A DNA stretch of 64,000 bases from Chryseobacterium sp. ON_d1 (lineage in GTDB: Bacteria > Bacteroidota > Bacteroidia > Flavobacteriales > Weeksellaceae), in the NCBI RefSeq assembly GCF_006829085.1, contig NZ_BJTC01000004.1:1-64000 (forward strand), in the 5' to 3' direction. The position numbers were made by a program, and so were the translations under genes. The number at the start of each line of letters is the position of its first letter. Positions within the stretch are counted from its first letter, which is position 1. The notes under the pieces were generated by a model, which did not search any database, had not been told where the DNA came from, and saw only the letters and a list, made by a program, of their open reading frames with translations. This document shows positions 1 through 64,000 of this stretch, one piece after another.

Positions 1-190
1 AATAACTCATGTTTTTTCGAGGGTATAGTCCCGAGATTCCGTACTTGTTATAAAAACCAATCCACTTGCGCAGATTGCTTTCATTAAATCCTTTCTCTGT
101 TGCTATAGATTTAATTGAACAATGAGAATTTTTGTGAAGATTAATACATTCTAGCTTGAAAGCAACGCTAAATTTTTCTTTTCTATACAT
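1..190 (-). CDS. IS3-type transposase OrfA, 5' part (cut by window edge)
   Basis: The 63 residues visible from the ATG at 190 run open to the window edge. They form a helix-turn-helix of the kind found in IS3-family (IS150-like) OrfA: a basic MYRKEKFS start, a recognition-helix region with GFNESNLRKWI at about 35-44, then a YGISGLYP turn. OrfA binds the element's terminal repeats and normally forms OrfAB by -1 frameshifting. OrfB would lie left of position 1 and cannot be judged. The element's right end is at about 235. Whether the copy is active is unknown. Confidence 0.8.
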   Translation of the reverse strand, partial: MYRKEKFSVAFKLECINLHKNSHCSIKSIATEKGFNESNLRKWIGFYNKYGISGLYPRKNMSY

Positions 191-235
191 AAAAAAATGC
201 CCCTAAAAAGTGTCTAACTTTTTGGGGGCAGTCCA
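191..235 (-). mobile_element. Right end of the IS3-type element, with terminal inverted repeat
   Basis: On the minus strand the end reads TGGACTGCCCCCAAAAAG and onward, starting at about 235. A 5' TG and a C-rich/AAAAA block are usual for IS150-group ends. The other end and the target duplication lie outside the window, so the exact boundary is inferred. Confidence 0.6.
198..230 (-). terminator. Rho-independent terminator hairpin inside the IS end
   Basis: Positions 198-211 pair with 217-230 (14 bp, one G-T) around a 5-nt loop. On the minus strand the stem is followed by seven T (191-197) and then, one base on, by the orfA ATG at 190. It can stop transcripts entering the element from the M1 peptidase side and may also end that gene's mRNA. 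Confidence 0.7.
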
Positions 236-274
236 CAATCTGTGGGATTTTTTATATTTTATGCATTATGCGGC

Positions 275-2113
275 TTATTTCACCTCAACAAAATTGTCTG
301 TCATATTTATATCTGCAATTCTCTGGCTGAAATCTATTCCCAGAACAGATAGCTGAGATTTTGTGTAAGGAATGGTAAGTGTGTATTCTTTCTGAGTCCA
401 TGGCCAGTAAGGCATTGTTTTGAAATCACCGTAAATATCCTTTTCTTTCCATGTATGAGTCATATTCAATGGGATCTGATACGTAACAATTTTCTTATCT
501 GCTGTCATCACTCCAAAATCAATTGGCATTGGCACCTGACCATTATTAACTAAGGTAATGGTTGTAGACTTGGCATCATATTTTACATCCTTAATACCGT
601 AATCGATGGTTTTTGTCGTATTGATCCAGTAATTGTGGAACCATTTCAGATCCATCCCGGAAACTTTCTGTGCAATATGAAGAAAATCTCTGTCTGAAGG
701 ATGTTTCATACTCCACTGGTCATAATATTGCTTTAGGGTTTCTGCAAGATTCTGCTCTCCCATAATATATCCAAGCTGCACCAGGTATAACTCTCCTTTC
801 ACATATGATGCATACGTATAGGATGTACCGTTATCGTGGTGATCTCCCAACCAGACAGCCGGCTCTTCAATTCCTTTTTTGACAAATTTTCTGTAGGCAT
901 CTAATCTTTCAACAAAAGGATTCGGCAGATCTTCCGGGAATAACTGATACATGGTATATCCTTCTGCATAGCTTGTAAAACCTTCATCCATCCATGGGCG
1001 TACAGATTCGTTAGTAGCAAGCATCTGCTGATACCATGAGTGGGATCCTTCATGAGCCATCAAGCCCATTAAATCCTTAACGTTTTTAGCTTCCCCTAAA
1101 ATCATGGTACACATTCCGTACTCCATGCCGCCGTCTCCTCCCTGAATAAATGCGTAGGTTGGATATACATATTTTCCAAAGTGAGCATTCATGATCTGGA
1201 AATACTTCGTGATATAAGGCTGCGCCTCACCCCAGGCTTTCGTTTTATCATTTTTCTGATAAACGAGATATACTTTTGGACCTTCCGGAACATTGAAGCT
1301 TTCCACAGAATAATCTCTGTCTGCACTCCATGCAAAATCAAGAATGTTTTTTGCCGTCCATTTCCAGACTGCCTTTTTGTCTTTTTCTGTTTTTATCTTA
1401 GCATTAGCATCATAGCCTTTTACTTCTTCCGGATTCTCAAGAATACCTCCTGCACCCACTACATAATCCTTATTGATTTTAATGGTAACATCAAAATCTG
1501 AGAATGGTGCATGAAATTCTCTCCCGATATAATCAAAAGTGGCCCAGCCGTCATAATCGTATTCTGCAATTTTCGGATACCATTGCGTCATCGTCATATC
1601 CACTCCTTCCTTATTATTTCTTCCGCTTCTTCTGATCTGCTGAGGAATCACCGAATCCCAATCCATTGTAAACGTAGTCGTAGAATTCGGTTTGATAGGT
1701 TCAGCCAGATACACTTTCATAATGGTTTCCTGAACTTCAAATTTCAGATCTTTCCCATTCTGTTTAATCCAGTGGATATTCTGAGCGCCTTCCTGATCTT
1801 TTGGAATAGAAGCAAGTCTTGAAATACCATCTTTCTGCAGTCTTGAGTCTCCATTTTTCCCCTGGGAAGCCACTCTCTGATCCATCATGGAATTAGGTTT
1901 GTAAGCATTCCAGTATAGGTGAAAATAAACCACATTCAGCTCATCCGGTGAGTTGTTGGTATATTCTATTGTTTGTTTTCCCTGATAGGTAAATTTTTCA
2001 GCATTGACATCAATATCCATCTTGTACTTCGCAGCCTGCTGATAATAAGCTCCTTGCTGAGCCTGAAATTGTGAAATGATAAACGCAAAAATGATTGCAG
2101 CCGATTTTCTCAT
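275..2113 (-). CDS. M1 family metallopeptidase, secreted
   Basis: A 612-aa zinc aminopeptidase-type protein with an N-terminal signal peptide (about 1-19, ending FQAQQ). Gluzincin signatures are complete: GGMEY at 328-332 stands in for the GAMEN substrate-binding motif, HEGSH at 354-358 supplies two zinc ligands and the catalytic Glu, and E377 lies 18 residues after the second His as third ligand. The N-terminal about 230 residues match the beta-sandwich of M1 enzymes. It probably trims peptides in the periplasm or outside the cell. It is monocistronic, and the IS terminator lies about 45 bp downstream. Substrate cannot be told from sequence. Confidence 0.88.
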   Translation of the reverse strand: MRKSAAIIFAFIISQFQAQQGAYYQQAAKYKMDIDVNAEKFTYQGKQTIEYTNNSPDELNVVYFHLYWNAYKPNSMMDQRVASQGKNGDSRLQKDGISRLASIPKDQEGAQNIHWIKQNGKDLKFEVQETIMKVYLAEPIKPNSTTTFTMDWDSVIPQQIRRSGRNNKEGVDMTMTQWYPKIAEYDYDGWATFDYIGREFHAPFSDFDVTIKINKDYVVGAGGILENPEEVKGYDANAKIKTEKDKKAVWKWTAKNILDFAWSADRDYSVESFNVPEGPKVYLVYQKNDKTKAWGEAQPYITKYFQIMNAHFGKYVYPTYAFIQGGDGGMEYGMCTMILGEAKNVKDLMGLMAHEGSHSWYQQMLATNESVRPWMDEGFTSYAEGYTMYQLFPEDLPNPFVERLDAYRKFVKKGIEEPAVWLGDHHDNGTSYTYASYVKGELYLVQLGYIMGEQNLAETLKQYYDQWSMKHPSDRDFLHIAQKVSGMDLKWFHNYWINTTKTIDYGIKDVKYDAKSTTITLVNNGQVPMPIDFGVMTADKKIVTYQIPLNMTHTWKEKDIYGDFKTMPYWPWTQKEYTLTIPYTKSQLSVLGIDFSQRIADINMTDNFVEVK

Positions 2114-2254
2114 TTAAAATTTTATTTTTTCTAAAGGTAGGTAATTTAAATAAGAACCTCAAATAGGAGTTATTTTGAGATTTCATTCTGTTTATAATGG
2201 TTTTAGATAGATTTTAACCTGGATTGTTAAATTCTTTTTTGAGTTTTCTTGAAA

Positions 2255-2289
2255 TATCCTTGTCAAGGTTTTGAACCTTGACAAGGATA
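2255..2289. repeat. Perfect 16-bp inverted repeat with 3-nt spacer
   Basis: 2255-2270 (TATCCTTGTCAAGGTT) is perfectly complementary to 2274-2289, with TTG between. It lies downstream of the DinB-like gene and upstream of the M1 gene. No long T-run follows on either strand, so it is not a classic terminator. Mobile-repeat origin is possible. I noticed no second copy in the window. Confidence 0.8.
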
Positions 2290-2326
2290 AACGATTCCCT
2301 GCTTTTCAAAGATGTTATACCTATTT

Positions 2327-2797
2327 TCAGCCATTTTTTAACAGCTTTTTGATCAGAGTAATCTGCCCCAGGTGATAATAGCTGTGTTCGATCATTCCAT
2401 CAATATTTCTCCGGTAGGTTCCATACTTTTCATCAACAAAAACCTCATCGAGTTTAGAATCAGGTATCTGTTCCAGCAATGTTGCAAATTTTTCGGAATC
2501 TGTCCAGAGTTTATTCAACAGACCCTCCCATTGTTCCTGTGATTCTATGGGTGGAAGATCAAAACTGAATTTATCTTTAATCTCAAGAGCTCCTCCTTCA
2601 AAGACATTAATAATCCCTGCAATATAATAATCAATATGAAAAGTAAGCATTGCGATCGTATTCAGAGAATCAATTTTTGCTACTGCCTGTTCCCAGCTTA
2701 CATCTGAAAGCTGATCTTTAAAATTGGTATTGGCGATCCAGAGACCATCCAGCAGAACTTCTCTGAATCTTTTTGATAATTGTGATACTGAACTCAT
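2327..2797 (-). CDS. DinB-family four-helix protein
   Basis: A 156-aa protein of about the usual DinB/YfiT length. Histidines at the expected metal-site positions are visible: H54 (TFHIDYY), H138 and H142 (EHSYYHLGQ). The motif HxxxH near the C-terminus followed by GQI is typical of the superfamily. Members are metal-dependent four-helix bundles, some of them thiol transferases; many are of unknown role, and they are unrelated to DNA polymerase IV. No signal peptide. It is separated from the next minus-strand gene by a terminator at 2831-2862, so it is probably transcribed alone. Confidence 0.75.
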   Translation of the reverse strand: MSSVSQLSKRFREVLLDGLWIANTNFKDQLSDVSWEQAVAKIDSLNTIAMLTFHIDYYIAGIINVFEGGALEIKDKFSFDLPPIESQEQWEGLLNKLWTDSEKFATLLEQIPDSKLDEVFVDEKYGTYRRNIDGMIEHSYYHLGQITLIKKLLKNG

Positions 2798-2830
2798 AAG
2801 TTAATATTTTTATTTTCTAAGATACACAAT

Positions 2831-2862
2831 AAAAAGCCTCAGGTACAAAATGTACTGAGGCT
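2831..2862 (-). terminator. Terminator of the 2886-4577 gene
   Basis: AGCCTCAGGTACA (2835-2847) pairs with TGTACTGAGGCT (2851-2862), with one bulged G. On the minus strand a T5 tract (2831-2835) follows. It lies just downstream of the large gene's stop. Confidence 0.8.
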
Positions 2863-2885
2863 GATATTATACTATTGAATTACAA

Positions 2886-4577
2886 TTATTTTTTAGTCGA
2901 AGCTTCTTTTTTTCCGCTTCTTAAAATCTTCTCAAGGATTCTTAAAGTAATCAGATAGGTTGGTTTCACACCTGTAAGACCCAAACCGCCTGAAGATAAT
3001 GTACTTCCTGTTTCCAGCGGGTTATCTGATGCATAATAAGCATAACATACGAACAGATCCGGTGAAATATGATGCCTGATCTTGGAAGCTACCTGAATGG
3101 CTTTCTGATAATGCGCTCCTTCCATTTCAAGACCGATTGCCTTCCAAGAAGTGTTCATAAAGTAAGAAAGAATGTCCTTGTTCTGAAGGGAAGTTCCCAG
3201 AACCGTAATCATTGGTCCTTCGAAAGCTTTCAGTTCATCATCGATGAAATCTTCCAGCTTTAATGCATTTTCAAAAGGATAGTTGTCTGCAGTTCCTTCA
3301 AAAATATGAGAAGTAGGGATCATGATATCTCCTTTCGCTCCGGTAAGAATACCTGCTTTTCCCATGATGGAAACGGATTTTACATGCATCATGTATACTT
3401 CACCTTTGTGTTCAAAAGGTCTCAGCAGTTCATCCATCACCTCGAAAGCCTGTTCTCCGAAAGCATAATCAAAAACCATGACCACATCATCTCCTGAGAA
3501 CTTGATATCTGCAAACGGAGTATTCTTCAGATCTGTTTTGCTGAGGTCTATGATCTGAACGTCAATATTACTTCCACTCTTGTCCGCAATATGGATCATT
3601 CCTTCATCCAAAGCATATTTTAAAACTTTATCACGAAGTTCTTTCTTGTTTGAAATCTCTTCATACAGTTTATAATCAACTTCATGATGCTGTTTCTTTT
3701 TAAGTGCATGATTCGCATACAGCATATTTTTCACTGAATGCATATTGGCAGAAATAATATGCAGGGGACGCATGTGAAGGTTATTTTCAAACAAAACCTC
3801 TTTCACTTTGTTGGCCCATTTCTCACCAAAATAATGGTGACCCACTCTCTCTTTCAATATAGAGCTGAAATAAATTTCTCTTTCTCTGCTTCCTTTTGCA
3901 TCTTCAAGACTTACTTTTCCAAGATTGTAAATGATTTTAAACAGACGGTCAGGATTATGGTCATCACCGAAAGTATTATAAGCTCTTAAAGTTTCATCAA
4001 AAGATCTTCCTATTAAAGAAGAAAGATGAATAAGTGCCACCTCTTTTTCCTTTCTGCTGAATTTCTTTTCACCCTTCACCACTTCTTCAATTATTTTGAA
4101 AGCACGGGTCGGTTTCCAGTTTTCATCCTGGATGAATGCCAGGTTACGGATTTTATCAGCTTCTATAAACAGGAATGTCAGGTGGGTAAGAATGTCATAA
4201 ATTTCAGAACGGCCCAAAAGAACCTCAATATTCATCTGGTGTTCGTCTATTCTATAACAGTTTCTTCTTCTTTTCTTTGGAACAATAGGTTCGAAACTTC
4301 CTTTATCAAACCCTTCATCAGATGTAAGATGAATAAAAGCACATTCCTCAATCCCTTCCGGAAGCCTGTCCAAAACATACATCAAACCGTCCAATTCCAA
4401 TTTGCTTGGGATATTCATGGTTCCATAAATCTCCGGATTGATGGTTTTCAACAAACTTCTGATACTCTCTCCTGAAACTCCTCCCGGCTTGAAAAACCCT
4501 CTATAAAATAAATGTCTCATAGAAATGTATAGTCTTTCAATAGCCTCTGTTGTTTCTCTTGCTCTAGAATTTGTCAT
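2886..4577 (-). CDS. Large conserved Bacteroidota protein (DUF6909-like) with nucleosidase-like C-terminus
   Basis: I place the start at the ATG at 4577 (563 aa, MTNSRARETT). An in-frame ATG at 4616 lies upstream of a good -7 element (4593-4600) and is therefore unlikely. The first about 330 residues are helical and charged, with no family I can name from motifs. The C-terminal part resembles the nucleoside phosphorylase/nucleosidase fold: MEGA at 485-488 followed by SDNP at 517-520, the arrangement used there for ribose and base binding. I recall this family as DUF6909, of unknown function. No signal peptide, so cytoplasmic. A strong terminator follows it; monocistronic. The enzymatic role is inference. 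Confidence 0.6.
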   Translation of the reverse strand: MTNSRARETTEAIERLYISMRHLFYRGFFKPGGVSGESIRSLLKTINPEIYGTMNIPSKLELDGLMYVLDRLPEGIEECAFIHLTSDEGFDKGSFEPIVPKKRRRNCYRIDEHQMNIEVLLGRSEIYDILTHLTFLFIEADKIRNLAFIQDENWKPTRAFKIIEEVVKGEKKFSRKEKEVALIHLSSLIGRSFDETLRAYNTFGDDHNPDRLFKIIYNLGKVSLEDAKGSREREIYFSSILKERVGHHYFGEKWANKVKEVLFENNLHMRPLHIISANMHSVKNMLYANHALKKKQHHEVDYKLYEEISNKKELRDKVLKYALDEGMIHIADKSGSNIDVQIIDLSKTDLKNTPFADIKFSGDDVVMVFDYAFGEQAFEVMDELLRPFEHKGEVYMMHVKSVSIMGKAGILTGAKGDIMIPTSHIFEGTADNYPFENALKLEDFIDDELKAFEGPMITVLGTSLQNKDILSYFMNTSWKAIGLEMEGAHYQKAIQVASKIRHHISPDLFVCYAYYASDNPLETGSTLSSGGLGLTGVKPTYLITLRILEKILRSGKKEASTKK

Positions 4578-4592
4578 AAAATAAATTTCACA

Positions 4593-4600
4593 CAAATATA
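4593..4600 (-). promoter_or_regulatory. -7 promoter element TATATTTG for the 2886-4577 gene
   Basis: Exact match to the Bacteroidota consensus TAnnTTTG on the minus strand, 15 nt before the ATG at 4577. It decides in favour of that start over 4616. No clear -33 TTG box. Confidence 0.6.
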
Positions 4601-4770
4601 CAAAATCTTTGCCCACTTTATTTTAACTGTCTTTTAATAAGTAGCTTAATGCATCAGCATTATTGTTAATGGTACAGTAAGACGTATTTTTACTTTACAC
4701 CGTATAAAAACAGGCTGGGGATCTCATGTCTCAAACATTAAATCACAAAATACCCCTGTTAAAAAACACC

Positions 4771-4782
4771 AAACAATTGTTT
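4771..4782. promoter_or_regulatory. Perfect 12-bp palindrome upstream of glutamine synthetase
   Basis: AAACAATTGTTT lies about 70 bp before the -7 element of the glutamine synthetase gene. It could be an operator, but in AT-rich DNA a palindrome of this size can arise by chance. Confidence 0.3.
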
Positions 4783-4851
4783 AAATTGTATAAAATTTCA
4801 AACCACCCCTTAAATTTTTAGGGTTAAAATATTTTGAATTCATTTTTTTTG

Positions 4852-4859
4852 TAAATTTG
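4852..4859 (+). promoter_or_regulatory. -7 element TAAATTTG for glutamine synthetase
   Basis: Exact TAnnTTTG match 23 nt before the ATG at 4883, with TTTTG at 4832-4836 as a possible -33 box. Confidence 0.65.
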
Positions 4860-4882
4860 CCCTGTAAAAAATCAACCCATTT

Positions 4883-7078
4883 ATGTCAACCTTAAGATTC
4901 AAAGCGTTAGAAACCCTACCATTTAAGGATTTCAGAAGAGATAACTCTATTGAAGTTCCTGTAAAGTTATCAGAATTATTCTGCCAAAATGTTTTCTCAG
5001 AAGAAACAATGAGAGAATATTTAACGAAAGAAGCATTCCAGTCTATTATGGATGCGGTAAAAAAAGGGACTAAAATCCAGAGACACATTGCAGACCAGGT
5101 AGCTGTAGCAATGAAAGACTGGGCAATGAGCAAAGGAGTAACTCATTATACACACTGGTTTCAGCCTTTGACAGGGACAACTGCAGAAAAGCACGATTCT
5201 TTCTTCACTCCTATCGAAGGAGGCAGAGCTATTGAAAGATTCAGCGGAAACTTATTGATTCAGCAGGAACCGGATGCATCTTCTTTCCCGAACGGAGGAA
5301 TCAGAAACACTTTCGAAGCCAGAGGTTATACCGCATGGGATCCTACATCTCCGGCTTTCATCATGGGAACTACATTATGTATCCCATCTATCTTCATCTC
5401 TTATACCGGAGAAACTTTAGATTATAAAGCTCCTCTTTTAAGAGCTTTGAATGCTGTAGATGAAGCGGCGACCAATGTAATGCAGTATTTTGACAAAAAC
5501 GTAACAAAAGTAACTCCTACTTTAGGTTGGGAGCAAGAATATTTCCTGGTAGATTCAGCATTATACCAGTCTCGTCCGGATCTTGTATTAACAGGTAAAA
5601 CTTTGCTTGGACATTCTCCTGCAAAAGGACAGCAGCTGGATGACCACTATTTCGGTTCAATTCCTACAAGAGTAATGAACTTTATGAAAGAGTTGGAAAT
5701 AGAATGTATGAAATTGGGTATTCCTGTAACCACAAGACACAACGAGGTAGCTCCAAACCAATTTGAGCTGGCTCCAATGTTCGAGGAAGTAAACGTTGCT
5801 GTAGACCACAACTCTTTGTTGATGGACATCATGGCAAGAATTGCTCACAGACACCATTTCCACATTTTGTTCCACGAAAAACCATTCGCAGGAGTAAACG
5901 GAAGCGGAAAACACAACAACTGGTCTCTAGCTACTGATACTGGTGAAAACCTTTTAAGCCCAGGAAAAAATCCTAAGAAAAACCTACAGTTCTTAACATT
6001 CTTCGTGAATACAATTAAGGCTGTTCATGAATATGCTGATCTTTTAAGAGCAAGTATCGCTTCTGCAAGCAATGACCACAGATTGGGTGCCAACGAAGCT
6101 CCACCGGCAATTATTTCCGTATTCATCGGAAGCCAGCTGTTCAGCGTGTTGGAAGAACTTGAAAAAGTAACTGAAGGGAAACTTTCACCGGACGAAAAAA
6201 CAGATTTAAAATTAAATGTTGTTGGAAAAATCCCTGAAATCCTGTTGGATAATACTGACAGAAACAGGACTTCTCCATTTGCATTTACAGGAAATAAATT
6301 CGAGATCAGAGCGGTAGGTTCTGCTGCGAACTGTGCAGAATCTATGACGGTAATGAATACGATCGCAGCAAAACAATTAAATGATTTCAAAAAAGAAGTA
6401 GATGCTTTAATTGAAACGGGGCTTAAGAAAGACGAAGCTATCTTTAATGTATTGAGAGAATACATCAAGCAGTGTAAAAACATTATGTTTGAAGGAGACG
6501 GATATTCTGATGACTGGGCGAAAGAGGCTAAGAAAAGAGGATTGAACAACCTTAAAACAACTCCTGAAGCATTAAAGCAGGAAATGGACAAAAAATTCCT
6601 TGCCCTTTATGAAGAAATGGGAATTTTCAACCACAGAGAAGTAGAGGCAAGAAACGAAATCAAATTAGAAAAATATTCTACTGTTATTGATATTGAAGCA
6701 AGAGTTTTAAGTGATATTGCAAGAAACCATATCATTCCATCTGCTTTAAACTATCAGAACAGATTAATTGAAAACGTAAAAGGCCTTAAAGATATCTTTG
6801 GCGATAAAGAATTCAAACCATTGGCAAAAGAGCAGATGAGTTTAATTACAAGCATTTCTGAAAATGTTTCTAAAATTAAGCTTGGTGTTGAAGATCTTAT
6901 CAAAGCCAGAGAAGCAGCAAAAGGTATAACCAACAGCCAAAAACAGGCAGAAAGCTACTGCAATAAAGTAAAGCCATTATTTGATCCGATCAGAGAAGCT
7001 TCTGATGCGTTGGAAATGATGGTTGACGATGAGCTTTGGCCAATGACAAAATACAGAGAAATGTTGTTCACAAAATAA
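4883..7078 (+). CDS. glnN: Glutamine synthetase type III
   Basis: A 731-aa protein, the size of GSIII and far longer than GSI (about 470) or GSII. It makes glutamine from glutamate, ammonia and ATP in the cytoplasm and forms dodecamers in characterised homologues. Visible family sequence includes WFQPLTGTTAEKHDSF (about 92-107), the Glu/ATP-site stretch GWEQEYFLVD (about 212-221), HNEVAPNQFELAP (about 286-298) and NGSGKHNNWS (about 338-347), followed by the RLGANEAPPAI segment. It is monocistronic, with its own promoter and a strong terminator at 7104-7130. No glnB/amtB genes are nearby. A palindrome at 4771-4782 may be a control site. Confidence 0.95.
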   Translation: MSTLRFKALETLPFKDFRRDNSIEVPVKLSELFCQNVFSEETMREYLTKEAFQSIMDAVKKGTKIQRHIADQVAVAMKDWAMSKGVTHYTHWFQPLTGTTAEKHDSFFTPIEGGRAIERFSGNLLIQQEPDASSFPNGGIRNTFEARGYTAWDPTSPAFIMGTTLCIPSIFISYTGETLDYKAPLLRALNAVDEAATNVMQYFDKNVTKVTPTLGWEQEYFLVDSALYQSRPDLVLTGKTLLGHSPAKGQQLDDHYFGSIPTRVMNFMKELEIECMKLGIPVTTRHNEVAPNQFELAPMFEEVNVAVDHNSLLMDIMARIAHRHHFHILFHEKPFAGVNGSGKHNNWSLATDTGENLLSPGKNPKKNLQFLTFFVNTIKAVHEYADLLRASIASASNDHRLGANEAPPAIISVFIGSQLFSVLEELEKVTEGKLSPDEKTDLKLNVVGKIPEILLDNTDRNRTSPFAFTGNKFEIRAVGSAANCAESMTVMNTIAAKQLNDFKKEVDALIETGLKKDEAIFNVLREYIKQCKNIMFEGDGYSDDWAKEAKKRGLNNLKTTPEALKQEMDKKFLALYEEMGIFNHREVEARNEIKLEKYSTVIDIEARVLSDIARNHIIPSALNYQNRLIENVKGLKDIFGDKEFKPLAKEQMSLITSISENVSKIKLGVEDLIKAREAAKGITNSQKQAESYCNKVKPLFDPIREASDALEMMVDDELWPMTKYREMLFTK

Positions 7079-7103
7079 CACCTGTAAAGTTCCATATTAG
7101 TTT

Positions 7104-7131
7104 AAATTCCCCGTAAATCGGGGAATTTTTT
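7104..7131 (+). terminator. Terminator of glutamine synthetase
   Basis: AAATTCCCCG (7104-7113) pairs with CGGGGAATTT (7119-7128) around a 5-nt loop, followed by T-rich sequence. Confidence 0.9.
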
Positions 7132-7196
7132 ATTTAGATTAAAATACTAATAGACAAAGACTTCCAGAACTTCAAAATTCATACAGAATTTAATTT

Positions 7197-7204
7197 TACC
7201 TTTG
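7197..7204 (+). promoter_or_regulatory. -7 element TACCTTTG for the regulator-efflux operon
   Basis: Exact TAnnTTTG match only 8 nt before the ATG at 7213, implying a very short or absent 5' leader. Confidence 0.6.
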
Positions 7205-7212
7205 CTTTCATT

Positions 7213-7905
7213 ATGAAAATCCTGATCATAGAAGACAACAAAGAACTTGCCCAAAGTATGAGATATTATCTTGAAGGCGAGAACTACATCTGTGAATGCG
7301 CTTACCACTACCACGAAGCCCTGGAAAAACTCAGCTTCAATTCGTATGACTGTATTCTATTGGATATCATGTTGCCCGACGGAAACGGATTAAACATTTT
7401 GAATTATATTAAAACCGAAAAAATCGGCAGTGGAATTCTCATTATTTCTGCAAAAAATGCCTTAGATGATAAAATCAACGGGCTGGAACGCGGCGCAGAC
7501 GATTATATCACAAAACCCTTCCATTTACCGGAATTACACGCCAGATTAAGAGCCGTCTACCGAAGGAAAAAAATGGATGGCTATAGTGAAGTCAAATTCA
7601 ATGAAATCATTTTAAACACTGATACCTACGAAGTTGTTATTAACGAAACAAGGTTAGAAGTCACCCAAAAAGAATTTGAACTGTTGCTGTATTTTCTCGT
7701 CAACAAAAACCGTGTATTATCAAAACAGTCTATTGCCAATCATCTCTGGGGTGATTATACTGATAATTTAGCTAATTTTGACTTTGTTTATCAGCATGTT
7801 AAAAATCTCAGAAAAAAAATTGGCGCTGCTCAGGGAAAAGACTATATCGAAACCATTTACGGGTTAGGCTACAAGTTTAATGCTTTAAAATATAACGGTT
7901 CATGA
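7213..7905 (+). CDS. OmpR/PhoB-type response regulator
   Basis: A 230-aa two-domain regulator. The receiver domain (1-118) has acidic residues at 7-8, phospho-acceptor D51 (LLDIMLPDG), S79 and K101 (ITKPF). A winged-helix DNA-binding domain follows (about 130-225), with NRVLSKQSIANHLWG and the DYIETIYGLGYKF hairpin. It is first in a five-gene operon ending with an RND efflux system, so it very likely controls that pump in response to the sensor kinase encoded next. Its stop overlaps the kinase ATG (ATGA, 7902-7905). Confidence 0.93.
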   Translation: MKILIIEDNKELAQSMRYYLEGENYICECAYHYHEALEKLSFNSYDCILLDIMLPDGNGLNILNYIKTEKIGSGILIISAKNALDDKINGLERGADDYITKPFHLPELHARLRAVYRRKKMDGYSEVKFNEIILNTDTYEVVINETRLEVTQKEFELLLYFLVNKNRVLSKQSIANHLWGDYTDNLANFDFVYQHVKNLRKKIGAAQGKDYIETIYGLGYKFNALKYNGS

Positions 7906-9254
7906 ATTTATTGAATAAAATATCTGTCTGGTTTATCGCCATTGTATTGCTGGTCACCCCCGTAAGCATGTATATATCATATACCGGCATCAAAAAAAGA
8001 CTTGATAATGTTGAGATAGAAAGACTGAAATCCGTTAACAGTTATGTTATCAGCCAGCTCCGGAAAGGAGAAACTCCGGCAAAAACCTCACAGGGACTGC
8101 CTATTACCATAAGCCCCTTTCAAGGAAAAAATATTCCTTCAGAACCGCAAATTATTCACACATGTCTTGAAGATCAGGGAGTTTCCAGAAATGAATGTAA
8201 AATCCAGATCAACTCTTTCGCAGACATTGACAGCAAAATCTATAAAATTTCTTCATACGCCTACATCACAGCCACAAAAGAAATCATGGGAGGCATGCTG
8301 ATTGCCCTTTTCTGGAAACTTTTATTAATCACAGCCGTTGTTTTTATTACCGCTCGTATTTTGTCTAAATTTATATTAAAACCTTTTCATCACGCAATTG
8401 ACCGACTTCAGAAATTCAGCATCCAGAAAAAAGAAAGGCTTGACCTTTTACCCACAAGCACAAAAGAGTTTAAAAAATTAAATGAATTTCTGAAAACAAT
8501 GACAGACAAAGCCCTGGAGGACTATGCTTCTGTGAAAGAATTTTCCGAAAATGCCTCGCATGAAGTCCAGACGCCTTTGGCCATCATCCAAAGTAAAATT
8601 GAGTTACTGGCAGAAACAGAGATCAATGAAAACCAAGCAGTTTTATTAACCGACATTCAAAACTCCATCGATAAATTAAGCAGAATAAACCGCTCATTAA
8701 TCCTGCTGACAAAACTCAACAACAACGAATTCCCCACCCATGAGGAACTAAAATTCTGCCGTGTGGAAAGAGAAGCTTTATGCATGTATTCCGATCATTT
8801 AGCCTTAAAGAACATTACTTTAAACAGAAATTGCGAAAAGAATGTTTACATTAAAATCCACCCTACTTTAGCAGAAATTCTATTGAGCAATCTTCTCTCC
8901 AATGCCATTCGCCACAATCTTGAGGGTGGAAAAATTGAAATTAATTTAACCCGGAATTATTTTCAGATCAACAACACCGGTCTGCCTCCCCACGTTCCCA
9001 CCCAGGAACTATTTAAAAGATTCAAGAAAAGCAATCAGGCACAGGAAAGCATTGGGCTCGGACTTTCCATTGTCAAACAGATCTGCGAGGTAAATGATTT
9101 TGCAGTTCATTATGATTTTGCAGATGGATGGCACAGTATCACGGTATATTTTGACGGCAACAATATGCATGCAGCTTCAATTTCTGAAAAAACATCAGCC
9201 GAAAATACCACCGCTTTTGAACCCATAGAACAGATGGTAAATTTTGCTAAATAA
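7902..9254 (+). CDS. Sensor histidine kinase
   Basis: A 450-aa inner-membrane kinase. Two membrane segments (about 8-28 and 132-152) flank a periplasmic sensor of about 100 residues containing C88 and C99. A short HAMP-like linker leads to the HisKA domain with phospho-acceptor H220 (ENASHEVQTPLA) and a HATPase domain with the N box (LLSNLLSNAIRHN) and GLGLSIVKQ. Translationally coupled to the response regulator. Placement in front of a tripartite pump suggests it senses a pump substrate or envelope stress. The two sensor cysteines could bind metal or form a disulfide, which is inference. Confidence 0.92.
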   Translation: MNLLNKISVWFIAIVLLVTPVSMYISYTGIKKRLDNVEIERLKSVNSYVISQLRKGETPAKTSQGLPITISPFQGKNIPSEPQIIHTCLEDQGVSRNECKIQINSFADIDSKIYKISSYAYITATKEIMGGMLIALFWKLLLITAVVFITARILSKFILKPFHHAIDRLQKFSIQKKERLDLLPTSTKEFKKLNEFLKTMTDKALEDYASVKEFSENASHEVQTPLAIIQSKIELLAETEINENQAVLLTDIQNSIDKLSRINRSLILLTKLNNNEFPTHEELKFCRVEREALCMYSDHLALKNITLNRNCEKNVYIKIHPTLAEILLSNLLSNAIRHNLEGGKIEINLTRNYFQINNTGLPPHVPTQELFKRFKKSNQAQESIGLGLSIVKQICEVNDFAVHYDFADGWHSITVYFDGNNMHAASISEKTSAENTTAFEPIEQMVNFAK

Positions 9255-9334
9255 TTAGGTATCGATATCAATTTTTCAACTTCAAATTTGCTTCAAAATG
9301 TATTTTTTACTTTGAAAAAAGAAAAATACGTTAG

Positions 9335-10726
9335 ATGCTTTCAAGAATTTTTATTCTCGCCTTATCATCCGTTTTTTTTGTCAACACAGCAAAAGCACAG
9401 GAAGTCCTCACATTGCAATCTGCACTGGAAACTGCTGTTCAAAATTACGGAACCATCAAAGCCAAAGAATCTTACCGGCTGTCATCACAGGAATCGATAG
9501 AACTGGCAAAACGGCAATATTTGCCTAATCTTAACATCAGTCTGCAGCAGGATTACGGAACCGTCAACGGACAAAACGGTCCTTTGTATGGATTCGGAGG
9601 ATATGGAGTCGCTTCATCCGGACTCCCGCTTCCGGATCAAAACTGGAACGCTTCTTTTGGAGCTTTATATTTAGCGAATATCAATTGGGAATTTTTCTCT
9701 TTCGGAAAAGCAAAACAAAGAGTAAAAGTCGCAGAATCCAAGAATCAGAGAGATACCCGGGACTTATCCGATGAAATCTTTCAGCATAAAGTCAAAGTTG
9801 CTGCCGCATACCTGAATGTTTTAGCGGCAAAAAAATTGAAGCAGTCTTATGCCCGCAATCTCGGAAGGACCGATACCATCAGAAGAATTGTTGAAGTAAA
9901 AGAAAGAAACGGTCTCGTTGCCGGGGTTGATCTATCCCTAGCAAAGGCAGATTATGCCAATGCTATGATTACGTATACCAAAGCAAAAGACAACGAACAG
10001 GAACAGGAAAATAAACTGGCTCAGCTGCTGGGAATCCCGGCACAGGAATTCGTTTTGGACAGTACCTTACTGAAAAGGATTCCGACCGATTTTCCCAATC
10101 AAAATATTTCTTCTTTGGAAAGCCATCCATTGCTGGCTTTATATAAAAGCAGAATCAACGTAAGCGAACAGGAAAAGCAATTTCTGAAAACACAGTACTA
10201 TCCGTCATTTTCCATGGTGGGCATTTTCCAGACAAGAGGTTCCGGGTTTGGAAGCGGCTATGCTCAAAATCAAAGTGATTATTCCACCTCGTACTGGGAC
10301 GGAATTCATCCTACAAGAAGCAATTACCTGTTGGGGCTAGGCGTTTCATGGAATTTTACCCAGACATACAGGTTGTCAAAGGAAATCAGTGCTCAGGATT
10401 ATATAAGCCAGGGGCTGAAACACGAATATGATCTTGCTGAGCAGCAATTAAAAGCCCAATTGGATTTATCTGAAAACAAATGGAAAAACGCCATAACGGT
10501 CTATGATCAGGTTCCCATTCAGCTTAAATCCGCAAATGACGCATACATCCAAAGGTCTGTTTTATATAAAAACGGACTGACTGATCTTGTGGATCTGTCT
10601 CAGGCCATTTATGCTTTGGTAAGAGCAGAAACCGACAGAGATATTGCCATCAGTAATGTATGGAATGCTTTATTATTGAAAGCAGCAGCACTCGGTGATT
10701 TCACTGTTTTTGAAAACGAACTGTAA
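9335..10726 (+). CDS. TolC-family outer-membrane efflux channel
   Basis: A 463-aa protein with signal peptide (about 1-21, ending NTAKA). The family's two-fold repeated helical architecture is visible, with the usual start ALETAVQNYGTIKAKESYRLSS and long amphipathic helices around 100-240 and 330-460. It would form the trimeric channel through the outer membrane and periplasm for the RND pump encoded next. It lies 80 bp after the kinase gene and 32 bp before the pump gene, in the same operon. Confidence 0.92.
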   Translation: MLSRIFILALSSVFFVNTAKAQEVLTLQSALETAVQNYGTIKAKESYRLSSQESIELAKRQYLPNLNISLQQDYGTVNGQNGPLYGFGGYGVASSGLPLPDQNWNASFGALYLANINWEFFSFGKAKQRVKVAESKNQRDTRDLSDEIFQHKVKVAAAYLNVLAAKKLKQSYARNLGRTDTIRRIVEVKERNGLVAGVDLSLAKADYANAMITYTKAKDNEQEQENKLAQLLGIPAQEFVLDSTLLKRIPTDFPNQNISSLESHPLLALYKSRINVSEQEKQFLKTQYYPSFSMVGIFQTRGSGFGSGYAQNQSDYSTSYWDGIHPTRSNYLLGLGVSWNFTQTYRLSKEISAQDYISQGLKHEYDLAEQQLKAQLDLSENKWKNAITVYDQVPIQLKSANDAYIQRSVLYKNGLTDLVDLSQAIYALVRAETDRDIAISNVWNALLLKAAALGDFTVFENEL

Positions 10727-10758
10727 GGTTAACATCAATTAAAATCAATAGTATTTCA

Positions 10759-13700
10759 ATGAACTTAATAAGATTTGCATTAAGAAAACCCATTACGATT
10801 TTAGTGATCGTTGCCGGATTGTTTTTCTTCGGAATACGGTCTGTAAACTCCATTAAAGTCGACATTTTCCCCAAACTGGATCTACCGGTAATCTATGTTT
10901 CTCACCCTTTCAGCGGCTATACTCCGCAGCAGATGGAAGCATTCTTTGCCAAACAATACATCAATATTTTCCTTTTTGTAAATGGAATTAAAAGTATTGA
11001 AACCAAAAACATTCAGGGACTGACTTTAATGAAAATTAATTTCTATCCCGGAACCAACATGGCCCAGGCCGCAGCTGAGCTAAACTCATTCTCCACCAGG
11101 ATTCAGGCAGCTTTCCCCCCGGGTTCCAACCCTCCTTTTATCATACGTTTTGATGCCTCCACACTTCCGGTCGGGCAGCTTGTTTTAAGCAGTGATAAAA
11201 GATCAAACAATGAACTGCTCGATCTTGCTAACGTATATGTCCGTTCTACATTTACTTCAATTCCGGGAATTGTTTCTTCACCCCCTTTTGGAGGAAATAT
11301 CCGTACAGTTGTCATTAATGCCAATCCGGAATTACTTCGCCAGCATAATATGACACCGGATCAGCTTGTGGAAGCGTTGCGGCTGAACAACCAAACTGCA
11401 CCTTCCGGAAATGTAAGAATAGGAGACAAATACTATATTACTCCTACCAACACGATGATTAAAAATGTAAAAGATTTCGAAAACATTCCTCTCTACAAAG
11501 GCAGTGTTCAGAATCTTTATTTAAAAGATGTTGCGACAGTAACAGATGGAGCAGACATGACCTCGGGTTATGCCTTGGTAAATGGCAGACGTTCAGTTTA
11601 CCTGAGTATTGCCAAAAGCGCTGATGCTTCTACCTGGGACGTGGTTCAGAATCTTAAAAAACAATTGCCACAAATTCAGTCTAATCTTCCGGATGATGTG
11701 AAAGTAAGTTTTGAATTTGACCAATCCACTTATGTTATCAATTCCGTTAAAAGTTTATTGAGTGAAGGAACCATTGGAGCTGTTCTTACCGGATTGATGG
11801 TCATTTTATTCCTTGGGGATATCCGGGGGGCACTGATTGTGATTCTCACCATTCCCACATCCATCATTTCAGCGGTTTTATTTTTAAATCTTTTTGGGCA
11901 GACCATTAATATTATGACCTTAAGCGGACTTGCCCTCGCCATTGGAATTCTTGTCGATGAAAGTACCGTTACCATAGAAAACATTCACCAGCATCTGGAT
12001 ATGGGAAAACCAAAGTCCCTCGCCATCTGGGATGCGTGTAAAGAAATTGCCTTTCCCAAATTATTGATCTTATTCTGTATTCTTGCTGTTTTTGCACCTG
12101 CATTTACAATGGGAGGAATTCCCGGATCATTATTTCTACCTCTTGCCCTGGCGATTGGTTTCAGTATGATTGTTTCTTATTTTCTTGCCCAGACATTTGT
12201 TCCCATCATGGCCAACTGGATCATGAAAGTAAAGCATCATAAAGCAAAAGACGGCCATATTCTGACAGACTCTGAAGAGCTTCAGAAAGCAGAATTGAGT
12301 GATGAAAGTGATACTTGGAGTCAGAAAGAAATTCTATTGCAAAATGAAGACAGCAACCGCGACGGAAAAGTAAGTATGTTTGAAAAAATCAGGTTCCGTT
12401 ACCTGAAGTTCTTAGACAGGATCATGCCCTACCGAAAAATATTAGTCTCAGCTTATATTATATTAATGATGGGAATGGTGGCTTTATTTTTAAACAGTAT
12501 CGGACGGGATGTTTTACCTCAGGTGAACGGAAGCCAGTTTCAGGTAAGAATGCGTATTCCTGATGGAACAAGGATTGAAAAAACTGAGCTGCAGACATTG
12601 AAACTACTGGATGGCATTAAGGAAATTGTCGGAAAAGATAATGTTTCTATCACCTCTGCGTATGTAGGGACCCATCCCACTCTTTTCTCGGTAAGCCCTA
12701 TTTACCTATGGATGGCAGGTTCACATGAAACCGTTTTACAGGTTGGTTTAAATGAAGAGTATCATACCAATATGGATGACCTGAAAGATAAAATCCGAGA
12801 GAAGGCTAAAAGCATTAATCCTGATATGAAATTATCTTTCGAACCGATTGAATTGACAGAAAAAATTCTAAGCCAGGGATCCCCTACTCCCATTGAAGTA
12901 AGACTATCAGGAAGGGATAAAAGTGTCAATGAAGCGTATGCAAAGAAAATCGAGGCTGAGCTTAAAAAAATCCCCTATCTGAGAGACGTTCAGATCGGGC
13001 AGTCCATAAAATACCCGGCGTTGGATATAACCGTTGATCGTATTCGCGCAGCTCAGCTGGGAATCGATATGTCTGATATTTCCCGCTCACTGGTAGCTTC
13101 CACCTCATCATCCCGATTTACTGAAAAAAATATCTGGACAGATGAAAAAGCAGGTTACAGCTACAATGTTCAGGTTCAGATCCCTGAAAACAAAATGAAC
13201 AGCAAAGAAGAGATTGCAGGGATTCCTTTACAGAAAAACTCCAACAGACCTAACCTGGGTGATGTTGCAACGATTAAAAACAGTTATACATATGGAGAAA
13301 CTGATAATCTGGGCGCAATGCCAACCCTTACTGTGACAGCAAATCTTAATCACACTGACTTAGGAACAGCTTCGGGAGATGTGCAAAAAGTCATTGATAA
13401 TATGGGAGAACTTCCAAGAGGTCTTAACATTCAGCTGATAGGCTTAAGCCAGACTTTACATGAAACCTTAAGCAGCCTACAAAGCAGCCTGATTATAGCC
13501 ATTGTAGTCATTTTTCTAATGCTGGCAGCCAACTTCCAGTCCTTCAAGGTATCAGGAGTGGTTTTGGTAACAGCTCCGGCAGTCTTGGTTGGATCTCTTG
13601 CTTTATTGATCATCAGCGGATCAACACTTAATCTTCAATCTTATATGGGAATTATTATGTCCGTCGGAGTTTCAATATCCAATGCGGTTTTATTAATTAC

Positions 13701-14028
13701 CAATGCAGAGCAATTAAGAAAACACAACGGAGATGCTCTCCTGTCTGCAAGAGAAGCCGCTGCCCTGAGACTAAGACCAATCGTAATGACAGCCTTGGCC
13801 ATGGTGGTGGGAATGATCCCAATGGCATTAGGACTGGGAGAAGCCGGAGATCAGGTTTCACCGTTGGGCAGAGCTGTAATCGGCGGTTTGGTTGCCTCTA
13901 CATTTGCTGCTCTTTTCATCCTTCCACTAGCCTTTGCATGGGGACAGGGAAAAGCAACAACGCAAAGCGTTTCTCTTGATCCTGAAGATGAAGAAAGCAT
14001 TCACTTTATGCCTGAAATTGTAAAATAA
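10759..14028 (+). CDS. RND efflux pump, inner-membrane permease
   Basis: A 1089-aa protein with the RND layout: TM1, periplasmic porter loop (about 35-335), TM2-6, central cytoplasmic loop, TM7, second porter loop (about 580-870), TM8-12. It should export substrate using the proton gradient with the adjacent channel and adaptor. TM4 keeps D400 (GILVDESTVTIEN), but the TM10 position of AcrB's essential lysine appears to be S974 (GVSISNAVL), as in non-AcrB clades. The central loop is longer than usual and contains a canonical EF-hand-like loop at 531-542. Substrate is unknown. Confidence 0.92.
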   Translation: MNLIRFALRKPITILVIVAGLFFFGIRSVNSIKVDIFPKLDLPVIYVSHPFSGYTPQQMEAFFAKQYINIFLFVNGIKSIETKNIQGLTLMKINFYPGTNMAQAAAELNSFSTRIQAAFPPGSNPPFIIRFDASTLPVGQLVLSSDKRSNNELLDLANVYVRSTFTSIPGIVSSPPFGGNIRTVVINANPELLRQHNMTPDQLVEALRLNNQTAPSGNVRIGDKYYITPTNTMIKNVKDFENIPLYKGSVQNLYLKDVATVTDGADMTSGYALVNGRRSVYLSIAKSADASTWDVVQNLKKQLPQIQSNLPDDVKVSFEFDQSTYVINSVKSLLSEGTIGAVLTGLMVILFLGDIRGALIVILTIPTSIISAVLFLNLFGQTINIMTLSGLALAIGILVDESTVTIENIHQHLDMGKPKSLAIWDACKEIAFPKLLILFCILAVFAPAFTMGGIPGSLFLPLALAIGFSMIVSYFLAQTFVPIMANWIMKVKHHKAKDGHILTDSEELQKAELSDESDTWSQKEILLQNEDSNRDGKVSMFEKIRFRYLKFLDRIMPYRKILVSAYIILMMGMVALFLNSIGRDVLPQVNGSQFQVRMRIPDGTRIEKTELQTLKLLDGIKEIVGKDNVSITSAYVGTHPTLFSVSPIYLWMAGSHETVLQVGLNEEYHTNMDDLKDKIREKAKSINPDMKLSFEPIELTEKILSQGSPTPIEVRLSGRDKSVNEAYAKKIEAELKKIPYLRDVQIGQSIKYPALDITVDRIRAAQLGIDMSDISRSLVASTSSSRFTEKNIWTDEKAGYSYNVQVQIPENKMNSKEEIAGIPLQKNSNRPNLGDVATIKNSYTYGETDNLGAMPTLTVTANLNHTDLGTASGDVQKVIDNMGELPRGLNIQLIGLSQTLHETLSSLQSSLIIAIVVIFLMLAANFQSFKVSGVVLVTAPAVLVGSLALLIISGSTLNLQSYMGIIMSVGVSISNAVLLITNAEQLRKHNGDALLSAREAAALRLRPIVMTALAMVVGMIPMALGLGEAGDQVSPLGRAVIGGLVASTFAALFILPLAFAWGQGKATTQSVSLDPEDEESIHFMPEIVK

Positions 14029-14055
14029 ATTACCTTAAGCTATTAAAAATAAAAT

Positions 14056-15162
14056 ATGAACCCATTATATAAATATTTAATTCCGGCAATACTGATTTTC
14101 AGTCTTCACAGTTGTGGCCATGAGGAGAAAAAAGAAACTAAAAAATCTGCAGAACCTTCTTCACCAGATATTGAATCCGTACATCCTACACAAGCAGATT
14201 TTTCATCTTCAACGACAATTCCGGGAGAATTACAACCCTATCAGAAAGTGGATATCTATGCCAAGATAAGCAGCTTTGTTAAAAAACTGTATGTAGATGT
14301 AGGAAACGAGGTAAAAGCAGGTCAGTTGCTGGCGACCTTAGAAGCTCCCGAAATTAATTCTCAGCAAAGTGCTGCATCATCAGCTTTAAAATCAAAAGAA
14401 GCCCTGTATATTGCCAGCAAAGCAAAGTATGACCGTCTAAAAGAGACAAGCAGGACTCCAGGTACAATTTCAGCGCTGGATCTGGAACAGGCTTTAGCTG
14501 CCCAAAAATCAGATCTGGCACAGCTTGAAGCCGCACGGGCTTCATACCGTGAAGTTGCAGATGTTAAAAATTACCTACAGATAAGAGCTCCTTTCAGTGG
14601 AAATATTGCAATGAGAAATGTGAGTGCCGGAGCTTATGTAGGACCATCAGGAAAAGGTTCGGATCTGCCGATGTTCAGTCTTGTACAACAGGACAGACTG
14701 CGTTTGGTCGTAAATGTTCCGGAATCTTACACCGGGTTGTTAAACAGAAACGGAGAAATTAAATTTTCAATTCAGTCAATTCCCGGAGAAACATTCACAG
14801 CCAGGGTATCAAGATTTGCCGGAGCTCTCGATAACAAACTACGCTCCCAATGGGTAGAGATGGACGTTTACAATAAAGAAAAAAGACTGCTTCCCGGAAT
14901 GGTAGCCAATGTAATTCTCCCTTTAAATGAAAATAATAAATCGTTATCTGTTCCCTCTTCCGCTGTATTGAATTCAACCCTAGGAGTATTCGTCATCAGA
15001 GTAGATAAAAATAAAGCCCACTGGATACCGGTTACTTCGGGAATTGCTAATGGAGAAATGACAACAATCATTGGCCAGATATCTCCAAAAGATATAATTG
15101 TTAAGAATGCATCAGAAGAAATTCGTGATGGGCAGAATATTAGAGTTAAACTGCCAAAATAA
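14056..15162 (+). CDS. RND efflux periplasmic adaptor lipoprotein
   Basis: A 368-aa membrane-fusion protein with a lipoprotein signal (LHSC, C20). A lipoyl half-motif precedes a coiled-coil hairpin (about 100-160) and a beta-barrel/MP domain: FSSSTTIPGELQPYQKVDIY, SFVKKLYVDVGNEVKAGQLL and LQIRAPFSGNIAMRNVSAGA are typical. It links pump and outer-membrane channel. Last gene of the operon, 27 bp after the permease. The order regulator-kinase-channel-pump-adaptor suggests one self-contained, sensor-controlled system. Confidence 0.92.
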   Translation: MNPLYKYLIPAILIFSLHSCGHEEKKETKKSAEPSSPDIESVHPTQADFSSSTTIPGELQPYQKVDIYAKISSFVKKLYVDVGNEVKAGQLLATLEAPEINSQQSAASSALKSKEALYIASKAKYDRLKETSRTPGTISALDLEQALAAQKSDLAQLEAARASYREVADVKNYLQIRAPFSGNIAMRNVSAGAYVGPSGKGSDLPMFSLVQQDRLRLVVNVPESYTGLLNRNGEIKFSIQSIPGETFTARVSRFAGALDNKLRSQWVEMDVYNKEKRLLPGMVANVILPLNENNKSLSVPSSAVLNSTLGVFVIRVDKNKAHWIPVTSGIANGEMTTIIGQISPKDIIVKNASEEIRDGQNIRVKLPK

Positions 15163-15280
15163 GCTTATAATCATTGATTTATTAACAAAAATTATAATCC
15201 TTCCTTTTGATACAAAAATTAAAAAAATACCGTTACTCAGGATAAAATGAAATGATTTTGTTAAAGAGTCTTAATAAAAA

Positions 15281-15324
15281 AAACCGCACACTGACCAAAA
15301 ATAGGCTGTTGCGGTTTATTTTTC
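15281..15324 (+). terminator. Possible terminator of the efflux operon
   Basis: AAACCGCA (15281-15288) pairs with TGCGGTTT (15310-15317) over a long loop, followed by ATTTTTCTTT. The large loop makes this moderate. Confidence 0.5.
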
Positions 15325-15409
15325 TTTAACATATGTAAATAATATGTTAAATAGTGTTAAAATAAGATCCTGATAATTATCATAACAGGGGTCTTTTGCT
15401 CGGAATCTC

Positions 15410-15417
15410 TACTTTTG
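15410..15417 (+). promoter_or_regulatory. -7 element TACTTTTG for the NlpC/P60 gene
   Basis: Exact TAnnTTTG match, 52 nt before the ATG at 15470. Confidence 0.5.
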
Positions 15418-15469
15418 TAATGCTTTTGAAAATAAATATTCCTTTTTTAACACGGTTAATCAAATATAT

Positions 15470-16180
15470 ATGAAGAAAAGAGTTTTGTTTTATTTAGTTG
15501 CTATAGTTACTACAGTTTCAATGCAATCGTGTGCTACTAATTATGTGGTTTCAAAACCAGCAACTTACACAAAAGAATACAAAACAGATGCCAAACTAGC
15601 TTCTATAGATAACAAAAAAATGGAGCAGGATAAGCAGAGACTTATTGACTCTTTCCTTGCAGAAAAGGCAGCATCTATAGCCAATGCTAAAAAAGCAATT
15701 AAGAATTCTGAGATTGCCAAAGCAATCAAACATAATAAAACCATTGATGGTATCCTTGAAGAAGCTGAAACATACCTTGGAACTCCTTACAGATATGGAG
15801 GGACTACAAGAAACGGTATAGATTGTTCAGCTTTTGTTCTTTCTGTATTCGGAGCAGCAGCAGGTCTTAGCTTACCAAGAGTAGCCGCATCTCAGGCTCA
15901 GGAAGGAGAAAGAGTAGAAAGAGGAGAACTACAGAAGGGAGATCTTATTTTCTTTTCTCATGGAAGAAGAATTTCTCACGTAGGTATTGTAGAAAGTGTT
16001 TCTGAAGATGGTGAGATCAAATTTATTCACGCAGCAACATCAAAAGGAGTAATGATTTCTTCACTGAATGATTCTTATTGGGGACCTAAATTCAGATTTG
16101 CCAAAAGAGTAATCAACGAAGAAGGAGAAGCTTACAATAACTTAGCCGCTGTTACTCCAGCTACACCAGCAAATTTTTAA
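15470..16180 (+). CDS. NlpC/P60 (C40) peptidoglycan hydrolase lipoprotein
   Basis: A 236-aa lipoprotein (lipobox ending at C21, MQSC). A charged helical linker (about 35-95) precedes the C-terminal NlpC/P60 domain with catalytic C119 (GIDCSAFV), H170 (ISHVGIV) and polar H187 (FIHAA). The family cleaves the D-gamma-glutamyl-meso-diaminopimelate bond in wall stems. Likely anchored to the outer membrane facing the periplasm. Own promoter and strong terminator, so monocistronic. Overall form resembles Spr/MepS, but this is not proof of the same role. Confidence 0.9.
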   Translation: MKKRVLFYLVAIVTTVSMQSCATNYVVSKPATYTKEYKTDAKLASIDNKKMEQDKQRLIDSFLAEKAASIANAKKAIKNSEIAKAIKHNKTIDGILEEAETYLGTPYRYGGTTRNGIDCSAFVLSVFGAAAGLSLPRVAASQAQEGERVERGELQKGDLIFFSHGRRISHVGIVESVSEDGEIKFIHAATSKGVMISSLNDSYWGPKFRFAKRVINEEGEAYNNLAAVTPATPANF

Positions 16181-16207
16181 TTTTATAAATAATTGATTTA
16201 AATAATG

Positions 16208-16236
16208 AAGCCATCAGAATTCCTGATGGCTTTTTT
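16208..16236 (+). terminator. Terminator of the NlpC/P60 gene
   Basis: GCCATCAG (16210-16217) pairs with CTGATGGC (16223-16230), followed by T6. The stem is extended by AA/TT. Confidence 0.92.
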
Positions 16237-16365
16237 ATGTGATATTTACGATAAATGCAGACTAAAGCCAATGGAATATGCATTTAAAAGAAAACACGTG
16301 AAAACTCCGCTCCTATTGATTCAATATTATATTTGTATATCAACGCACCGAATAGCCATTAGTTC

Positions 16366-16947
16366 TCAACTGTTCTTATCAATTTCAATATCCAGTTTAT
16401 ACAAGAGTCCATAGATTTCGGAAAGCGAAAATTTAGCTTTTTTAAGCCTGTTTAAAGCCGGATCTATTGAATAGTTAACAGAAGTCCTGAAATCTGTTTT
16501 TTCAAGGTTTGTACCCTCGAAAACAGCACCCGACAGATCACAGTTACTGAAGACAGCACTTGATACATCACATTCAGTGAAATCCACTTCAATTAATTTA
16601 GAATCTTTGAAAACCGTTTTCTTAATGGATGTCTGGTAGAAAACGGAATTATTTAAAGCACTTCCTTCAAATCTGAAGGATAATCCAAACGCATTACAGT
16701 CACTGAACTGAAGCCCGAACATTTTACATTCTCTGAAAATCACCTCACGAAAAGCAGTTTTTACAATTTTTGCCATGCTGAGGTTACAGCCAATAAATTC
16801 ACAATCTGTAAAGCTAAAGCCAGACAGGTCTGCATACTCAAAATTACAGTTACTGAACGTACAGTTTTCGTATTCACTTTTTTCTAAAGAATGCTGTGCA
16901 AAATCTTTGTTCTCGAAATTTTCGTCTGAGAAATAGAATTGTTTCAT
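16366..16947 (-). CDS. Pentapeptide-repeat protein (Qnr-like shape)
   Basis: 193 aa built of about 30 pentapeptides of the A(D/N)LXX type, with F or L at the repeat centre (CTFSNCNFEYADLSGFSF and onward), forming a right-handed quadrilateral beta-helix. The C-terminal tail about 160-193 (ALNRLKKAKFSLSEIYGLLYKL) is helical, as in the dimer-forming tails of Qnr/MfpA DNA mimics. No signal peptide, so cytoplasmic. Such proteins can protect DNA gyrase, but most have no known role, and neither resistance nor gyrase binding can be read from sequence. No neighbour suggests a function. Confidence 0.85.
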   Translation of the reverse strand: MKQFYFSDENFENKDFAQHSLEKSEYENCTFSNCNFEYADLSGFSFTDCEFIGCNLSMAKIVKTAFREVIFRECKMFGLQFSDCNAFGLSFRFEGSALNNSVFYQTSIKKTVFKDSKLIEVDFTECDVSSAVFSNCDLSGAVFEGTNLEKTDFRTSVNYSIDPALNRLKKAKFSLSEIYGLLYKLDIEIDKNS

Positions 16948-17005
16948 AAAAAATGTGTTGATGAAGTCGATTTAGAAAACGAATGATCAGCAGAACAATG
17001 ATAAA

Positions 17006-17033
17006 CTTCCATCATCCAGCTTCCAACCTCCCT
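17006..17033. repeat. Four degenerate heptanucleotide tandem repeats
   Basis: CTTCCAT, CATCCAG, CTTCCAA and CCTCCCT follow each other with 7-bp period between the rodA stop codon and the pentapeptide gene. Pyrimidine-rich on the plus strand. Confidence 0.6.
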
Positions 17034-17036
17034 CTT

Positions 17037-18266
17037 TTACACCAAACTATTCTTATCCGAATAATTAAGCTTAAAGAAGATAAAAGTCATCATCGAGAAA
17101 GCCAGTAAAGAACTTCCACCATAACTGAAATATGGAAGCGGGATTCCAACCGTAGGGAAAAGCCCCATAACCATCCCTAAATTGATCGAAAAGTGCATCA
17201 GCAGGATCGAGGCAAAGCAATAGCCGAATACCCGGTTAAATGTGGACTTCTGCTTCTCTGCCAGATAATATATCCTCCCGATATAAACCATATAGCATAA
17301 GATAAGAATTGCACTTCCTAAAAAGCCCCACTCTTCTCCTACTGTGCAGAAAATATAATCCGTTTCCTGTTCCGGCACGAATTTACCCTGGGTAACTGAT
17401 CCCTCACGGTATCCTTTTCCCCAAAGTCCTCCTGATCCGATGGCTGTTTTAGAATATAGCAGGTTATATCCTGAAGTATCTCTGAACGCCTTCTCACCCT
17501 TGTAAAGGACCTCAATTCTTTCTCTCTGGTGTTTAGGCAGCTTTTCTAAAATATAAGGAGACCCGAAAGCTAATCCGCATAGCAAAAGAACAGATCCGGC
17601 GATTCCTGAAATAGAAATCACATCCCAGGACATTCTATGATAATTCATAGCAATCAGAATACCGGCAATGACTAAAACCGCTACCGCTACGTAAACCGGA
17701 GGGATAGCCAATGAAATCAGAAAAACGCCTGCAAAAATAAATCCTATCCCAAACAAAAGTCCGCTTAGTCCCTCCCTGTATAAAGCAATAAAGAATGCGA
17801 TAAATACAAGCATGGAACCTACATCCGGAATAGCGAGAACAACCGCTGCAGGAATTCCTATAATTGCAAGGGCCGTCCACAGAGACTTTTTATTTTTAAG
17901 ATTAAAATCCGGACTTGAAACATAATTAGCCACCATTAACGCTGTTCCGATTTTGGCAAACTCAACAGGCTGCATGGTAAAACTACCAAACTTATACCAG
18001 TTCTTTTGTCCGAGGATTTCTTTTCCAAAGGGGAAAAGACCTACCAGCAGCAAAACACCCCCGATATAAATAATCCCCGCCATATTTTCAAAGAACTTAC
18101 TTCTCCCTACAAATATAACAAGACCTACAAATAAAGAAATACAGAAGAAAACCAACTGTTTCTCTCCCAGTTTCTGGTCAACACTGTAGATATTTGCAAT
18201 CGCAAAAATGCAAAGCAGGAAATACAGCCCAAGACCCAGTTTATCTATTCCTTCTGTCCATTTCAT
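17037..18266 (-). CDS. rodA: RodA, SEDS peptidoglycan polymerase
   Basis: A 409-aa protein with about ten membrane helices, of the SEDS family. It polymerises lipid II glycan strands during cell elongation together with the class B PBP encoded just upstream. Recognisable segments are the KNWYKFGSFTMQPVEFAKIGTAL region (about 95-115), VLAIPDVGSMLVF with the conserved catalytic-type Asp (about D147), GSGGLWGKGYREGSVTQGKFVPEQETDYIF (about 277-306), and the C-terminal GIPLPYFSYGGSS. Its start overlaps the PBP2 stop by 4 bp (ATGA). Last gene of the mreBCD-PBP2-rodA operon. Confidence 0.95.
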   Translation of the reverse strand: MKWTEGIDKLGLGLYFLLCIFAIANIYSVDQKLGEKQLVFFCISLFVGLVIFVGRSKFFENMAGIIYIGGVLLLVGLFPFGKEILGQKNWYKFGSFTMQPVEFAKIGTALMVANYVSSPDFNLKNKKSLWTALAIIGIPAAVVLAIPDVGSMLVFIAFFIALYREGLSGLLFGIGFIFAGVFLISLAIPPVYVAVAVLVIAGILIAMNYHRMSWDVISISGIAGSVLLLCGLAFGSPYILEKLPKHQRERIEVLYKGEKAFRDTSGYNLLYSKTAIGSGGLWGKGYREGSVTQGKFVPEQETDYIFCTVGEEWGFLGSAILILCYMVYIGRIYYLAEKQKSTFNRVFGYCFASILLMHFSINLGMVMGLFPTVGIPLPYFSYGGSSLLAFSMMTFIFFKLNYSDKNSLV

Positions 18267-20308
18267 GGCTTCACCGTTTTTTTTGCAGTATTATTCTTTT
18301 TAGCTTCCTCGTCTATTTTCTTTTGCAGTTTTGCCTTTTGTTGTTTTACCAGCTCCAGGCTATCCTTAATCCTTTTTTGTTTAATGGAATCAGGTTTAGG
18401 ATCTACATACAGTCCTTTACGTTTCAAATCTGCAATCCATTGCCTTTTATATTCAGGCATGAAACTGGAGGTGATCATTTTTTTATAAAGATTTTCTCTT
18501 TTCAAATCACCGGTAATATATTTTTCAGCAATCACTGTACAGGCCGGGCCTGCCCAGGTAGCACCAAATCCTGCGTGTTCCATCACTGCCACTACAACAA
18601 TTTTAGGTTTTTCTGCAGGAGCAATCAGTACAAAAATTGAGTTATCTTTTCCTTGCGGCACCTGTGCAGTACCAGTTTTAGCCAACTGTGTAAAGTCGTT
18701 GGATTTCAAACCCCGGGCCGTACCTCTCAAAACCACAGCCTCCATTCCTTTCAGAACAGGTTCAAAATGTTTAGGGTCAACCAAGGTTTTATGTTTTACT
18801 TTGAATCTTGGATCAGGATTAGGCTTTCCATCAATTGCTTTTACGATATGAGGAGTGTAATACCATCCTCGGTTAGCAATAGCTGCTACATAATTGGCCA
18901 ACTGAATAGGAGTTACCAATACATCTCCCTGTCCCATTCCATTATAAATAGCACCGGTTGACATCTCATCCCAGTTTTTGAAATCGGTTCTCTGAGAACC
19001 GCTTGCTTTCATGATGGCTTTAAATCTTCTTTCGTAAAAATCTCCTGATGGGATTCTTCCCCTTGCTCCAACAGCAAAATCATTATTCAAAAACTCTCCG
19101 ACTCCAAAACTGCTCATGATCTTTTTCCATTCATCAACACCTTTTGAAGGGTTTCCAGGGTATTTTTTGATAATCGCAATAAAAGCATAGGTAAAGAAGC
19201 AGTTACTTGAAACCTGAATAGAAGGAATCAACGGATCTGCTCCACCATGGCCTTTAATTCTTTTACCTTTATAGAAAAACCCTCCTCCACAGGGGAAAAT
19301 AGTCTTTTCATCCATTACTCCCATCTGCATTGCCGCTAAGGCAGTCAACAGTTTAAAAGTTGATCCAGGAGGATATCCTGCCTGTAATGCACGGTCAAAA
19401 GTGGGTTTATTTTCGTAAAGCGTATCTTTTGACAGGGCATATAAATTTTTAGATTTATTGGGTCCGGTGAAAAGGTGCGGATCAATATCCGGCCCGGTGG
19501 CAGAAACCAATACTTCTCCGTTATTCGGATCCAAAGCTACAATTGCTCCGTGTTTGTTGACAAGCATTTCTTCAGCGGTTCTCTGAAGATCGTAATCAAT
19601 CGTTAATGTAATATCTTTACCTGTAATAACATCCTTATCCAAGGCGCCATTCTTATAGGAACCAATATTTCGGAGCCTGATATCTTTCTGGATATATTTT
19701 ACTCCTTTTATTCCGCGAAGTTCTTTTTCGTAAGATTTTTCAACACCTGTTTTTCCGATGAAATCACCAGGTAAATAATAAGTAGAATCTTTTTTAATAT
19801 CTCTTTCGTTCACCTCACTGGTATATCCCAAAAGATTTCCGGATGTGGAAACTTCATACTGACGCTGAGGTCTTGATACAATGTTGAATGCGGGATACTT
19901 AAAAATAATCTCCTGTACCCTTGCAATATCCTCCCTGCTGAGATCTTTGATAAAAGTCATCGGGGTCAGCTTAGAATAATACTTCTCTTTTTTGATAACA
20001 TTGATTCTATTGATAAAATCCTGTTTTGTAATTTTCATTAAGCTGCAAAAAGCAAGGGTATCAAAGTCAGGCTTCATCAAAGCCTGGGTAAACGAAATTT
20101 CATAGGCAGGCTGGTTACCTACCATGATTTTACCGTTTCTGTCAAAAATCACCCCACGCTGAGGAATGATATACTCTGTCTTAATGGAAGTATTGGCAGC
20201 ATTCAAGGCATAACGGTCTGTGAACAGCTGCAAATAGGCAAGCCTCGCCACAAAAATAAGGGCGATGGTAACGAGAATGGAAAAAATTTTTAAATAACGT
20301 GTGTTCAA
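18263..20308 (-). CDS. mrdA: Penicillin-binding protein 2 (elongation transpeptidase)
   Basis: A 681-aa class B PBP: N-terminal membrane anchor (about 8-27), PBP dimerisation domain with RGVIFDRNGK at 51-60, then the transpeptidase domain with S316TFK319, S368SN370 and K544TGT. It cross-links new peptidoglycan at sites of elongation with RodA. A basic Lys-rich tail of about 35 residues after 645 is longer than in enterobacterial PBP2. Overlaps mreD by 4 bp upstream and rodA by 4 bp downstream, so strongly coupled. Confidence 0.95.
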   Translation of the reverse strand: MNTRYLKIFSILVTIALIFVARLAYLQLFTDRYALNAANTSIKTEYIIPQRGVIFDRNGKIMVGNQPAYEISFTQALMKPDFDTLAFCSLMKITKQDFINRINVIKKEKYYSKLTPMTFIKDLSREDIARVQEIIFKYPAFNIVSRPQRQYEVSTSGNLLGYTSEVNERDIKKDSTYYLPGDFIGKTGVEKSYEKELRGIKGVKYIQKDIRLRNIGSYKNGALDKDVITGKDITLTIDYDLQRTAEEMLVNKHGAIVALDPNNGEVLVSATGPDIDPHLFTGPNKSKNLYALSKDTLYENKPTFDRALQAGYPPGSTFKLLTALAAMQMGVMDEKTIFPCGGGFFYKGKRIKGHGGADPLIPSIQVSSNCFFTYAFIAIIKKYPGNPSKGVDEWKKIMSSFGVGEFLNNDFAVGARGRIPSGDFYERRFKAIMKASGSQRTDFKNWDEMSTGAIYNGMGQGDVLVTPIQLANYVAAIANRGWYYTPHIVKAIDGKPNPDPRFKVKHKTLVDPKHFEPVLKGMEAVVLRGTARGLKSNDFTQLAKTGTAQVPQGKDNSIFVLIAPAEKPKIVVVAVMEHAGFGATWAGPACTVIAEKYITGDLKRENLYKKMITSSFMPEYKRQWIADLKRKGLYVDPKPDSIKQKRIKDSLELVKQQKAKLQKKIDEEAKKNNTAKKTVKP

Positions 20309-20811
20309 ACTTTTTGTTTGATTTTAAATATTAATGCGTAGATGACTATAAAGATAAATGAAATTACACTTGTTACCAACACATTAAATAATATTTCAAA
20401 AAATCTGCTGAACTTAAAGAATTCAATATATTGAACTAAAAGCTGATGCAGAAAAATACTTGAAAATAAAAACAGTAAAAACTGTGCCCACTGAAGGGAC
20501 TGAAAAGAGAAAAAGTCTGTAGATGTATCTGTGGACGTCCTGAAGATCAACGTTCTGAAATAAGCAATTAAAGTTGTTGCAAATGCATTGATTCCCCACG
20601 AATAAAGAAAACCATCAACAGATAATCCTATTAAAAAGCTCAATGCCAGGAACTGAAATTTATTTCTGAAAAATGGATAGAACATGACAAACACAGGATA
20701 TAATACCGGAGTATATTTCCCGAAAAGTGTAATCCTGTTCAGTACAAAAATCTGTAATGCAACAAGAAAGATCATGATCAATATATCGGTAAATAAAGTT
20801 CTGCTAATCAT
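20305..20811 (-). CDS. mreD: MreD-like rod-shape membrane protein
   Basis: A 168-aa protein of about five membrane helices, with little sequence conservation. Identity rests mainly on size, hydrophobic pattern and position between mreC and the PBP2 gene, the standard mreBCD order. MreD is part of the elongasome in the inner membrane. The start overlaps the mreC end by 8 bp. Confidence 0.85.
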   Translation of the reverse strand: MISRTLFTDILIMIFLVALQIFVLNRITLFGKYTPVLYPVFVMFYPFFRNKFQFLALSFLIGLSVDGFLYSWGINAFATTLIAYFRTLIFRTSTDTSTDFFSFQSLQWAQFLLFLFSSIFLHQLLVQYIEFFKFSRFFEILFNVLVTSVISFIFIVIYALIFKIKQKV

Positions 20812-21658
20812 TTTCTTTTTTTATTACAGCCTGCATAGTGTCCTGAATCTTCTGTACTTCTGCTTTCTTAAGATTCTTCACTACATACACTTTATTCAAC
20901 GCTCCCATTTTTTCACTCAGCTCAACGGAAATATCCCAGAAGCCGGTTTTGTTATCTACAGAGTAACCTGCAATGGTACCAATGGTCACTCCTTTAGGGA
21001 AAATAGCAGACTTACCATCTGTCACTACCGTATCCCCTATTTTTAATGCAACATATTTCGGAATATCTGCCAGGTGCATCACCCTTGAGTTATCCCCGTT
21101 CCATGTTAAAGTACCAAAATACCCTGAATTTTTTAGTGCCGCATTAATTCTGATCTTATTGACACTCAATACGGACTGAACTAATGCATAACTGTCTGTA
21201 GAATTGATTACAATTCCCGCAATACCTCTCGGCGCCATGACTCCCATCTGAGGAAAGACTCCGTCTCTGCGGCCACGGTTGATTGTAAAATAGTTGTTTC
21301 TTCTGTTGATGCTGTTGAAGACAATCTCTCCATCAACAAAAGTATAGATCTGCCCACCACCAATGGTATCATGAACTCTTTTGAAGACAGGATTCTTAGT
21401 CCCGTCTTTTCCATAGAGATCAGTCATAAGGGCTTTATTCTGAGCCACAAGATCCTCATTGATCTGTTTTAGCTTCAGATAGGAAACTCCTTCATCAATA
21501 TATCCGGACACCCAGGAATTGAATGCAGCCGTTTGGCCTGCAATCCAGGATCTCTGCATGGCATTTCTGGAGAATATCAAAACCAGAGCAATAATTTGCA
21601 GGAATATAAAGAAGACGAAAAGAGTATTCTTCGAAAATAATCTCAGCAAAAATCCCAT
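20804..21658 (-). CDS. mreC: MreC, rod-shape scaffold protein
   Basis: A 284-aa protein with one N-terminal membrane helix (about 10-32), a coiled-coil stretch (about 55-75) and the periplasmic double beta-barrel domain (about 95-265), which contains RRNNYFTINRGRRDGVFPQMGVM and the GDTVVTDGKSAIFPKGVTIG segment. MreC links cytoplasmic MreB filaments to periplasmic wall synthases. It lies 27 bp after mreB in the same operon. Confidence 0.93.
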   Translation of the reverse strand: MGFLLRLFSKNTLFVFFIFLQIIALVLIFSRNAMQRSWIAGQTAAFNSWVSGYIDEGVSYLKLKQINEDLVAQNKALMTDLYGKDGTKNPVFKRVHDTIGGGQIYTFVDGEIVFNSINRRNNYFTINRGRRDGVFPQMGVMAPRGIAGIVINSTDSYALVQSVLSVNKIRINAALKNSGYFGTLTWNGDNSRVMHLADIPKYVALKIGDTVVTDGKSAIFPKGVTIGTIAGYSVDNKTGFWDISVELSEKMGALNKVYVVKNLKKAEVQKIQDTMQAVIKKEND

Positions 21659-21685
21659 TCAGATATACAGTCGTAAAAGTTAAAA

Positions 21686-22711
21686 TTATTTAATTAAGAA
21701 ATTGAACTTATCCATATTCTTAAGTGCAATACCTGTTCCGCGAACTACAGCTCTCAACGGATCTTCAGCAACGAATACCGGAAGACCTGTTTTTTTGTGA
21801 ATTCTGTCCGCAAGACCTCTTAATAAAGCACCTCCTCCGGCAAGATAAATACCTGTTTTGTAAATATCAGCTGCTAATTCCGGTGGCGTAAGAGAAAGGG
21901 TTTCCATTACAGCATCTTCGATTCTGATGATCGATTTGTCTAATGCACGTGCAATCTCTTTGTATCCAACCATAATTTCTTTAGGCTTACCCGTGATAAG
22001 GTCTCTACCTTGTACCGGGATGTCCTCGATATCTACGTCAAGATCCTCTACAGCAGAACCTACTTCAATCTTGATTCTTTCTGCTGTTCTTTCTCCGATA
22101 TAAAGGTTATGGTGAGTTCTTAAGTAATATGCAATATCATTGGTAAACACGTCTCCGGCAATCTTTACAGATTTATCGCATACGATACCTCCCAGAGCTA
22201 CCACAGCAATCTCAGTAGTACCTCCACCTATATCGATGATCATATTTCCTTCAGGTTTTTGTACGTCAATTCCTACCCCGATAGCAGCTGCCATTGGTTC
22301 ATAGATCAATCTTACTTCTTTCGCGTTTACTTTCTGAGCAGAGTCTCTTACCGCTCTTTTTTCAACTTCAGTAATACCAGAAGGGATACAGATTACAATT
22401 CGTAATGCCGGCTGAATGAATTTACCTTTGATTCCGGGAATTTTTTTAATAAATTCCTTGATCATGTGCTCAGAAGCATGGAAATCAGCAATAACCCCGT
22501 CTTTCAAAGGACGGATGGTCTTGATATCCTCGTGAGTTTTACCCTGCATATGCTTGGCCTGCTCTCCCACGGCAATCGGCTTACCCGATGAACGTTCAAT
22601 TGCAACAATTGAAGGTTGATCTATAACAATTTTATTATTATGGATGATTAGGGTATTAGCAGTTCCAAGGTCTATCGCAATTTCTTGCGTAAACATATCA
22701 AATAAACTCAT
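21686..22711 (-). CDS. mreB: MreB, actin-like rod-shape protein
   Basis: A 341-aa actin-fold ATPase. ATP-site motifs are complete: phosphate-1 DLGTANT (14-20), phosphate-2 DIGGGTTEI (160-168), adenosine AGGGALLRG (291-299), and IYEPMAAAIG in the connect region. An amphipathic N-terminus (MSLFDMF) fits membrane binding. It forms the filaments that guide elongation by MreC, MreD, PBP2 and RodA, all encoded downstream. First gene of the operon, with a -7 element at 22736-22743. Divergent from hemA. Confidence 0.97.
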   Translation of the reverse strand: MSLFDMFTQEIAIDLGTANTLIIHNNKIVIDQPSIVAIERSSGKPIAVGEQAKHMQGKTHEDIKTIRPLKDGVIADFHASEHMIKEFIKKIPGIKGKFIQPALRIVICIPSGITEVEKRAVRDSAQKVNAKEVRLIYEPMAAAIGVGIDVQKPEGNMIIDIGGGTTEIAVVALGGIVCDKSVKIAGDVFTNDIAYYLRTHHNLYIGERTAERIKIEVGSAVEDLDVDIEDIPVQGRDLITGKPKEIMVGYKEIARALDKSIIRIEDAVMETLSLTPPELAADIYKTGIYLAGGGALLRGLADRIHKKTGLPVFVAEDPLRAVVRGTGIALKNMDKFNFLIK

Positions 22712-22735
22712 ATTTTTCTTCTGATTTTAAGTTTA

Positions 22736-22743
22736 CAAAGATA
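22736..22743 (-). promoter_or_regulatory. -7 element TATCTTTG for the mreB operon
   Basis: Exact TAnnTTTG match on the minus strand, 24 nt before the mreB ATG. Confidence 0.6.
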
Positions 22744-23083
22744 TAAATTTAACACTACTAAAGAAATTTCCCACCAACTTAATTTGGTTAAAATTTTATT
22801 AAAATTTATAATTCTTTATTAACTTTCAGTCTAGATATTTACAGACTTTGATTTCAACTAAAATTCATGGAGTGTTAAAAGGGTTAAAAAGCGAAATAGC
22901 AAAAGGGTAAAAGACTAAGAAAGCACAACAATGAAGACAAAATAAAACTTGAAAACAGTAAAAACTTTTTATACAATATGCAATTTGCTGTTTTACAGTT
23001 TTTCCTTTTGCGGCATTCACTTTTATAGTTTTTTACGATAATTATCATATACACTATCAGAGAATGATTAATTAAAAAAATCG

Positions 23084-23091
23084 TAAATTTG
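23084..23091 (+). promoter_or_regulatory. -7 element TAAATTTG for the hem operon
   Basis: Exact TAnnTTTG match 9 nt before the ATG at 23101. It overlaps an in-frame TTG at 23089, ruling that codon out as start. The mRNA should have almost no leader. Confidence 0.65.
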
Positions 23092-23100
23092 CGACTGCTT

Positions 23101-24375
23101 ATGTTACAGTATTCCAACATCCATCAAACATCGAATTTTGCCGTGCTTTCCATAAGCTACGAGAAAGCCGATGTAGAAACGAGAGGAAAGTTTGCATTCT
23201 TTGATGAAAACATCAAAAACTTTGTTTCCAGAGTCCATCAGGAAGATCTTGGAGATGCATTTGTGGTTTCCACCTGTAACAGGACCGAAATCTACACCAC
23301 TTCGCCCAATTATCTTTTGGTAGCTGAAGAGTATTGCAAAACCATTGGAGTACACCTTACGGATTTTCTTCAGTTTGCCAATATCCTTACCAAAGAGGAA
23401 GCGCTGATTCATCTTTTCAGGGTAGCAGCCGGACTTGAGAGTCAGATTATCGGGGATTTTGAAATCATCGGGCAGATCAAAAAAGCATACAGCCGTTTCA
23501 AAAAAGAGAGACAAAACTCTAATCCTTATCTGGAAAGAGCCATCAATGCTGCTATTCAGATTTCAAAAAGAATAAAAAACGAAACCGGCATTTCCAATGG
23601 AGCAGCATCTGTTTCTTATGCAGCGGTTCATTATATTTTAAACAGCCAGAAAAGAATTGCAGAAAAAAACATTCTTCTTTTGGGAGTGGGTGAAATCGGG
23701 CAGAATACGGTTGAAAATCTGGTAAAGCATGTTTATCAGCCAAAAATTAAAATTGCCAACAGAACTCAGGAGAAAGCTGAAAAGATTTCCCAAAAGTATA
23801 ATATTCCTCACGTTGATTATTCTGATTTTGACCAGGAACTGAGAAACACTGATATTCTGATTGTTGCAACAGGCGCCAAGCATCCTATTGTCAACCAGTC
23901 ACATTTCCCGAATGGCAAAGAAACACTGGTAATTGACCTTTCCATTCCGCATAATGTTGAAAAAAATGTTACCGAAAATAAAAATGTAACACTGATTGAT
24001 GTAGATGAACTTTCAAAACAGATCCAGGAAACGATTCAACAGCGCGAAAAAGAAATTCCGAAAGCTGAAAAAATCATCAAGGAACTGATGAAAGATTTTA
24101 TCGAATGGGAAAAAAAGAGAAAGCTGGCTCCCAATATCCATCATTTCAAAGCGGTTTTAAAAAATATGGAACGTAATGAAATGCATAATTTTTACAAAAA
24201 AAACAAATACATCAACATCACGGACATGGAACTTTCTGACAAAATGATTCAGAAAATCACCAACCGTTTTGCAAAATATATCATTGATAATCCTTTAAAA
24301 GCCGAAGAAATTAGTAAATTAATGCACGAAATATTAGTTGAACAACCAAACAACGAATTCAATGAAAAGCATTAG
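23101..24375 (+). CDS. hemA: Glutamyl-tRNA reductase
   Basis: A 424-aa enzyme reducing glutamyl-tRNA to glutamate-1-semialdehyde, the first committed step of the C5 route to haem. The catalytic C59 lies in VSTCNRTE. The NADPH-binding motif LLLGVGEIGQNTVENL is at about 190-206, and a helical dimerisation domain ends the protein. I use the ATG at 23101 because the upstream in-frame TTG lies inside the promoter. Its 3' end overlaps hemC by 14 bp. Confidence 0.95.
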   Translation: MLQYSNIHQTSNFAVLSISYEKADVETRGKFAFFDENIKNFVSRVHQEDLGDAFVVSTCNRTEIYTTSPNYLLVAEEYCKTIGVHLTDFLQFANILTKEEALIHLFRVAAGLESQIIGDFEIIGQIKKAYSRFKKERQNSNPYLERAINAAIQISKRIKNETGISNGAASVSYAAVHYILNSQKRIAEKNILLLGVGEIGQNTVENLVKHVYQPKIKIANRTQEKAEKISQKYNIPHVDYSDFDQELRNTDILIVATGAKHPIVNQSHFPNGKETLVIDLSIPHNVEKNVTENKNVTLIDVDELSKQIQETIQQREKEIPKAEKIIKELMKDFIEWEKKRKLAPNIHHFKAVLKNMERNEMHNFYKKNKYINITDMELSDKMIQKITNRFAKYIIDNPLKAEEISKLMHEILVEQPNNEFNEKH

Positions 24376-25270
24376 AATCGGAACGAGAAATTCCGCACTT
24401 GCACTTTGGCAGGCTAGAGAGGTTGCGAGGCACCTTCAGAACAACAATTATTTAACGGAAATTGTTCCTATCGTTTCTTCTGGCGATAAGAATCTTAATC
24501 AGCCTTTATATTCTTTAGGAATTACCGGGGTTTTCACAAGAGATCTTGATATTGCCCTATTGAATGACGAAATTGATATTGCCGTACATTCTTTAAAAGA
24601 TGTTCCTACGCAATTGCCTCAGCATATTGAAATGATCGCTTATCTGGAAAGAGATTATCCGCAGGATATCCTGATCAGAAAAGAATCTTCAAAAAATAAA
24701 GAGTTTCATGAACTTAAACTGGCAACCAGCAGTTTGAGAAGAAGGGCTTTCTGGCTGAGAAACTATCCTACTGCTGAGTTTTCAGATATCCGTGGAAACA
24801 TTCAGACCAGACTTCAAAAACTGGAAGACGGAGATTTCGATGCAACGATACTGTCTTTGGCCGGAATCAAAAGAATGAAAATGGAAATTGATTATGAAAT
24901 GCTTCCATTAATGATTTCTGCTCCATCACAAGGGGTAATTTCCGTAGCCGGACATACTGATAAACCTGAGATCAACGAAATTGTACGTCAGATCAATCAT
25001 AAGCAGACCCAGGTCTGTGTAGAAATTGAAAGAAACTTCCTGAGCACTTTAGAAGGAGGCTGTACTGCACCTATCGGAGCTTTTGCAGAAATCATTGGCG
25101 ATCAGATCCGATTCAAAGCTGCACTTTGCTCTTTGGATGGAAAAAACTGTATTGCTGTGGATGAGAACTTTGTCTATACTCCAGCAGAAAATTTCGGAGA
25201 AAAATTTGCAAAAGCAGTTCTTGAAAACGGAGGAAAAGAATTAATGGCAGAAATCAAAAGCCAGATCTGA
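24362..25270 (+). CDS. hemC: Porphobilinogen deaminase (hydroxymethylbilane synthase)
   Basis: A 302-aa enzyme that condenses four porphobilinogens into hydroxymethylbilane. C234 in the LEGGCTAPIGAFAE motif carries the dipyrromethane cofactor. The N-terminal IRIGTRNSALALWQA and HSLKDVPTQLP (about 77-87) are family signatures. I prefer the ATG at 24362 (MKSIRIGTR) to the in-frame TTG 24 bp upstream, since it fits the family N-terminus. Overlaps the end of hemA. Confidence 0.95.
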   Translation: MKSIRIGTRNSALALWQAREVARHLQNNNYLTEIVPIVSSGDKNLNQPLYSLGITGVFTRDLDIALLNDEIDIAVHSLKDVPTQLPQHIEMIAYLERDYPQDILIRKESSKNKEFHELKLATSSLRRRAFWLRNYPTAEFSDIRGNIQTRLQKLEDGDFDATILSLAGIKRMKMEIDYEMLPLMISAPSQGVISVAGHTDKPEINEIVRQINHKQTQVCVEIERNFLSTLEGGCTAPIGAFAEIIGDQIRFKAALCSLDGKNCIAVDENFVYTPAENFGEKFAKAVLENGGKELMAEIKSQI

Positions 25271-25326
25271 TATTTCAGATTGTACATTCTTCAACTGTTC
25301 TTTTTCATCTTCTTAATTTTACAGAC

Positions 25327-26010
25327 ATGAAAATCTTATTTACCAAAAATATAGACCCATCTATTATATCCAAAGAATTAGGAGAGGATATTTCAGTAGA
25401 CTGTATTGAGGTAATTAAGACCAATCCTATTATGATCAGTCCTTTCGATCTGAAAAACTATTCTCTGATTTTCACCAGTGTCAACGGAGTGATGTCTTTT
25501 TTTAAAAATGGTTTTAAGCCCAATGAGGATTTTACTGCAAAAAACTACAATAAGATCTATTGTGTAGGCGAAAAGACAAAAAGAGAGTTAAGAAAACATG
25601 GCTTTGGTACATTTAAAGTACTGAAAAACGCTGAGACACTTTCCAGGTTTATCATTGGAAAATGCCAGCATGAACAGTTTCTTCATTTCTGCGGCAATCT
25701 TGCCATCAACGTTCTGGACAAGGATCTTCCACTGCAAAATATTAAATACAAAAAAGTTACGGTTTACAATACTCAGGAACTGAATCCTATAATAACTGAA
25801 AAATATCATGCTGCGGTATTTTTTAGTCCGAGCGGAGTTCGTAGTTTTGCAAAGCGAAATTCTCTGGAAGGCTTAACGTTATTTTCAATAGGGGAAACCA
25901 CTTCCGTAGAGTTGAGAAATTATACGCAAGACAGAATCTATACTTCTGAAGGCAATACTCTGATATCAGTTTTTGAATTGATCAGAAAAGAAATACGAAG
26001 TAGAATTTAG
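25327..26010 (+). CDS. hemD: Uroporphyrinogen-III synthase
   Basis: A 227-aa protein of the right length for HemD, a weakly conserved two-lobed enzyme that closes and inverts ring D of hydroxymethylbilane. Sequence support includes SLIFTSVNGVMSFF (about 48-61), IYCVGEKTKRELRKHGF (about 78-94) and AVFFSPSGVRSF (about 160-171). Position between hemC and hemE makes the call firm. The gap to hemC is 56 bp. Confidence 0.9.
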   Translation: MKILFTKNIDPSIISKELGEDISVDCIEVIKTNPIMISPFDLKNYSLIFTSVNGVMSFFKNGFKPNEDFTAKNYNKIYCVGEKTKRELRKHGFGTFKVLKNAETLSRFIIGKCQHEQFLHFCGNLAINVLDKDLPLQNIKYKKVTVYNTQELNPIITEKYHAAVFFSPSGVRSFAKRNSLEGLTLFSIGETTSVELRNYTQDRIYTSEGNTLISVFELIRKEIRSRI

Positions 26011-26041
26011 ATTTTTTTGCGGTAATATTAGTTAAAAGATT

Positions 26042-27073
26042 ATGATAAAAAACGACCTATATTTAAAAGCACTTCGCGGAGAAACCGTTGAAAGACCTCC
26101 TGTCTGGATGATGAGGCAGGCTGGAAGATATCTGCCGGAATTCATTGCTTTAAGAGACCAATATGATTTCTTTACCAGATGCCAGACTCCTGAGCTTGCG
26201 GCTGAGATCACTTTACAGCCTATCCGCAGATTTCCTTTGGATGCAGCGATTCTGTTTTCCGATATTCTGGTAGTTCCACAGGCAATGGGTATTGATTTCA
26301 AAATGAAAGAATCTGTTGGTCCTTGGTTAGATACTCCTATCAGAACAATGGAACAGGTTCAGAACATTGAAACTCCGGATGTGAATGATACCTTAGGTTA
26401 CGTTTTTGATGCTATTGAACTTACACTTCAGAAATTGGACAATCAGATTCCACTGATCGGTTTTGCCGGTTCACCATGGACCATTCTTTGTTATTGCGTG
26501 GAAGGAAAAGGAAGCAAAGCATTTGATATTGCAAAATCTTTCTGTTTCCAGCAGCCTGAAGCAGCTCACCTTTTATTGCAAAAGATTACAGATACTACCA
26601 TTGCTTATTTAAAGAGAAAAGTAGAAAAAGGAGTTTCTGCTGTACAGATTTTCGATTCCTGGGGTGGAATGCTTTCTCCTACAGATTATCAGGAGTTCTC
26701 ATGGCAGTACATCAATCAGATCGTTGAAGCATTAAGTCCGCTTACCCATGTGGTAGTATTTGGAAAAGGATGCTGGTTTGCTCTGGAAGACATGACGATG
26801 TCAAAGGCTTCTGCTCTTGGTGTGGACTGGACCATTAAACCGGAATTCGCAAGAACACTGACCAACCATACAATGACGTTACAGGGGAACTTTGACCCTG
26901 CAAGACTTCATTCAACACCTGAAACCATTAAGAAAATGGTCAAAGAGATGATCAACCGCTTTGGAAAAGACAGATATATTGCCAACCTTGGACATGGCAT
27001 CTTACCTAATGTACCGGTAGAAAATGCTGAGGCATTTATCAGAGCAGTTGTTGACTGGAAACCCAATTTATAA
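26042..27073 (+). CDS. hemE: Uroporphyrinogen decarboxylase
   Basis: A 343-aa TIM-barrel enzyme converting uroporphyrinogen III to coproporphyrinogen III. Signatures are [16 protein letters not shown] near residue 20-35, [12 protein letters not shown] (about 76-87), [12 protein letters not shown] (about 140-151) and [13 protein letters not shown] near the C-terminus. Last gene of the hem operon, 31 bp after hemD, followed by a strong hairpin. hemB is not in this cluster. Confidence 0.96.
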
Positions 27074-27094
27074 GATTACTTCTTTTAAAATAGA

Positions 27095-27126
27095 TAAAAC
27101 CTTATAGAATGCTCTATAAGGTTTTA
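27095..27126. terminator. Bidirectional terminator between hemE and the T9SS protein gene
   Basis: A perfect 14-bp stem, TAAAACCTTATAGA (27095-27108) with 27113-27126, around ATGC. It sits between convergent genes. U-tracts are short on both strands. Confidence 0.8.
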
Positions 27127-27136
27127 TATTGTAAGC

Positions 27137-27958
27137 CTATTTTTTGATAATTTTCTTCTTCAGAACTTCATTCTTATTATCCGTAATCACAACAATATAA
27201 GTTCCCTTAGGAATATCTGACACGTCATACGAATCAGATTCCTTATCAAACGTTTTTATGCGTTTTCCAGACATATCCATAACATTGATCATTTTAACCT
27301 TATTTTGGGCAGCCATTTTAATATGAATATTATCCCTTACCGGATTTGGATATATATTTATATGATCAGCATATGAAACTTCCCCCGTTGCCAAAGCTCC
27401 ACTTGTGATCATTACATTATCTACTACAACGCCGTAGGAATAATCCCCAGCGTCGTCATAAACAAATCTAAGCTTAAAAGCAGCATTAGCGTATGGAGTC
27501 AAATCTATATTGGCCGCTGTATCGTAAGCTGTTACCACATATGAAAAGGTATTAAAATCAAGATCCCAGACACCTGCATCGCCTGAAAAGGTAAAAACCT
27601 GAACCCACGAAGTTCCGTTAAAAACTTCAACTTTTAAAGTAGAGTCCAGATCATAAATCATATTGGCATAATTAAACGAAAGTTTTGGATTTGCAACTCC
27701 GTTAAGGTTAATCACCGGAGAAACCAATCTTGCATTTGCGTTAATTGCAGTTGGGCCAGCAGCATCATCGTCAAAAAAAGCTGCACCATCTGGAAAGCTG
27801 GCAAAGCCATTCTGAGTACCCACGTCCCAGTTATAAGATGTATCCGGATTTTCTACCGTCCATCCGGCTGGTAAAGAATTACTATTGAAACTTTCAGAGA
27901 AAACCTGTGCATCACATATTCCCCAGGTGGATAAAAATAAAATAAATAGTTTTTTCAT
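27137..27958 (-). CDS. Secreted protein with choice-of-anchor-J-like domain and T9SS type A sorting domain
   Basis: 273 aa: signal peptide (about 1-18), a jelly-roll domain (about 20-190) that opens with SESFNSNSLPAGWTVENP as in choice-of-anchor-J/cleaved-adhesin domains, then a C-terminal T9SS sorting domain (about 200-273) with INIYPNPV, MDMSGKRIKTF and PKGTYIVVI and a basic tail. It should cross the outer membrane through the type IX system and be attached or released there. Function is probably adhesion or carbohydrate binding (inference). A paralogue lies at 40877-41737. Confidence 0.88.
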   Translation of the reverse strand: MKKLFILFLSTWGICDAQVFSESFNSNSLPAGWTVENPDTSYNWDVGTQNGFASFPDGAAFFDDDAAGPTAINANARLVSPVINLNGVANPKLSFNYANMIYDLDSTLKVEVFNGTSWVQVFTFSGDAGVWDLDFNTFSYVVTAYDTAANIDLTPYANAAFKLRFVYDDAGDYSYGVVVDNVMITSGALATGEVSYADHINIYPNPVRDNIHIKMAAQNKVKMINVMDMSGKRIKTFDKESDSYDVSDIPKGTYIVVITDNKNEVLKKKIIKK

Positions 27959-28111
27959 AATAAAAATATTTGATGTTTATATAAAATTAACAAATTATAC
28001 CTTACAAAACATAATCATACACAAAATCAATACATTACTATTCATTGTAAAAAGAAACAGAATTTTTATCTATTATTTATACCTTTATGTCTAACCTTTA
28101 AATCACATCGC

Positions 28112-28234
28112 ATGAAAAAACTAAACAAACAAAAAATGAAAAAAATTATGGCAGGAGGAGATATCTGCCTTGAATGTGCTGAAGGATACCATCAGGTAAT
28201 TATTGAAGGGCGCTGTTCATGCATTCCGGACTAA
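28112..28234 (+). CDS. 40-aa double-glycine-leader, cysteine-rich peptide
   Basis: A 40-codon ORF with leader-like MKKLNKQKMKKIMAGG (1-16) and a 24-residue core from D17 carrying C19, C22, C35 and C37 (CLEC and CSC). The leader matches the bacteriocin-type double-glycine signal cut by ABC-transporter peptidase domains. Flavobacteria such as Chryseobacterium have families of similar small bacteriocin-like peptides. A near-consensus -7 element (TACCTTTA, 28080-28087) precedes it and a terminator (28239-28263) follows 4 bases after its stop, supporting a real monocistronic gene. No transporter or modification enzyme is nearby. Alternatives are a signalling peptide or metal-binding miniprotein. 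Confidence 0.7.
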   Translation: MKKLNKQKMKKIMAGGDICLECAEGYHQVIIEGRCSCIPD

Positions 28235-28238
28235 TAAA

Positions 28239-28266
28239 AAAAGCAGCCCAACCGGCTGCTTTTCTA
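28239..28266. terminator. Terminator after the 40-aa peptide gene
   Basis: AAAAGCAGCC (28239-28248) pairs with GGCTGCTTTT (28254-28263). It can serve both the peptide gene (+) and sufS (-); an A-rich run at 28234-28242 gives U's on the minus strand. Confidence 0.88.
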
Positions 28267-28288
28267 TTTATATCAGTATCGTTATTAA

Positions 28289-29509
28289 TTAACTCAACAT
28301 TCTCTGAGCTTTTTTAACTCCCTCTACCAAAATATCAATTTCTTCAAAAGTATTGTAAACCGCAAAACTTGCCCTTACCGTTCCTGCAATATTAAAGAAG
28401 TTCATGATAGGCTGTGTACAATGATGTCCTGTTCTTACAGCAACACCCATTTTATCAAGGATCATCCCTACATCAGAGGCAATCCCCACTCCTTCCAGAT
28501 TAAAGGAAACCACTCCGGTTCTTTTCGCTTTTTCACCATAGATTTTAATACCTTCCATTTCCAAAAGCTGTCTCTGAGCATATTCCAATAAAGCATTCTC
28601 ATGATTCTGAATGTGAGAATGACCTATTCTGTTCATAAAATCAACAGCTGCACCTAATGCAATATTTCCTCCTACATTGGGGGTTCCTGCTTCATATTTA
28701 AACGGAAGACCTGCATAAGTTGTTTCTTCAAAAGAACAGGTTGCAATCATTTCTCCTCCTCCATGAAATGGCGGCAAAGCTTCTAATACTTCTTGTTTTC
28801 CATATAAAATACCTGTTCCCATTGGAGCATACATTTTATGACCTGAAAACACAAAGAAATCACAATCCAGCTTCTGAACATCAATATTGAAATGTGGAGC
28901 GGACTGAGCTCCGTCAATAACAATATAAGCATCAGTATTCTTTCTTGTTTTTGCAATGATCTCCTCAACAGGATTGACAATTCCCAACGCATTGGAAACC
29001 TGGTTTACAGAAACAACTTTTGTTTTTTCACTTAAAAACTGATCAAAATAATCCATCTGAAGGATTCCGTTTTCATCAATAGGAATCACGCGAAGCTTTG
29101 CTCCCGTTCTTTCGCAAAGCATCTGCCATGGAACAATATTAGAATGGTGTTCAAGATATGAAATAATAATCTCATCATCTTTCTTCAGTTTCTGCGTTAA
29201 AATATAAGCGATAAGGTTCAGCCCTTCTGTTGTACCTTTTGTAAAGATAACTTCAAAATCATGTTCAGCATTGATGAATTTCTGGATCTTTCTTCTTGAA
29301 AGCTCCATTTCTTCAGTAGCCAGCTGACTTAGCGTATGAATTCCCCTATGAACATTGGCATTAATTTCGGTATAATATGCGTGACAAACTTCCAAAACCG
29401 AATTTGGCTTTTGAGATGTAGCTGCATTGTCCAGATAAACCAGTGGCTTACCATTCACTTCTCTATCCAATATAGAAAACTGGCTTCTTATTTCCTGAAT
29501 GTCAAACAT
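28289..29509 (-). CDS. sufS: Cysteine desulfurase SufS
   Basis: A 406-aa PLP enzyme that takes sulfur from cysteine for Fe-S cluster assembly. PLP lysine K225 is in FSGHKMY. Catalytic C364 lies in RTGHHCTQP, the group II (SufS/CsdA) arrangement with a short loop. YLDNAATSQKP at 25-35 is the family N-terminus. The other suf genes are not adjacent here, so this copy stands alone with its own promoter. CsdA-like function cannot be excluded. Confidence 0.93.
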   Translation of the reverse strand: MFDIQEIRSQFSILDREVNGKPLVYLDNAATSQKPNSVLEVCHAYYTEINANVHRGIHTLSQLATEEMELSRRKIQKFINAEHDFEVIFTKGTTEGLNLIAYILTQKLKKDDEIIISYLEHHSNIVPWQMLCERTGAKLRVIPIDENGILQMDYFDQFLSEKTKVVSVNQVSNALGIVNPVEEIIAKTRKNTDAYIVIDGAQSAPHFNIDVQKLDCDFFVFSGHKMYAPMGTGILYGKQEVLEALPPFHGGGEMIATCSFEETTYAGLPFKYEAGTPNVGGNIALGAAVDFMNRIGHSHIQNHENALLEYAQRQLLEMEGIKIYGEKAKRTGVVSFNLEGVGIASDVGMILDKMGVAVRTGHHCTQPIMNFFNIAGTVRASFAVYNTFEEIDILVEGVKKAQRMLS

Positions 29510-29554
29510 TTATTTATTTTTTATAAAATTAAGACGTTCTTATTTAGAACTCTT

Positions 29555-29562
29555 CAAATTTA
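29555..29562 (-). promoter_or_regulatory. -7 element TAAATTTG for sufS
   Basis: Exact TAnnTTTG match on the minus strand, 45 nt before the ATG at 29509. Confidence 0.55.
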
Positions 29563-29623
29563 CATAAAATCATTTAAATTATTAATTTAAAATACAATCA
29601 AAAAGAGTCGATTATTTTTAAAT

Positions 29624-29851
29624 TTATAATTTTTCATCAAAACAGGTTCCCAATATAATGATGATAATGACTATGCCTAACCCTGCAATAATTGAATAAG
29701 GATTTGCAAAATTAATCGTCCATCCTAAAAATTTTGTTTGTTTTGGAGGAAACAATCTTTTATCTTCTTTATTATAGTAAAACAGCCCGAATTTCCAATA
29801 ACCTGGATCAGTAAAATCTTTTTTACTATTATTTATATCCGTTTTTTTCAT
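29624..29851 (-). CDS. Small membrane protein, DUF5808-like
   Basis: A 75-aa protein. A soluble N-terminal part has DPGYWKFGLFYYNKEDKRLFPP (about 15-36) and FLGWTINFANP, which resembles the short DUF5808 domain found in many bacterial membrane proteins. One membrane helix follows (about 52-69, AGLGIVIIIIILG). Function unknown. It lies between sufS and rplY with no obvious partner. Codon use and the conserved motif make it more than a chance ORF. Confidence 0.6.
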   Translation of the reverse strand: MKKTDINNSKKDFTDPGYWKFGLFYYNKEDKRLFPPKQTKFLGWTINFANPYSIIAGLGIVIIIIILGTCFDEKL

Positions 29852-29893
29852 TTTAATACACTGCTTTTAAATCGCACTGAAATAATTTTTTAC

Positions 29894-29925
29894 AAAAAAA
29901 AATCTACCAATAAATTGATAGATTT
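29894..29925 (-). terminator. Terminator of the prs-rplY operon
   Basis: 29900-29911 pairs with 29914-29925 (12 bp, one mismatch). On the minus strand a run of T follows. Confidence 0.85.
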
Positions 29926-29951
29926 TATGTTGTGTATTAAATAAGCAATTC

Positions 29952-30605
29952 TTATTCTGCAGATTTTTCTTCTGTTGTTGGAACGTCAGGAGACTGAGTT
30001 GCAACTTCTTCTGCTTCCTCTTCATCTTCATCATCCATTGCTGCTGCACCTCCTTTCATTGCATTTCTAGACATCTTAACAGCAACTACTACTGCGTTGT
30101 CAGGGTGCATGAAAGAATATCCTTCTGTTTTGATACCACCGATGTAAAGTTTGTTACCAATTCTTAATGGAGTAACATCTACAACGATTTCGTCAGGTAG
30201 GTTAGCAGGAATAGCTTTTACTTTCAGTTTTCTGAAAGACTGACGCAAAACACCACCAGCTACAACACCTTTAGAACGTCCTGTAATTCTTACCGGAACT
30301 TCCATGATAACCGGCTTGTCATCAGATAACTGATAGAAGTCAGCGTGAAGAATTTTATCAGTGATTGGGTGAAACTGAATATCCTGAAGAACAGCTGGAA
30401 TTGTTTTTCCGTCAACTTCAATAGATACCGTGTGTGCTTCAGGAGTGTATACTAATCCTTTGAAAGCTTTCTCTTCAGCAGAGAAGTTTAAAGGTGCTTC
30501 ACCTCCATAAACAACACAAGGAACTAATTCAGCATCACGTAAAGCTTTTGTAGACTTTTTGCCCACGCTTTCTCTTTTTGTACCTTGAATTGTAATAGAT
30601 TTCAT
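29952..30605 (-). CDS. rplY: Ribosomal protein bL25 (long, CTC/TL5 form)
   Basis: A 217-aa 5S rRNA-binding protein: an N-terminal L25 beta-barrel (about 1-90, with [17 protein letters not shown] and ILHADFYQL), a C-terminal CTC/TL5 domain (about 95-180), and a very acidic disordered tail (about 190-217, DEDEEEAEE). The long form is usual in Bacteroidota. It lies 56 bp after prs on the same strand, a widely conserved gene pair. Confidence 0.95.
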
Positions 30606-30661
30606 TTATAAAAATTTAAAAAATTGTTTTTAATTTCAATTTGCAAACCACTTAAAATCAA

Positions 30662-31600
30662 TTAAATAACAAACTTACTGCTAATTGATTTATGCTCATG
30701 AACCATAGTCATAACATCCGCAAATAATGGGGCGCAAGATAGCACTTTTATTTTAGATGACAAATTATTTTTAACAGGAATTGAGTCAGTTACAATAACT
30801 TCCAAAAGTTTTGAGTTCTCAATATTCTCGTAAGCCTTACCTGAAAGCACTCCATGAGTAGCCATAGCTCTTACAGTTTTTGCTCCTTTTTCAATTAAGA
30901 TATCTGCTGCTTTGCAAAGTGTACCAGCAGTATCAATCATATCATCAATAAGGATTACGTTTTTACCTGTTACATCCCCGATAAGGAACATTTCTTCCAC
31001 AACATTTGCTTTTTTTCTTTCCTTATAAGCAATTACTACTTCAGCGCCTAAGTGGCCTGCATAGTTTTTAGCTCTTTTTGCACCACCCATATCCGGAGAA
31101 GCAATGGTAAGATTATCAAGGTTCAAAGATCTGATGTGGTCTACGAAAATAGTTGAAGCATACAGATGATCTACCGGAATTTCGAAGAATCCCTGAATCT
31201 GATCTGCATGCAGGTCCATTGTCATGATTCTTGTAGCTCCCGCTGCTGTTAGAAGGTTCGCAACTAGTTTTGCACCGATCGGCGCTCTTGGTTTGTCTTT
31301 TCTGTCCTGTCTGGCAAGTCCGAAGTAAGGAATTACCACGGTGATGCTCTTTGCAGAAGCTCTTTTTGCTGCATCAATCATTAGAAGAAGCTCCAAAAGA
31401 TTGTCTGCAGGAGGGAATGTAGATCCAATCAGGAAAACTCTTCCTCCTCTTACAGATTCATCCAAAACAGGTTCAAATTCCCCGTCACTGAATTCCTGAA
31501 AGTTGATTTTTCCTAATTCTTTCCCATAATTCTGGGCAATTTTCTCTGCCAAGTCCCTGCTGGTTCTTGTACAAAATAGATAACTTAACTGATCGGCCAT
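30662..31600 (-). CDS. prs: Ribose-phosphate pyrophosphokinase
   Basis: A 312-aa enzyme making PRPP from ribose 5-phosphate and ATP for nucleotide, His and Trp synthesis. Motifs are DLHADQIQGFFEIPVDHL (about 130-147), MGGAKRAKNYA (about 171-181) and the PRPP loop VILIDDMIDTAGTL (about 215-228). Full length for the family. Transcribed ahead of rplY from a promoter at 31623-31630. Confidence 0.97.
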   Translation of the reverse strand: MADQLSYLFCTRTSRDLAEKIAQNYGKELGKINFQEFSDGEFEPVLDESVRGGRVFLIGSTFPPADNLLELLLMIDAAKRASAKSITVVIPYFGLARQDRKDKPRAPIGAKLVANLLTAAGATRIMTMDLHADQIQGFFEIPVDHLYASTIFVDHIRSLNLDNLTIASPDMGGAKRAKNYAGHLGAEVVIAYKERKKANVVEEMFLIGDVTGKNVILIDDMIDTAGTLCKAADILIEKGAKTVRAMATHGVLSGKAYENIENSKLLEVIVTDSIPVKNNLSSKIKVLSCAPLFADVMTMVHEHKSISSKFVI

Positions 31601-31622
31601 TTTTACTTTTTAAAAGATTTTG

Positions 31623-31630
31623 CAAATTTA
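31623..31630 (-). promoter_or_regulatory. -7 element TAAATTTG for prs
   Basis: Exact TAnnTTTG match on the minus strand, 22 nt before the prs ATG. It begins inside the T-tract of the upstream gene's terminator. Confidence 0.6.
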
Positions 31631-31662
31631 AAAAAAAACCACAAGATTTACTCCTGTGGTTT
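31629..31662 (-). terminator. Terminator of the FadL-SGNH operon
   Basis: AAACCACA (31636-31643) pairs with TGTGGTTT (31655-31662). On the minus strand a long T-tract follows, directly joined to the prs promoter. Confidence 0.85.
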
Positions 31663-31685
31663 CTAAGTTTTTATTTTATCAATTA

Positions 31686-33248
31686 TTAAGGGAATTTAAC
31701 TCCTGAATATTTGTTCGGGTCTACCTGCGGAAGTGTAGATCTGTATTTTGCATTAATAGATTTAATAAATTCATTAGCAACAATACCATATCCACGTCCT
31801 GTCAGGTGAACACCGTCTAAAGAGAAAGCTCCCCCTGTAACGAATTTGGCAGAGTATTTCACTCCATTAAATATAATTCCGGACTGTCCGTTAAGCTCCA
31901 CCATTTTAGCATTAGCATCTACAAATGCCAATCCGTATGAATCTGCAAGTGATTTTATAGAACCGTTGTAAGCATCTGTTGCAGTTTTCACATAACCGGC
32001 TTCAGTTTTTGTCAATACATGCTGGTTCTGCAATGGATAAGAAATTCCATAAACATTTACCGGAGCTGGTACATTCGGCGCATTAGTTCCGATTAAAGAA
32101 CTTGTAGTAAGAAGAATATAATCATCTTTTGTAGCCTGTCTTGCCTGTCCGAAAATCTGCCCGAAAACGGTTGCAGTAGGTAGCCCTAAAGAAGGAGTAA
32201 GAGCTGCAGTAAGCTGAGCTGATAAATCTGTAAGGGCAACATCTTTAATCAATACCGGGTTAGGATCTGTTGTGGAAAGCAAATTAATTCTATCTCCGGC
32301 ACCAAAAGCAGTAAGTGCCTGCTTCAAAGGACCATAAAGACTGGTATTAAGAGCTGTTAAGTTAGCTCCTAAAACAGCAGGTGTCAATGGATTATATGGC
32401 ACTGTTGTAAAGAAAGGAACCGATGTAACATAAGGAATATTTGCCACCACTCCTTTTGTTGTCCCAACGCTCTTAAGTCCGTCAAGAACCGCTTTTATAG
32501 AACCGGCTACTACCGCCGGATCAGAAATATCATTTGATTTATACGTTGCTGGATTGGTATTTCCGGTCTGAACTGTAGCAGCAGTATATGTTGTAACTCC
32601 AGCTACCGTCTGAGAATTTGTCCCTCCATTGGTAGCATATGATAATACATCATTATTCCCAATCCAAAGTGAGAAGAAAGTAGCTTTTTGGGCCATAGCA
32701 TCCGCAAGAACACTGGTTGTTGCAGAAGAAGCGAATCTTACAAAATAAGGATTAGCCGTTCCTGTTGCCAGACCCGCCTGGCTGCCATATCCAGGGGCAA
32801 TCAGATGGAAAGATTTTGCTCCCGGAACTCCCATATTCTGATAAGGCCCCCCAGAAGTTACATTATCCAAGGCTCCCGCCGGCGCACTTGGCACAGGTGC
32901 TAAAGATCCGTTAACCACCTGTAATGTCAGTTTTCCTGAAAATCCGGGAAGGTTATTAAATCCACCGATATCATTAGGCATCAAAGGCTGTTTAAAATCT
33001 CCTCCACCCGCAAGTTTCATCTGTGCAGCAATCATACTTGGATAAGATTCATTCTGACCACTGTTGTACAATGCACCATCACGATATCCTGAAGTAAGTG
33101 AATTTCCTAAAGAGATATATTTTGAAAAGTCTGCATCACCTTTTGTTACCGGAATATCTTTCACATCCGTATCGAAATCCGTATTACAGCTTGTTACCGT
33201 AAAAAGAAGTGCAGAAACTGCAATTGTCGATATTATAATTTTTTTCAT
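31686..33248 (-). CDS. SGNH/GDSL-hydrolase-like lipoprotein
   Basis: A 520-aa lipoprotein (lipobox TSC, C21). SGNH blocks are present: S50 in ISLGNSLTSGY (GDSL-like), WIGNNDVL in the oxyanion block, and D478-x-x-H481 (LDGVHLTGRGY) completing the triad. It should be an esterase or lipase anchored to the outer membrane. It lies 12 bp after a FadL-type porin gene, so the pair probably works together: the lipase frees fatty acids and the porin takes them up. That role is inference; polysaccharide deacetylation is an alternative. Confidence 0.85.
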   Translation of the reverse strand: MKKIIISTIAVSALLFTVTSCNTDFDTDVKDIPVTKGDADFSKYISLGNSLTSGYRDGALYNSGQNESYPSMIAAQMKLAGGGDFKQPLMPNDIGGFNNLPGFSGKLTLQVVNGSLAPVPSAPAGALDNVTSGGPYQNMGVPGAKSFHLIAPGYGSQAGLATGTANPYFVRFASSATTSVLADAMAQKATFFSLWIGNNDVLSYATNGGTNSQTVAGVTTYTAATVQTGNTNPATYKSNDISDPAVVAGSIKAVLDGLKSVGTTKGVVANIPYVTSVPFFTTVPYNPLTPAVLGANLTALNTSLYGPLKQALTAFGAGDRINLLSTTDPNPVLIKDVALTDLSAQLTAALTPSLGLPTATVFGQIFGQARQATKDDYILLTTSSLIGTNAPNVPAPVNVYGISYPLQNQHVLTKTEAGYVKTATDAYNGSIKSLADSYGLAFVDANAKMVELNGQSGIIFNGVKYSAKFVTGGAFSLDGVHLTGRGYGIVANEFIKSINAKYRSTLPQVDPNKYSGVKFP

Positions 33249-33260
33249 AGTCTTCTAAAA

Positions 33261-34499
33261 TTAAAAAGGATTATAAGATAAACCTAGACCCAGATAGAAA
33301 GCAGTTGCTTTTGACTGGCCTTCAAGTCCTATATTAACATTGTTTACCTTTCTGTACTGAGGCATTGCATATCCTCCTGCAACATCAATTCCGAACTGCT
33401 TAAACTTGAAACCTACCCCACCTGTAACAACATACGTGTCATATGAAGGAGTTTCCGGAATAAAATTATCAGTAGTGTAAGGTGCTTCATCATAATAAGC
33501 TCCCAAACGTCCATAGATCATATTGGTGAAAGCATATTGAGTCCCCAGTCTGAATGTCTTAGAGTTTTTGAAGTTCTTAGGATTGGTAAGAATAGTAGGA
33601 TCTGATGGATTGTTTCCAATAGGTGCATTTTCGAAATCCAGGGTCAGCTTACTGTATCTCTCCCATCCATGATAGTTAAAGTCTGCAGAAACCTGCCATT
33701 TCGGTGTCACTTTATAGGTTAAACCAATAGTATATTCTTCAACCAGTGGCAGCATTGCTGAGAATCCGTCCTGTCCGGCCGCATTCAATTTCAGCTGATT
33801 ATAAACAGACTGTGATGGGAACTGGAAGGTAGCTGTTCCATTTTTAGCTTTCATATCTACCGGTGAACGGTAAGCAATACTTACATCTAATTTAGGATCA
33901 GGTCTGAAATAGAAACCGAATCCATATCCGTGTCCGCTTGCTTTTTTATCATTGATGTTAACTTTTCCGTCAAATTGGGTAACAGCTTTATCCCAATCCA
34001 CTACTCCTCGTGCATAAATATAGCTCGCTCCGAAAGCAAGCCATGGAGCCAGCTTCACAGAAATCATAGGCTGGAAGTAGAAACTTTTCAGCTCCAGCTT
34101 CTGTACCAATTCTTTACCTTCCCAGTTATCAGGCCATTTGATGGTACTTCCAAAAGGAGTGGTAACACTAAGACCTACGGTAAGTTTTTCTATGGGTCTA
34201 TAAGTAATCGCTGCATAAAAAGGAGTTCCTACAGGGTTATCTGTTTCCGCACTTTGTAAAGTATTGAAATTCTGAAAAGTAACCTTATTACTTGCAGCAA
34301 ACCCTCCTGCCACTACACTCAGTTTGGAAGGGATAAATGACATACCCGCCGGGTTGAAGAATGTCACACTCGCATCTTCGGCATGAGCACTAGTATGCGC
34401 CATTGCCAATTGTTTTACCCCCTGCAGGGAAACTCTGAAGCCTCCTGCGTAAGATAGAACGCCCGCCAATAAAGCAGTTGATACTAATATTTTTTTCAT
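33261..34499 (-). CDS. OmpP1/FadL-family outer-membrane transporter
   Basis: A 412-aa beta-barrel with a signal peptide (about 1-18). The N-terminal hatch has the family signature AMAHTSAHAEDASVTFFNPAGMSFI (about 32-56), with conserved NPAG. The remainder consists of alternating beta-strands ending in FYLGLGLSYNPF with terminal Phe, the usual BAM signal. It imports hydrophobic compounds such as long-chain fatty acids. First gene of an operon with the SGNH lipoprotein; promoter at 34519-34526. Confidence 0.92.
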   Translation of the reverse strand: MKKILVSTALLAGVLSYAGGFRVSLQGVKQLAMAHTSAHAEDASVTFFNPAGMSFIPSKLSVVAGGFAASNKVTFQNFNTLQSAETDNPVGTPFYAAITYRPIEKLTVGLSVTTPFGSTIKWPDNWEGKELVQKLELKSFYFQPMISVKLAPWLAFGASYIYARGVVDWDKAVTQFDGKVNINDKKASGHGYGFGFYFRPDPKLDVSIAYRSPVDMKAKNGTATFQFPSQSVYNQLKLNAAGQDGFSAMLPLVEEYTIGLTYKVTPKWQVSADFNYHGWERYSKLTLDFENAPIGNNPSDPTILTNPKNFKNSKTFRLGTQYAFTNMIYGRLGAYYDEAPYTTDNFIPETPSYDTYVVTGGVGFKFKQFGIDVAGGYAMPQYRKVNNVNIGLEGQSKATAFYLGLGLSYNPF

Positions 34500-34518
34500 A
34501 GACTATTATTATATAAGC

Positions 34519-34526
34519 CAAATATA
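34519..34526 (-). promoter_or_regulatory. -7 element TATATTTG for the FadL-type porin operon
   Basis: Exact TAnnTTTG match on the minus strand, 19 nt before the ATG at 34499. Confidence 0.6.
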
Positions 34527-34929
34527 AAATTATTTTGAATACGTCTGTTAATATTTCCTAATATTTTAAACAATATACCAAAAGAAAACTATGTTTAAAA
34601 TAATATTTCAAAAAAATCAAAACACAAACCAATCATTATGAAATAATTATGAAAAATAAGAAAAGATATGTATTACACTGTTTAATTTCAAACAAGTGTT
34701 TAACTTAAAGTATATTCACCACCAAAAGGGATTATAGAAATATAAAATAATAAGAAATGTTAATTTTTAGAAGAGCTCTGTTAAAATAAAAAAAATATAT
34801 GCACTACGATTCCTTCTACAGCACTTCTTATCCCGCATCTCTCTTCCATTCTCTCTTAAAATATAGAAATGTTTTCTTCTGAATTCAGCTTATTTAAGTA
34901 TTTTAGAATCACATAAAGATAAAAATACA

Positions 34930-34937
34930 TAAATTTG
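34930..34937 (+). promoter_or_regulatory. -7 element TAAATTTG for the ricT-gldH-PBP1A operon
   Basis: Exact TAnnTTTG match 21 nt before the ATG at 34959. It overlaps the in-frame TTG at 34935, so that codon is not the start. Confidence 0.6.
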
Positions 34938-34958
34938 CAGATTATAAATAATAGTAAT

Positions 34959-36335
34959 ATGAGTTGTGGATGTAAAACATCCGGCGATTCTGCACATTCT
35001 TGCGGACCTAAAAAAACCGCAAATGGCTGTGAAAATGTAAATACCTGCGGGAATAGTTATAAATTAAGTGTTTTTGACTGGCTTTCTAACATCAACAATC
35101 CAGCACCAAACAGGTGTGATTTTGTAGAAGTTAGATTTAAAAATGACAGAAAATCGTTTTATAAGAATGTAAACAATATTCCTTTACATATCGGCAGTGT
35201 AGTTACAGTAGAATCAAGTCCGGGACACGATGTAGGCGTTGTAAGCCTTACGGGAGAATTAGTAAAGATTCAGATGAAAAAGAAAAAGTTTTCTGAAGAA
35301 TCAGCACTCAAAATATACAGACAGGCCAACCAAAAAGATCTTGAGGTATGGCAGGAAGCAAGAAAAAAAGAAGACGGCGTAAAGCTTGAGGCAAGAAAAA
35401 TCGCTCAAAGGCTCAGCCTTGAAATGAAAGTAACTGATGTTGAATATCAGGGTGATGCTTCAAAGATTACGTTTTATTACACCGCCGACACCCGGGTGGA
35501 TTTCAGGCAGTTAATTAAAGATTATGCCGGAGCTTTCCGTACTAAGATCGACATGAAACAGATTGGTTTCAGACAGGAAGCAGCCAAAGTAGGCGGAATA
35601 GGATCTTGCGGACGTGAGCTTTGCTGTTCTACATGGCTTACAGATTTCAGATCCGTAAATACCAATGTTGCCAGATATCAGCAGCTGAGCATTAACCCTC
35701 AGAAACTGGCAGGACAATGTGGTAAGCTTAAATGTTGTCTTAACTATGAGCTAGACAGCTACCTGGACGCATTAAGTGACTTCCCTTCTTCTTCGACGAC
35801 CCTGGAAACTGAAAAAGGAAAAGCTTTTTGTATCAAAATTGATGTTTTCAAAAAGAAAATGTGGTTTGCTTACGTGGAAAGTTCCATTGCATGGTATGAT
35901 TTTGATATTGATCTGGTTAAAAAATTGATTTCAAAAAATAAAAGAGGAGAAAAAACACTTCCTCTTGAAGAACTGAAGCAGCCTGAAACTTCTATACACA
36001 CTATCGATCTGATCCAGGAAAACAATGTAGATCGTTTTGAAAAGAAAAACAGAGGAAACAGAAATAGAAACAATCAGAATAAACAACACAACGGGAACCA
36101 ACAGGGACAGGGTCAAAAAAGAAACAAACCGGAAAGAACGGAAAGATCTGAAAAAACAGAAAACCTGAATGCTCATTCCGGAAATCAGCCTAAAGCACAA
36201 AAACAGCATCCACAGCAAAAAGCAGCTGTAGAGAAAGTAGCGGGCAGTACTGACGCTGATAAAAAACCACAAAACAACCCGAACAAGAAAAAATTTAAAA
36301 AGAAATATCCTCCAAAAAAAGATAAAAATGCGTAA
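34959..36335 (+). CDS. ricT: PSP1-domain protein, RicT/YaaT-like
   Basis: 458 aa from the ATG at 34959. An N-terminal Cys-rich stretch (MSCGCKTSGDSAHSCG) precedes the PSP1/RicT core (about 45-270) with the cysteine clusters GSCGRELCCSTW and GQCGKLKCCLNYE. In Bacillus the RicT-RicA-RicF complex binds Fe-S clusters and aids RNA processing. RicA and RicF are not seen here. A low-complexity basic tail (about 350-458, rich in N, Q, K, P) could bind RNA. It overlaps gldH by 8 bp, so the two are co-translated. The role in a non-sporulating bacterium is unknown. Confidence 0.85.
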   Translation: MSCGCKTSGDSAHSCGPKKTANGCENVNTCGNSYKLSVFDWLSNINNPAPNRCDFVEVRFKNDRKSFYKNVNNIPLHIGSVVTVESSPGHDVGVVSLTGELVKIQMKKKKFSEESALKIYRQANQKDLEVWQEARKKEDGVKLEARKIAQRLSLEMKVTDVEYQGDASKITFYYTADTRVDFRQLIKDYAGAFRTKIDMKQIGFRQEAAKVGGIGSCGRELCCSTWLTDFRSVNTNVARYQQLSINPQKLAGQCGKLKCCLNYELDSYLDALSDFPSSSTTLETEKGKAFCIKIDVFKKKMWFAYVESSIAWYDFDIDLVKKLISKNKRGEKTLPLEELKQPETSIHTIDLIQENNVDRFEKKNRGNRNRNNQNKQHNGNQQGQGQKRNKPERTERSEKTENLNAHSGNQPKAQKQHPQQKAAVEKVAGSTDADKKPQNNPNKKKFKKKYPPKKDKNA

Positions 36336-36792
36336 AATTTTAGGATTATTTTCCCTTATCCTTTTCTTTAGCTGTACCTCTTCCTCAGGAGAAGACATCA
36401 TTATGAATTCCGTTGATAACAAGTGGAATAAGAAAAGTGAGCAAAAATTTAATCTTGAGATTTCAGATCCGCAGAATCCTAAAAATATTATATTTGTTGT
36501 AAGAAATAATAACAGTTATCCATACAGCAACATAAGGTTTATTGTAAATTTCACCAATCTCCAGAACAAAAAAAAGGAGACAGACACCTTAAATTATGTA
36601 TTGGCAAAGCCAAACGGAGAATGGCTTGGTACAGGCTTTGGTGATACGAAAGAAACTTTGTTTCAGTATAGAGTTAATTACAGATTTCCAGGAAAGGGAA
36701 AATATGAAATTGGACTGATCCAGGCGATGAGAAACGATAACCTTCCGGGAATTGAGGATATTGGGATAAAAATAGAAACGGCTAAACCGTAA
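36328..36792 (+). CDS. gldH: Gliding motility/T9SS lipoprotein GldH
   Basis: A 154-aa lipoprotein (lipobox FFSC, C16). Length and sequence (WNKKSEQKFNLEISDPQNPKNIIFVVRNNNSYPYSNIRF) fit GldH, needed for gliding and for stability of other Gld proteins in Flavobacterium. Many non-gliding relatives keep it alongside the type IX secretion system. Sits between ricT and PBP1A, an order I believe is conserved in Flavobacteriia. Only 6 bp separate it from the PBP gene. Confidence 0.87.
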   Translation: MRKILGLFSLILFFSCTSSSGEDIIMNSVDNKWNKKSEQKFNLEISDPQNPKNIIFVVRNNNSYPYSNIRFIVNFTNLQNKKKETDTLNYVLAKPNGEWLGTGFGDTKETLFQYRVNYRFPGKGKYEIGLIQAMRNDNLPGIEDIGIKIETAKP

Positions 36793-36798
36793 CCATAA

Positions 36799-39177
36799 AT
36801 GGAAGAGAACAAAAAAAATGCAGGAAACAAGGGGAAAACATTTCCTCTGCCTCCCAAGAAAAAGAAAGATACCTCCTGGAAAAAATGGGTCTCATTTATT
36901 TGGATCGGACTCATTGCAGTAGTTTTGGGGATTTCAGGACTTTTCTTTGCGGTTTCCCAAGGTTTCCTTGGAGAAATGCCTGATGTAAAAGAGCTTGAAA
37001 ATCCGGACATCTTTGTCGCTTCTGAGATTATTTCTTCAGATGGAGTCACTCTGGGTAAATTCGAAAAAGAAAAAACACAGCCTATCGTTTACAAGGATCT
37101 TCCTCCTTTTCTTATTTATGCACTTCAGGCTAAAGAAGACGAGCGTTTTAAAGAACACTCAGGAATCGACTTATATTCCGTAGCCAGAGCCGTAGCTTAT
37201 GGCGGTGGACGTGGAGGTGGTTCTACCATCACTCAACAGCTTGCCAAGCTTCTCTTTACTGGAAACGCCTCTCAAAATAAGTTTCAGAGAGCATTCCAGA
37301 AGCTAAAGGAGTGGGTTGTAGCAGTAAGTTTAGAAAAAAGATATACCAAAGAAGAAATTATTACTCTTTACTTCAATAAATTCGATTTCCTTTTCAATGC
37401 CAATGGTATTGAAATGGCTTCAAGAGTTTACTTCAACAAAAAGACTTCTGAACTTACACTGCCTGAAGCCGCTACATTTGTGGCAATGCTTGAAAATCCA
37501 AGAAAAAATAACCCTTACAGATATCCTGAGAAGGCCAAGGAAAGAAGGAATGTAGTATTAGACCAGATGCAGAAAACCGGATATATTGATGCCGCAACAT
37601 ATGAAAAAGCAGCCAATACTCCAATAGAAGTAGATTTCCACCCTATCAAGACCATCACTGACGGATATTCTGCCTATTATAAGTTTTATCTGAGAAAAGA
37701 GATTGATAAATATCTTGAGACTCACGAAAAAGAAACCGGTAAAAAGCTTAATCTTTATAAAGATGGCTTAAAAATATATGTTACCCTTGATTCTAAAATG
37801 CAGAAATATGCAGAAGATGCAATCAGGGAGCACCTGACTGACCTGCAGAAAAGATTTGATGCAGAACAGAGAGGAAGAAAGAACAGACCTTTCTATTACC
37901 TTAATGATAAACAAATCAATGATGTGATGGTTCAGGCTATGAAAAGAACCGGCCGTTACAAGCTTCTGAAAGCGGATGGAATGCCTGAAGACTCTATCAT
38001 GATGGAATTCAAGAAACCAATTAAAACTTCACGATTTACGTGGAATGGAGAGGAAGAAGTTGAAATGTCCCCTTGGGATTCTATCAGATACCACAAACAA
38101 ATTGCACAGGCAGGCTTAATGTCTATGGTTCCGGGAACCGGAGAGATTAAAGCCTGGGTAGGAGGTATTGACTGGCAGCACTTCCAATATGACCATATCA
38201 AACAAGGTAAGAGACAGGTAGGATCCACATTCAAGCCTTTCGTATACGCAACAGCGATTATGAAACTTGGAATGACACCTTGCTCCACTGTTTCCAACGG
38301 AACTTATGATCATAACGGATGGCATGTACCAGGAAGAGGAGGAATGCTTACCTTAAAGGACGCATTAGCTCACTCACAAAACCCTGTTGCAGCTAGACTT
38401 ATTGAAATGACAGGAGTAGACGCTGTTATCCAGACAGCAAGAGATCTGGGCGTAACAGAAGATATCCCAAGAAACAATACAATTGCTCTGGGTTCATCCG
38501 ATATTACCATCTACGAAATGCTAGGGGCTTACAGTACATTTGCCAACTATGGGAACTACATTAAACCAGAAATGATCTGGAGAATTGAAGATGCCAACGG
38601 CAGAGTAATCAAAGAAGTAAACGTAGAGCCGAAAGAAGTAATGAACCCAATGTATGCTTACACCATGATTGAGCTCATGAAGGGAGTAGCACAATTTGGA
38701 ACTGCTTCCGGGGAGCTGGGAAGAAAAGGTATATCTAAGGCAGTGGAAATTGCAGGTAAAACCGGAACAACTCAGAACAACTCTGATGGATGGTTTATGG
38801 GAATTACTCCTAAATTAGCAACCGGAGCATGGGTTGGATGGGAAGACAGAGCAACTCACTTCTTTGGAACGGGTGAAGGTCAGGGAGCGAAGATGGCTTT
38901 ACCGATCTGGGCTATCTTTATGAAGAAAGTATGGGCAGATAAGAGTTTAGGAATCACTCCTGATGATAAGTTTGTAAAACCTTCAGACTGGAAAGACGGA
39001 TGTTCAAACCTTAAAGGTCTGAGTGGAGGATATGGAGATGATGGAAGTCTTCAGACTATCGATGAGATTAAGAATCCAAGGCCAGCAGATCCGACCCCGA
39101 AAAAAACGACAGAAAAGAAAGAGGATAATATCAATGAAAACCTTCATTCTAATGATGAAGTAGATTTCAATAAATAA
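36799..39177 (+). CDS. Class A penicillin-binding protein (PBP1A type)
   Basis: A 792-aa bifunctional wall synthase. A basic cytoplasmic N-terminus and one membrane helix (about 34-54) come first, then a GT51 glycosyltransferase domain with catalytic E113 (KEDERFKEHSG) and GGGSTITQQLAKLLF. The transpeptidase domain has S476TFK479 and K654TGT. A charged, Pro-rich tail follows (about 760-792). It polymerises and cross-links peptidoglycan. Third gene of the ricT operon; a terminator follows at 39198. Confidence 0.95.
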   Translation: MEENKKNAGNKGKTFPLPPKKKKDTSWKKWVSFIWIGLIAVVLGISGLFFAVSQGFLGEMPDVKELENPDIFVASEIISSDGVTLGKFEKEKTQPIVYKDLPPFLIYALQAKEDERFKEHSGIDLYSVARAVAYGGGRGGGSTITQQLAKLLFTGNASQNKFQRAFQKLKEWVVAVSLEKRYTKEEIITLYFNKFDFLFNANGIEMASRVYFNKKTSELTLPEAATFVAMLENPRKNNPYRYPEKAKERRNVVLDQMQKTGYIDAATYEKAANTPIEVDFHPIKTITDGYSAYYKFYLRKEIDKYLETHEKETGKKLNLYKDGLKIYVTLDSKMQKYAEDAIREHLTDLQKRFDAEQRGRKNRPFYYLNDKQINDVMVQAMKRTGRYKLLKADGMPEDSIMMEFKKPIKTSRFTWNGEEEVEMSPWDSIRYHKQIAQAGLMSMVPGTGEIKAWVGGIDWQHFQYDHIKQGKRQVGSTFKPFVYATAIMKLGMTPCSTVSNGTYDHNGWHVPGRGGMLTLKDALAHSQNPVAARLIEMTGVDAVIQTARDLGVTEDIPRNNTIALGSSDITIYEMLGAYSTFANYGNYIKPEMIWRIEDANGRVIKEVNVEPKEVMNPMYAYTMIELMKGVAQFGTASGELGRKGISKAVEIAGKTGTTQNNSDGWFMGITPKLATGAWVGWEDRATHFFGTGEGQGAKMALPIWAIFMKKVWADKSLGITPDDKFVKPSDWKDGCSNLKGLSGGYGDDGSLQTIDEIKNPRPADPTPKKTTEKKEDNINENLHSNDEVDFNK

Positions 39178-39197
39178 ATTCTCTTTTAGAAATATAC

Positions 39198-39230
39198 AAG
39201 ACCTTTCAGATTATTGAAAGGTCTTTTCTT
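39198..39230 (+). terminator. Terminator of the ricT-gldH-PBP1A operon
   Basis: AAGACCTTTCA (39198-39208) pairs with TGAAAGGTCTT (39215-39225), followed by TTCTTTTA. Confidence 0.9.
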
Positions 39231-39240
39231 TTATATTTAA

Positions 39241-39248
39241 TACCTTTG
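39241..39248 (+). promoter_or_regulatory. -7 element TACCTTTG for selO
   Basis: Exact TAnnTTTG match ending 4 nt before the ATG at 39253. The transcript would start at or next to the start codon (leaderless). Confidence 0.6.
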
Positions 39249-39252
39249 AAGC

Positions 39253-40794
39253 ATGAATATTGAACATATCAGACAACCCTTTATCGAACATTTTCCGGGA
39301 GATTTTTCCAACAACCCCATGCAGAGAAATACTCCAAAGGTTTTATTTTCCACCATTAAACCGGCCGGCTTTGAAAAACCTGAACTGATCGCTTTTAACG
39401 AAGTCTTATCAGAAGAAATAGGCCTGGGAACATATGACGATAAAGACCTTGATTTTCTGGTGGGAAACAATCTTCCTGAAAATATTCAGACCTACTCCAC
39501 AGCATACGCAGGGCATCAGTTTGGAAACTGGGCGGGACAGCTTGGGGATGGAAGAGCTATTCTTGCCGGTGAAATCACAAACGATGCCGGCAAAAAAACA
39601 GAAATTCAATGGAAAGGTGCTGGAGCTACCCCATACTCCAGACATGCTGACGGAAGAGCCGTGCTAAGGTCTTCCCTGCGCGAATACCTGATGAGTGAGG
39701 CTATGTATCACCTGGGAGTTCCTACGACAAGAGCATTAAGTCTCGCCTTTACAGGAGAAGATGTAATGCGTGATATAATGTACAATGGAAATCCAAAGCT
39801 GGAAAAAGGAGCTGTGGTTATCAGAACAGCAGAAAGCTTTCTTCGTTTCGGACATTTCGAGCTGATGTCCGCTCAAAGAGAATACAACAGCCTGCAGGAA
39901 CTTGCTGATTTTACGATCGAAAACTACTTTCCTGAAATCACATCATCAGACCACCGAAAATACAGAGATTTTTTTGAAAATATCTGTACCCGTACGGCAG
40001 ACCTGATGGTTGAATGGTTCAGGGTCGGCTTTGTACATGGAGTCATGAATACGGATAACATGTCTGTTTTAGGATTAACCATTGATTACGGACCTTATTC
40101 TATGATGGATGAATATGATTTGAATTTCACACCCAATACGACAGACCTTCCTGGAAGAAGATACGCCTTCGGAAAGCAGGGCCAAATTGCCCAGTGGAAT
40201 CTCTGGCAGCTTGCCAATGCCCTTCATCCCTTAATCAAAGATGAAAAATTTTTAGAAGACACCCTAAATCATTTCGGAACCTATTTTTGGGAAGCCCACG
40301 ATAAAATGCTTTGTAAAAAGTTTGGTTTCGACCAAATTCAGAAAGATGATGAGGAGTTTTTCACCAACTGGCAGGGATTAATGCAGGAGCTCCAGTTGGA
40401 TTACACCCTGTTTTTCAACAAATTGGAGACCGTAACTCTTTATACCGATGTAAAGGAGCATTTTAAAGATATATCCTATACTTTTTTAAATGAAGAGATG
40501 ATAAAAAAACTCAGCAATTTTATTGCCGGTTATGAAAAAAGATTGACTTCAAACTCAATTTCCAAAGAAGATTCAATAGCAATCATGAAAGAAACAAACC
40601 CAAAATTCATCCTAAGAAACTACCTTCTTTATGAATGCATAGAAGAGATCAGTAATGGTAAAAAAGAAATGCTGGAAAAACTAACCAAAGCATTAGAATC
40701 TCCTTATCTGGAACTCTATCCTGAGTTTTCAATCAAAAGACCATCCGGGTATGATGACACTGCAGGATGCTCTACACTTTCATGCAGCTCATAG
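39253..40794 (+). CDS. selO: Protein adenylyltransferase SelO (YdiU/UPF0061)
   Basis: A 513-aa pseudokinase-fold enzyme that transfers AMP to Ser/Thr/Tyr of target proteins in redox responses. Family segments are YAGHQFGNWAGQLGDGRAI (about 83-101), the inverted-nucleotide site around KGAGATPYSRHADGRAVLRSS (about 118-138), and GVMNTDNMSVLGLTIDYGPY (about 263-282) with catalytic-type D and N residues. The C-terminus GYDDTAGCSTLSCSS keeps the terminal Cys characteristic of SelO. Monocistronic with a near-leaderless promoter. Confidence 0.94.
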   Translation: MNIEHIRQPFIEHFPGDFSNNPMQRNTPKVLFSTIKPAGFEKPELIAFNEVLSEEIGLGTYDDKDLDFLVGNNLPENIQTYSTAYAGHQFGNWAGQLGDGRAILAGEITNDAGKKTEIQWKGAGATPYSRHADGRAVLRSSLREYLMSEAMYHLGVPTTRALSLAFTGEDVMRDIMYNGNPKLEKGAVVIRTAESFLRFGHFELMSAQREYNSLQELADFTIENYFPEITSSDHRKYRDFFENICTRTADLMVEWFRVGFVHGVMNTDNMSVLGLTIDYGPYSMMDEYDLNFTPNTTDLPGRRYAFGKQGQIAQWNLWQLANALHPLIKDEKFLEDTLNHFGTYFWEAHDKMLCKKFGFDQIQKDDEEFFTNWQGLMQELQLDYTLFFNKLETVTLYTDVKEHFKDISYTFLNEEMIKKLSNFIAGYEKRLTSNSISKEDSIAIMKETNPKFILRNYLLYECIEEISNGKKEMLEKLTKALESPYLELYPEFSIKRPSGYDDTAGCSTLSCSS

Positions 40795-40876
40795 GAATTT
40801 AACAACAAATACCATATATAACTAATACATTTTCATAACATTGATATTTTTACTATATTTAGAGAAATTTTTAATT

Positions 40877-41737
40877 ATGAAAAAAATTGTATTTTCTTTA
40901 GCATTAGCATCATGCTTTTACAGTAATGCCCAAACCCTTCTTTCAGAAAGTTTCGAAGGAGCGACATTCCCCCCAACAGGTTGGACCAAGTCCAATACAA
41001 ACACGTCAAGAGCCTGGGACCTAACCAGTACTGTTTTTTCCGGCACTTCCGCTTCCTCTATTGAATTAAAAACAAGATTTACTATTGCTGGAACGAATTC
41101 CGCTACCATTGACTGGATTTCAGGAGCCAATACAGCAAATCTGGTAAGTCCTACATTTAGTTTAGTGGGAGCAACAAGCCCAGTCTTCAGCTTCAAGGTA
41201 AAAGTAGGATGGGGCTATATGATCAGCCTGAACAAGGGTAATCTTCTGGCACAGATCTCAACAGATGGCGGAACCAGCTGGACCACTCTTTGGAATGAAG
41301 ACACTGAAGCAGGATTTACTGATGATGGTGATGGCAATGTAGATACTGATTTGTATAATACTGTAACTGTACAAAGAAGTCTCTCCTCTTATATTGGACA
41401 AGCCAATGTAAAAGTAAGATTCCAGTATGTTGCAAATGATGCTGACGCAGTTTCAATTGACGATGTACAGGTTACAGCCAATGGAACACTTGCTACCAAT
41501 GAAATTTCAAGATCAAATAATAATCTTTCTATTTATCCTAATCCTACAAAAGGAGAAATAAATATCAAAACAGATAATAAAATCAAATCTGCAGCAGTAT
41601 TTGATATGAGCGGAAAATCTCTGCTTAACAAAGGTTCTGAAGGATTAAATATTTCTTCACTTCCAAAAGGAACTTACTTACTAAAAGTAGACTTCTCAGA
41701 CGGAACTTCCAAAACCGAAAAAGTAATCAAACAATAA
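40877..41737 (+). CDS. Secreted protein with adhesin-like domain and T9SS type A sorting domain
   Basis: 286 aa from the ATG at 40877 (MKKIVFSLALASCFYSNAQ signal peptide); the in-frame TTG at 40841 would add a stretch that spoils the signal peptide. The jelly-roll domain opens LSESFEGATFPPTGW and ends near 200 (VSIDDVQVTANG). The C-terminal sorting domain has LSIYPNPTKGEI, AVFDMSGKSLL and PKGTYLLKVDF. It is a type IX cargo on the cell surface or outside. Paralogous in architecture to 27137-27958. Ligand unknown. Confidence 0.88.
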   Translation: MKKIVFSLALASCFYSNAQTLLSESFEGATFPPTGWTKSNTNTSRAWDLTSTVFSGTSASSIELKTRFTIAGTNSATIDWISGANTANLVSPTFSLVGATSPVFSFKVKVGWGYMISLNKGNLLAQISTDGGTSWTTLWNEDTEAGFTDDGDGNVDTDLYNTVTVQRSLSSYIGQANVKVRFQYVANDADAVSIDDVQVTANGTLATNEISRSNNNLSIYPNPTKGEINIKTDNKIKSAAVFDMSGKSLLNKGSEGLNISSLPKGTYLLKVDFSDGTSKTEKVIKQ

Positions 41738-41760
41738 CAAACCTTTATACAAACTTTTAT

Positions 41761-41787
41761 AACCACCTACTTTGGTGGTTTTTTTAT
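41761..41787 (+). terminator. Terminator of the second T9SS cargo gene
   Basis: AACCACC (41761-41767) pairs with GGTGGTT (41774-41780), followed by T5ATTTT. Confidence 0.88.
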
Positions 41788-41789
41788 TT

Positions 41790-41797
41790 TACTTTTG
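41790..41797 (+). promoter_or_regulatory. -7 element TACTTTTG for the polytopic membrane protein
   Basis: Exact TAnnTTTG match 14 nt before the GTG at 41812, just after the preceding terminator. Confidence 0.55.
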
Positions 41798-41811
41798 CAA
41801 AAAAATCGCAC

Positions 41812-43089
41812 GTGTCTTTTATTAAAACAAAAATCATCAATTTTTTTAAACTGATTTTCCCTTCCACCTATACTGAATTGGCGGTTTTTCTGTTCTTTAT
41901 TATCTGCTATGGGATTTTAGGTTCCTATATTGCGGTTCATTATAGAATAATTTTTGACAGCAGGATTCCATGGGACGCTTACTTCAGTTTTGATAACAAG
42001 TCTATTCTCATGACGGGAGGGAGCTTCGAAAGACATCCTCTATCCTATTATTTTTTCAATTGGGTAAGAGAGTTTTCGTTATATATTTCAGGCGGAAAAA
42101 TGGATACAAATTTCAGACTCACACTGGCATGGCTCAGCAATATTATCATCACCCTAAATATTGTCCAGGTTTTTAAATATTTAAAAAACATTATCAGCCT
42201 GCCTTTGTGGTTAAGCATATTCATTATTATTTTTTTTGGAACGTTTTCAACCAACATTATTTTATCATTTACTCCTGAGAATTTCACATACACTCTATTC
42301 TTACTGTCATTATACAACTACTATGCAGCCATAAAACTCAGAAAAGAAGAAAGAACACCGGCAATTGCTCTTTCCCTGGCAGGAATCACCATTGGCGGGC
42401 TTACTGTTACCAATTTTGTAAAAGTTTTTATCCCTTTACTTTTTGAGAAAAATCTGTTCAGCAACTGGAAAAAATTCGGAAACGCAGTCTTCAGAGTAAT
42501 TGTTGCTGCCATTTGTTTTATACTCCTTTATTTGAATAGAATTGATTTTAAATATCAGAATATTTTTTCGAAGACTAACCAGCAGTATGAAAAATTTTCG
42601 AACGTAGAATCCATGCCTACATGGGATATGATCATTTCATTCTTTTTTGGAGGTAATATCCTTTTCCCGGGATTTATTATGTCAGACAAGCATAATATGA
42701 AAGGGTTCAATTTCAAAGGGCTTTATATGGATCTTTATTCATCCACCTTTCCTTACCTTTTTATAACAATTTTACTACTACTGATATGTTGGAGTTATCT
42801 TAAAAATTTCAAAAACAAATGGGTCCAGGTGATTGCCATTTCATTTTTGGTTGATATCATCATCCACTGTGTGATGAGGTTTGGACTTCATACTTCCTAT
42901 ATTTATGGAGGACATTTTGTTTTTGTATATCCACTATTGTTGGGATGGTTATTTTACGCTTACAGATCATCACCAAAAATAATATCATTTTTAACATTAA
43001 TCCTGGTTGTATTATTCACTTATCTGCTTTTTAATAACATCTTTAGAATGACCGAATTCTTTTGGTTTATGGAAAATTATTACCAATAA
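41812..43089 (+). CDS. Polytopic membrane protein, DUF6080-like (GT-C-like layout)
   Basis: A 425-aa protein with about ten hydrophobic helices. It begins at GTG, placed 14 nt after a promoter element; no ATG in frame fits better. The first extracytoplasmic loop has an acidic pair of a kind used by GT-C glycosyltransferases (DSRIPWDAYFSFDN, about 49-62), followed by RHPLSYYFF. This matches a Bacteroidota family I recall as DUF6080. Glycosyl transfer from lipid-linked sugars is a reasonable guess but not shown. It has its own terminator; the neighbours give no pathway. Confidence 0.6.
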   Translation: MSFIKTKIINFFKLIFPSTYTELAVFLFFIICYGILGSYIAVHYRIIFDSRIPWDAYFSFDNKSILMTGGSFERHPLSYYFFNWVREFSLYISGGKMDTNFRLTLAWLSNIIITLNIVQVFKYLKNIISLPLWLSIFIIIFFGTFSTNIILSFTPENFTYTLFLLSLYNYYAAIKLRKEERTPAIALSLAGITIGGLTVTNFVKVFIPLLFEKNLFSNWKKFGNAVFRVIVAAICFILLYLNRIDFKYQNIFSKTNQQYEKFSNVESMPTWDMIISFFFGGNILFPGFIMSDKHNMKGFNFKGLYMDLYSSTFPYLFITILLLLICWSYLKNFKNKWVQVIAISFLVDIIIHCVMRFGLHTSYIYGGHFVFVYPLLLGWLFYAYRSSPKIISFLTLILVVLFTYLLFNNIFRMTEFFWFMENYYQ

Positions 43090-43121
43090 AAAGAGCGGAG
43101 AAAGTTTTTCTCCGCTCTTTT
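43090..43121. terminator. Bidirectional terminator between convergent genes
   Basis: AAGAGCGGAGAAA (43091-43103) pairs with TTTCTCCGCTCTT (43107-43119), flanked by A's on the left and T's on the right. Confidence 0.92.
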
Positions 43122-43144
43122 GTTGTATGTCGTATGGATCATTC

Positions 43145-43702
43145 CTATTTGGCTTCTGCACAGAAAATTCTGTACTGTACGGCTACTGCAGACTTGAAAT
43201 ATTCTCTGATCTTAGAAAGATCACTGGCTGCACTTTGTTTGGTGAAATAACTTCCTGCTAAAATTTTATAATTCGGCCTTAAAGATGCATCCGTTTCCAC
43301 TTTAAGATTAGGGAATCTTTTTCTGAAATATGACTTCACCTCATTGGCTTCTTCATTACTTTTCACTGTTGTAATCTGAATTTTGAAACCTAAAATTCTA
43401 GGATTTTTCTTACAAATTTCTGCATTGGTAAGTTCTCTGCTAGGCACAAAGATTTTAGGTGGTTTTGTATTTATTCCTGTAGAAATTCCACTGTCATTAT
43501 TACTGAAATCTTTAGAAGAATTAGTTGTGACAACTTTAGCACATTTCCCTTCAATTCCTTCCAAAGCAGCATTTATTCTGGAATCCATTGTCATGACAAG
43601 CCCCGTTCCAGAAAGGGTATCTTTTTTAACAACCTGCTGTGCTTCAATACTATAAAATCCAAATAATGATAATATCGAAAATATTTTGATTAGATTTCTC
43701 AT
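43145..43702 (-). CDS. Secreted SPOR-domain-like protein
   Basis: 185 aa with signal peptide (about 1-21). The C-terminal about 80 residues (GFKIQITTVKSNEEANEVKSYFRKRFPN to the end) have the beta-alpha-beta pattern of SPOR domains, which bind denuded septal peptidoglycan. Features are the opening F-K-I-Q-I strand and NYKILAGSYFTKQSAASDL. The middle region (40-95) is low in structure with a few Cys. It probably acts at the cell wall. Its 3' end faces the membrane-protein gene; its start diverges from the act operon. Confidence 0.75.
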   Translation of the reverse strand: MRNLIKIFSILSLFGFYSIEAQQVVKKDTLSGTGLVMTMDSRINAALEGIEGKCAKVVTTNSSKDFSNNDSGISTGINTKPPKIFVPSRELTNAEICKKNPRILGFKIQITTVKSNEEANEVKSYFRKRFPNLKVETDASLRPNYKILAGSYFTKQSAASDLSKIREYFKSAVAVQYRIFCAEAK

Positions 43703-43831
43703 TTAAACTTGTTTCCGCAAATTTATACAAATTAAAAAACTATACCAAACTGGTTATTTAGAATCAATACAAATTAAACGTAAATGATATTTTCCCTTTT
43801 CGATATACCGTTAAATTCCTGTTAAAAATAT

Positions 43832-43839
43832 TATTTTTG
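43832..43839 (+). promoter_or_regulatory. -7 element TATTTTTG for the act operon
   Basis: Exact TAnnTTTG match 47 nt before the ATG at 43887. Confidence 0.5.
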
Positions 43840-43886
43840 CGGAATTGATTGAATGTTCAATAATTTACTAACATAAGATAATTTAA

Positions 43887-45245
43887 ATGATTAGTTGGAG
43901 AAAGCATTATAAAAAAACGTTGATCGCGATAGGCTTATTGCTATCAACCAGTGCTTCATTTTACGGGCAAGACGGCGATCCTAAAAACGGAGAGAAACTT
44001 TTCAAAGCGAATTGTACTGCATGTCACGCGCTGGACAAACAAGTTGTAGGACCACCATTGAAAGGGGTTGTAGAACGAGTAAAGACAGAAGGTGGTGTAG
44101 ACAAAGACTGGCTTCACAAGTGGATCAAGGATAACAAAGCTCTTAGAGCTTCGGGAGACAAATACGCCAATGAGATTTTTGAAAAGTTTAATAAGACTGA
44201 AATGCAGGTCTTTCCAAATCTTACAGATAAGGATATTGACGACATTTTAGCTTTCACAACTAACCCACCTGCTCCGGAGGAGAAAAAGCCGGAAGCAACT
44301 CCTGCAACTGACGCTACTGCGGCAGCTCCTGCAGACAAAACTACTACAAACGTTGTCATTATTTCACTTTTAGCGATTGCAGGTTTACTGGTTTGGATCT
44401 TGGTAAAACTAAGACAGTTGGTAAAACTAGGCCAATCTGAAGATTTAGCCGGGCTTAACGAGACCAGAGTTCGTTCTTTCAGTGAAATGTATGAGAAGTT
44501 CCATTACATTGGCAAAGGGTTATTGGCAATTCTTGCTATTCTGGCCGCTTACGGAGTTTGGAACTGGTTGATGTGGATCGGGGTTTACAAAGGTTACAAG
44601 CCTGAACAGCCTATCTACTTCTCTCACAAAATCCACGCTGGGGAACAGAAAATTGACTGTCAGTTATGTCACTCAAGTGCTAAATACGGAAAAGTATCTG
44701 AGATCCCTTCTATGAATGTTTGTATGAACTGTCACAGAACAATCTCTGAATACAACAAAGATCACTACATGGAGCCAGGAAAAGATAAGGCGTTCTATGA
44801 TGGTGAAATCCAGAAGATCTATGCAGCAACAGGCTGGGATCCTGCAAAACAACAGTACACAGGAAAAACACAGCCGGTTGAATGGACAAGAATCCACAAC
44901 ATGCCAGACTTCGTTTACTTCAACCACTCTCAGCACGTAATTGCTGGAGAACAGGCTATCATCAATTCTTTCAACAAAAAGAATCCTAACAACAAAATTG
45001 ATGTTGTATGTAAAGCTTGTCACGGTAAAATTGATACAATGAATGTTGTTCAGATGGCTAACGACTTTACTATGGGATGGTGTATCGAGTGCCACAGAAC
45101 GACTGAAGTTGATATGAACAACGGTTATAATAAAGAGTACTTCAAAAATCTACATGACAAGTTGAAAAAACAATATCCACAAGATGGAGGTAAGATCACT
45201 GTAGATGCCATTGGAGGTCTTGAGTGTGGTAAATGTCATTATTAA
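43887..45245 (+). CDS. actA: Alternative complex III subunit ActA, hexahaem cytochrome c
   Basis: 452 aa with six CXXCH haem sites: C43TACH, C258QLCH, C279MNCH, C375KACH, C399IECH and C447GKCH. An N-terminal signal peptide leads to a monohaem cytochrome c domain (30-128), an Ala/Pro linker, membrane helices at about 155-175 and 210-232, and then the five-haem domain. It passes electrons from menaquinol oxidation in alternative complex III to a cytochrome or oxidase. First gene of actABCDEF. The fused N-terminal monohaem domain is additional to the five-haem domain. Confidence 0.93.
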   Translation: MISWRKHYKKTLIAIGLLLSTSASFYGQDGDPKNGEKLFKANCTACHALDKQVVGPPLKGVVERVKTEGGVDKDWLHKWIKDNKALRASGDKYANEIFEKFNKTEMQVFPNLTDKDIDDILAFTTNPPAPEEKKPEATPATDATAAAPADKTTTNVVIISLLAIAGLLVWILVKLRQLVKLGQSEDLAGLNETRVRSFSEMYEKFHYIGKGLLAILAILAAYGVWNWLMWIGVYKGYKPEQPIYFSHKIHAGEQKIDCQLCHSSAKYGKVSEIPSMNVCMNCHRTISEYNKDHYMEPGKDKAFYDGEIQKIYAATGWDPAKQQYTGKTQPVEWTRIHNMPDFVYFNHSQHVIAGEQAIINSFNKKNPNNKIDVVCKACHGKIDTMNVVQMANDFTMGWCIECHRTTEVDMNNGYNKEYFKNLHDKLKKQYPQDGGKITVDAIGGLECGKCHY

Positions 45246-45268
45246 TAACTAAAAAATTAGAAGTATAA

Positions 45269-48200
45269 ATGGCTTCAAACAAAATACAATTCAGAAGTAT
45301 TCATGAACTTAAAGATCCGGCTTTGAATAATAAGCTGGCTCAGAAAGAGTTTCAGGAAGAAATTCCGGTAGAAGATTTCCTTGGAGATGCTGAGAAAAAC
45401 GGATCAAGTACTTCAAGAAGAGATTTCCTTAAATTATTAGGGTTCTCTACAGCAGCAGTTACATTAGCTGCCTGCGAAGCTCCGGTAATCAAAACGATTC
45501 CTTACGTGGTAAAACCACATGATATTATTCCGGGAATCCCTAACTATTACGCTTCAACTTATTTTGACGGTTTCGACTTTGCTAGTGTTTTAGTAAAAAC
45601 CCGTGAAGGTAGACCTATCAAAATTGAACCCAACCCAGCTGGTGGTGACTTAGGTAAAACTAACGCAAGAGCTCAGGCAAGTGTACTTTCTCTTTATGAT
45701 AACGATAAAGTAAAGCAGCCTAAACTGGATGGTAAAGACGAAACGTTCGATAAAGTAGACAGTTTTGTTATAAAAGGGTTAGAGGAAGCTAAAGCTTCAG
45801 GCAAAAAGATTGTGGTTTTATCACACTCTTTTGCTTCACCAACTTTCAAAAAGTTATTTGGTGAATTCAAAGCTAAATATCCTACAGCAGAACTGGTAAC
45901 TTATGATGCTTTCCCTTATTCTGCACAATTAGACGCAGCTCAGGAAGTATTCGGACAGAGAGCATTACCTGTTTACGATCTTAAAGGATCTGAATTGGTA
46001 GTTTCTTTCCAGGCTGATTTCTTAGGGGACTATAACGCTTCAAGCTTAGAAACGTCTTATGCAGCGGCAAGAAAACCAGGAGCAAACATGTTGAGACACA
46101 TTCAGGTGGAATCTAACATGTCATTAACGGGTGCTAATGCCGATTCAAGATATAGATTAAAACCAAGTGCTGTAAACAAAACTTTAGTTGAAGTTTACAA
46201 TGCAATCGTAGGTGGTGGTACTTCTGATAAGACTGCAACTGAAATTGCTAACGAATTGAAGGCAAAAGGAAACAAAGCCGTTGTTTTTGCTGACGGTTCT
46301 AAAGGAGCACAGGTTTTAGCACACTTAATCAACCAAAAATTAGGTTCAGTAGCTTTCACAGGTAAAGCAAACTTCCTGAAAGAGTTCGATGGAGCAAAAT
46401 ACCAGGAATTCTTAGGATGGGTAAACGGTGGACAAGTAGGTGTGTTGATTACAAACAATGTAGATCCTATCTACTCTCATCCAAAAGGAGAAGATTTCAA
46501 AAAATCTTTATCAAAAGTTCCTTACGTAGTTGCTGTAGCAGATAAGAAAAATGAAATGTACAAAGCAGCGAAAGCTGTAATTCCGGTAGCTAACTGGTTA
46601 GAGTCCTGGGGAGATATCGAACCACAGACAGGAGTATATTCATTAATGCAGCCTACCATCCAGAAAATCTACAAATCAAGACAGATCGAAGAATCTTTAC
46701 TGGTTTGGAAGAATGGTAAAAACAATGCAGCAAACAATTACTACGATTATTTAAAAGCAAGCTCTGCTTCTCTTTTAGGTGGTACTTCTTTCAACAAAGC
46801 ATTGTATAACGGTATCAACGCTTCTACTAACTCAACAACATTATCTTACGCAGGTGGAAACGCTGCTCAGGCTGTTGCTGAACTAGGAAACTTCAAAGCT
46901 TCTGAATTAGAATTAGTACTATATACTAAGACTTCAATGGGAGACGGTACTCAGGCTAATAACCCTTGGTTGCAAGAATTACCTGACCCAATCACAAGAA
47001 TGTCTTGGGATAACTATTTGACAATTTCTCCAAAAGACGCAGAAAAGTTCGGAATCGATAACGATCTCAATGCAAGAATGCAGCTAGACGGTTCTATTGT
47101 AAACCTTACTGTAAACGGAGTAACAATAAAAGATGTTCCTGTATTTGTACAACCAGGACAGGCTGAAGGATCTGTAGGTCTTGCGCTTGGTTATGGTAAG
47201 AAAAACTCAGGAGCAACTGCTGATACCGGGGTAAATGCTTATCCTTTATTTGACGGTTCTAACCTTGTTCTTTCAGGTGTTAAAATTGAAAAAACAGGAG
47301 AAGATCACGAATTTGCAGGGATCCAGCTTCAAAATACATTGATGGGTCGTTATGAGATCGCTAAAGAAGTTCCTTTAGCAGATTTCATCAACGTTGCTTT
47401 CGATGATGAGCACAAAGGATGGAACAAACCTTTGGAATACCACACTATCAGCGGAGCGCTTCCGGCAAGAAAAATTGACCTTTGGGATGCATTTGATGAT
47501 ACGGACGGTCCTCACTTCAACTTATCTATTGACCTGAACTCTTGTACCGGTTGTGGAGCATGTATTATTGCTTGTCAGGCAGAAAACAACGTTCCTGTAG
47601 TAGGAAAAGCAGAAGTAAGAATGTCCAGAGATATGTACTGGTTAAGAATTGACCGTTACTATTCTTCAAGACAGACAGTAGAAGTATACGAAGGATTAAA
47701 AGACGGAATGGCTGTACCAGAATTATACGGTACTGCTTTCAATAAAGAAGGAGGGGCATTAAACCACCCTGCTGATAATCCGGATGTAATCTTCCAGCCT
47801 GTAATGTGTCAGCACTGTAACCATGCTCCATGTGAAACAGTATGTCCGGTAGCGGCTACTTCACACGGTAAGCAAGGTCAAAACCATATGGCTTACAACA
47901 GATGTATCGGTACAAGATATTGTGCAAACAACTGTCCGTACAAAGTAAGACGTTTCAACTGGTTTACTTATAACCTAAATGACAAGTTCGATTTCAATAT
48001 GAACAACGATTTAGGAAGAATGGTACTTAACCCGGATGTAGTTGTAAGAACTAGAGGGGTAATGGAGAAATGTTCAATGTGTATCCAAATGACTCAGAAT
48101 ACTATTCTTGAGGCTAAGAAAGAAGGAAGAAGAGTGAAGGATGGAGAATTCCAGACTGCTTGTTCTAAAGCTTGTTCTACCGGAGCAATGACATTTGGAG

Positions 48201-48331
48201 ACATGAATGATAAAGATTCTGAAATTAGAAAGGTATATGCCTCTAACAGAAGATATTATTTACTGGAGGAGATCGGAACAAAACCAAACGTGTTCTATCA
48301 TACTAAAGTAAGAAACAGAGTAGAAAAATAA
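45269..48331 (+). CDS. actB: Alternative complex III subunit ActB (molybdopterin-like plus Fe-S)
   Basis: A 1020-aa subunit with a twin-arginine-type motif (TSRRDFLKLLG, about 48-58) and a cysteine after AAVTLAA, so possibly a lipoprotein. The large N-terminal part (about 80-740) has the fold of molybdopterin oxidoreductases, but the family lacks molybdenum. The C-terminal ferredoxin-like part has four Cys clusters: CTGCGACIIAC, CQHCNHAPCETVC, CIGTRYCANNC and CSMC with CSKAC. It conducts electrons from quinol sites to ActA. 23 bp after actA. Confidence 0.94.
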   Translation: MASNKIQFRSIHELKDPALNNKLAQKEFQEEIPVEDFLGDAEKNGSSTSRRDFLKLLGFSTAAVTLAACEAPVIKTIPYVVKPHDIIPGIPNYYASTYFDGFDFASVLVKTREGRPIKIEPNPAGGDLGKTNARAQASVLSLYDNDKVKQPKLDGKDETFDKVDSFVIKGLEEAKASGKKIVVLSHSFASPTFKKLFGEFKAKYPTAELVTYDAFPYSAQLDAAQEVFGQRALPVYDLKGSELVVSFQADFLGDYNASSLETSYAAARKPGANMLRHIQVESNMSLTGANADSRYRLKPSAVNKTLVEVYNAIVGGGTSDKTATEIANELKAKGNKAVVFADGSKGAQVLAHLINQKLGSVAFTGKANFLKEFDGAKYQEFLGWVNGGQVGVLITNNVDPIYSHPKGEDFKKSLSKVPYVVAVADKKNEMYKAAKAVIPVANWLESWGDIEPQTGVYSLMQPTIQKIYKSRQIEESLLVWKNGKNNAANNYYDYLKASSASLLGGTSFNKALYNGINASTNSTTLSYAGGNAAQAVAELGNFKASELELVLYTKTSMGDGTQANNPWLQELPDPITRMSWDNYLTISPKDAEKFGIDNDLNARMQLDGSIVNLTVNGVTIKDVPVFVQPGQAEGSVGLALGYGKKNSGATADTGVNAYPLFDGSNLVLSGVKIEKTGEDHEFAGIQLQNTLMGRYEIAKEVPLADFINVAFDDEHKGWNKPLEYHTISGALPARKIDLWDAFDDTDGPHFNLSIDLNSCTGCGACIIACQAENNVPVVGKAEVRMSRDMYWLRIDRYYSSRQTVEVYEGLKDGMAVPELYGTAFNKEGGALNHPADNPDVIFQPVMCQHCNHAPCETVCPVAATSHGKQGQNHMAYNRCIGTRYCANNCPYKVRRFNWFTYNLNDKFDFNMNNDLGRMVLNPDVVVRTRGVMEKCSMCIQMTQNTILEAKKEGRRVKDGEFQTACSKACSTGAMTFGDMNDKDSEIRKVYASNRRYYLLEEIGTKPNVFYHTKVRNRVEK

Positions 48332-48356
48332 AGTTTAAATAATAAATAGGTAAAAA

Positions 48357-49754
48357 ATGTCAGGACATTACGAAGCTCCGATAAGGGAACCTCTAATTAT
48401 TGGTCACAAAACTTATCACGATATTACAGAAGATATCGCACGACCTATCGAAGAAAGAGCAGGTAAATTATGGTGGATCTCATTATATGCTGCACTAGTT
48501 CTATTCCTCTATGGATTCGGCTGTATCGCTTACACTATCGGGACAGGTATTGGAGCATGGGGGCTTAACAGAACTATTAACTGGGGTTGGGATATTACCA
48601 ACTTCGTATGGTGGGTAGGTATCGGTCACGCCGGGACCCTAATCTCAGCGGTATTATTATTATTTAGACAGAGATGGAGAATGTCTGTAAACAGATCTGC
48701 AGAGGCGATGACGATCTTTGCGGTTGTACAGGCAGCAATCTTCCCTGTAATTCACATGGGTAGAGTTTGGGTTGGATACTGGGTATTCCCATTACCAAAC
48801 CAATTCGGTTCTCTTTGGGGGAACTTCAACTCTCCTCTACTTTGGGACGTATTTGCGATCTCTACGTATTTCTCAGTATCTACTGTATTCTGGTTCATGG
48901 GACTAATCCCTGACTTTGCAATGATAAGAGATAGAGCCAAGACTCCTTGGACTAAGAAGATTTATACATTCCTTGCATTCGGTTGGGGTGGTAAAGCAAA
49001 ACACTGGCAAAGATTCGAAGAACTTTCTTTGGTTCTTGCAGGGTTGGCAACTCCACTTGTATTCTCAGTACACACTACCGTATCTTTTGACTTCGCTACT
49101 TCAGTAATTAAAGGATGGCACTCAACAATCTACCCTCCTTACTTCGTTGCTGGTGCGATCTTCTCAGGATTTGCAATGGTACAGACACTATTGTTGGTTG
49201 CAAGAAAGGTGTGTCACTTAGAAGAGTATATTACAATGTATCATATCGAAATTATGAACATCGTAATTATCTTAACTGGTGGTATGGTAACGGTAGCTTA
49301 CGCCACTGAATATTTCATCGGATGGTACTCAGGTTCAAGATTCGAAGATTTCACATATCTTTCTCCAGGTGCTGCTGTAGGACCTTACTGGTGGGCATTC
49401 TGGTCATTGATCATCTGTAACCTGGTTGTTCCTGCTTCTTTCTGGTTCAAGAGACTAAGAACGAACATTATCTGGACATTCATCGTTGCATTGATCATCA
49501 ACATCGGTATGTGGTTCGAGCGTTTTGATATCATCGTTATCAACCTTTCAAGAGACTACTTACCAGGATCATGGACTATGTTTAAACCAACGATCATTGA
49601 TGTGGGTGTATATTTAGGAACTATCGGATTCTTCTCTGTATTATTCTTACTATACGCAAGAACATTCCCTGTAATTGCACAGGCTGAATTAAAATCGATT
49701 TTGAAAATCTCAGGTGAAACTTATAAAGCAAAAGAAGGAGATGAGCACCACTAA
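48357..49754 (+). CDS. actC: Alternative complex III subunit ActC (NrfD-like)
   Basis: A 465-aa integral membrane protein with about ten helices of the NrfD/PsrC family. It is one of the two quinol-interacting subunits. Conserved-looking segments are FVWWVGIGHAGTLISA (about 82-97), HMGRVWVGYW and STIYPPYFVAGAIFSG. 25 bp after actB; its end overlaps the start of actD by 14 bp. Confidence 0.94.
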   Translation: MSGHYEAPIREPLIIGHKTYHDITEDIARPIEERAGKLWWISLYAALVLFLYGFGCIAYTIGTGIGAWGLNRTINWGWDITNFVWWVGIGHAGTLISAVLLLFRQRWRMSVNRSAEAMTIFAVVQAAIFPVIHMGRVWVGYWVFPLPNQFGSLWGNFNSPLLWDVFAISTYFSVSTVFWFMGLIPDFAMIRDRAKTPWTKKIYTFLAFGWGGKAKHWQRFEELSLVLAGLATPLVFSVHTTVSFDFATSVIKGWHSTIYPPYFVAGAIFSGFAMVQTLLLVARKVCHLEEYITMYHIEIMNIVIILTGGMVTVAYATEYFIGWYSGSRFEDFTYLSPGAAVGPYWWAFWSLIICNLVVPASFWFKRLRTNIIWTFIVALIINIGMWFERFDIIVINLSRDYLPGSWTMFKPTIIDVGVYLGTIGFFSVLFLLYARTFPVIAQAELKSILKISGETYKAKEGDEHH

Positions 49755-50262
49755 AATTGTATACGGACTTTATGCTGACGACGACGATTTGATGAACGGC
49801 GTTAAAGCATTCAACGATAAAGGAATCGCAATCAACGAAGTTTATACTCCGTTTCCGGTTCACGGACTAGACAAAGCTTTAGGTTTAAAGAAAACCAGAA
49901 TTTCTGATGCTGCTTTCATCTATGCTTGTTATGGAGTTACTATCGGTGCTACTTTAACCTGGTATGTAATGAACCACGACTGGCCTCAGAATATCGGTGG
50001 TAAACCAGCTTTTGACTGGGGACACAACATGCCTGCATTCGTAGTTCCAATGTTCGAATTAATGGTATTCTGTGCAGCTCACATGATGTCTTTAACTTTC
50101 TTGGTTAGAAACAAAATGTACCCAGGAGCTCCTGCTCAGAATCCTGACCCAAGAACTACTGATGATAAATTCATGATGGAATTTGTAACTGAAGATGTAG
50201 AATCTGTAAAGCAGTTGCTTATTGAAACTGGAGTTGAAGAAATAACTGTTAAAGACGCTTAA
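49741..50262 (+). CDS. actD: Alternative complex III subunit ActD (DUF3341)
   Basis: 173 aa from the ATG at 49741 (MSTTKIVYGLYADDDDL). An upstream in-frame start at 49714 would only extend into actC. It has an N-terminal ferredoxin-like domain (1-50) and two membrane helices (about 56-75 and 95-115), as in DUF3341 proteins. It anchors the complex in the membrane and contains no cofactor motif. Only 1 bp separates its stop from actE. Confidence 0.92.
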   Translation: MSTTKIVYGLYADDDDLMNGVKAFNDKGIAINEVYTPFPVHGLDKALGLKKTRISDAAFIYACYGVTIGATLTWYVMNHDWPQNIGGKPAFDWGHNMPAFVVPMFELMVFCAAHMMSLTFLVRNKMYPGAPAQNPDPRTTDDKFMMEFVTEDVESVKQLLIETGVEEITVKDA

Positions 50263-50263
50263 A

Positions 50264-50953
50264 ATGAAAAAGAATGTATTAAAGATTACAGCAGTTTTAG
50301 GTTTAACAACAGTTTTACTTAACTCTTGCGGACCAAAGGAGAATACTCCGTTGGTATATTTCCCGGACATGTATTTTCCGGTAGCTTATGATCCATTGAT
50401 GAAAGCTCAGGATGCTTACTCAGATCATGAAAATGAAATTCCTGCTTTTGTTAAAAATAATGGTGCAACGGGTCTTTCTCCGGTAGAAGGATCAGTTCCT
50501 CAGAATAAAGACGGTGTTTTTGAAGAAAGCTTATTACCTAAGAACGTTGACGAGTACAACGCTGGGTATGATGCTTCCAAAAAACTTACCGTATCTCCTT
50601 TGAATCCGGCTAATGCAGCTAAGGATCTTGAAAGAGGGAAAATATTGTTTGATCACACTTGTGCTGCATGTCACGGAACAGGAGGTGATGGACAAGGACC
50701 TATCGTACAAAGTGGAGCATTCTCAGGAGTACCTAACTATGCTGACAGAGAAATTACTGTAGGATCTGTTCATTATGTATTAACAAACGGTAGAAATGCC
50801 ATGGGATCTTATGCGGGACAACTGAACGCTGGAGACAGATGGAGAGTAGCCATGTATGTGATGAGTGCTTTCAAAAAAGGAGCAGCAGCACCGGCAGCAG
50901 CTACAGCGGCGGCACCAGCAAAAACTGAAACGACTACCGAAACTAAAAAATAA
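50264..50953 (+). CDS. actE: Alternative complex III subunit ActE, monohaem lipoprotein
   Basis: A 229-aa lipoprotein (lipobox NSC, C22) with one haem site, C133AACH137, in a small cytochrome c domain (about 120-205) including the axial-Met region around GRNAMGSY. An Ala-rich tail (about 208-229) ends the protein. It is probably the distal electron carrier of the complex. Co-transcribed, 8 bp before actF. Confidence 0.93.
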   Translation: MKKNVLKITAVLGLTTVLLNSCGPKENTPLVYFPDMYFPVAYDPLMKAQDAYSDHENEIPAFVKNNGATGLSPVEGSVPQNKDGVFEESLLPKNVDEYNAGYDASKKLTVSPLNPANAAKDLERGKILFDHTCAACHGTGGDGQGPIVQSGAFSGVPNYADREITVGSVHYVLTNGRNAMGSYAGQLNAGDRWRVAMYVMSAFKKGAAAPAAATAAAPAKTETTTETKK

Positions 50954-50961
50954 GAAAAGAA

Positions 50962-52293
50962 ATGTATAGTTTTTCACCAAAATTAAAATCAACTTCTATA
51001 ATACTTCTTGTTGTAGGTTTAGTTCTTTTCGGTATTGGTTTCTTTATGAACAAAGGAATTTCTACTGAGAAAATAGAACAAATGATGGAAGCTGTTCATG
51101 CTTCTGGTCATACAGCTCCTACACATTCAAGTGAAATGGTTGGACCTCAGGATCACGCAGCTCACCTTGAGCATGCTACATTGCAGGTACACAACCAGCC
51201 TTTAGCAGCAATACATTTTGTAGCTGTATTTTTCTTTGGAGTAAGCTGCTGCGTATTGTTCTTCTATTCTATTCAGCACGCTGCACACGCAGGATGGCCA
51301 ATCATCATTACAAGAGTAATGGAAGCTATTGCTTCTTATATCCCTTACGGTGGTGCAATCCTGGTAATCCTGATGATCTTGAACATCACTCATAATGGTC
51401 ATTTATTCCACTGGATGGACCCTGAATTGACAAACCCGGATTCTCCGCATTTTGATGTGATCTTATTTGAAAAGAAAAAATTCTTAAATATTCCTTTCTA
51501 TGCAGTAAGAACTTTAATCTATGTGATTGGTGCTTCTTTCTTTGCTTGGAAATTAAAAGCTCAGTCTAAGAAAGTAGACGAAACTAAATCTAAAGTTGAG
51601 TATCAGATGCTGTACAGATGGGCAGTAGGATATATCGCATTCTTTGGATTTGCTTCTGCAGCTTGGGCTTGGGACTGGTTGATGTCTATTGACCCTCACT
51701 GGTATTCTACAATGTATATCTGGTATTCAATGGTTAGCTGCCTTTCAAGTGGTATCGCTGTAATTATCTTATTAAGTGTTTATCTTAAGAAAAACGGTTT
51801 CTTACCACAGTTCAACGACAACCACTTACACGATTTAGGAGTATTCCTTTTCGCGACAAGTATGCTTTGGACGTATACATGGTTCGCACAGTTCATGCTT
51901 TACTGGTATGCAAACGTTCCGGAAGAGGTTAACTACTTCTTCGGTAGATTCCAGCACTACTCTCCTACTTTCTTGCCGATGTTGATCATCAACTTCTTAT
52001 TACCATTATTGGTATTGGTAAGCAGCAGCATCAAGAGAAACTACAAAGTAGTTACAACTATGGCTGTAGTAGTTCTTTTAGGACACATCTTAGACTACTT
52101 CAACATGGTAATGCCGGGAACAGTAGGACCATACTGGAACACTCCTGAAGTATTCTTGTTAATCCTTGGAGCAATCCTGTTCGTAGCTGGGTTATTTATG
52201 TTCACTGTACTTTCAGCTTTATCTAAACTGAAACTGATTCCTACAGGAAACCCATTCTTACACGAATCTGAAATTTATGAGTATCCTTTCTAA
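50962..52293 (+). CDS. actF: Alternative complex III subunit ActF (NrfD-like)
   Basis: A 443-aa membrane protein of about ten helices related to ActC. Helices about 10-28 and 75-100 flank a His-rich periplasmic loop (HASGHTAPTHSSEMVGPQ and onward). WAWDWLMSIDPHWYSTMYIW (about 233-252) is strongly conserved in the family. It is the second quinol-side subunit. Last gene of the operon before a strong terminator; cytochrome oxidase genes do not follow. Confidence 0.93.
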   Translation: MYSFSPKLKSTSIILLVVGLVLFGIGFFMNKGISTEKIEQMMEAVHASGHTAPTHSSEMVGPQDHAAHLEHATLQVHNQPLAAIHFVAVFFFGVSCCVLFFYSIQHAAHAGWPIIITRVMEAIASYIPYGGAILVILMILNITHNGHLFHWMDPELTNPDSPHFDVILFEKKKFLNIPFYAVRTLIYVIGASFFAWKLKAQSKKVDETKSKVEYQMLYRWAVGYIAFFGFASAAWAWDWLMSIDPHWYSTMYIWYSMVSCLSSGIAVIILLSVYLKKNGFLPQFNDNHLHDLGVFLFATSMLWTYTWFAQFMLYWYANVPEEVNYFFGRFQHYSPTFLPMLIINFLLPLLVLVSSSIKRNYKVVTTMAVVVLLGHILDYFNMVMPGTVGPYWNTPEVFLLILGAILFVAGLFMFTVLSALSKLKLIPTGNPFLHESEIYEYPF

Positions 52294-52317
52294 GGACTTG
52301 TAACAAAATAAAATTAT

Positions 52318-52352
52318 AAAAGACTGATCGTTAAACGATCAGTCTTTTTTTA
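52318..52352 (+). terminator. Terminator of the act operon
   Basis: AAAAGACTGATCG (52318-52330) pairs with CGATCAGTCTTTT (52336-52348), followed by more T. Confidence 0.95.
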
Positions 52353-52430
52353 TGCAGATAACCGTCAGGCAACTATTCTGAACGTTATGCGTCTCTATAA
52401 TGAGATCAATCACTAAAAACAAATCTTATT

Positions 52431-53447
52431 ATGAAAACAAAACTTTTCCTTTACTCATTCTGCCTTTTCATCTATAGTTTTATTCAGGCCCAGACCATTA
52501 CTTTTGTTTCTGAAAAAAGTAATCATCCTCTTCCAAGGGTTTCAGTATTTGGAAAAGATGGAACTATTCTGGCTTATTCTGATATTGAAGGTAAGATTGA
52601 TAAAAAATCATTGTCTCCTTCTCAGGAGAAGTTTCAGCTGGTCTATAATAATTTTCCGGTAGCTACCCTATCTTATACTGATTTTGATCAGCCCATTATT
52701 AAAATTAATGATCAGGTAAAGGAAATCGAAACAGTAGTTATCAAAAACAGCAAACCTGCCAAGTACATTTTCATCAAAGGAAATTTTAATGCCTACGTAA
52801 CGGTGAATAATAAGTTGAACAGTTATGCAGATGGAATTGTAACTTATATCTTCGACAACAAAACAAAAAAACTGAAGAGCACCAATGTGGAGCAGTACAG
52901 GATATTCAGGCTTACAGAAGCCAAAAACGAAAAGAAAGAGACTTCTTCATGGGATTATGGAAATTCCCTGAATATTCCAAAACTTAAAAATGTGGGAAAC
53001 CCTGAAGAATATAAAACTAACAAAAATGTAATCCGTGAATTGAAAGGTGATCGCAAAGATCAGATAGAAGTTACAGGCGGAATTCTCCGGGAAAAAGAAT
53101 TTTCATTCTTCGGCTACAGATTTTATGATATCAGAACCATTTTAAATATGTCCTTCGAAAAGGGATCAGAAAAAACCTTAAAAGACTTCCTCGAATACAA
53201 CGAACTGTTTTTTGTGAAACTTAAACATAAAAGTGAACCGGATTATAATCAGATTGCCGGCTATACTAATTTCTATCCCACAGAATTAAGCTTTAATAAT
53301 GACAACGACATTGAAAAAGTAAAATTCAATAAAGAAAACAGTAACTATCAGATTCCCTATTGGCAGGATGCTTCGTTTCCGAATATGCAGACAATTTTTA
53401 GCAGCTTCTTTAAAGGAGACCTTAAAGAGATGCCTAATAAACAATAA
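52431..53447 (+). CDS. Secreted protein with carboxypeptidase-regulatory-like N-terminus
   Basis: 338 aa with a signal peptide (about 1-20, ending FIQAQ). Residues about 21-100 resemble the small beta-sandwich at the N-terminus of TonB-dependent receptors and other Bacteroidota surface proteins (SEKSNHPLPRVSVFGKDG, then DIEGKI). The rest has no recognised motif. It sits 11 bp before a GLPGLI-family gene and is probably co-transcribed. The two may act together in the periplasm or on the surface. Function unknown. Confidence 0.65.
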   Translation: MKTKLFLYSFCLFIYSFIQAQTITFVSEKSNHPLPRVSVFGKDGTILAYSDIEGKIDKKSLSPSQEKFQLVYNNFPVATLSYTDFDQPIIKINDQVKEIETVVIKNSKPAKYIFIKGNFNAYVTVNNKLNSYADGIVTYIFDNKTKKLKSTNVEQYRIFRLTEAKNEKKETSSWDYGNSLNIPKLKNVGNPEEYKTNKNVIRELKGDRKDQIEVTGGILREKEFSFFGYRFYDIRTILNMSFEKGSEKTLKDFLEYNELFFVKLKHKSEPDYNQIAGYTNFYPTELSFNNDNDIEKVKFNKENSNYQIPYWQDASFPNMQTIFSSFFKGDLKEMPNKQ

Positions 53448-53458
53448 CACTTCACAAT

Positions 53459-54331
53459 ATGAAAAAAGTATTATCTCTTATTTTCATGACCATGCTATGT
53501 ATTGGAAATGCTCAGAACTCAGCCCATCGCTTTTTTTATGAATTATCTTACAGACCCAATAAAGACTCCCTGCAATATGAAAAGGAGATCATGATTCTGG
53601 ATATTGATAAAGAGCAATCTGTATATCAATCTTATGAACTTACTGTTTTAGATTCACTTTCTAATGACATCATCTCTAAAAGTGAAAAAAATGGAACTAT
53701 GCCGGATTTAGCCAATATGCCGGATCGTAAACCAATACCATTTTCGCACAGAATTTTCAAAAAATATCCGATACAGAATGTGCTCTATACGGACATTATT
53801 TTCAATGATGATTACTCCTATATCGAAACACCTCCCATCACATGGACAATAAGCAATGAAAAAGGAAAAATGGGAAATTACACTGTCCAAAAAGCAGAAA
53901 CAGCTTATGGAGGAAGACTGTGGACTGCCTGGTTTACAACCGACCTTCCATTTCAGGATGGCCCCTATAAATTTTATGGGCTTCCGGGTTTAATCATTCA
54001 GATAGAAGATTCAGAGAAAAATTACTCCTGGGAACTAAAGGGAAACAGAAAAATAGACCAAATTAAAAATATACTTCTTCTTGAAAAATTTAACAAAAAA
54101 AATTCAAACCCAGGAATACGCCAGCTCTCCAAAGAAAAATTTGAAGAAAAATACAATGAGTATAAAAAAGATCCATTCGCTCAAATAAGGCAGATGGCTT
54201 CACAGCTTCCTTCCAATATGAGACTGCCAGATGGTTCCTCTATTACAGATGGAATGCGGGAGGCAGATAAAAAGGCAAAAGAAATGGCAAAAAAGAATAA
54301 TAACAGCATTGAAATTTCCCGGAAAAAGTAA
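53459..54331 (+). CDS. GLPGLI family protein
   Basis: 290 aa with a signal peptide (about 1-18). It carries the family core: an EAxxGGRxWTAWFTTDLP-type stretch (here AYGGRLWTAWFTTDLPFQ) followed by GPYKFYGLPGLIIQIED. The family is restricted to Bacteroidota and its function is unknown. The C-terminus (NNNSIEISRKK) resembles the NPIEL end of two more family members at 62474 and 63326. Second gene after the carboxypeptidase-regulatory-like gene. Confidence 0.88.
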   Translation: MKKVLSLIFMTMLCIGNAQNSAHRFFYELSYRPNKDSLQYEKEIMILDIDKEQSVYQSYELTVLDSLSNDIISKSEKNGTMPDLANMPDRKPIPFSHRIFKKYPIQNVLYTDIIFNDDYSYIETPPITWTISNEKGKMGNYTVQKAETAYGGRLWTAWFTTDLPFQDGPYKFYGLPGLIIQIEDSEKNYSWELKGNRKIDQIKNILLLEKFNKKNSNPGIRQLSKEKFEEKYNEYKKDPFAQIRQMASQLPSNMRLPDGSSITDGMREADKKAKEMAKKNNNSIEISRKK

Positions 54332-54389
54332 CAAAATAGGCTGGAAAGATAAAATAAAAAATAAAATCCTGTATTAATAAAGGTTTTAT

Positions 54390-54397
54390 TAAATTTG
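54390..54397 (+). promoter_or_regulatory. -7 element TAAATTTG for the lipoprotein-apt unit
   Basis: Exact TAnnTTTG match 17 nt before the ATG at 54415. Confidence 0.6.
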
Positions 54398-54414
54398 CAA
54401 CAAACCAAATAAAA

Positions 54415-55617
54415 ATGAAAAAGTTTTCTTTTCTACTTGTTTTCAGCCTGTTGCTTTTTACAGCATGCAAGAAAGACCATGTAGATGCTACGAATACTAA
54501 AACACTGCAGTCAAGTATCAACGATATGACTTCCAGTTTACCTACCATTAAGCAGATTAAGTTTAATGAGGCCCTTTATATCCTTAAAACATTTGGTGTA
54601 GAAGCCGATGGTGATATCAATGAGCTAAAGGCACTGGGAAAACTCATCAACGGAAAAAAAGTTCCTGAGATCATGGCACTTGCTGACGAGGTTGCACAGA
54701 AAAATGGAATAGAATGGGCCAGTACGGCTCCTCCATCACTGGGAGAAATGAATATCTTCGGGGATGATAAAGCTAAAGAGAGTGACCCTAACGATGTAAA
54801 AGCAGGAGCATTAAGCCTTGTGACAAGACCTACAGGAGATGATGGAACAGGAGCTCCTACAGCCATTCAGGTTGTTCCAAGACTTGTAGATGCTGCCGGA
54901 AACCCGGTATCATTCACAGGAGCCGGTCTCGAAGCTACATTGGAAGTTTTCAGTAATGGTGTAAGATTGGCAACAGCCAAAAACCTGATGCAGGATAATA
55001 ATTTCAAAGGATTCAACCTTAAGTTCTCCTCTATTCCTGCTGCAAAAGTAGTAGATAACAAAATAGACATCACTGTTTCTGTAAAAACCACTGCAAAGAC
55101 CTTCAAAATGTCAAAAATAGGTCTTGATGTAAATGCCGCAGCCCTAAAAGTTCCAGCCATCCCAAAAACAGACTCTACCGCTGTACCGGAACAACCAAGT
55201 GCTGTAATAGATCCAAACAATCCGGCAGCTGCTTCCGGAACTACTACGGACCCTTCTGCAGTTGCTCCAGCAACACCAGTCACTCCAAAGCAACCGACCA
55301 CAGACCCTAAAAATACAGTAAGTAAATTTTTGAATAGCGTAAGCTCTCAGAATTTAAAAGCAGCTTACGAAACATCCAGCAATCCAAGCTGGGGAAGCTA
55401 TGAATCGTTCTCAAATCCCACCTCAGGTTTCGGATCGGTAAAAAATGTAAGCGTAAAAAATATTACAACCAGTGGCGCTACGCCTAACAGCGCCAGTGTA
55501 AACGCAACTTATGATGTAACGGATAAAAGTGGTAAGACTACTTCTTTAAAAGTAACTTTCGGACTTAAAAATGTAAATGGAGACTGGAAAATTTCCAGCT
55601 ATAAAATCAATCAATAA
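54415..55617 (+). CDS. Lipoprotein with Pro/Thr-rich linker and C-terminal small domain
   Basis: A 400-aa lipoprotein (lipobox TAC, C18). After a helical N-terminal part (25-100) comes a beta-rich region (125-240), a Pro/Thr/Ala/Asp-rich linker (about 248-302), and a C-terminal domain of about 95 residues (VSKFLNSVSSQNLKAAYETSS to GDWKISSYKIN) with the pattern of NTF2/DUF4878-like folds. Surface or periplasmic. The next gene, apt, starts at the base after its stop codon, so they share a transcript without evident functional link. No specific function recognised. Confidence 0.6.
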   Translation: MKKFSFLLVFSLLLFTACKKDHVDATNTKTLQSSINDMTSSLPTIKQIKFNEALYILKTFGVEADGDINELKALGKLINGKKVPEIMALADEVAQKNGIEWASTAPPSLGEMNIFGDDKAKESDPNDVKAGALSLVTRPTGDDGTGAPTAIQVVPRLVDAAGNPVSFTGAGLEATLEVFSNGVRLATAKNLMQDNNFKGFNLKFSSIPAAKVVDNKIDITVSVKTTAKTFKMSKIGLDVNAAALKVPAIPKTDSTAVPEQPSAVIDPNNPAAASGTTTDPSAVAPATPVTPKQPTTDPKNTVSKFLNSVSSQNLKAAYETSSNPSWGSYESFSNPTSGFGSVKNVSVKNITTSGATPNSASVNATYDVTDKSGKTTSLKVTFGLKNVNGDWKISSYKINQ

Positions 55618-56154
55618 ATGGCTTCAGCAGAACTGATCAAGAAATTAGAGGAGACAATTGAAAATATTCCTGATTTTCCCATTCCGGGGATTCAATTCAA
55701 GGATATTTCTCCAATCTTTTTAAATCCGAAGCTTTACGAAGATGTAATCGCAGATCTTGCAGCCTTCAGTAAAGGGAAAATAGATGCAGTCTGCGGAATA
55801 GAGAGCCGGGGTTATCTTTTCGGAATTGCCATTGCAGTAGCATTGGAAGTTCCGTTTATCTTAATCAGAAAAGCAGGAAAACTACCCCCTCCCATTATTT
55901 CAGAGAAATACGATCTTGAATATGGAAGCGCTGTTATTGAAACCAGAGACGGGCAGATAAAGCCGGGACAAAGGGTTTTGATTCACGATGACCTTTTAGC
56001 GACCGGGGGAACAACTGAAGCAGCGGCAAAGCTTGTTGAGAAACAAGGAGCAACCGTTTCACAATTCAGCTTTCTGATCGGGTTAAAAGGATTGGGTGGT
56101 GATGAGAAATTGAAAAAATTTGGTGCTGAAGTCTACCATATTTTAGAATACTAG
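55618..56154 (+). CDS. apt: Adenine phosphoribosyltransferase
   Basis: A 178-aa enzyme making AMP from adenine and PRPP. Signatures are FKDISPIFLNP (27-37), CGIESRGYLFG (about 60-70) and the PRPP loop VLIHDDLLATGGTTEAA (about 120-136). Full length for the family. Abuts the lipoprotein gene and precedes a Crp/Fnr regulator gene by 30 bp, possibly one transcript. Confidence 0.95.
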   Translation: MASAELIKKLEETIENIPDFPIPGIQFKDISPIFLNPKLYEDVIADLAAFSKGKIDAVCGIESRGYLFGIAIAVALEVPFILIRKAGKLPPPIISEKYDLEYGSAVIETRDGQIKPGQRVLIHDDLLATGGTTEAAAKLVEKQGATVSQFSFLIGLKGLGGDEKLKKFGAEVYHILEY

Positions 56155-56184
56155 ATACTGCACAGTCAGCATTAAAGATCAGAA

Positions 56185-56748
56185 ATGGAAAATCTGAGAG
56201 CTCATTTCGAAGAAATAATTGAATTGACTGATGATGAATTTGCTTACATCCTTTCTCACTTCACTCCAAAAAAACTAAAAAAACACCAGTACCTCATTCA
56301 AAAAGATGATAATGTTCATCATACCTATTGGGTACGGAAAGGGTTATTGAAGGCGTCCTATACTGATGAAAAAGAAAAGGAACACATTATACAGTTTGCG
56401 ATGCAAAATTGGTGGATTACAGATTATCAGGCCTATTTTACCCATACAAAAGCCATATTTAATGTAGACTGCCTCGAAAATACAGAGCTTCTCTGTTTAT
56501 CTTATGAAAACCGGGAAAAACTGTGCAGGGAAATGCAAAAGGTAGAGCACTTTTTCAGAAAAAAAGCCAACAGTGGATTTGTTGCACTGCAAAAAAGAAT
56601 GCTTTCCCTTTTATCCGATAATATAAAAGAACGCTATGAAGTTCTTCTTGCCCAATATCCTGACCTTTTTCAAAGAGTTTCAAAAACCGTAATTGCATCT
56701 TATCTTGGCGTTTCAAGAGAATCCCTGAGCCGCCTGCATTCAAAATAG
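56185..56748 (+). CDS. Crp/Fnr-family transcriptional regulator
   Basis: 187 aa: a cyclic-nucleotide-binding-like beta-roll (about 10-120; LKKHQYLIQKDDNVHHTYWVRKGLLKASY) and a helix-turn-helix at the C-terminus (SKTVIASYLGVSRESLSRL). The arginine/serine phosphate-binding cassette for cAMP is not evident and there is no Fe-S cysteine set, so the effector is unknown. A palindrome flanked by direct repeats starts at its stop codon and precedes the next gene; it is a candidate binding site for this regulator. Confidence 0.88.
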   Translation: MENLRAHFEEIIELTDDEFAYILSHFTPKKLKKHQYLIQKDDNVHHTYWVRKGLLKASYTDEKEKEHIIQFAMQNWWITDYQAYFTHTKAIFNVDCLENTELLCLSYENREKLCREMQKVEHFFRKKANSGFVALQKRMLSLLSDNIKERYEVLLAQYPDLFQRVSKTVIASYLGVSRESLSRLHSK

Positions 56749-56782
56749 TGAGATTCGTCACAAAATATTTGTGAGATTCGTC
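56748..56782. promoter_or_regulatory. Candidate operator: palindrome between direct repeats
   Basis: GTGAGATTCGTC occurs at 56748-56759 and again at 56771-56782 (23-bp period, about two helical turns). TCACAAA and TTTGTGA (56758-56774, ATA spacer) form an inverted repeat in between. It lies between a Crp/Fnr gene and its downstream neighbour. Confidence 0.5.
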
Positions 56783-56845
56783 CTTTTACATTCCATCATA
56801 TACATCCATTTTTGTAGTAAAATTTCACTAAAAATAGATGTAGAT

Positions 56846-57889
56846 ATGTACACCCTGAAAAAAATGATTCTCCTATGTTTGTTTATAATAAACATCACGG
56901 CTTATACTCAGAAAACAAGCCGCAAAGTTCAGATGAGCCCCTTTGCGGAAAGCCAGCAGCAATGGACTGGTATTGCTATTTCAAAAAAAGATCGCGTTTT
57001 TGTTAATTTTCCGAGGTGGTCTCAGGAAACACCCGTTTCTGTAGCAGAAATTATTGATGGGAAAGCCATTCCTTTTCCTGATCTGCGCTGGAATAGCTGG
57101 ACTCAAAACACGGCAGGTAACAATCAGTTTATTTGTGTTCAAAGTATATATGCAGATCATACAAACTTACTTTGGGTGTTGGATACGGGTTACGAACTTT
57201 CCACCGATACAACGAAAGGTGCCCGTTTATACTGTTTTGATCTCAGTAATAATACTCTCACGCATGAATACTTTTTACCTGCAGAAAAAATAACAGAAAA
57301 AGCATATTTAAATGATTTCAGGATAGACCATAAAAATCATGCTGTTTACTTTACAGATTCTCAGGTAGGCGGCATTGTAATCTTAGACTTAAATACGAAT
57401 GAAGTAAGAAGGGTTCTTGCCCATCATTATTCTACCTTGACCGAAGTAGACCAAATTGTAATAGAAGGCTATGAAAGAAAGCATCCTGTACATTCAGACG
57501 GAATAGAGCTTGATGCCACAGGAAACTATTTATATTATTGTTCACTGATGGGTAAAAACGTTTACAGAATCCCTGTTGCGTCATTATTGGACAAAAAGAT
57601 TTCAGAAGCCATGCTGGAAACAAAAGTGGAGAAGTATGCACAGACCGGAGCCAATGATGGAATTATCTTCAATAAAAAAGGAGAACTTTTTCTCAGCAGT
57701 TTAGAAAAAAATGCCATCAGTAAAATAGATAAAAAGGGAATTTTTACCGAAGTAATACACAACGAAGATATCAAATGGCCTGATTCATTTGCTTTTGACA
57801 CCCATGGAAACCTCTATTTTACAACATCCCAAATACACTTACCGAAAGAAAAAAGAAGCACTTATAAAATATTTAAATTAAAGTTTTAA
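56846..57889 (+). CDS. Secreted Yellow/major-royal-jelly-like beta-propeller protein
   Basis: 347 aa from the ATG at 56846, which gives a proper signal peptide (MYTLKKMILLCLFIINITAY). The in-frame GTG at 56771 lies inside a putative operator. The sequence has the MRJP/Yellow pattern: GIAISKKDRVFVNFPRW, LLWVLDTGY, RLYCFDLSNNTL, YLNDFRIDHKNHAVYFTDS and HSDGIELDATGNYLYYCSLMGKNVYRI. Bacterial members are annotated as dopachrome-tautomerase-related or SMP-30-like; activity is untested. Likely periplasmic or extracellular. It may be controlled by the upstream Crp/Fnr protein. Confidence 0.82.
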   Translation: MYTLKKMILLCLFIINITAYTQKTSRKVQMSPFAESQQQWTGIAISKKDRVFVNFPRWSQETPVSVAEIIDGKAIPFPDLRWNSWTQNTAGNNQFICVQSIYADHTNLLWVLDTGYELSTDTTKGARLYCFDLSNNTLTHEYFLPAEKITEKAYLNDFRIDHKNHAVYFTDSQVGGIVILDLNTNEVRRVLAHHYSTLTEVDQIVIEGYERKHPVHSDGIELDATGNYLYYCSLMGKNVYRIPVASLLDKKISEAMLETKVEKYAQTGANDGIIFNKKGELFLSSLEKNAISKIDKKGIFTEVIHNEDIKWPDSFAFDTHGNLYFTTSQIHLPKEKRSTYKIFKLKF

Positions 57890-57974
57890 AAACAAAACCA
57901 GGAAATCTTTTGATATTTAAAGCCACAAAAAGCAATAATCATAATTTATATTTTGTAAATCATTCAGAAACAAT

Positions 57975-57982
57975 TAAATTTG
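57975..57982 (+). promoter_or_regulatory. -7 element TAAATTTG for the TPR-like/ribH unit
   Basis: Exact TAnnTTTG match 21 nt before the ATG at 58004. Confidence 0.6.
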
Positions 57983-58003
57983 CATTTCAATTTTTAAAAA
58001 CTT

Positions 58004-58711
58004 ATGGCAAAATTGGGAAAGAGTGCTCAGAACGAGCAAGAAGGTAAAGAAACAGTTGAGTTCTTTAAAGATCTTGACAGAGAAGCTTTAAACACCGAAA
58101 GATTTGTTGAAAAATATTCAAAACCTCTTGGTTTTATATTTGGGGCATTGCTTTTAGGAGTTTTAGGATTCTTTGCTTACAAGCAATTTGTAATTGCACC
58201 AAAAAACGCTGAAGCTGTGAAAAGTTTCCTTGCTGCTCAGAAAAATCTTGCAGAAGGTAAAGATAAAGATGCTTTGGGTGGAAAATCAGCAGCTAACCCT
58301 GGTTTTATAGGTACAGCTAATGAATATTCTTCTACCGATATCGGTAAACTTTCTGCTTACAATGCCGGTTTATTAAAATTCAAAGAAGGAAAGTTCCAGG
58401 AAGCTTATGATCTTTTGGATAAATTTTCTTCCAAAAATAAAACTTTAATGGCAATGAAGTACGGAGCTATGGCAGATGCAAAATCAGGCCTTAATAAAAA
58501 TGACGAGGCATTGTCTTTATTAGACCAGGCAGCATCAGCATCTGACGATCCTTATACAACTTATTACTTTACAAGAAAAGCAGGTATCGTTGCATTAGGA
58601 TTGAAGAAAAATGCAGAAGCCAAAAAATACTTCGCTACAATTGACGAGAAATATCAGGACTACGACAACGGAATGTCTGATTCTTATATTGAAATGACTA
58701 AATATTACTAA
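58004..58711 (+). CDS. TPR-like membrane-anchored protein (YfgM-like layout)
   Basis: 235 aa: a charged cytoplasmic N-terminus, one membrane helix (about 44-64, KPLGFIFGALLLGVLGFFAYK), then helical repeats (about 70-235) compatible with TPRs (LKFKEGKFQEAYDLLDKFSS, DEALSLLDQAASASDD, KNAEAKKYFATID). The layout is like YfgM, which assists periplasmic folding. 3 bp before ribH, so translationally close. The link to riboflavin synthesis is positional only. Confidence 0.78.
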   Translation: MAKLGKSAQNEQEGKETVEFFKDLDREALNTERFVEKYSKPLGFIFGALLLGVLGFFAYKQFVIAPKNAEAVKSFLAAQKNLAEGKDKDALGGKSAANPGFIGTANEYSSTDIGKLSAYNAGLLKFKEGKFQEAYDLLDKFSSKNKTLMAMKYGAMADAKSGLNKNDEALSLLDQAASASDDPYTTYYFTRKAGIVALGLKKNAEAKKYFATIDEKYQDYDNGMSDSYIEMTKYY

Positions 58712-58714
58712 AAA

Positions 58715-59233
58715 ATGGCAACAGTTAATCTTTCCGATTACAAGCCACTTCATATAACGAATGCCGAAGATTTTTCTATCGGCATTGTTTTTTCTGAGTG
58801 GAATGATTTTGTAACGTACAACCTTCGTGATGCAGCTTTGGAAATCCTTGAAAAAGAAGGTGTAAAATCTGAAAACATTAAGCTTTTCCCGGTTCCGGGA
58901 GCTTTTGAATTAAGCTATGCAAGCATGCAGCTGTGCAAAGAGAGAAAATATGATGCGGTAATCTCTATCGGATGCGTAATCCGTGGGGAGACTCCACATT
59001 TTGATTATGTATGCTCTGCAGTAGCACAGGGTATCAAAGACTGCAATATCATGACAGATACGCCTACTATTTTCTGTGTATTGACAGATGATACAAAGGA
59101 ACAATCTATCGCTAGAAGCGGTGGTGATCTTGGGAACAAAGGTGTGGAAGCCGCTGTAACAGCTCTCAGAATGATCGATTTTAAAAAGAAATTATCCGAT
59201 AAAAAAGGGAATATCGGCTTTGGACACTCTTAA
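58715..59233 (+). CDS. ribH: 6,7-dimethyl-8-ribityllumazine synthase
   Basis: A 172-aa enzyme of the penultimate riboflavin step; it forms icosahedral or decameric shells. Motifs are VFSEWNDFV (26-34), PVPGAFELSYA (about 58-68) and IGCVIRGETPHFDYVC (about 90-105), with the catalytic-type His. The other rib genes are not in the window. Followed by a strong terminator. Confidence 0.95.
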   Translation: MATVNLSDYKPLHITNAEDFSIGIVFSEWNDFVTYNLRDAALEILEKEGVKSENIKLFPVPGAFELSYASMQLCKERKYDAVISIGCVIRGETPHFDYVCSAVAQGIKDCNIMTDTPTIFCVLTDDTKEQSIARSGGDLGNKGVEAAVTALRMIDFKKKLSDKKGNIGFGHS

Positions 59234-59261
59234 ACCAGATTCGCCTTAACAAAATATAATG

Positions 59262-59288
59262 AGGACTATTTTTTAATAGTCCTTTTTT
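59262..59288 (+). terminator. Terminator of ribH
   Basis: AGGACTATT (59262-59270) pairs with AATAGTCCT (59275-59283), then T5. Confidence 0.9.
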
Positions 59289-59367
59289 ATTGGTATATTT
59301 CTAAAATAAATCTTTTTAGCAGAGAGCATGTTTTTGTTTTTTTATATCAAAAGTTCTGTACAAAAAC

Positions 59368-59375
59368 TATCTTTG
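59368..59375 (+). promoter_or_regulatory. -7 element TATCTTTG for the LTA-synthase-like gene
   Basis: Exact TAnnTTTG match 26 nt before the ATG at 59402. Confidence 0.5.
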
Positions 59376-59401
59376 TGTAAACTAATAAAGACAGTACATA
59401 C

Positions 59402-61480
59402 ATGTTTTTAAGAAAAATAAAACCGTTCCTATATTTAGGAGTTTTTTATCTTATTATTTCGTTGATAATAAGAACAATATTCTTTTTCCATCCTATTACT
59501 ACAGCCAGTTTTGGATTTTTTGAAGTCATAAAGGTCCTGCTCATAGGCCTGGTGAATGATGTTTTTGTTTTCATATTGGCCAGTTCTCTTCTCGCCCTTT
59601 ATTTCCTCTTCTTATCCAATTCAAAATATAGAAAACCTTACGGTTACATTATTCTGGGAGCACTGGTTCTGTTCTTTCTTTATATTTGGCTTGTACCAAA
59701 CAATATTTTTAAGCAGTATGGTGGCTCTGTCATGGAAATTGCCCTTGTCTTTGTAGGAATAAAGACTCTTTTCTTCGGATTAATGCTGTTCCTGCCTACA
59801 CAAAGAATAAAAATCCGGAACACATTATATTTCACCACATTATTTTTATATGTTCTCCTGATTATCTTTAACGGAGTAAGTGAATACTTCTTTTATAATG
59901 AATTCGGGGTACGCTATAATTTTATTGCAGTAGATTATCTTATCTATACAAATGAAGTGATCGGAAATATCATGGAAAGTTATCCGGTTATTCCATTATT
60001 TTCCGGGATCATGATTGTCACTCTTACGATCACATGGTTCATTTATAAAAAAACAAAAAACGAACTGCTGGAACTTCCTGATTTTAAACAAAAAATGGTA
60101 CTTCTGGGCTGTTTTATAGTGCTTTGCGCTCTCAGTTCACTGGCTATACCTTCTTTGATGCAGATCAGGTCAGACAATGTTTTTGCTGACGAAATTGAAG
60201 CGAACGGAATTCCAAAATTTTATTGGGCCTTTACGCATAATGAACTGGATTATTTCCAGTTTTATCCGCAGATTAACCAGCAGCAGGCTGAAAAAAATTT
60301 CCTGAGCCAGTATCCACAGCATACATTATCAAGAGCAGTTACCGCCGAGCAGCCGGAAATGAAAAAGAATGTAGTATTGATCTCTATTGAAAGCCTTTCT
60401 GCAGATTTCATGGAACATTACGGCAATACACAGAAGATCACTCCTTTCCTGGACAGTCTTGCAGACAGATCACTGATGTTTACAAACTTGTATGCCACCG
60501 GTAACAGAACGGTACGCGGGCTGGAAGCATTAACCTTGTGTATTCCGCCTACTGCGGGAGAAAGTATCATCAAAAGAGATGACAATAAAAATAAATTCAC
60601 AACCGGGAGTGTCTTTAAATCCAAAGGATACGATGTTAAGTTTTTATATGGAGGCTATAGCTATTTCGATAATATGCAGGATTTCTTCCAGGGAAACGGG
60701 TATGATATCGTAGACAGAAACAACTTTAAACCGGAAGAGATCACGTTTGCCAATGTTTGGGGTGTTGCTGATGAAGATATGGCCAAAAAAGCGATCCAGG
60801 TAATGAATGCTGAAGCTAAATCAGGGAAACCGTTTTTCAATCACTGGATGACAGTCTCCAATCACAGACCGTTTACATATCCTGATGGAAGAATCGATAT
60901 TCCGGGAACAGCAAAATCACGTGAAGGAGGGGTAAAATATACCGATTATTCTCTTAAACTGTTCTTTGATATGGCTAAAAAACAGGACTGGTATAAAAAT
61001 ACAGTCTTTGTCATTATTGCTGACCATTGTGCTTCAAGTGCCGGAAAAACAGAGCTGCCGATGGACAAATACAGAATTCCCGCAATGATCTTTTCTGAAG
61101 GATTTATTGAGCCTCAGAAGTTTAATGCCCTGATGTCTCAGATAGATCTGATGCCTACCCTTTTCGGATTACTGAATTTCAGTTATCAGTCTAAGTTTTT
61201 AGGACAGGATGTCTTCAGACAGGAATTCCAGCCTAAAGCCTATGTGGCTACTTATCAGGATCTGGGGCTTATAAAAGACGGACGCCTCACCATTATCTCT
61301 CCGGTGAAAAAAGTAAAACAGTATTCATTGGAACTGGAAAAAAGCGACCTTGCCCCGGAATTTAAGCTGTATTACGACGAAAATTTATTAAAAAAGCAGG
61401 ATCAGAAACTGGTAGATGATGCTGTATCAGCCTATCAGTCTACTTCCTACTGGCTAAAAACGAAACAACTTAACAGATAA
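59402..61480 (+). CDS. LTA-synthase-like phosphoglycerol transferase/sulfatase-fold protein
   Basis: 692 aa: five membrane helices in the first 240 residues, then an alkaline-phosphatase-fold catalytic domain (about 310-640). E330 in LISIESLSADF and T370 in GNRTVRGLEA are metal/nucleophile positions; NHWMTVSNHRPF and IIADHCASSAG supply further ligands. The fold matches LtaS/MdoB enzymes, which transfer phosphoglycerol from phosphatidylglycerol to glycans or lipids. Gram-negative bacteria lack classical lipoteichoic acid, so the acceptor here is unknown. Own promoter; 66 bp before the next gene. Confidence 0.88.
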   Translation: MFLRKIKPFLYLGVFYLIISLIIRTIFFFHPITTASFGFFEVIKVLLIGLVNDVFVFILASSLLALYFLFLSNSKYRKPYGYIILGALVLFFLYIWLVPNNIFKQYGGSVMEIALVFVGIKTLFFGLMLFLPTQRIKIRNTLYFTTLFLYVLLIIFNGVSEYFFYNEFGVRYNFIAVDYLIYTNEVIGNIMESYPVIPLFSGIMIVTLTITWFIYKKTKNELLELPDFKQKMVLLGCFIVLCALSSLAIPSLMQIRSDNVFADEIEANGIPKFYWAFTHNELDYFQFYPQINQQQAEKNFLSQYPQHTLSRAVTAEQPEMKKNVVLISIESLSADFMEHYGNTQKITPFLDSLADRSLMFTNLYATGNRTVRGLEALTLCIPPTAGESIIKRDDNKNKFTTGSVFKSKGYDVKFLYGGYSYFDNMQDFFQGNGYDIVDRNNFKPEEITFANVWGVADEDMAKKAIQVMNAEAKSGKPFFNHWMTVSNHRPFTYPDGRIDIPGTAKSREGGVKYTDYSLKLFFDMAKKQDWYKNTVFVIIADHCASSAGKTELPMDKYRIPAMIFSEGFIEPQKFNALMSQIDLMPTLFGLLNFSYQSKFLGQDVFRQEFQPKAYVATYQDLGLIKDGRLTIISPVKKVKQYSLELEKSDLAPEFKLYYDENLLKKQDQKLVDDAVSAYQSTSYWLKTKQLNR

Positions 61481-61546
61481 ATATCTAGATATTTTTCGCA
61501 TATAGTTTGGCTTAAAATATTTAAATTAACCGATAAATTTATTAGT

Positions 61547-62410
61547 ATGAAATGGACAGACGACAGAGGCGGAAACGTTGATGACCGCCGTGGTTCAGGA
61601 GGTGGAAGTGGCGGTATGATCGTAGGAGGCGGACTCGGAACCTTAATTATAGCCGCCATCGTATTCTTTTTGGGTGGTGACCCATCCGGTATTTTGAATT
61701 CCGGCAGTATACAGTCTTCAGGAAATTCCGGAGAGCAAAGAGAACTCACTGCCGGTGAAAAGCAGGTTGGAGAAATGGTCGACATGATGGCCAAATGGAA
61801 TATCCTTACCTGGGATCAAATCTTCAAGGAAAATGGAATGACATACAGTGCTCCTCAGGTAGTTCTTTTCGAAAATACAACTTCTTCAGCATGTGGTACA
61901 GCGCAGTCTGCCATGGGGCCATTTTATTGTCCGGCTGATCAGAAAGTTTATATGGATATGAGCTTCTTCAATGAACTTCAGCAAAAGTTTGGCGCCAAAG
62001 TAACCGAATTTACAGTAGCTTACGTTCTGGCTCATGAAGTAGGCCATCATGTTCAGACACTTCTGGGAACTACCCAAAAAGTAGATGCATTAAGAAGAAG
62101 TGGAAGATATTCTGAAGAACAAATGAACAGAGTTTCTGTTGCTACAGAATTGCAGGCAGATTTTTATGCCGGCGTCTGGGCAAAAAGAACCAATGACAGC
62201 AAACATATCCTGGAACCTGGAGATATTGAGTCCGCCATAGATGCTGCTGAAGCTGTTGGAGATGACAACATTCAGAGAAGAGCACAGGGCTATGTAAACC
62301 AGGAAAGCTTTACCCACGGATCCTCTGCGCAACGTAAAGAATGGTTTATGAAAGGGTACAACACCGGAGATATCAGACAGGGTGATACTTTCAACCAACT
62401 GTTGAAATAG
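61547..62410 (+). CDS. Neutral zinc metallopeptidase, YpfJ family
   Basis: 287 aa: a Gly/Asp/Arg-rich N-terminus (MKWTDDRGGNVDDRRGSGGG), one membrane helix (about 24-43), then the zincin domain with H163EVGH167 in YVLAHEVGHHVQTLLG and the downstream ELQADFYAGVWA segment that supplies the third ligand. This is the YpfJ/KPN_02809 (UPF0757-like) neutral zinc peptidase group. Cys pair C116/C128 may form a disulfide. Substrate unknown. Length and N-terminus are typical. Confidence 0.9.
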   Translation: MKWTDDRGGNVDDRRGSGGGSGGMIVGGGLGTLIIAAIVFFLGGDPSGILNSGSIQSSGNSGEQRELTAGEKQVGEMVDMMAKWNILTWDQIFKENGMTYSAPQVVLFENTTSSACGTAQSAMGPFYCPADQKVYMDMSFFNELQQKFGAKVTEFTVAYVLAHEVGHHVQTLLGTTQKVDALRRSGRYSEEQMNRVSVATELQADFYAGVWAKRTNDSKHILEPGDIESAIDAAEAVGDDNIQRRAQGYVNQESFTHGSSAQRKEWFMKGYNTGDIRQGDTFNQLLK

Positions 62411-62439
62411 TTTCACCATAGCTATTATCATATAAAATA

Positions 62440-62471
62440 AAATGCGGCCTTAGATGAAGACCGCATTTTTC
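62440..62471. terminator. Bidirectional terminator between convergent genes
   Basis: AAATGCGG (62440-62447) pairs with CCGCATTT (62461-62468), with an inner CTT/AAG. It is followed by TT on the plus strand, and by TTATTTTA on the minus strand. Confidence 0.85.
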
Positions 62472-62473
62472 AT

Positions 62474-63313
62474 TTATTGCAATTCGATTGGATTAGAATT
62501 TTTCTTAGCTTCTTCTTTTATCCGCTCCTCCATTCTCTTTCTCATATCAGCAGGATTCTGATTTCCTCCCCCGCCAGGGCCTCCAATTCTCATGGGTGCA
62601 GCTACACCACCACCCTGATTCATAAATGACATTGGATCTGTTTTAAACTTTTGCTGCTGTTTTACAAAATCAGCTCTTTTTACTTTTAAAGTATTTCCAA
62701 ACTGATTCAAAGTCGGAAACTCCGCGATTTTGTAATTTTTCATGAGATCAAAAGAATAATCTCCTTTATCATCTTCTATTTTTACAATCAGTCCCGGAAG
62801 TCCACCAAATTTATATGGACCGTCCTGATAAGGAAGATCCGTGGTAAACCAGGCAGTCCATTTTCTTCCTCCAAAATCAGTTTCCGCTTTCTGAACTTTA
62901 TATTCGCCTATTTTTCTAGTTTCTGATTCAATTTTCCAGTTCAGCGGTCTGTCTTCTTCATACGAATAGATGTCACGGCCAATCCTGTCTTTGAAGTAAG
63001 TCTTTTGACTGGTCTTATCCTTTTCTACAGAATAGTTGATATTGGATCTCAAACTTTCCATCTGGTCCCTGTTGATACTTCCTCTTCCGCCTCCGCCTTG
63101 AAATGCCTTTTGCATAATAGAATCTCTTTTGATTCTGTTTTCAGAATAAAACAAAGATTTTTCCGGAGAAATATCCAGATAAGCATTTTCAGTCTTGATA
63201 TCTGTTTTATTTTCCACATCAGGTTTCATAGTCACCTGATACACAAATCTGTTTGTCTGTGCAGAAACATTCTGTATGAAGAGTGCCAATGCGATAATAC
63301 CTAATTTTTTCAT
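62474..63313 (-). CDS. GLPGLI family protein
   Basis: 279 aa with signal peptide (about 1-18). Family core: EEDRPLNWKIE, TDFGGRKWTAWFTTDLPYQ and GPYKFGGLPGLIVKIEDDKGDYSF. The C-terminal part has a Gly-rich stretch (AAPMRIGGPGGGGNQNP), a charged helix with ERIKEEAKKN, and the ending NSNPIELQ. It lies 12 bp after the GLPGLI gene at 63326 and is probably its tandem duplicate. Function unknown; probably periplasmic or surface-exposed. Confidence 0.88.
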   Translation of the reverse strand: MKKLGIIALALFIQNVSAQTNRFVYQVTMKPDVENKTDIKTENAYLDISPEKSLFYSENRIKRDSIMQKAFQGGGGRGSINRDQMESLRSNINYSVEKDKTSQKTYFKDRIGRDIYSYEEDRPLNWKIESETRKIGEYKVQKAETDFGGRKWTAWFTTDLPYQDGPYKFGGLPGLIVKIEDDKGDYSFDLMKNYKIAEFPTLNQFGNTLKVKRADFVKQQQKFKTDPMSFMNQGGGVAAPMRIGGPGGGGNQNPADMRKRMEERIKEEAKKNSNPIELQ

Positions 63314-63325
63314 TTATATTTTTAT

Positions 63326-64000
63326 TTATTTTAATTCAATTGGATTCTGGGCTGTATTGGTAAAAGAAGGTACTTCTCCAGACGAACCTGTTGAGACCGG
63401 TATTCCTTGATTTTCACCACCCATTCCTCTGTGCATTCCGCCACCGCCATGGCCACCGCCTCTCATTCCTCCTCCGTTCATTCCTCCACCCATGCCGCCA
63501 CGATGTCTTCCGCCACCAAAATTCATATTTCCACCACCATTATTTCCTGCCATTGCTTTTCTGCTTTTACCAAACTCAAGTTCCAGAGCTGCTTTATCAC
63601 CATGGAAATTAATCCTTGTACTTTGTTTAGCATCAGGATCTATCTGTTCTTCAAAGGCATTTTTAATCATCATTTTTTTAACAAGATCAAATTTATAATC
63701 TCCTTTGTCATCTTCCAGTTTTACAATCAGTCCTGGCAGTCCTGAGAATTTGTAAGGCCCGTCAGACAAAGGAATCTCTTTCGTGAACCATGCCGTCCAG
63801 ACTCTTCCGCCAAATTCTGTCACTGCCTTTTGGGTCGAATATCCGTTTTGTTTTTCAACAGCATTTGTCACTTCCCATTTTATGGGCCTGTCTTCCTCAT
63901 AGTAAATTTGCTTTCCGGCAGCTTTTTCATAATAATACACTTTCTGTTCCGGAATAACCTTGGTAATAAAATATTCAAAAAAAGTAGGTTCAAGATGTTT
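63326..64000 (-). CDS. GLPGLI family protein with Gly/His/Met-rich tail (N-terminus beyond the window)
   Basis: The frame stays open to 64000, so the true start is outside; the in-frame GTG at 63940 is internal. The visible 224 residues include EEDRPIKWEV, TEFGGRVWTAWFTKEIP and GPYKFSGLPGLIVKLEDDKGDYKF, closely matching the neighbour at 62474. A long tail rich in Gly, His, Met and Arg (roughly 55 residues, GGGRHRGGMGGGMNGG and onward) precedes the ending NPIELK. The tail could bind metal or be a flexible spacer. Function unknown. Confidence 0.87.
   Translation of the reverse strand, partial: KHLEPTFFEYFITKVIPEQKVYYYEKAAGKQIYYEEDRPIKWEVTNAVEKQNGYSTQKAVTEFGGRVWTAWFTKEIPLSDGPYKFSGLPGLIVKLEDDKGDYKFDLVKKMMIKNAFEEQIDPDAKQSTRINFHGDKAALELEFGKSRKAMAGNNGGGNMNFGGGRHRGGMGGGMNGGGMRGGGHGGGGMHRGMGGENQGIPVSTGSSGEVPSFTNTAQNPIELK

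What the first reader, a model, noticed from the sequence alone, without database searches (positions are those of the whole stretch)
28112..28234. Unlisted 40-aa double-glycine peptide with four cysteines
Seen: a leader-like MKKLNKQKMKKIMAGG, then a 24-residue core with CxxC and CxC, its own terminator 4 bases after the stop, and a near-consensus promoter. Known: double-glycine leaders are cut and exported by peptidase-containing ABC transporters. Inference: a secreted bacteriocin-like or signalling peptide whose exporter is elsewhere. No processing gene is in the window, so it is an orphan precursor.
Basis: partly seen in the sequence, partly recalled or inferred. Interest (0 to 1): 0.65.

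Follow-up and report, generated by a model that had tools for sequence, protein, structure and literature searches.

The report
Conserved exported cysteine peptide of Chryseobacterium
A tiny gene in a Chryseobacterium genome encodes a real, conserved peptide that is probably cut and exported by a transporter encoded elsewhere in the genome, one of many such cysteine-rich peptides in the genus; what it does outside the cell is not known.

Summary
The 40-aa ORF at 28112-28234 is real. Of 148 genus genomes sampled, 46 hold an intact copy, 2 a frameshifted copy, 2 a remnant, 98 none; 43 of 46 intact copies lie within about 1.5 kb of sufS. All four cysteines are kept in 46/46, under purifying selection (dN/dS about 0.15 in the core). 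It has a conserved terminator; its promoter is probably a flavobacterial TAnnTTTR box at 28080, not a sigma-70 site.

Against 65 related leaders only one register fits: Leu4, Met9 and Ile12 at -12, -7 and -4, with Ala14-Gly15 at -2/-1. The GG register would put an invariant lysine at -7. Predicted leader 15 aa, core 25 aa; the conserved pair is Ala-Gly (43/46).

It is an outlying member of a known kind. The same genome has at least 18 more cysteine peptides with such leaders, and a VKOR-thioredoxin / C39-ABC / HlyD operon on another contig. All 48 genomes with a copy have a VKOR-Trx match (broken in one) and a C39 domain. Export and disulfide formation in trans is inferred, not shown. Activity is unknown: the core is acidic in all 46 copies, but so are 37 of 72 relatives.

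The parts
28112..28234 (+). peptide gene, 40 codons plus stop TAA
   Evidence: 46 intact orthologues
28112..28156 (+). predicted leader, residues 1-15, ending Ala14-Gly15; Leu4 = -12, Met9 = -7, Ile12 = -4
   Evidence: recognition rule from passages of PMC6363468 and PMC10885120
28157..28231 (+). predicted exported core, residues 16-40 (GDICLECAEGYHQVIIEGRCSCIPD); cysteines at residues 19, 22, 35, 37
28080..28087 (+). TACCTTTA, resembling the flavobacterial -7 box TAnnTTTG
   Evidence: consensus from passages of PMC9723704
28239..28263 (+). intrinsic terminator between the convergent peptide gene and sufS
28289..29509 (-). sufS cysteine desulfurase, convergent neighbour and syntenic anchor (not part of the system)
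26042..27073 (+). hemE, upstream syntenic anchor (not part of the system)

Best explanation
The gene makes a precursor of a small exported peptide. The lysine-rich N-terminus is a leader of the type read by C39-peptidase ABC transporters (PCATs): Leu4, Met9 and Ile12 face the peptidase, which cuts after Gly15, not after Gly16. The 25-residue core, a probable hairpin with four cysteines, leaves through an ABC/HlyD exporter made elsewhere in the genome (contig C17) and is oxidised to two disulfides by the VKOR-thioredoxin protein of the same operon. It belongs to a dispersed set of at least 19 such peptides in this genome served by that operon. Outside the cell it acts on a conserved partner; I lean slightly to a signalling or modulating role over killing. 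Shown: gene, conservation, leader register, presence of the machinery. Inferred: cleavage, export in trans, disulfides, role.
For: 46 intact orthologues of 148 genomes, cysteines 46/46, core dN/dS 0.15, leader 0.28. Leader matrix from 65 leaders: +15.8 on average in one register, below -20 in the other eight tried; an unguided alignment gives the same register. Three of 72 related peptides have AG at -2/-1 with no GG after it. C39-ABC, VKOR-Trx, HlyD and a leader peptide adjoin on C17; 8 of 10 island stretches fetched from other genomes show VKOR-Trx, leader peptides, C39-ABC and HlyD together. VKOR-Trx match in 138 of 148 genomes and in all 48 with a copy; C39 in 145 of 148 and all 48.
Against: No transcript, peptide or cleavage was observed. 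The usual site is GG, GA or GS; Ala at -2 is outside it. One intact copy has Val-Glu at 14-15. The link to the C17 exporter is by leader type, not by position; the genome has a second C39 exporter in a class I lanthipeptide locus. VKOR and C39 are near-universal in the genus, so co-occurrence is weak evidence (chance 0.017 that all 10 VKOR-less genomes are non-carriers, ignoring kinship), and the VKOR match of one carrier, G062, is broken by stops. NCBIfam's leader model does not match the window peptide. The structure model is of low confidence (pLDDT 64.7).
Confidence: 0.66

Rival explanations
1. It is a bacteriocin: the exported core kills relatives, with self-protection encoded elsewhere or by target variation.
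For: Bacteroidetocins share a 15-aa leader, four cysteines, an ABC/peptidase and a thiol oxidoreductase, and kill Bacteroidales (PMC6671954, passages). NCBIfam calls its relatives 'bacteriocin-like protein'. Patchy presence, 48 of 148.
Against: No immunity gene was seen between hemE and sufS. Core strongly conserved at one locus and acidic in 46 of 46, though 37 of 72 relatives are acidic too. Mature length 25 versus 42-48 aa in bacteroidetocins.
Confidence: 0.35
2. One reading: a true double-glycine leader, cut after Gly16, giving a 24-residue core.
For: Residues 15-16 are GG in 37 of 46; GG fits the textbook motif.
Against: Residue 16 is T, R or D in 8 of 46 while 14-15 are AG in 43 of 46; in this register -7 is an invariant Lys and -12 a polar residue (N, S, D, T or K); matrix score -22 on average.
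Confidence: 0.15
3. It is not exported: a small cytoplasmic metal-binding protein (CxxC and CxC holding zinc or an iron-sulfur cluster), perhaps tied to the neighbouring cysteine desulfurase SufS.
For: Invariant CxxC/CxC; sufS within about 1.5 kb in 43 of 46.
Against: The N-terminus matches exporter leaders in one register only. sufS is in 148 of 148 genomes, the peptide in 48; two MAGs carry it away from sufS. The two genes are convergent, not co-transcribed. Family hits to zinc proteins are far below any cut-off.
Confidence: 0.1
4. The precursor is exported by the lanthipeptide C39 transporter on contig C7 instead of the C17 operon.
For: It is the only other C39 domain found in the genome.
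Against: That locus holds a lantibiotic dehydratase, a LanC-like cyclase and its own lanthipeptide precursor and no VKOR gene was seen in the stretch listed.
Confidence: 0.1

Closest known systems
NCBIfam NF047798 leader_Chryseo ('bacteriocin-like protein' of Chryseobacterium)
   Same: Same genus, small cysteine-rich peptide, same leader pattern KKL-x4-[LM]K-x-I; 20 of 42 family members match weakly (best E 0.0011).
   Different: The window peptide itself gives no match at E up to 10; leader is three residues shorter; AG rather than GG at -2/-1; fixed place next to sufS.
Bacteroidetocins (class IIf bacteriocins of Bacteroidetes, PMC6671954)
   Same: 15-aa leader, four cysteines, ABC/peptidase and thiol oxidoreductase in the pathway (passages).
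   Different: Core 25 versus 42-48 aa; exporter not adjacent; no killing shown; sequences not compared here.
PCAT (C39-ABC) double-glycine leader peptides, e.g. LahT substrates (PMC6363468)
   Same: Hydrophobic residues at -4, -7 and -12 before a small-small pair.
   Different: Ala instead of Gly at -2 in 43 of 46 copies.
NCBIfam NF047792 CCPGW family putative bacteriocin
   Same: One of 42 members matches weakly (E 0.04); similar leader.
   Different: Different core; cut-off (80 bits) not approached by the relatives scanned.
Pfam DUF4762 (PF15959)
   Same: Matches residues 1-37 at E 0.0088; 5 of 42 members match at E up to 1.
   Different: 16.4 bits against a cut-off of 27.

Membership tests
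NF047798 leader_Chryseo | score at or over 23.5 bits | tested here: not met
   window peptide no match at E up to 10; best of 42 members E 0.0011, weaker than a 20.8-bit match at E 0.00031
PCAT leader peptide | hydrophobic residues at -4, -7, -12 | tested here: met
   I/V/M, M/L and L/M/I in 46 of 46 in the Ala14-Gly15 register
PCAT leader peptide | GG, GA or GS at -2/-1 | tested here: not met
   AG 43, GG 1, GA 1, VE 1 of 46; AG also in 3 of 72 relatives
PCAT leader peptide | C39-ABC exporter in the genome | tested here: met
   two in own genome; 145 of 148 genus genomes, all 48 with a copy
PCAT leader peptide | cleavage by the C39 domain | not testable with these tools
   needs enzyme assay or mass spectrometry
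Bacteroidetocin (class IIf) | leader of 15-16 aa and at least two cysteines | tested here: met
   15 aa predicted, four cysteines; definition
Bacteroidetocin (class IIf) | mature peptide about 42-48 aa | tested here: not met
   25 aa predicted
Bacteroidetocin (class IIf) | ABC/peptidase, TM and thiol oxidoreductase genes close by | tested here: not met
   neighbours are hemE, a T9SS-sorted protein and sufS; exporter on another contig
Bacteroidetocin (class IIf) | anti-Bacteroidales activity | not testable with these tools
   needs a bench assay
DUF4762 | score at or over 27 bits | tested here: not met
   16.4 bits

The most novel reading that the evidence does not exclude
A C39-transporter leader family with a fixed Ala-Gly cleavage pair: the conserved signal is AG at -2/-1 with the following Gly only a frequent +1 residue. 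One VKOR-thioredoxin/C39/HlyD operon per genome would process in trans a dispersed set of twenty or so disulfide-rich peptides, this one kept at a fixed chromosomal place as a genus-level extracellular signal.
Probability: 0.4. Interest if true: 0.55.

Novelty: new member of a known kind. Interest (0 to 1): 0.4.

Why it matters
If right, a genome scan for 'GG' both misplaces the cut and misses real precursors, because the hydrophobic positions and not the glycines define the site. It also points to a compact, testable system: one disulfide-forming exporter serving many scattered cysteine-rich peptides across Chryseobacterium, with this peptide as the one kept at a fixed place under strong selection. 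The nine papers searches made here found none that describes it, in an open-licence library only.

Tried and rejected
Sigma-70 promoter: at chance. Rfam: 0 matches at 27900-28350. Solved structures: two hits, E 0.032 and 0.48, judged chance. AlphaFold2 with 42 sequences: pLDDT 64.7, only the hairpin 26-31/34-39 near 80; too weak for a fold search, which I did not run. NCBIfam and Pfam on the window peptide: nothing over a cut-off. Co-occurrence with the exporter: too common in the genus to be informative. Horizontal spread into non-carriers: sufS tree gives 15 changes versus 40.8 on average (minimum 32) for shuffled labels; with the shared place and two remnants I read this as old presence and repeated loss, but one gene tree cannot tell gain from loss. 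A link to SufS function: rejected, see rivals.

Weak points of my own tests: the 300 dN/dS pairs and the 46 promoters are not independent; the promoter and terminator shuffles keep only base composition; the leader set was chosen by its first seven residues (MKN[LFI]xx[LIM]), so column 7 is partly circular; one of the 72 relatives (residues 17-18 KK) is doubtful, and relatives score from -12.9 with a median of 28.5, the window peptide 11.95 being below that median; the island stretches were picked because a weak relative lay near a C39 gene.

Full report
What is there. The ORF at 28112-28234 encodes MKKLNKQKMKKIMAGGDICLECAEGYHQVIIEGRCSCIPD. It is convergent with sufS (28289-29509, minus strand) and lies beyond a T9SS-sorted protein gene (27137-27958, minus strand) and hemE (26042-27073); names by NCBIfam. 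A terminator stem sits at 28239-28263.

It is a real gene. A search of 148 genomes of the genus with the 40-aa peptide gave 101 with some match at E <= 1, most of them weak. Reading 49 loci closely gave 46 intact copies (42 distinct proteins), 2 frameshifted near the start (L016, L046) and 1 remnant with a lost start and a stop (L051); a second remnant (L251) appeared later. So of 148: 46 intact, 2 frameshifted, 2 remnants, 98 none. sufS lies within about 1.5 kb in 43 of 46; the exceptions are one genome with sufS 3.4 kb away and two MAGs with the peptide elsewhere. The cysteines are invariant in 46 of 46; NG86 dN/dS over 300 related pairs is 0.28 in residues 2-16 and 0.15 in 17-39. A profile search of 320 family genomes found 59 with strong matches (E <= 1.3e-15), all in the same genus; the three matches outside it were weak (E 0.003-0.004). 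A scan of named genomes gave 34 loci, 33 titled Chryseobacterium and one Weeksellaceae MAG.

Expression signals. 45 of 46 orthologues have TAnnTTTR 18-60 bases before the ATG (shuffles 9.9, maximum 20), 20 of 46 have exact TAnnTTTG (shuffles 2.1); TAnnTTTG is the sigma-A -7 box of flavobacteria (PMC9723704, passages seen). The window has TACCTTTA at 28080-28087. 44 of 46 have a terminator-like stem after the stop, 0.2 expected from shuffles.

The leader register. I collected 72 distinct cysteine-containing peptides with MKN-type leaders from island stretches and from this genome (65 distinct first-22 segments). Their positions 7, 12 and 15 are hydrophobic, 17-18 are GG in 47, GA in 12, GS in 7, AG in 3, other in 3. 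Sliding the 42 family proteins over this matrix without gaps gives +15.8 on average in one register and below -20 in the other eight; leaving the glycine columns out gives +12.3 against below -15. MAFFT finds the same register unaided. It places Leu4, Met/Leu9 and Ile12 at -12, -7 and -4 and Ala14-Gly15 at -2/-1. These are the positions that LahT reads, where Lys at -4 or -7 blocks or strongly impairs cleavage (PMC6363468, passages; PMC10885120, passages). Conservation agrees: residues 14-15 are AG 43, GG 1, GA 1, VE 1 of 46, while residue 16 is G in 38 and T, R or D in 8. Two copies without GG at 15-16 have ordinary GG and GA at 14-15. Against: Ala at -2 is outside the described GG/GA/GS set, and one copy has Val-Glu.

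The machinery. This genome has two C39 domains. On C17 (L055) stand a VKOR-thioredoxin gene (5907-7421), a C39-ABC transporter (7610-9805), a cysteine-rich leader peptide (9876-10070) and an HlyD gene (10091-11413). On C7 (L056) a lanthipeptide precursor, a lantibiotic dehydratase, a LanC-like protein and a C39-ABC transporter. A pattern for MKNLKK found 23 sites in the genome, none with the reversed control pattern; 18 distinct cysteine-rich leader peptides come from these loci, scattered singly or in small groups. In other genomes VKOR-Trx, arrays of such peptides, C39-ABC and HlyD stand together in 8 of 10 stretches fetched for that purpose; one was VKOR only in the 8 kb taken, one had a C39 fragment. 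A VKOR-Trx match is in 138 of 148 genomes, C39 in 145 of 148, both in all 48 with a copy, one of which (G062, 75% complete) has its VKOR match broken by stops. In bacteroidetocin loci a thiol oxidoreductase is thought to form the disulfides (PMC6671954, passages). I infer the same here.

The locus in other genomes. In 7 of the 98 non-carriers the same spot, 65-81 bases from the sufS stop and convergent with it, holds a different leader peptide with a canonical GG (MKNLKKIQRENLKQVLGGHTCPANTYHITYNGYHACC...). They stand near each other in the sufS leaf order. Whether it is a diverged orthologue or a replacement is open; two longer family members (L047, L049) carry an extra cysteine tail that could link them.

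What it does. Not known. The core is a predicted short hairpin at moderate confidence, net charge -2 to -4 in 46 of 46; 37 of 72 relatives are also acidic, 25 are basic, so charge alone does not decide. Strong conservation at one place, and no immunity gene seen beside it, lean me to a signal or modulator over a toxin, but only slightly.

Verdict. Real, conserved, and a new member of a known kind (PCAT-type cysteine-rich peptides of Chryseobacterium), with an off-by-one correction to the cleavage site that makes Ala-Gly the conserved pair.

Noticed in passing
L055:5907-11413 (own genome, contig C17): VKOR-thioredoxin / C39-ABC / cysteine-rich leader peptide / HlyD operon; probable shared exporter and oxidase for scattered peptides.
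   Followed up: yes
L056:7052-13808 (own genome, contig C7): Class I lanthipeptide locus: precursor (NF038153), lantibiotic dehydratase, LanC-like protein, C39-ABC transporter.
   Followed up: partly
L061 (own genome, contig C2 near 388140): 94-aa leader peptide whose core is a long run of GGVVGG-like repeats ending in three or so cysteine motifs, unlike the other cysteine-rich peptides.
   Followed up: no
L212, L230, L235, L240, L273, L275, L279: A different GG-leader cysteine peptide at the same place beside sufS in 7 genomes without the window peptide.
   Followed up: partly
L121, L122: Peptides with AG instead of GG at the leader end and no following glycine (ITAGNAPCCEPWG, ITAGDAPCCEPWG).
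   Followed up: partly
window 27137-27958 -: T9SS-sorted choice-of-anchor protein gene between hemE and the peptide; detected in only part of the orthologous loci.
   Followed up: no
G030:C2:2891-5415: Two divergent-strand sufS-like copies side by side, one with four in-frame stops.
   Followed up: no
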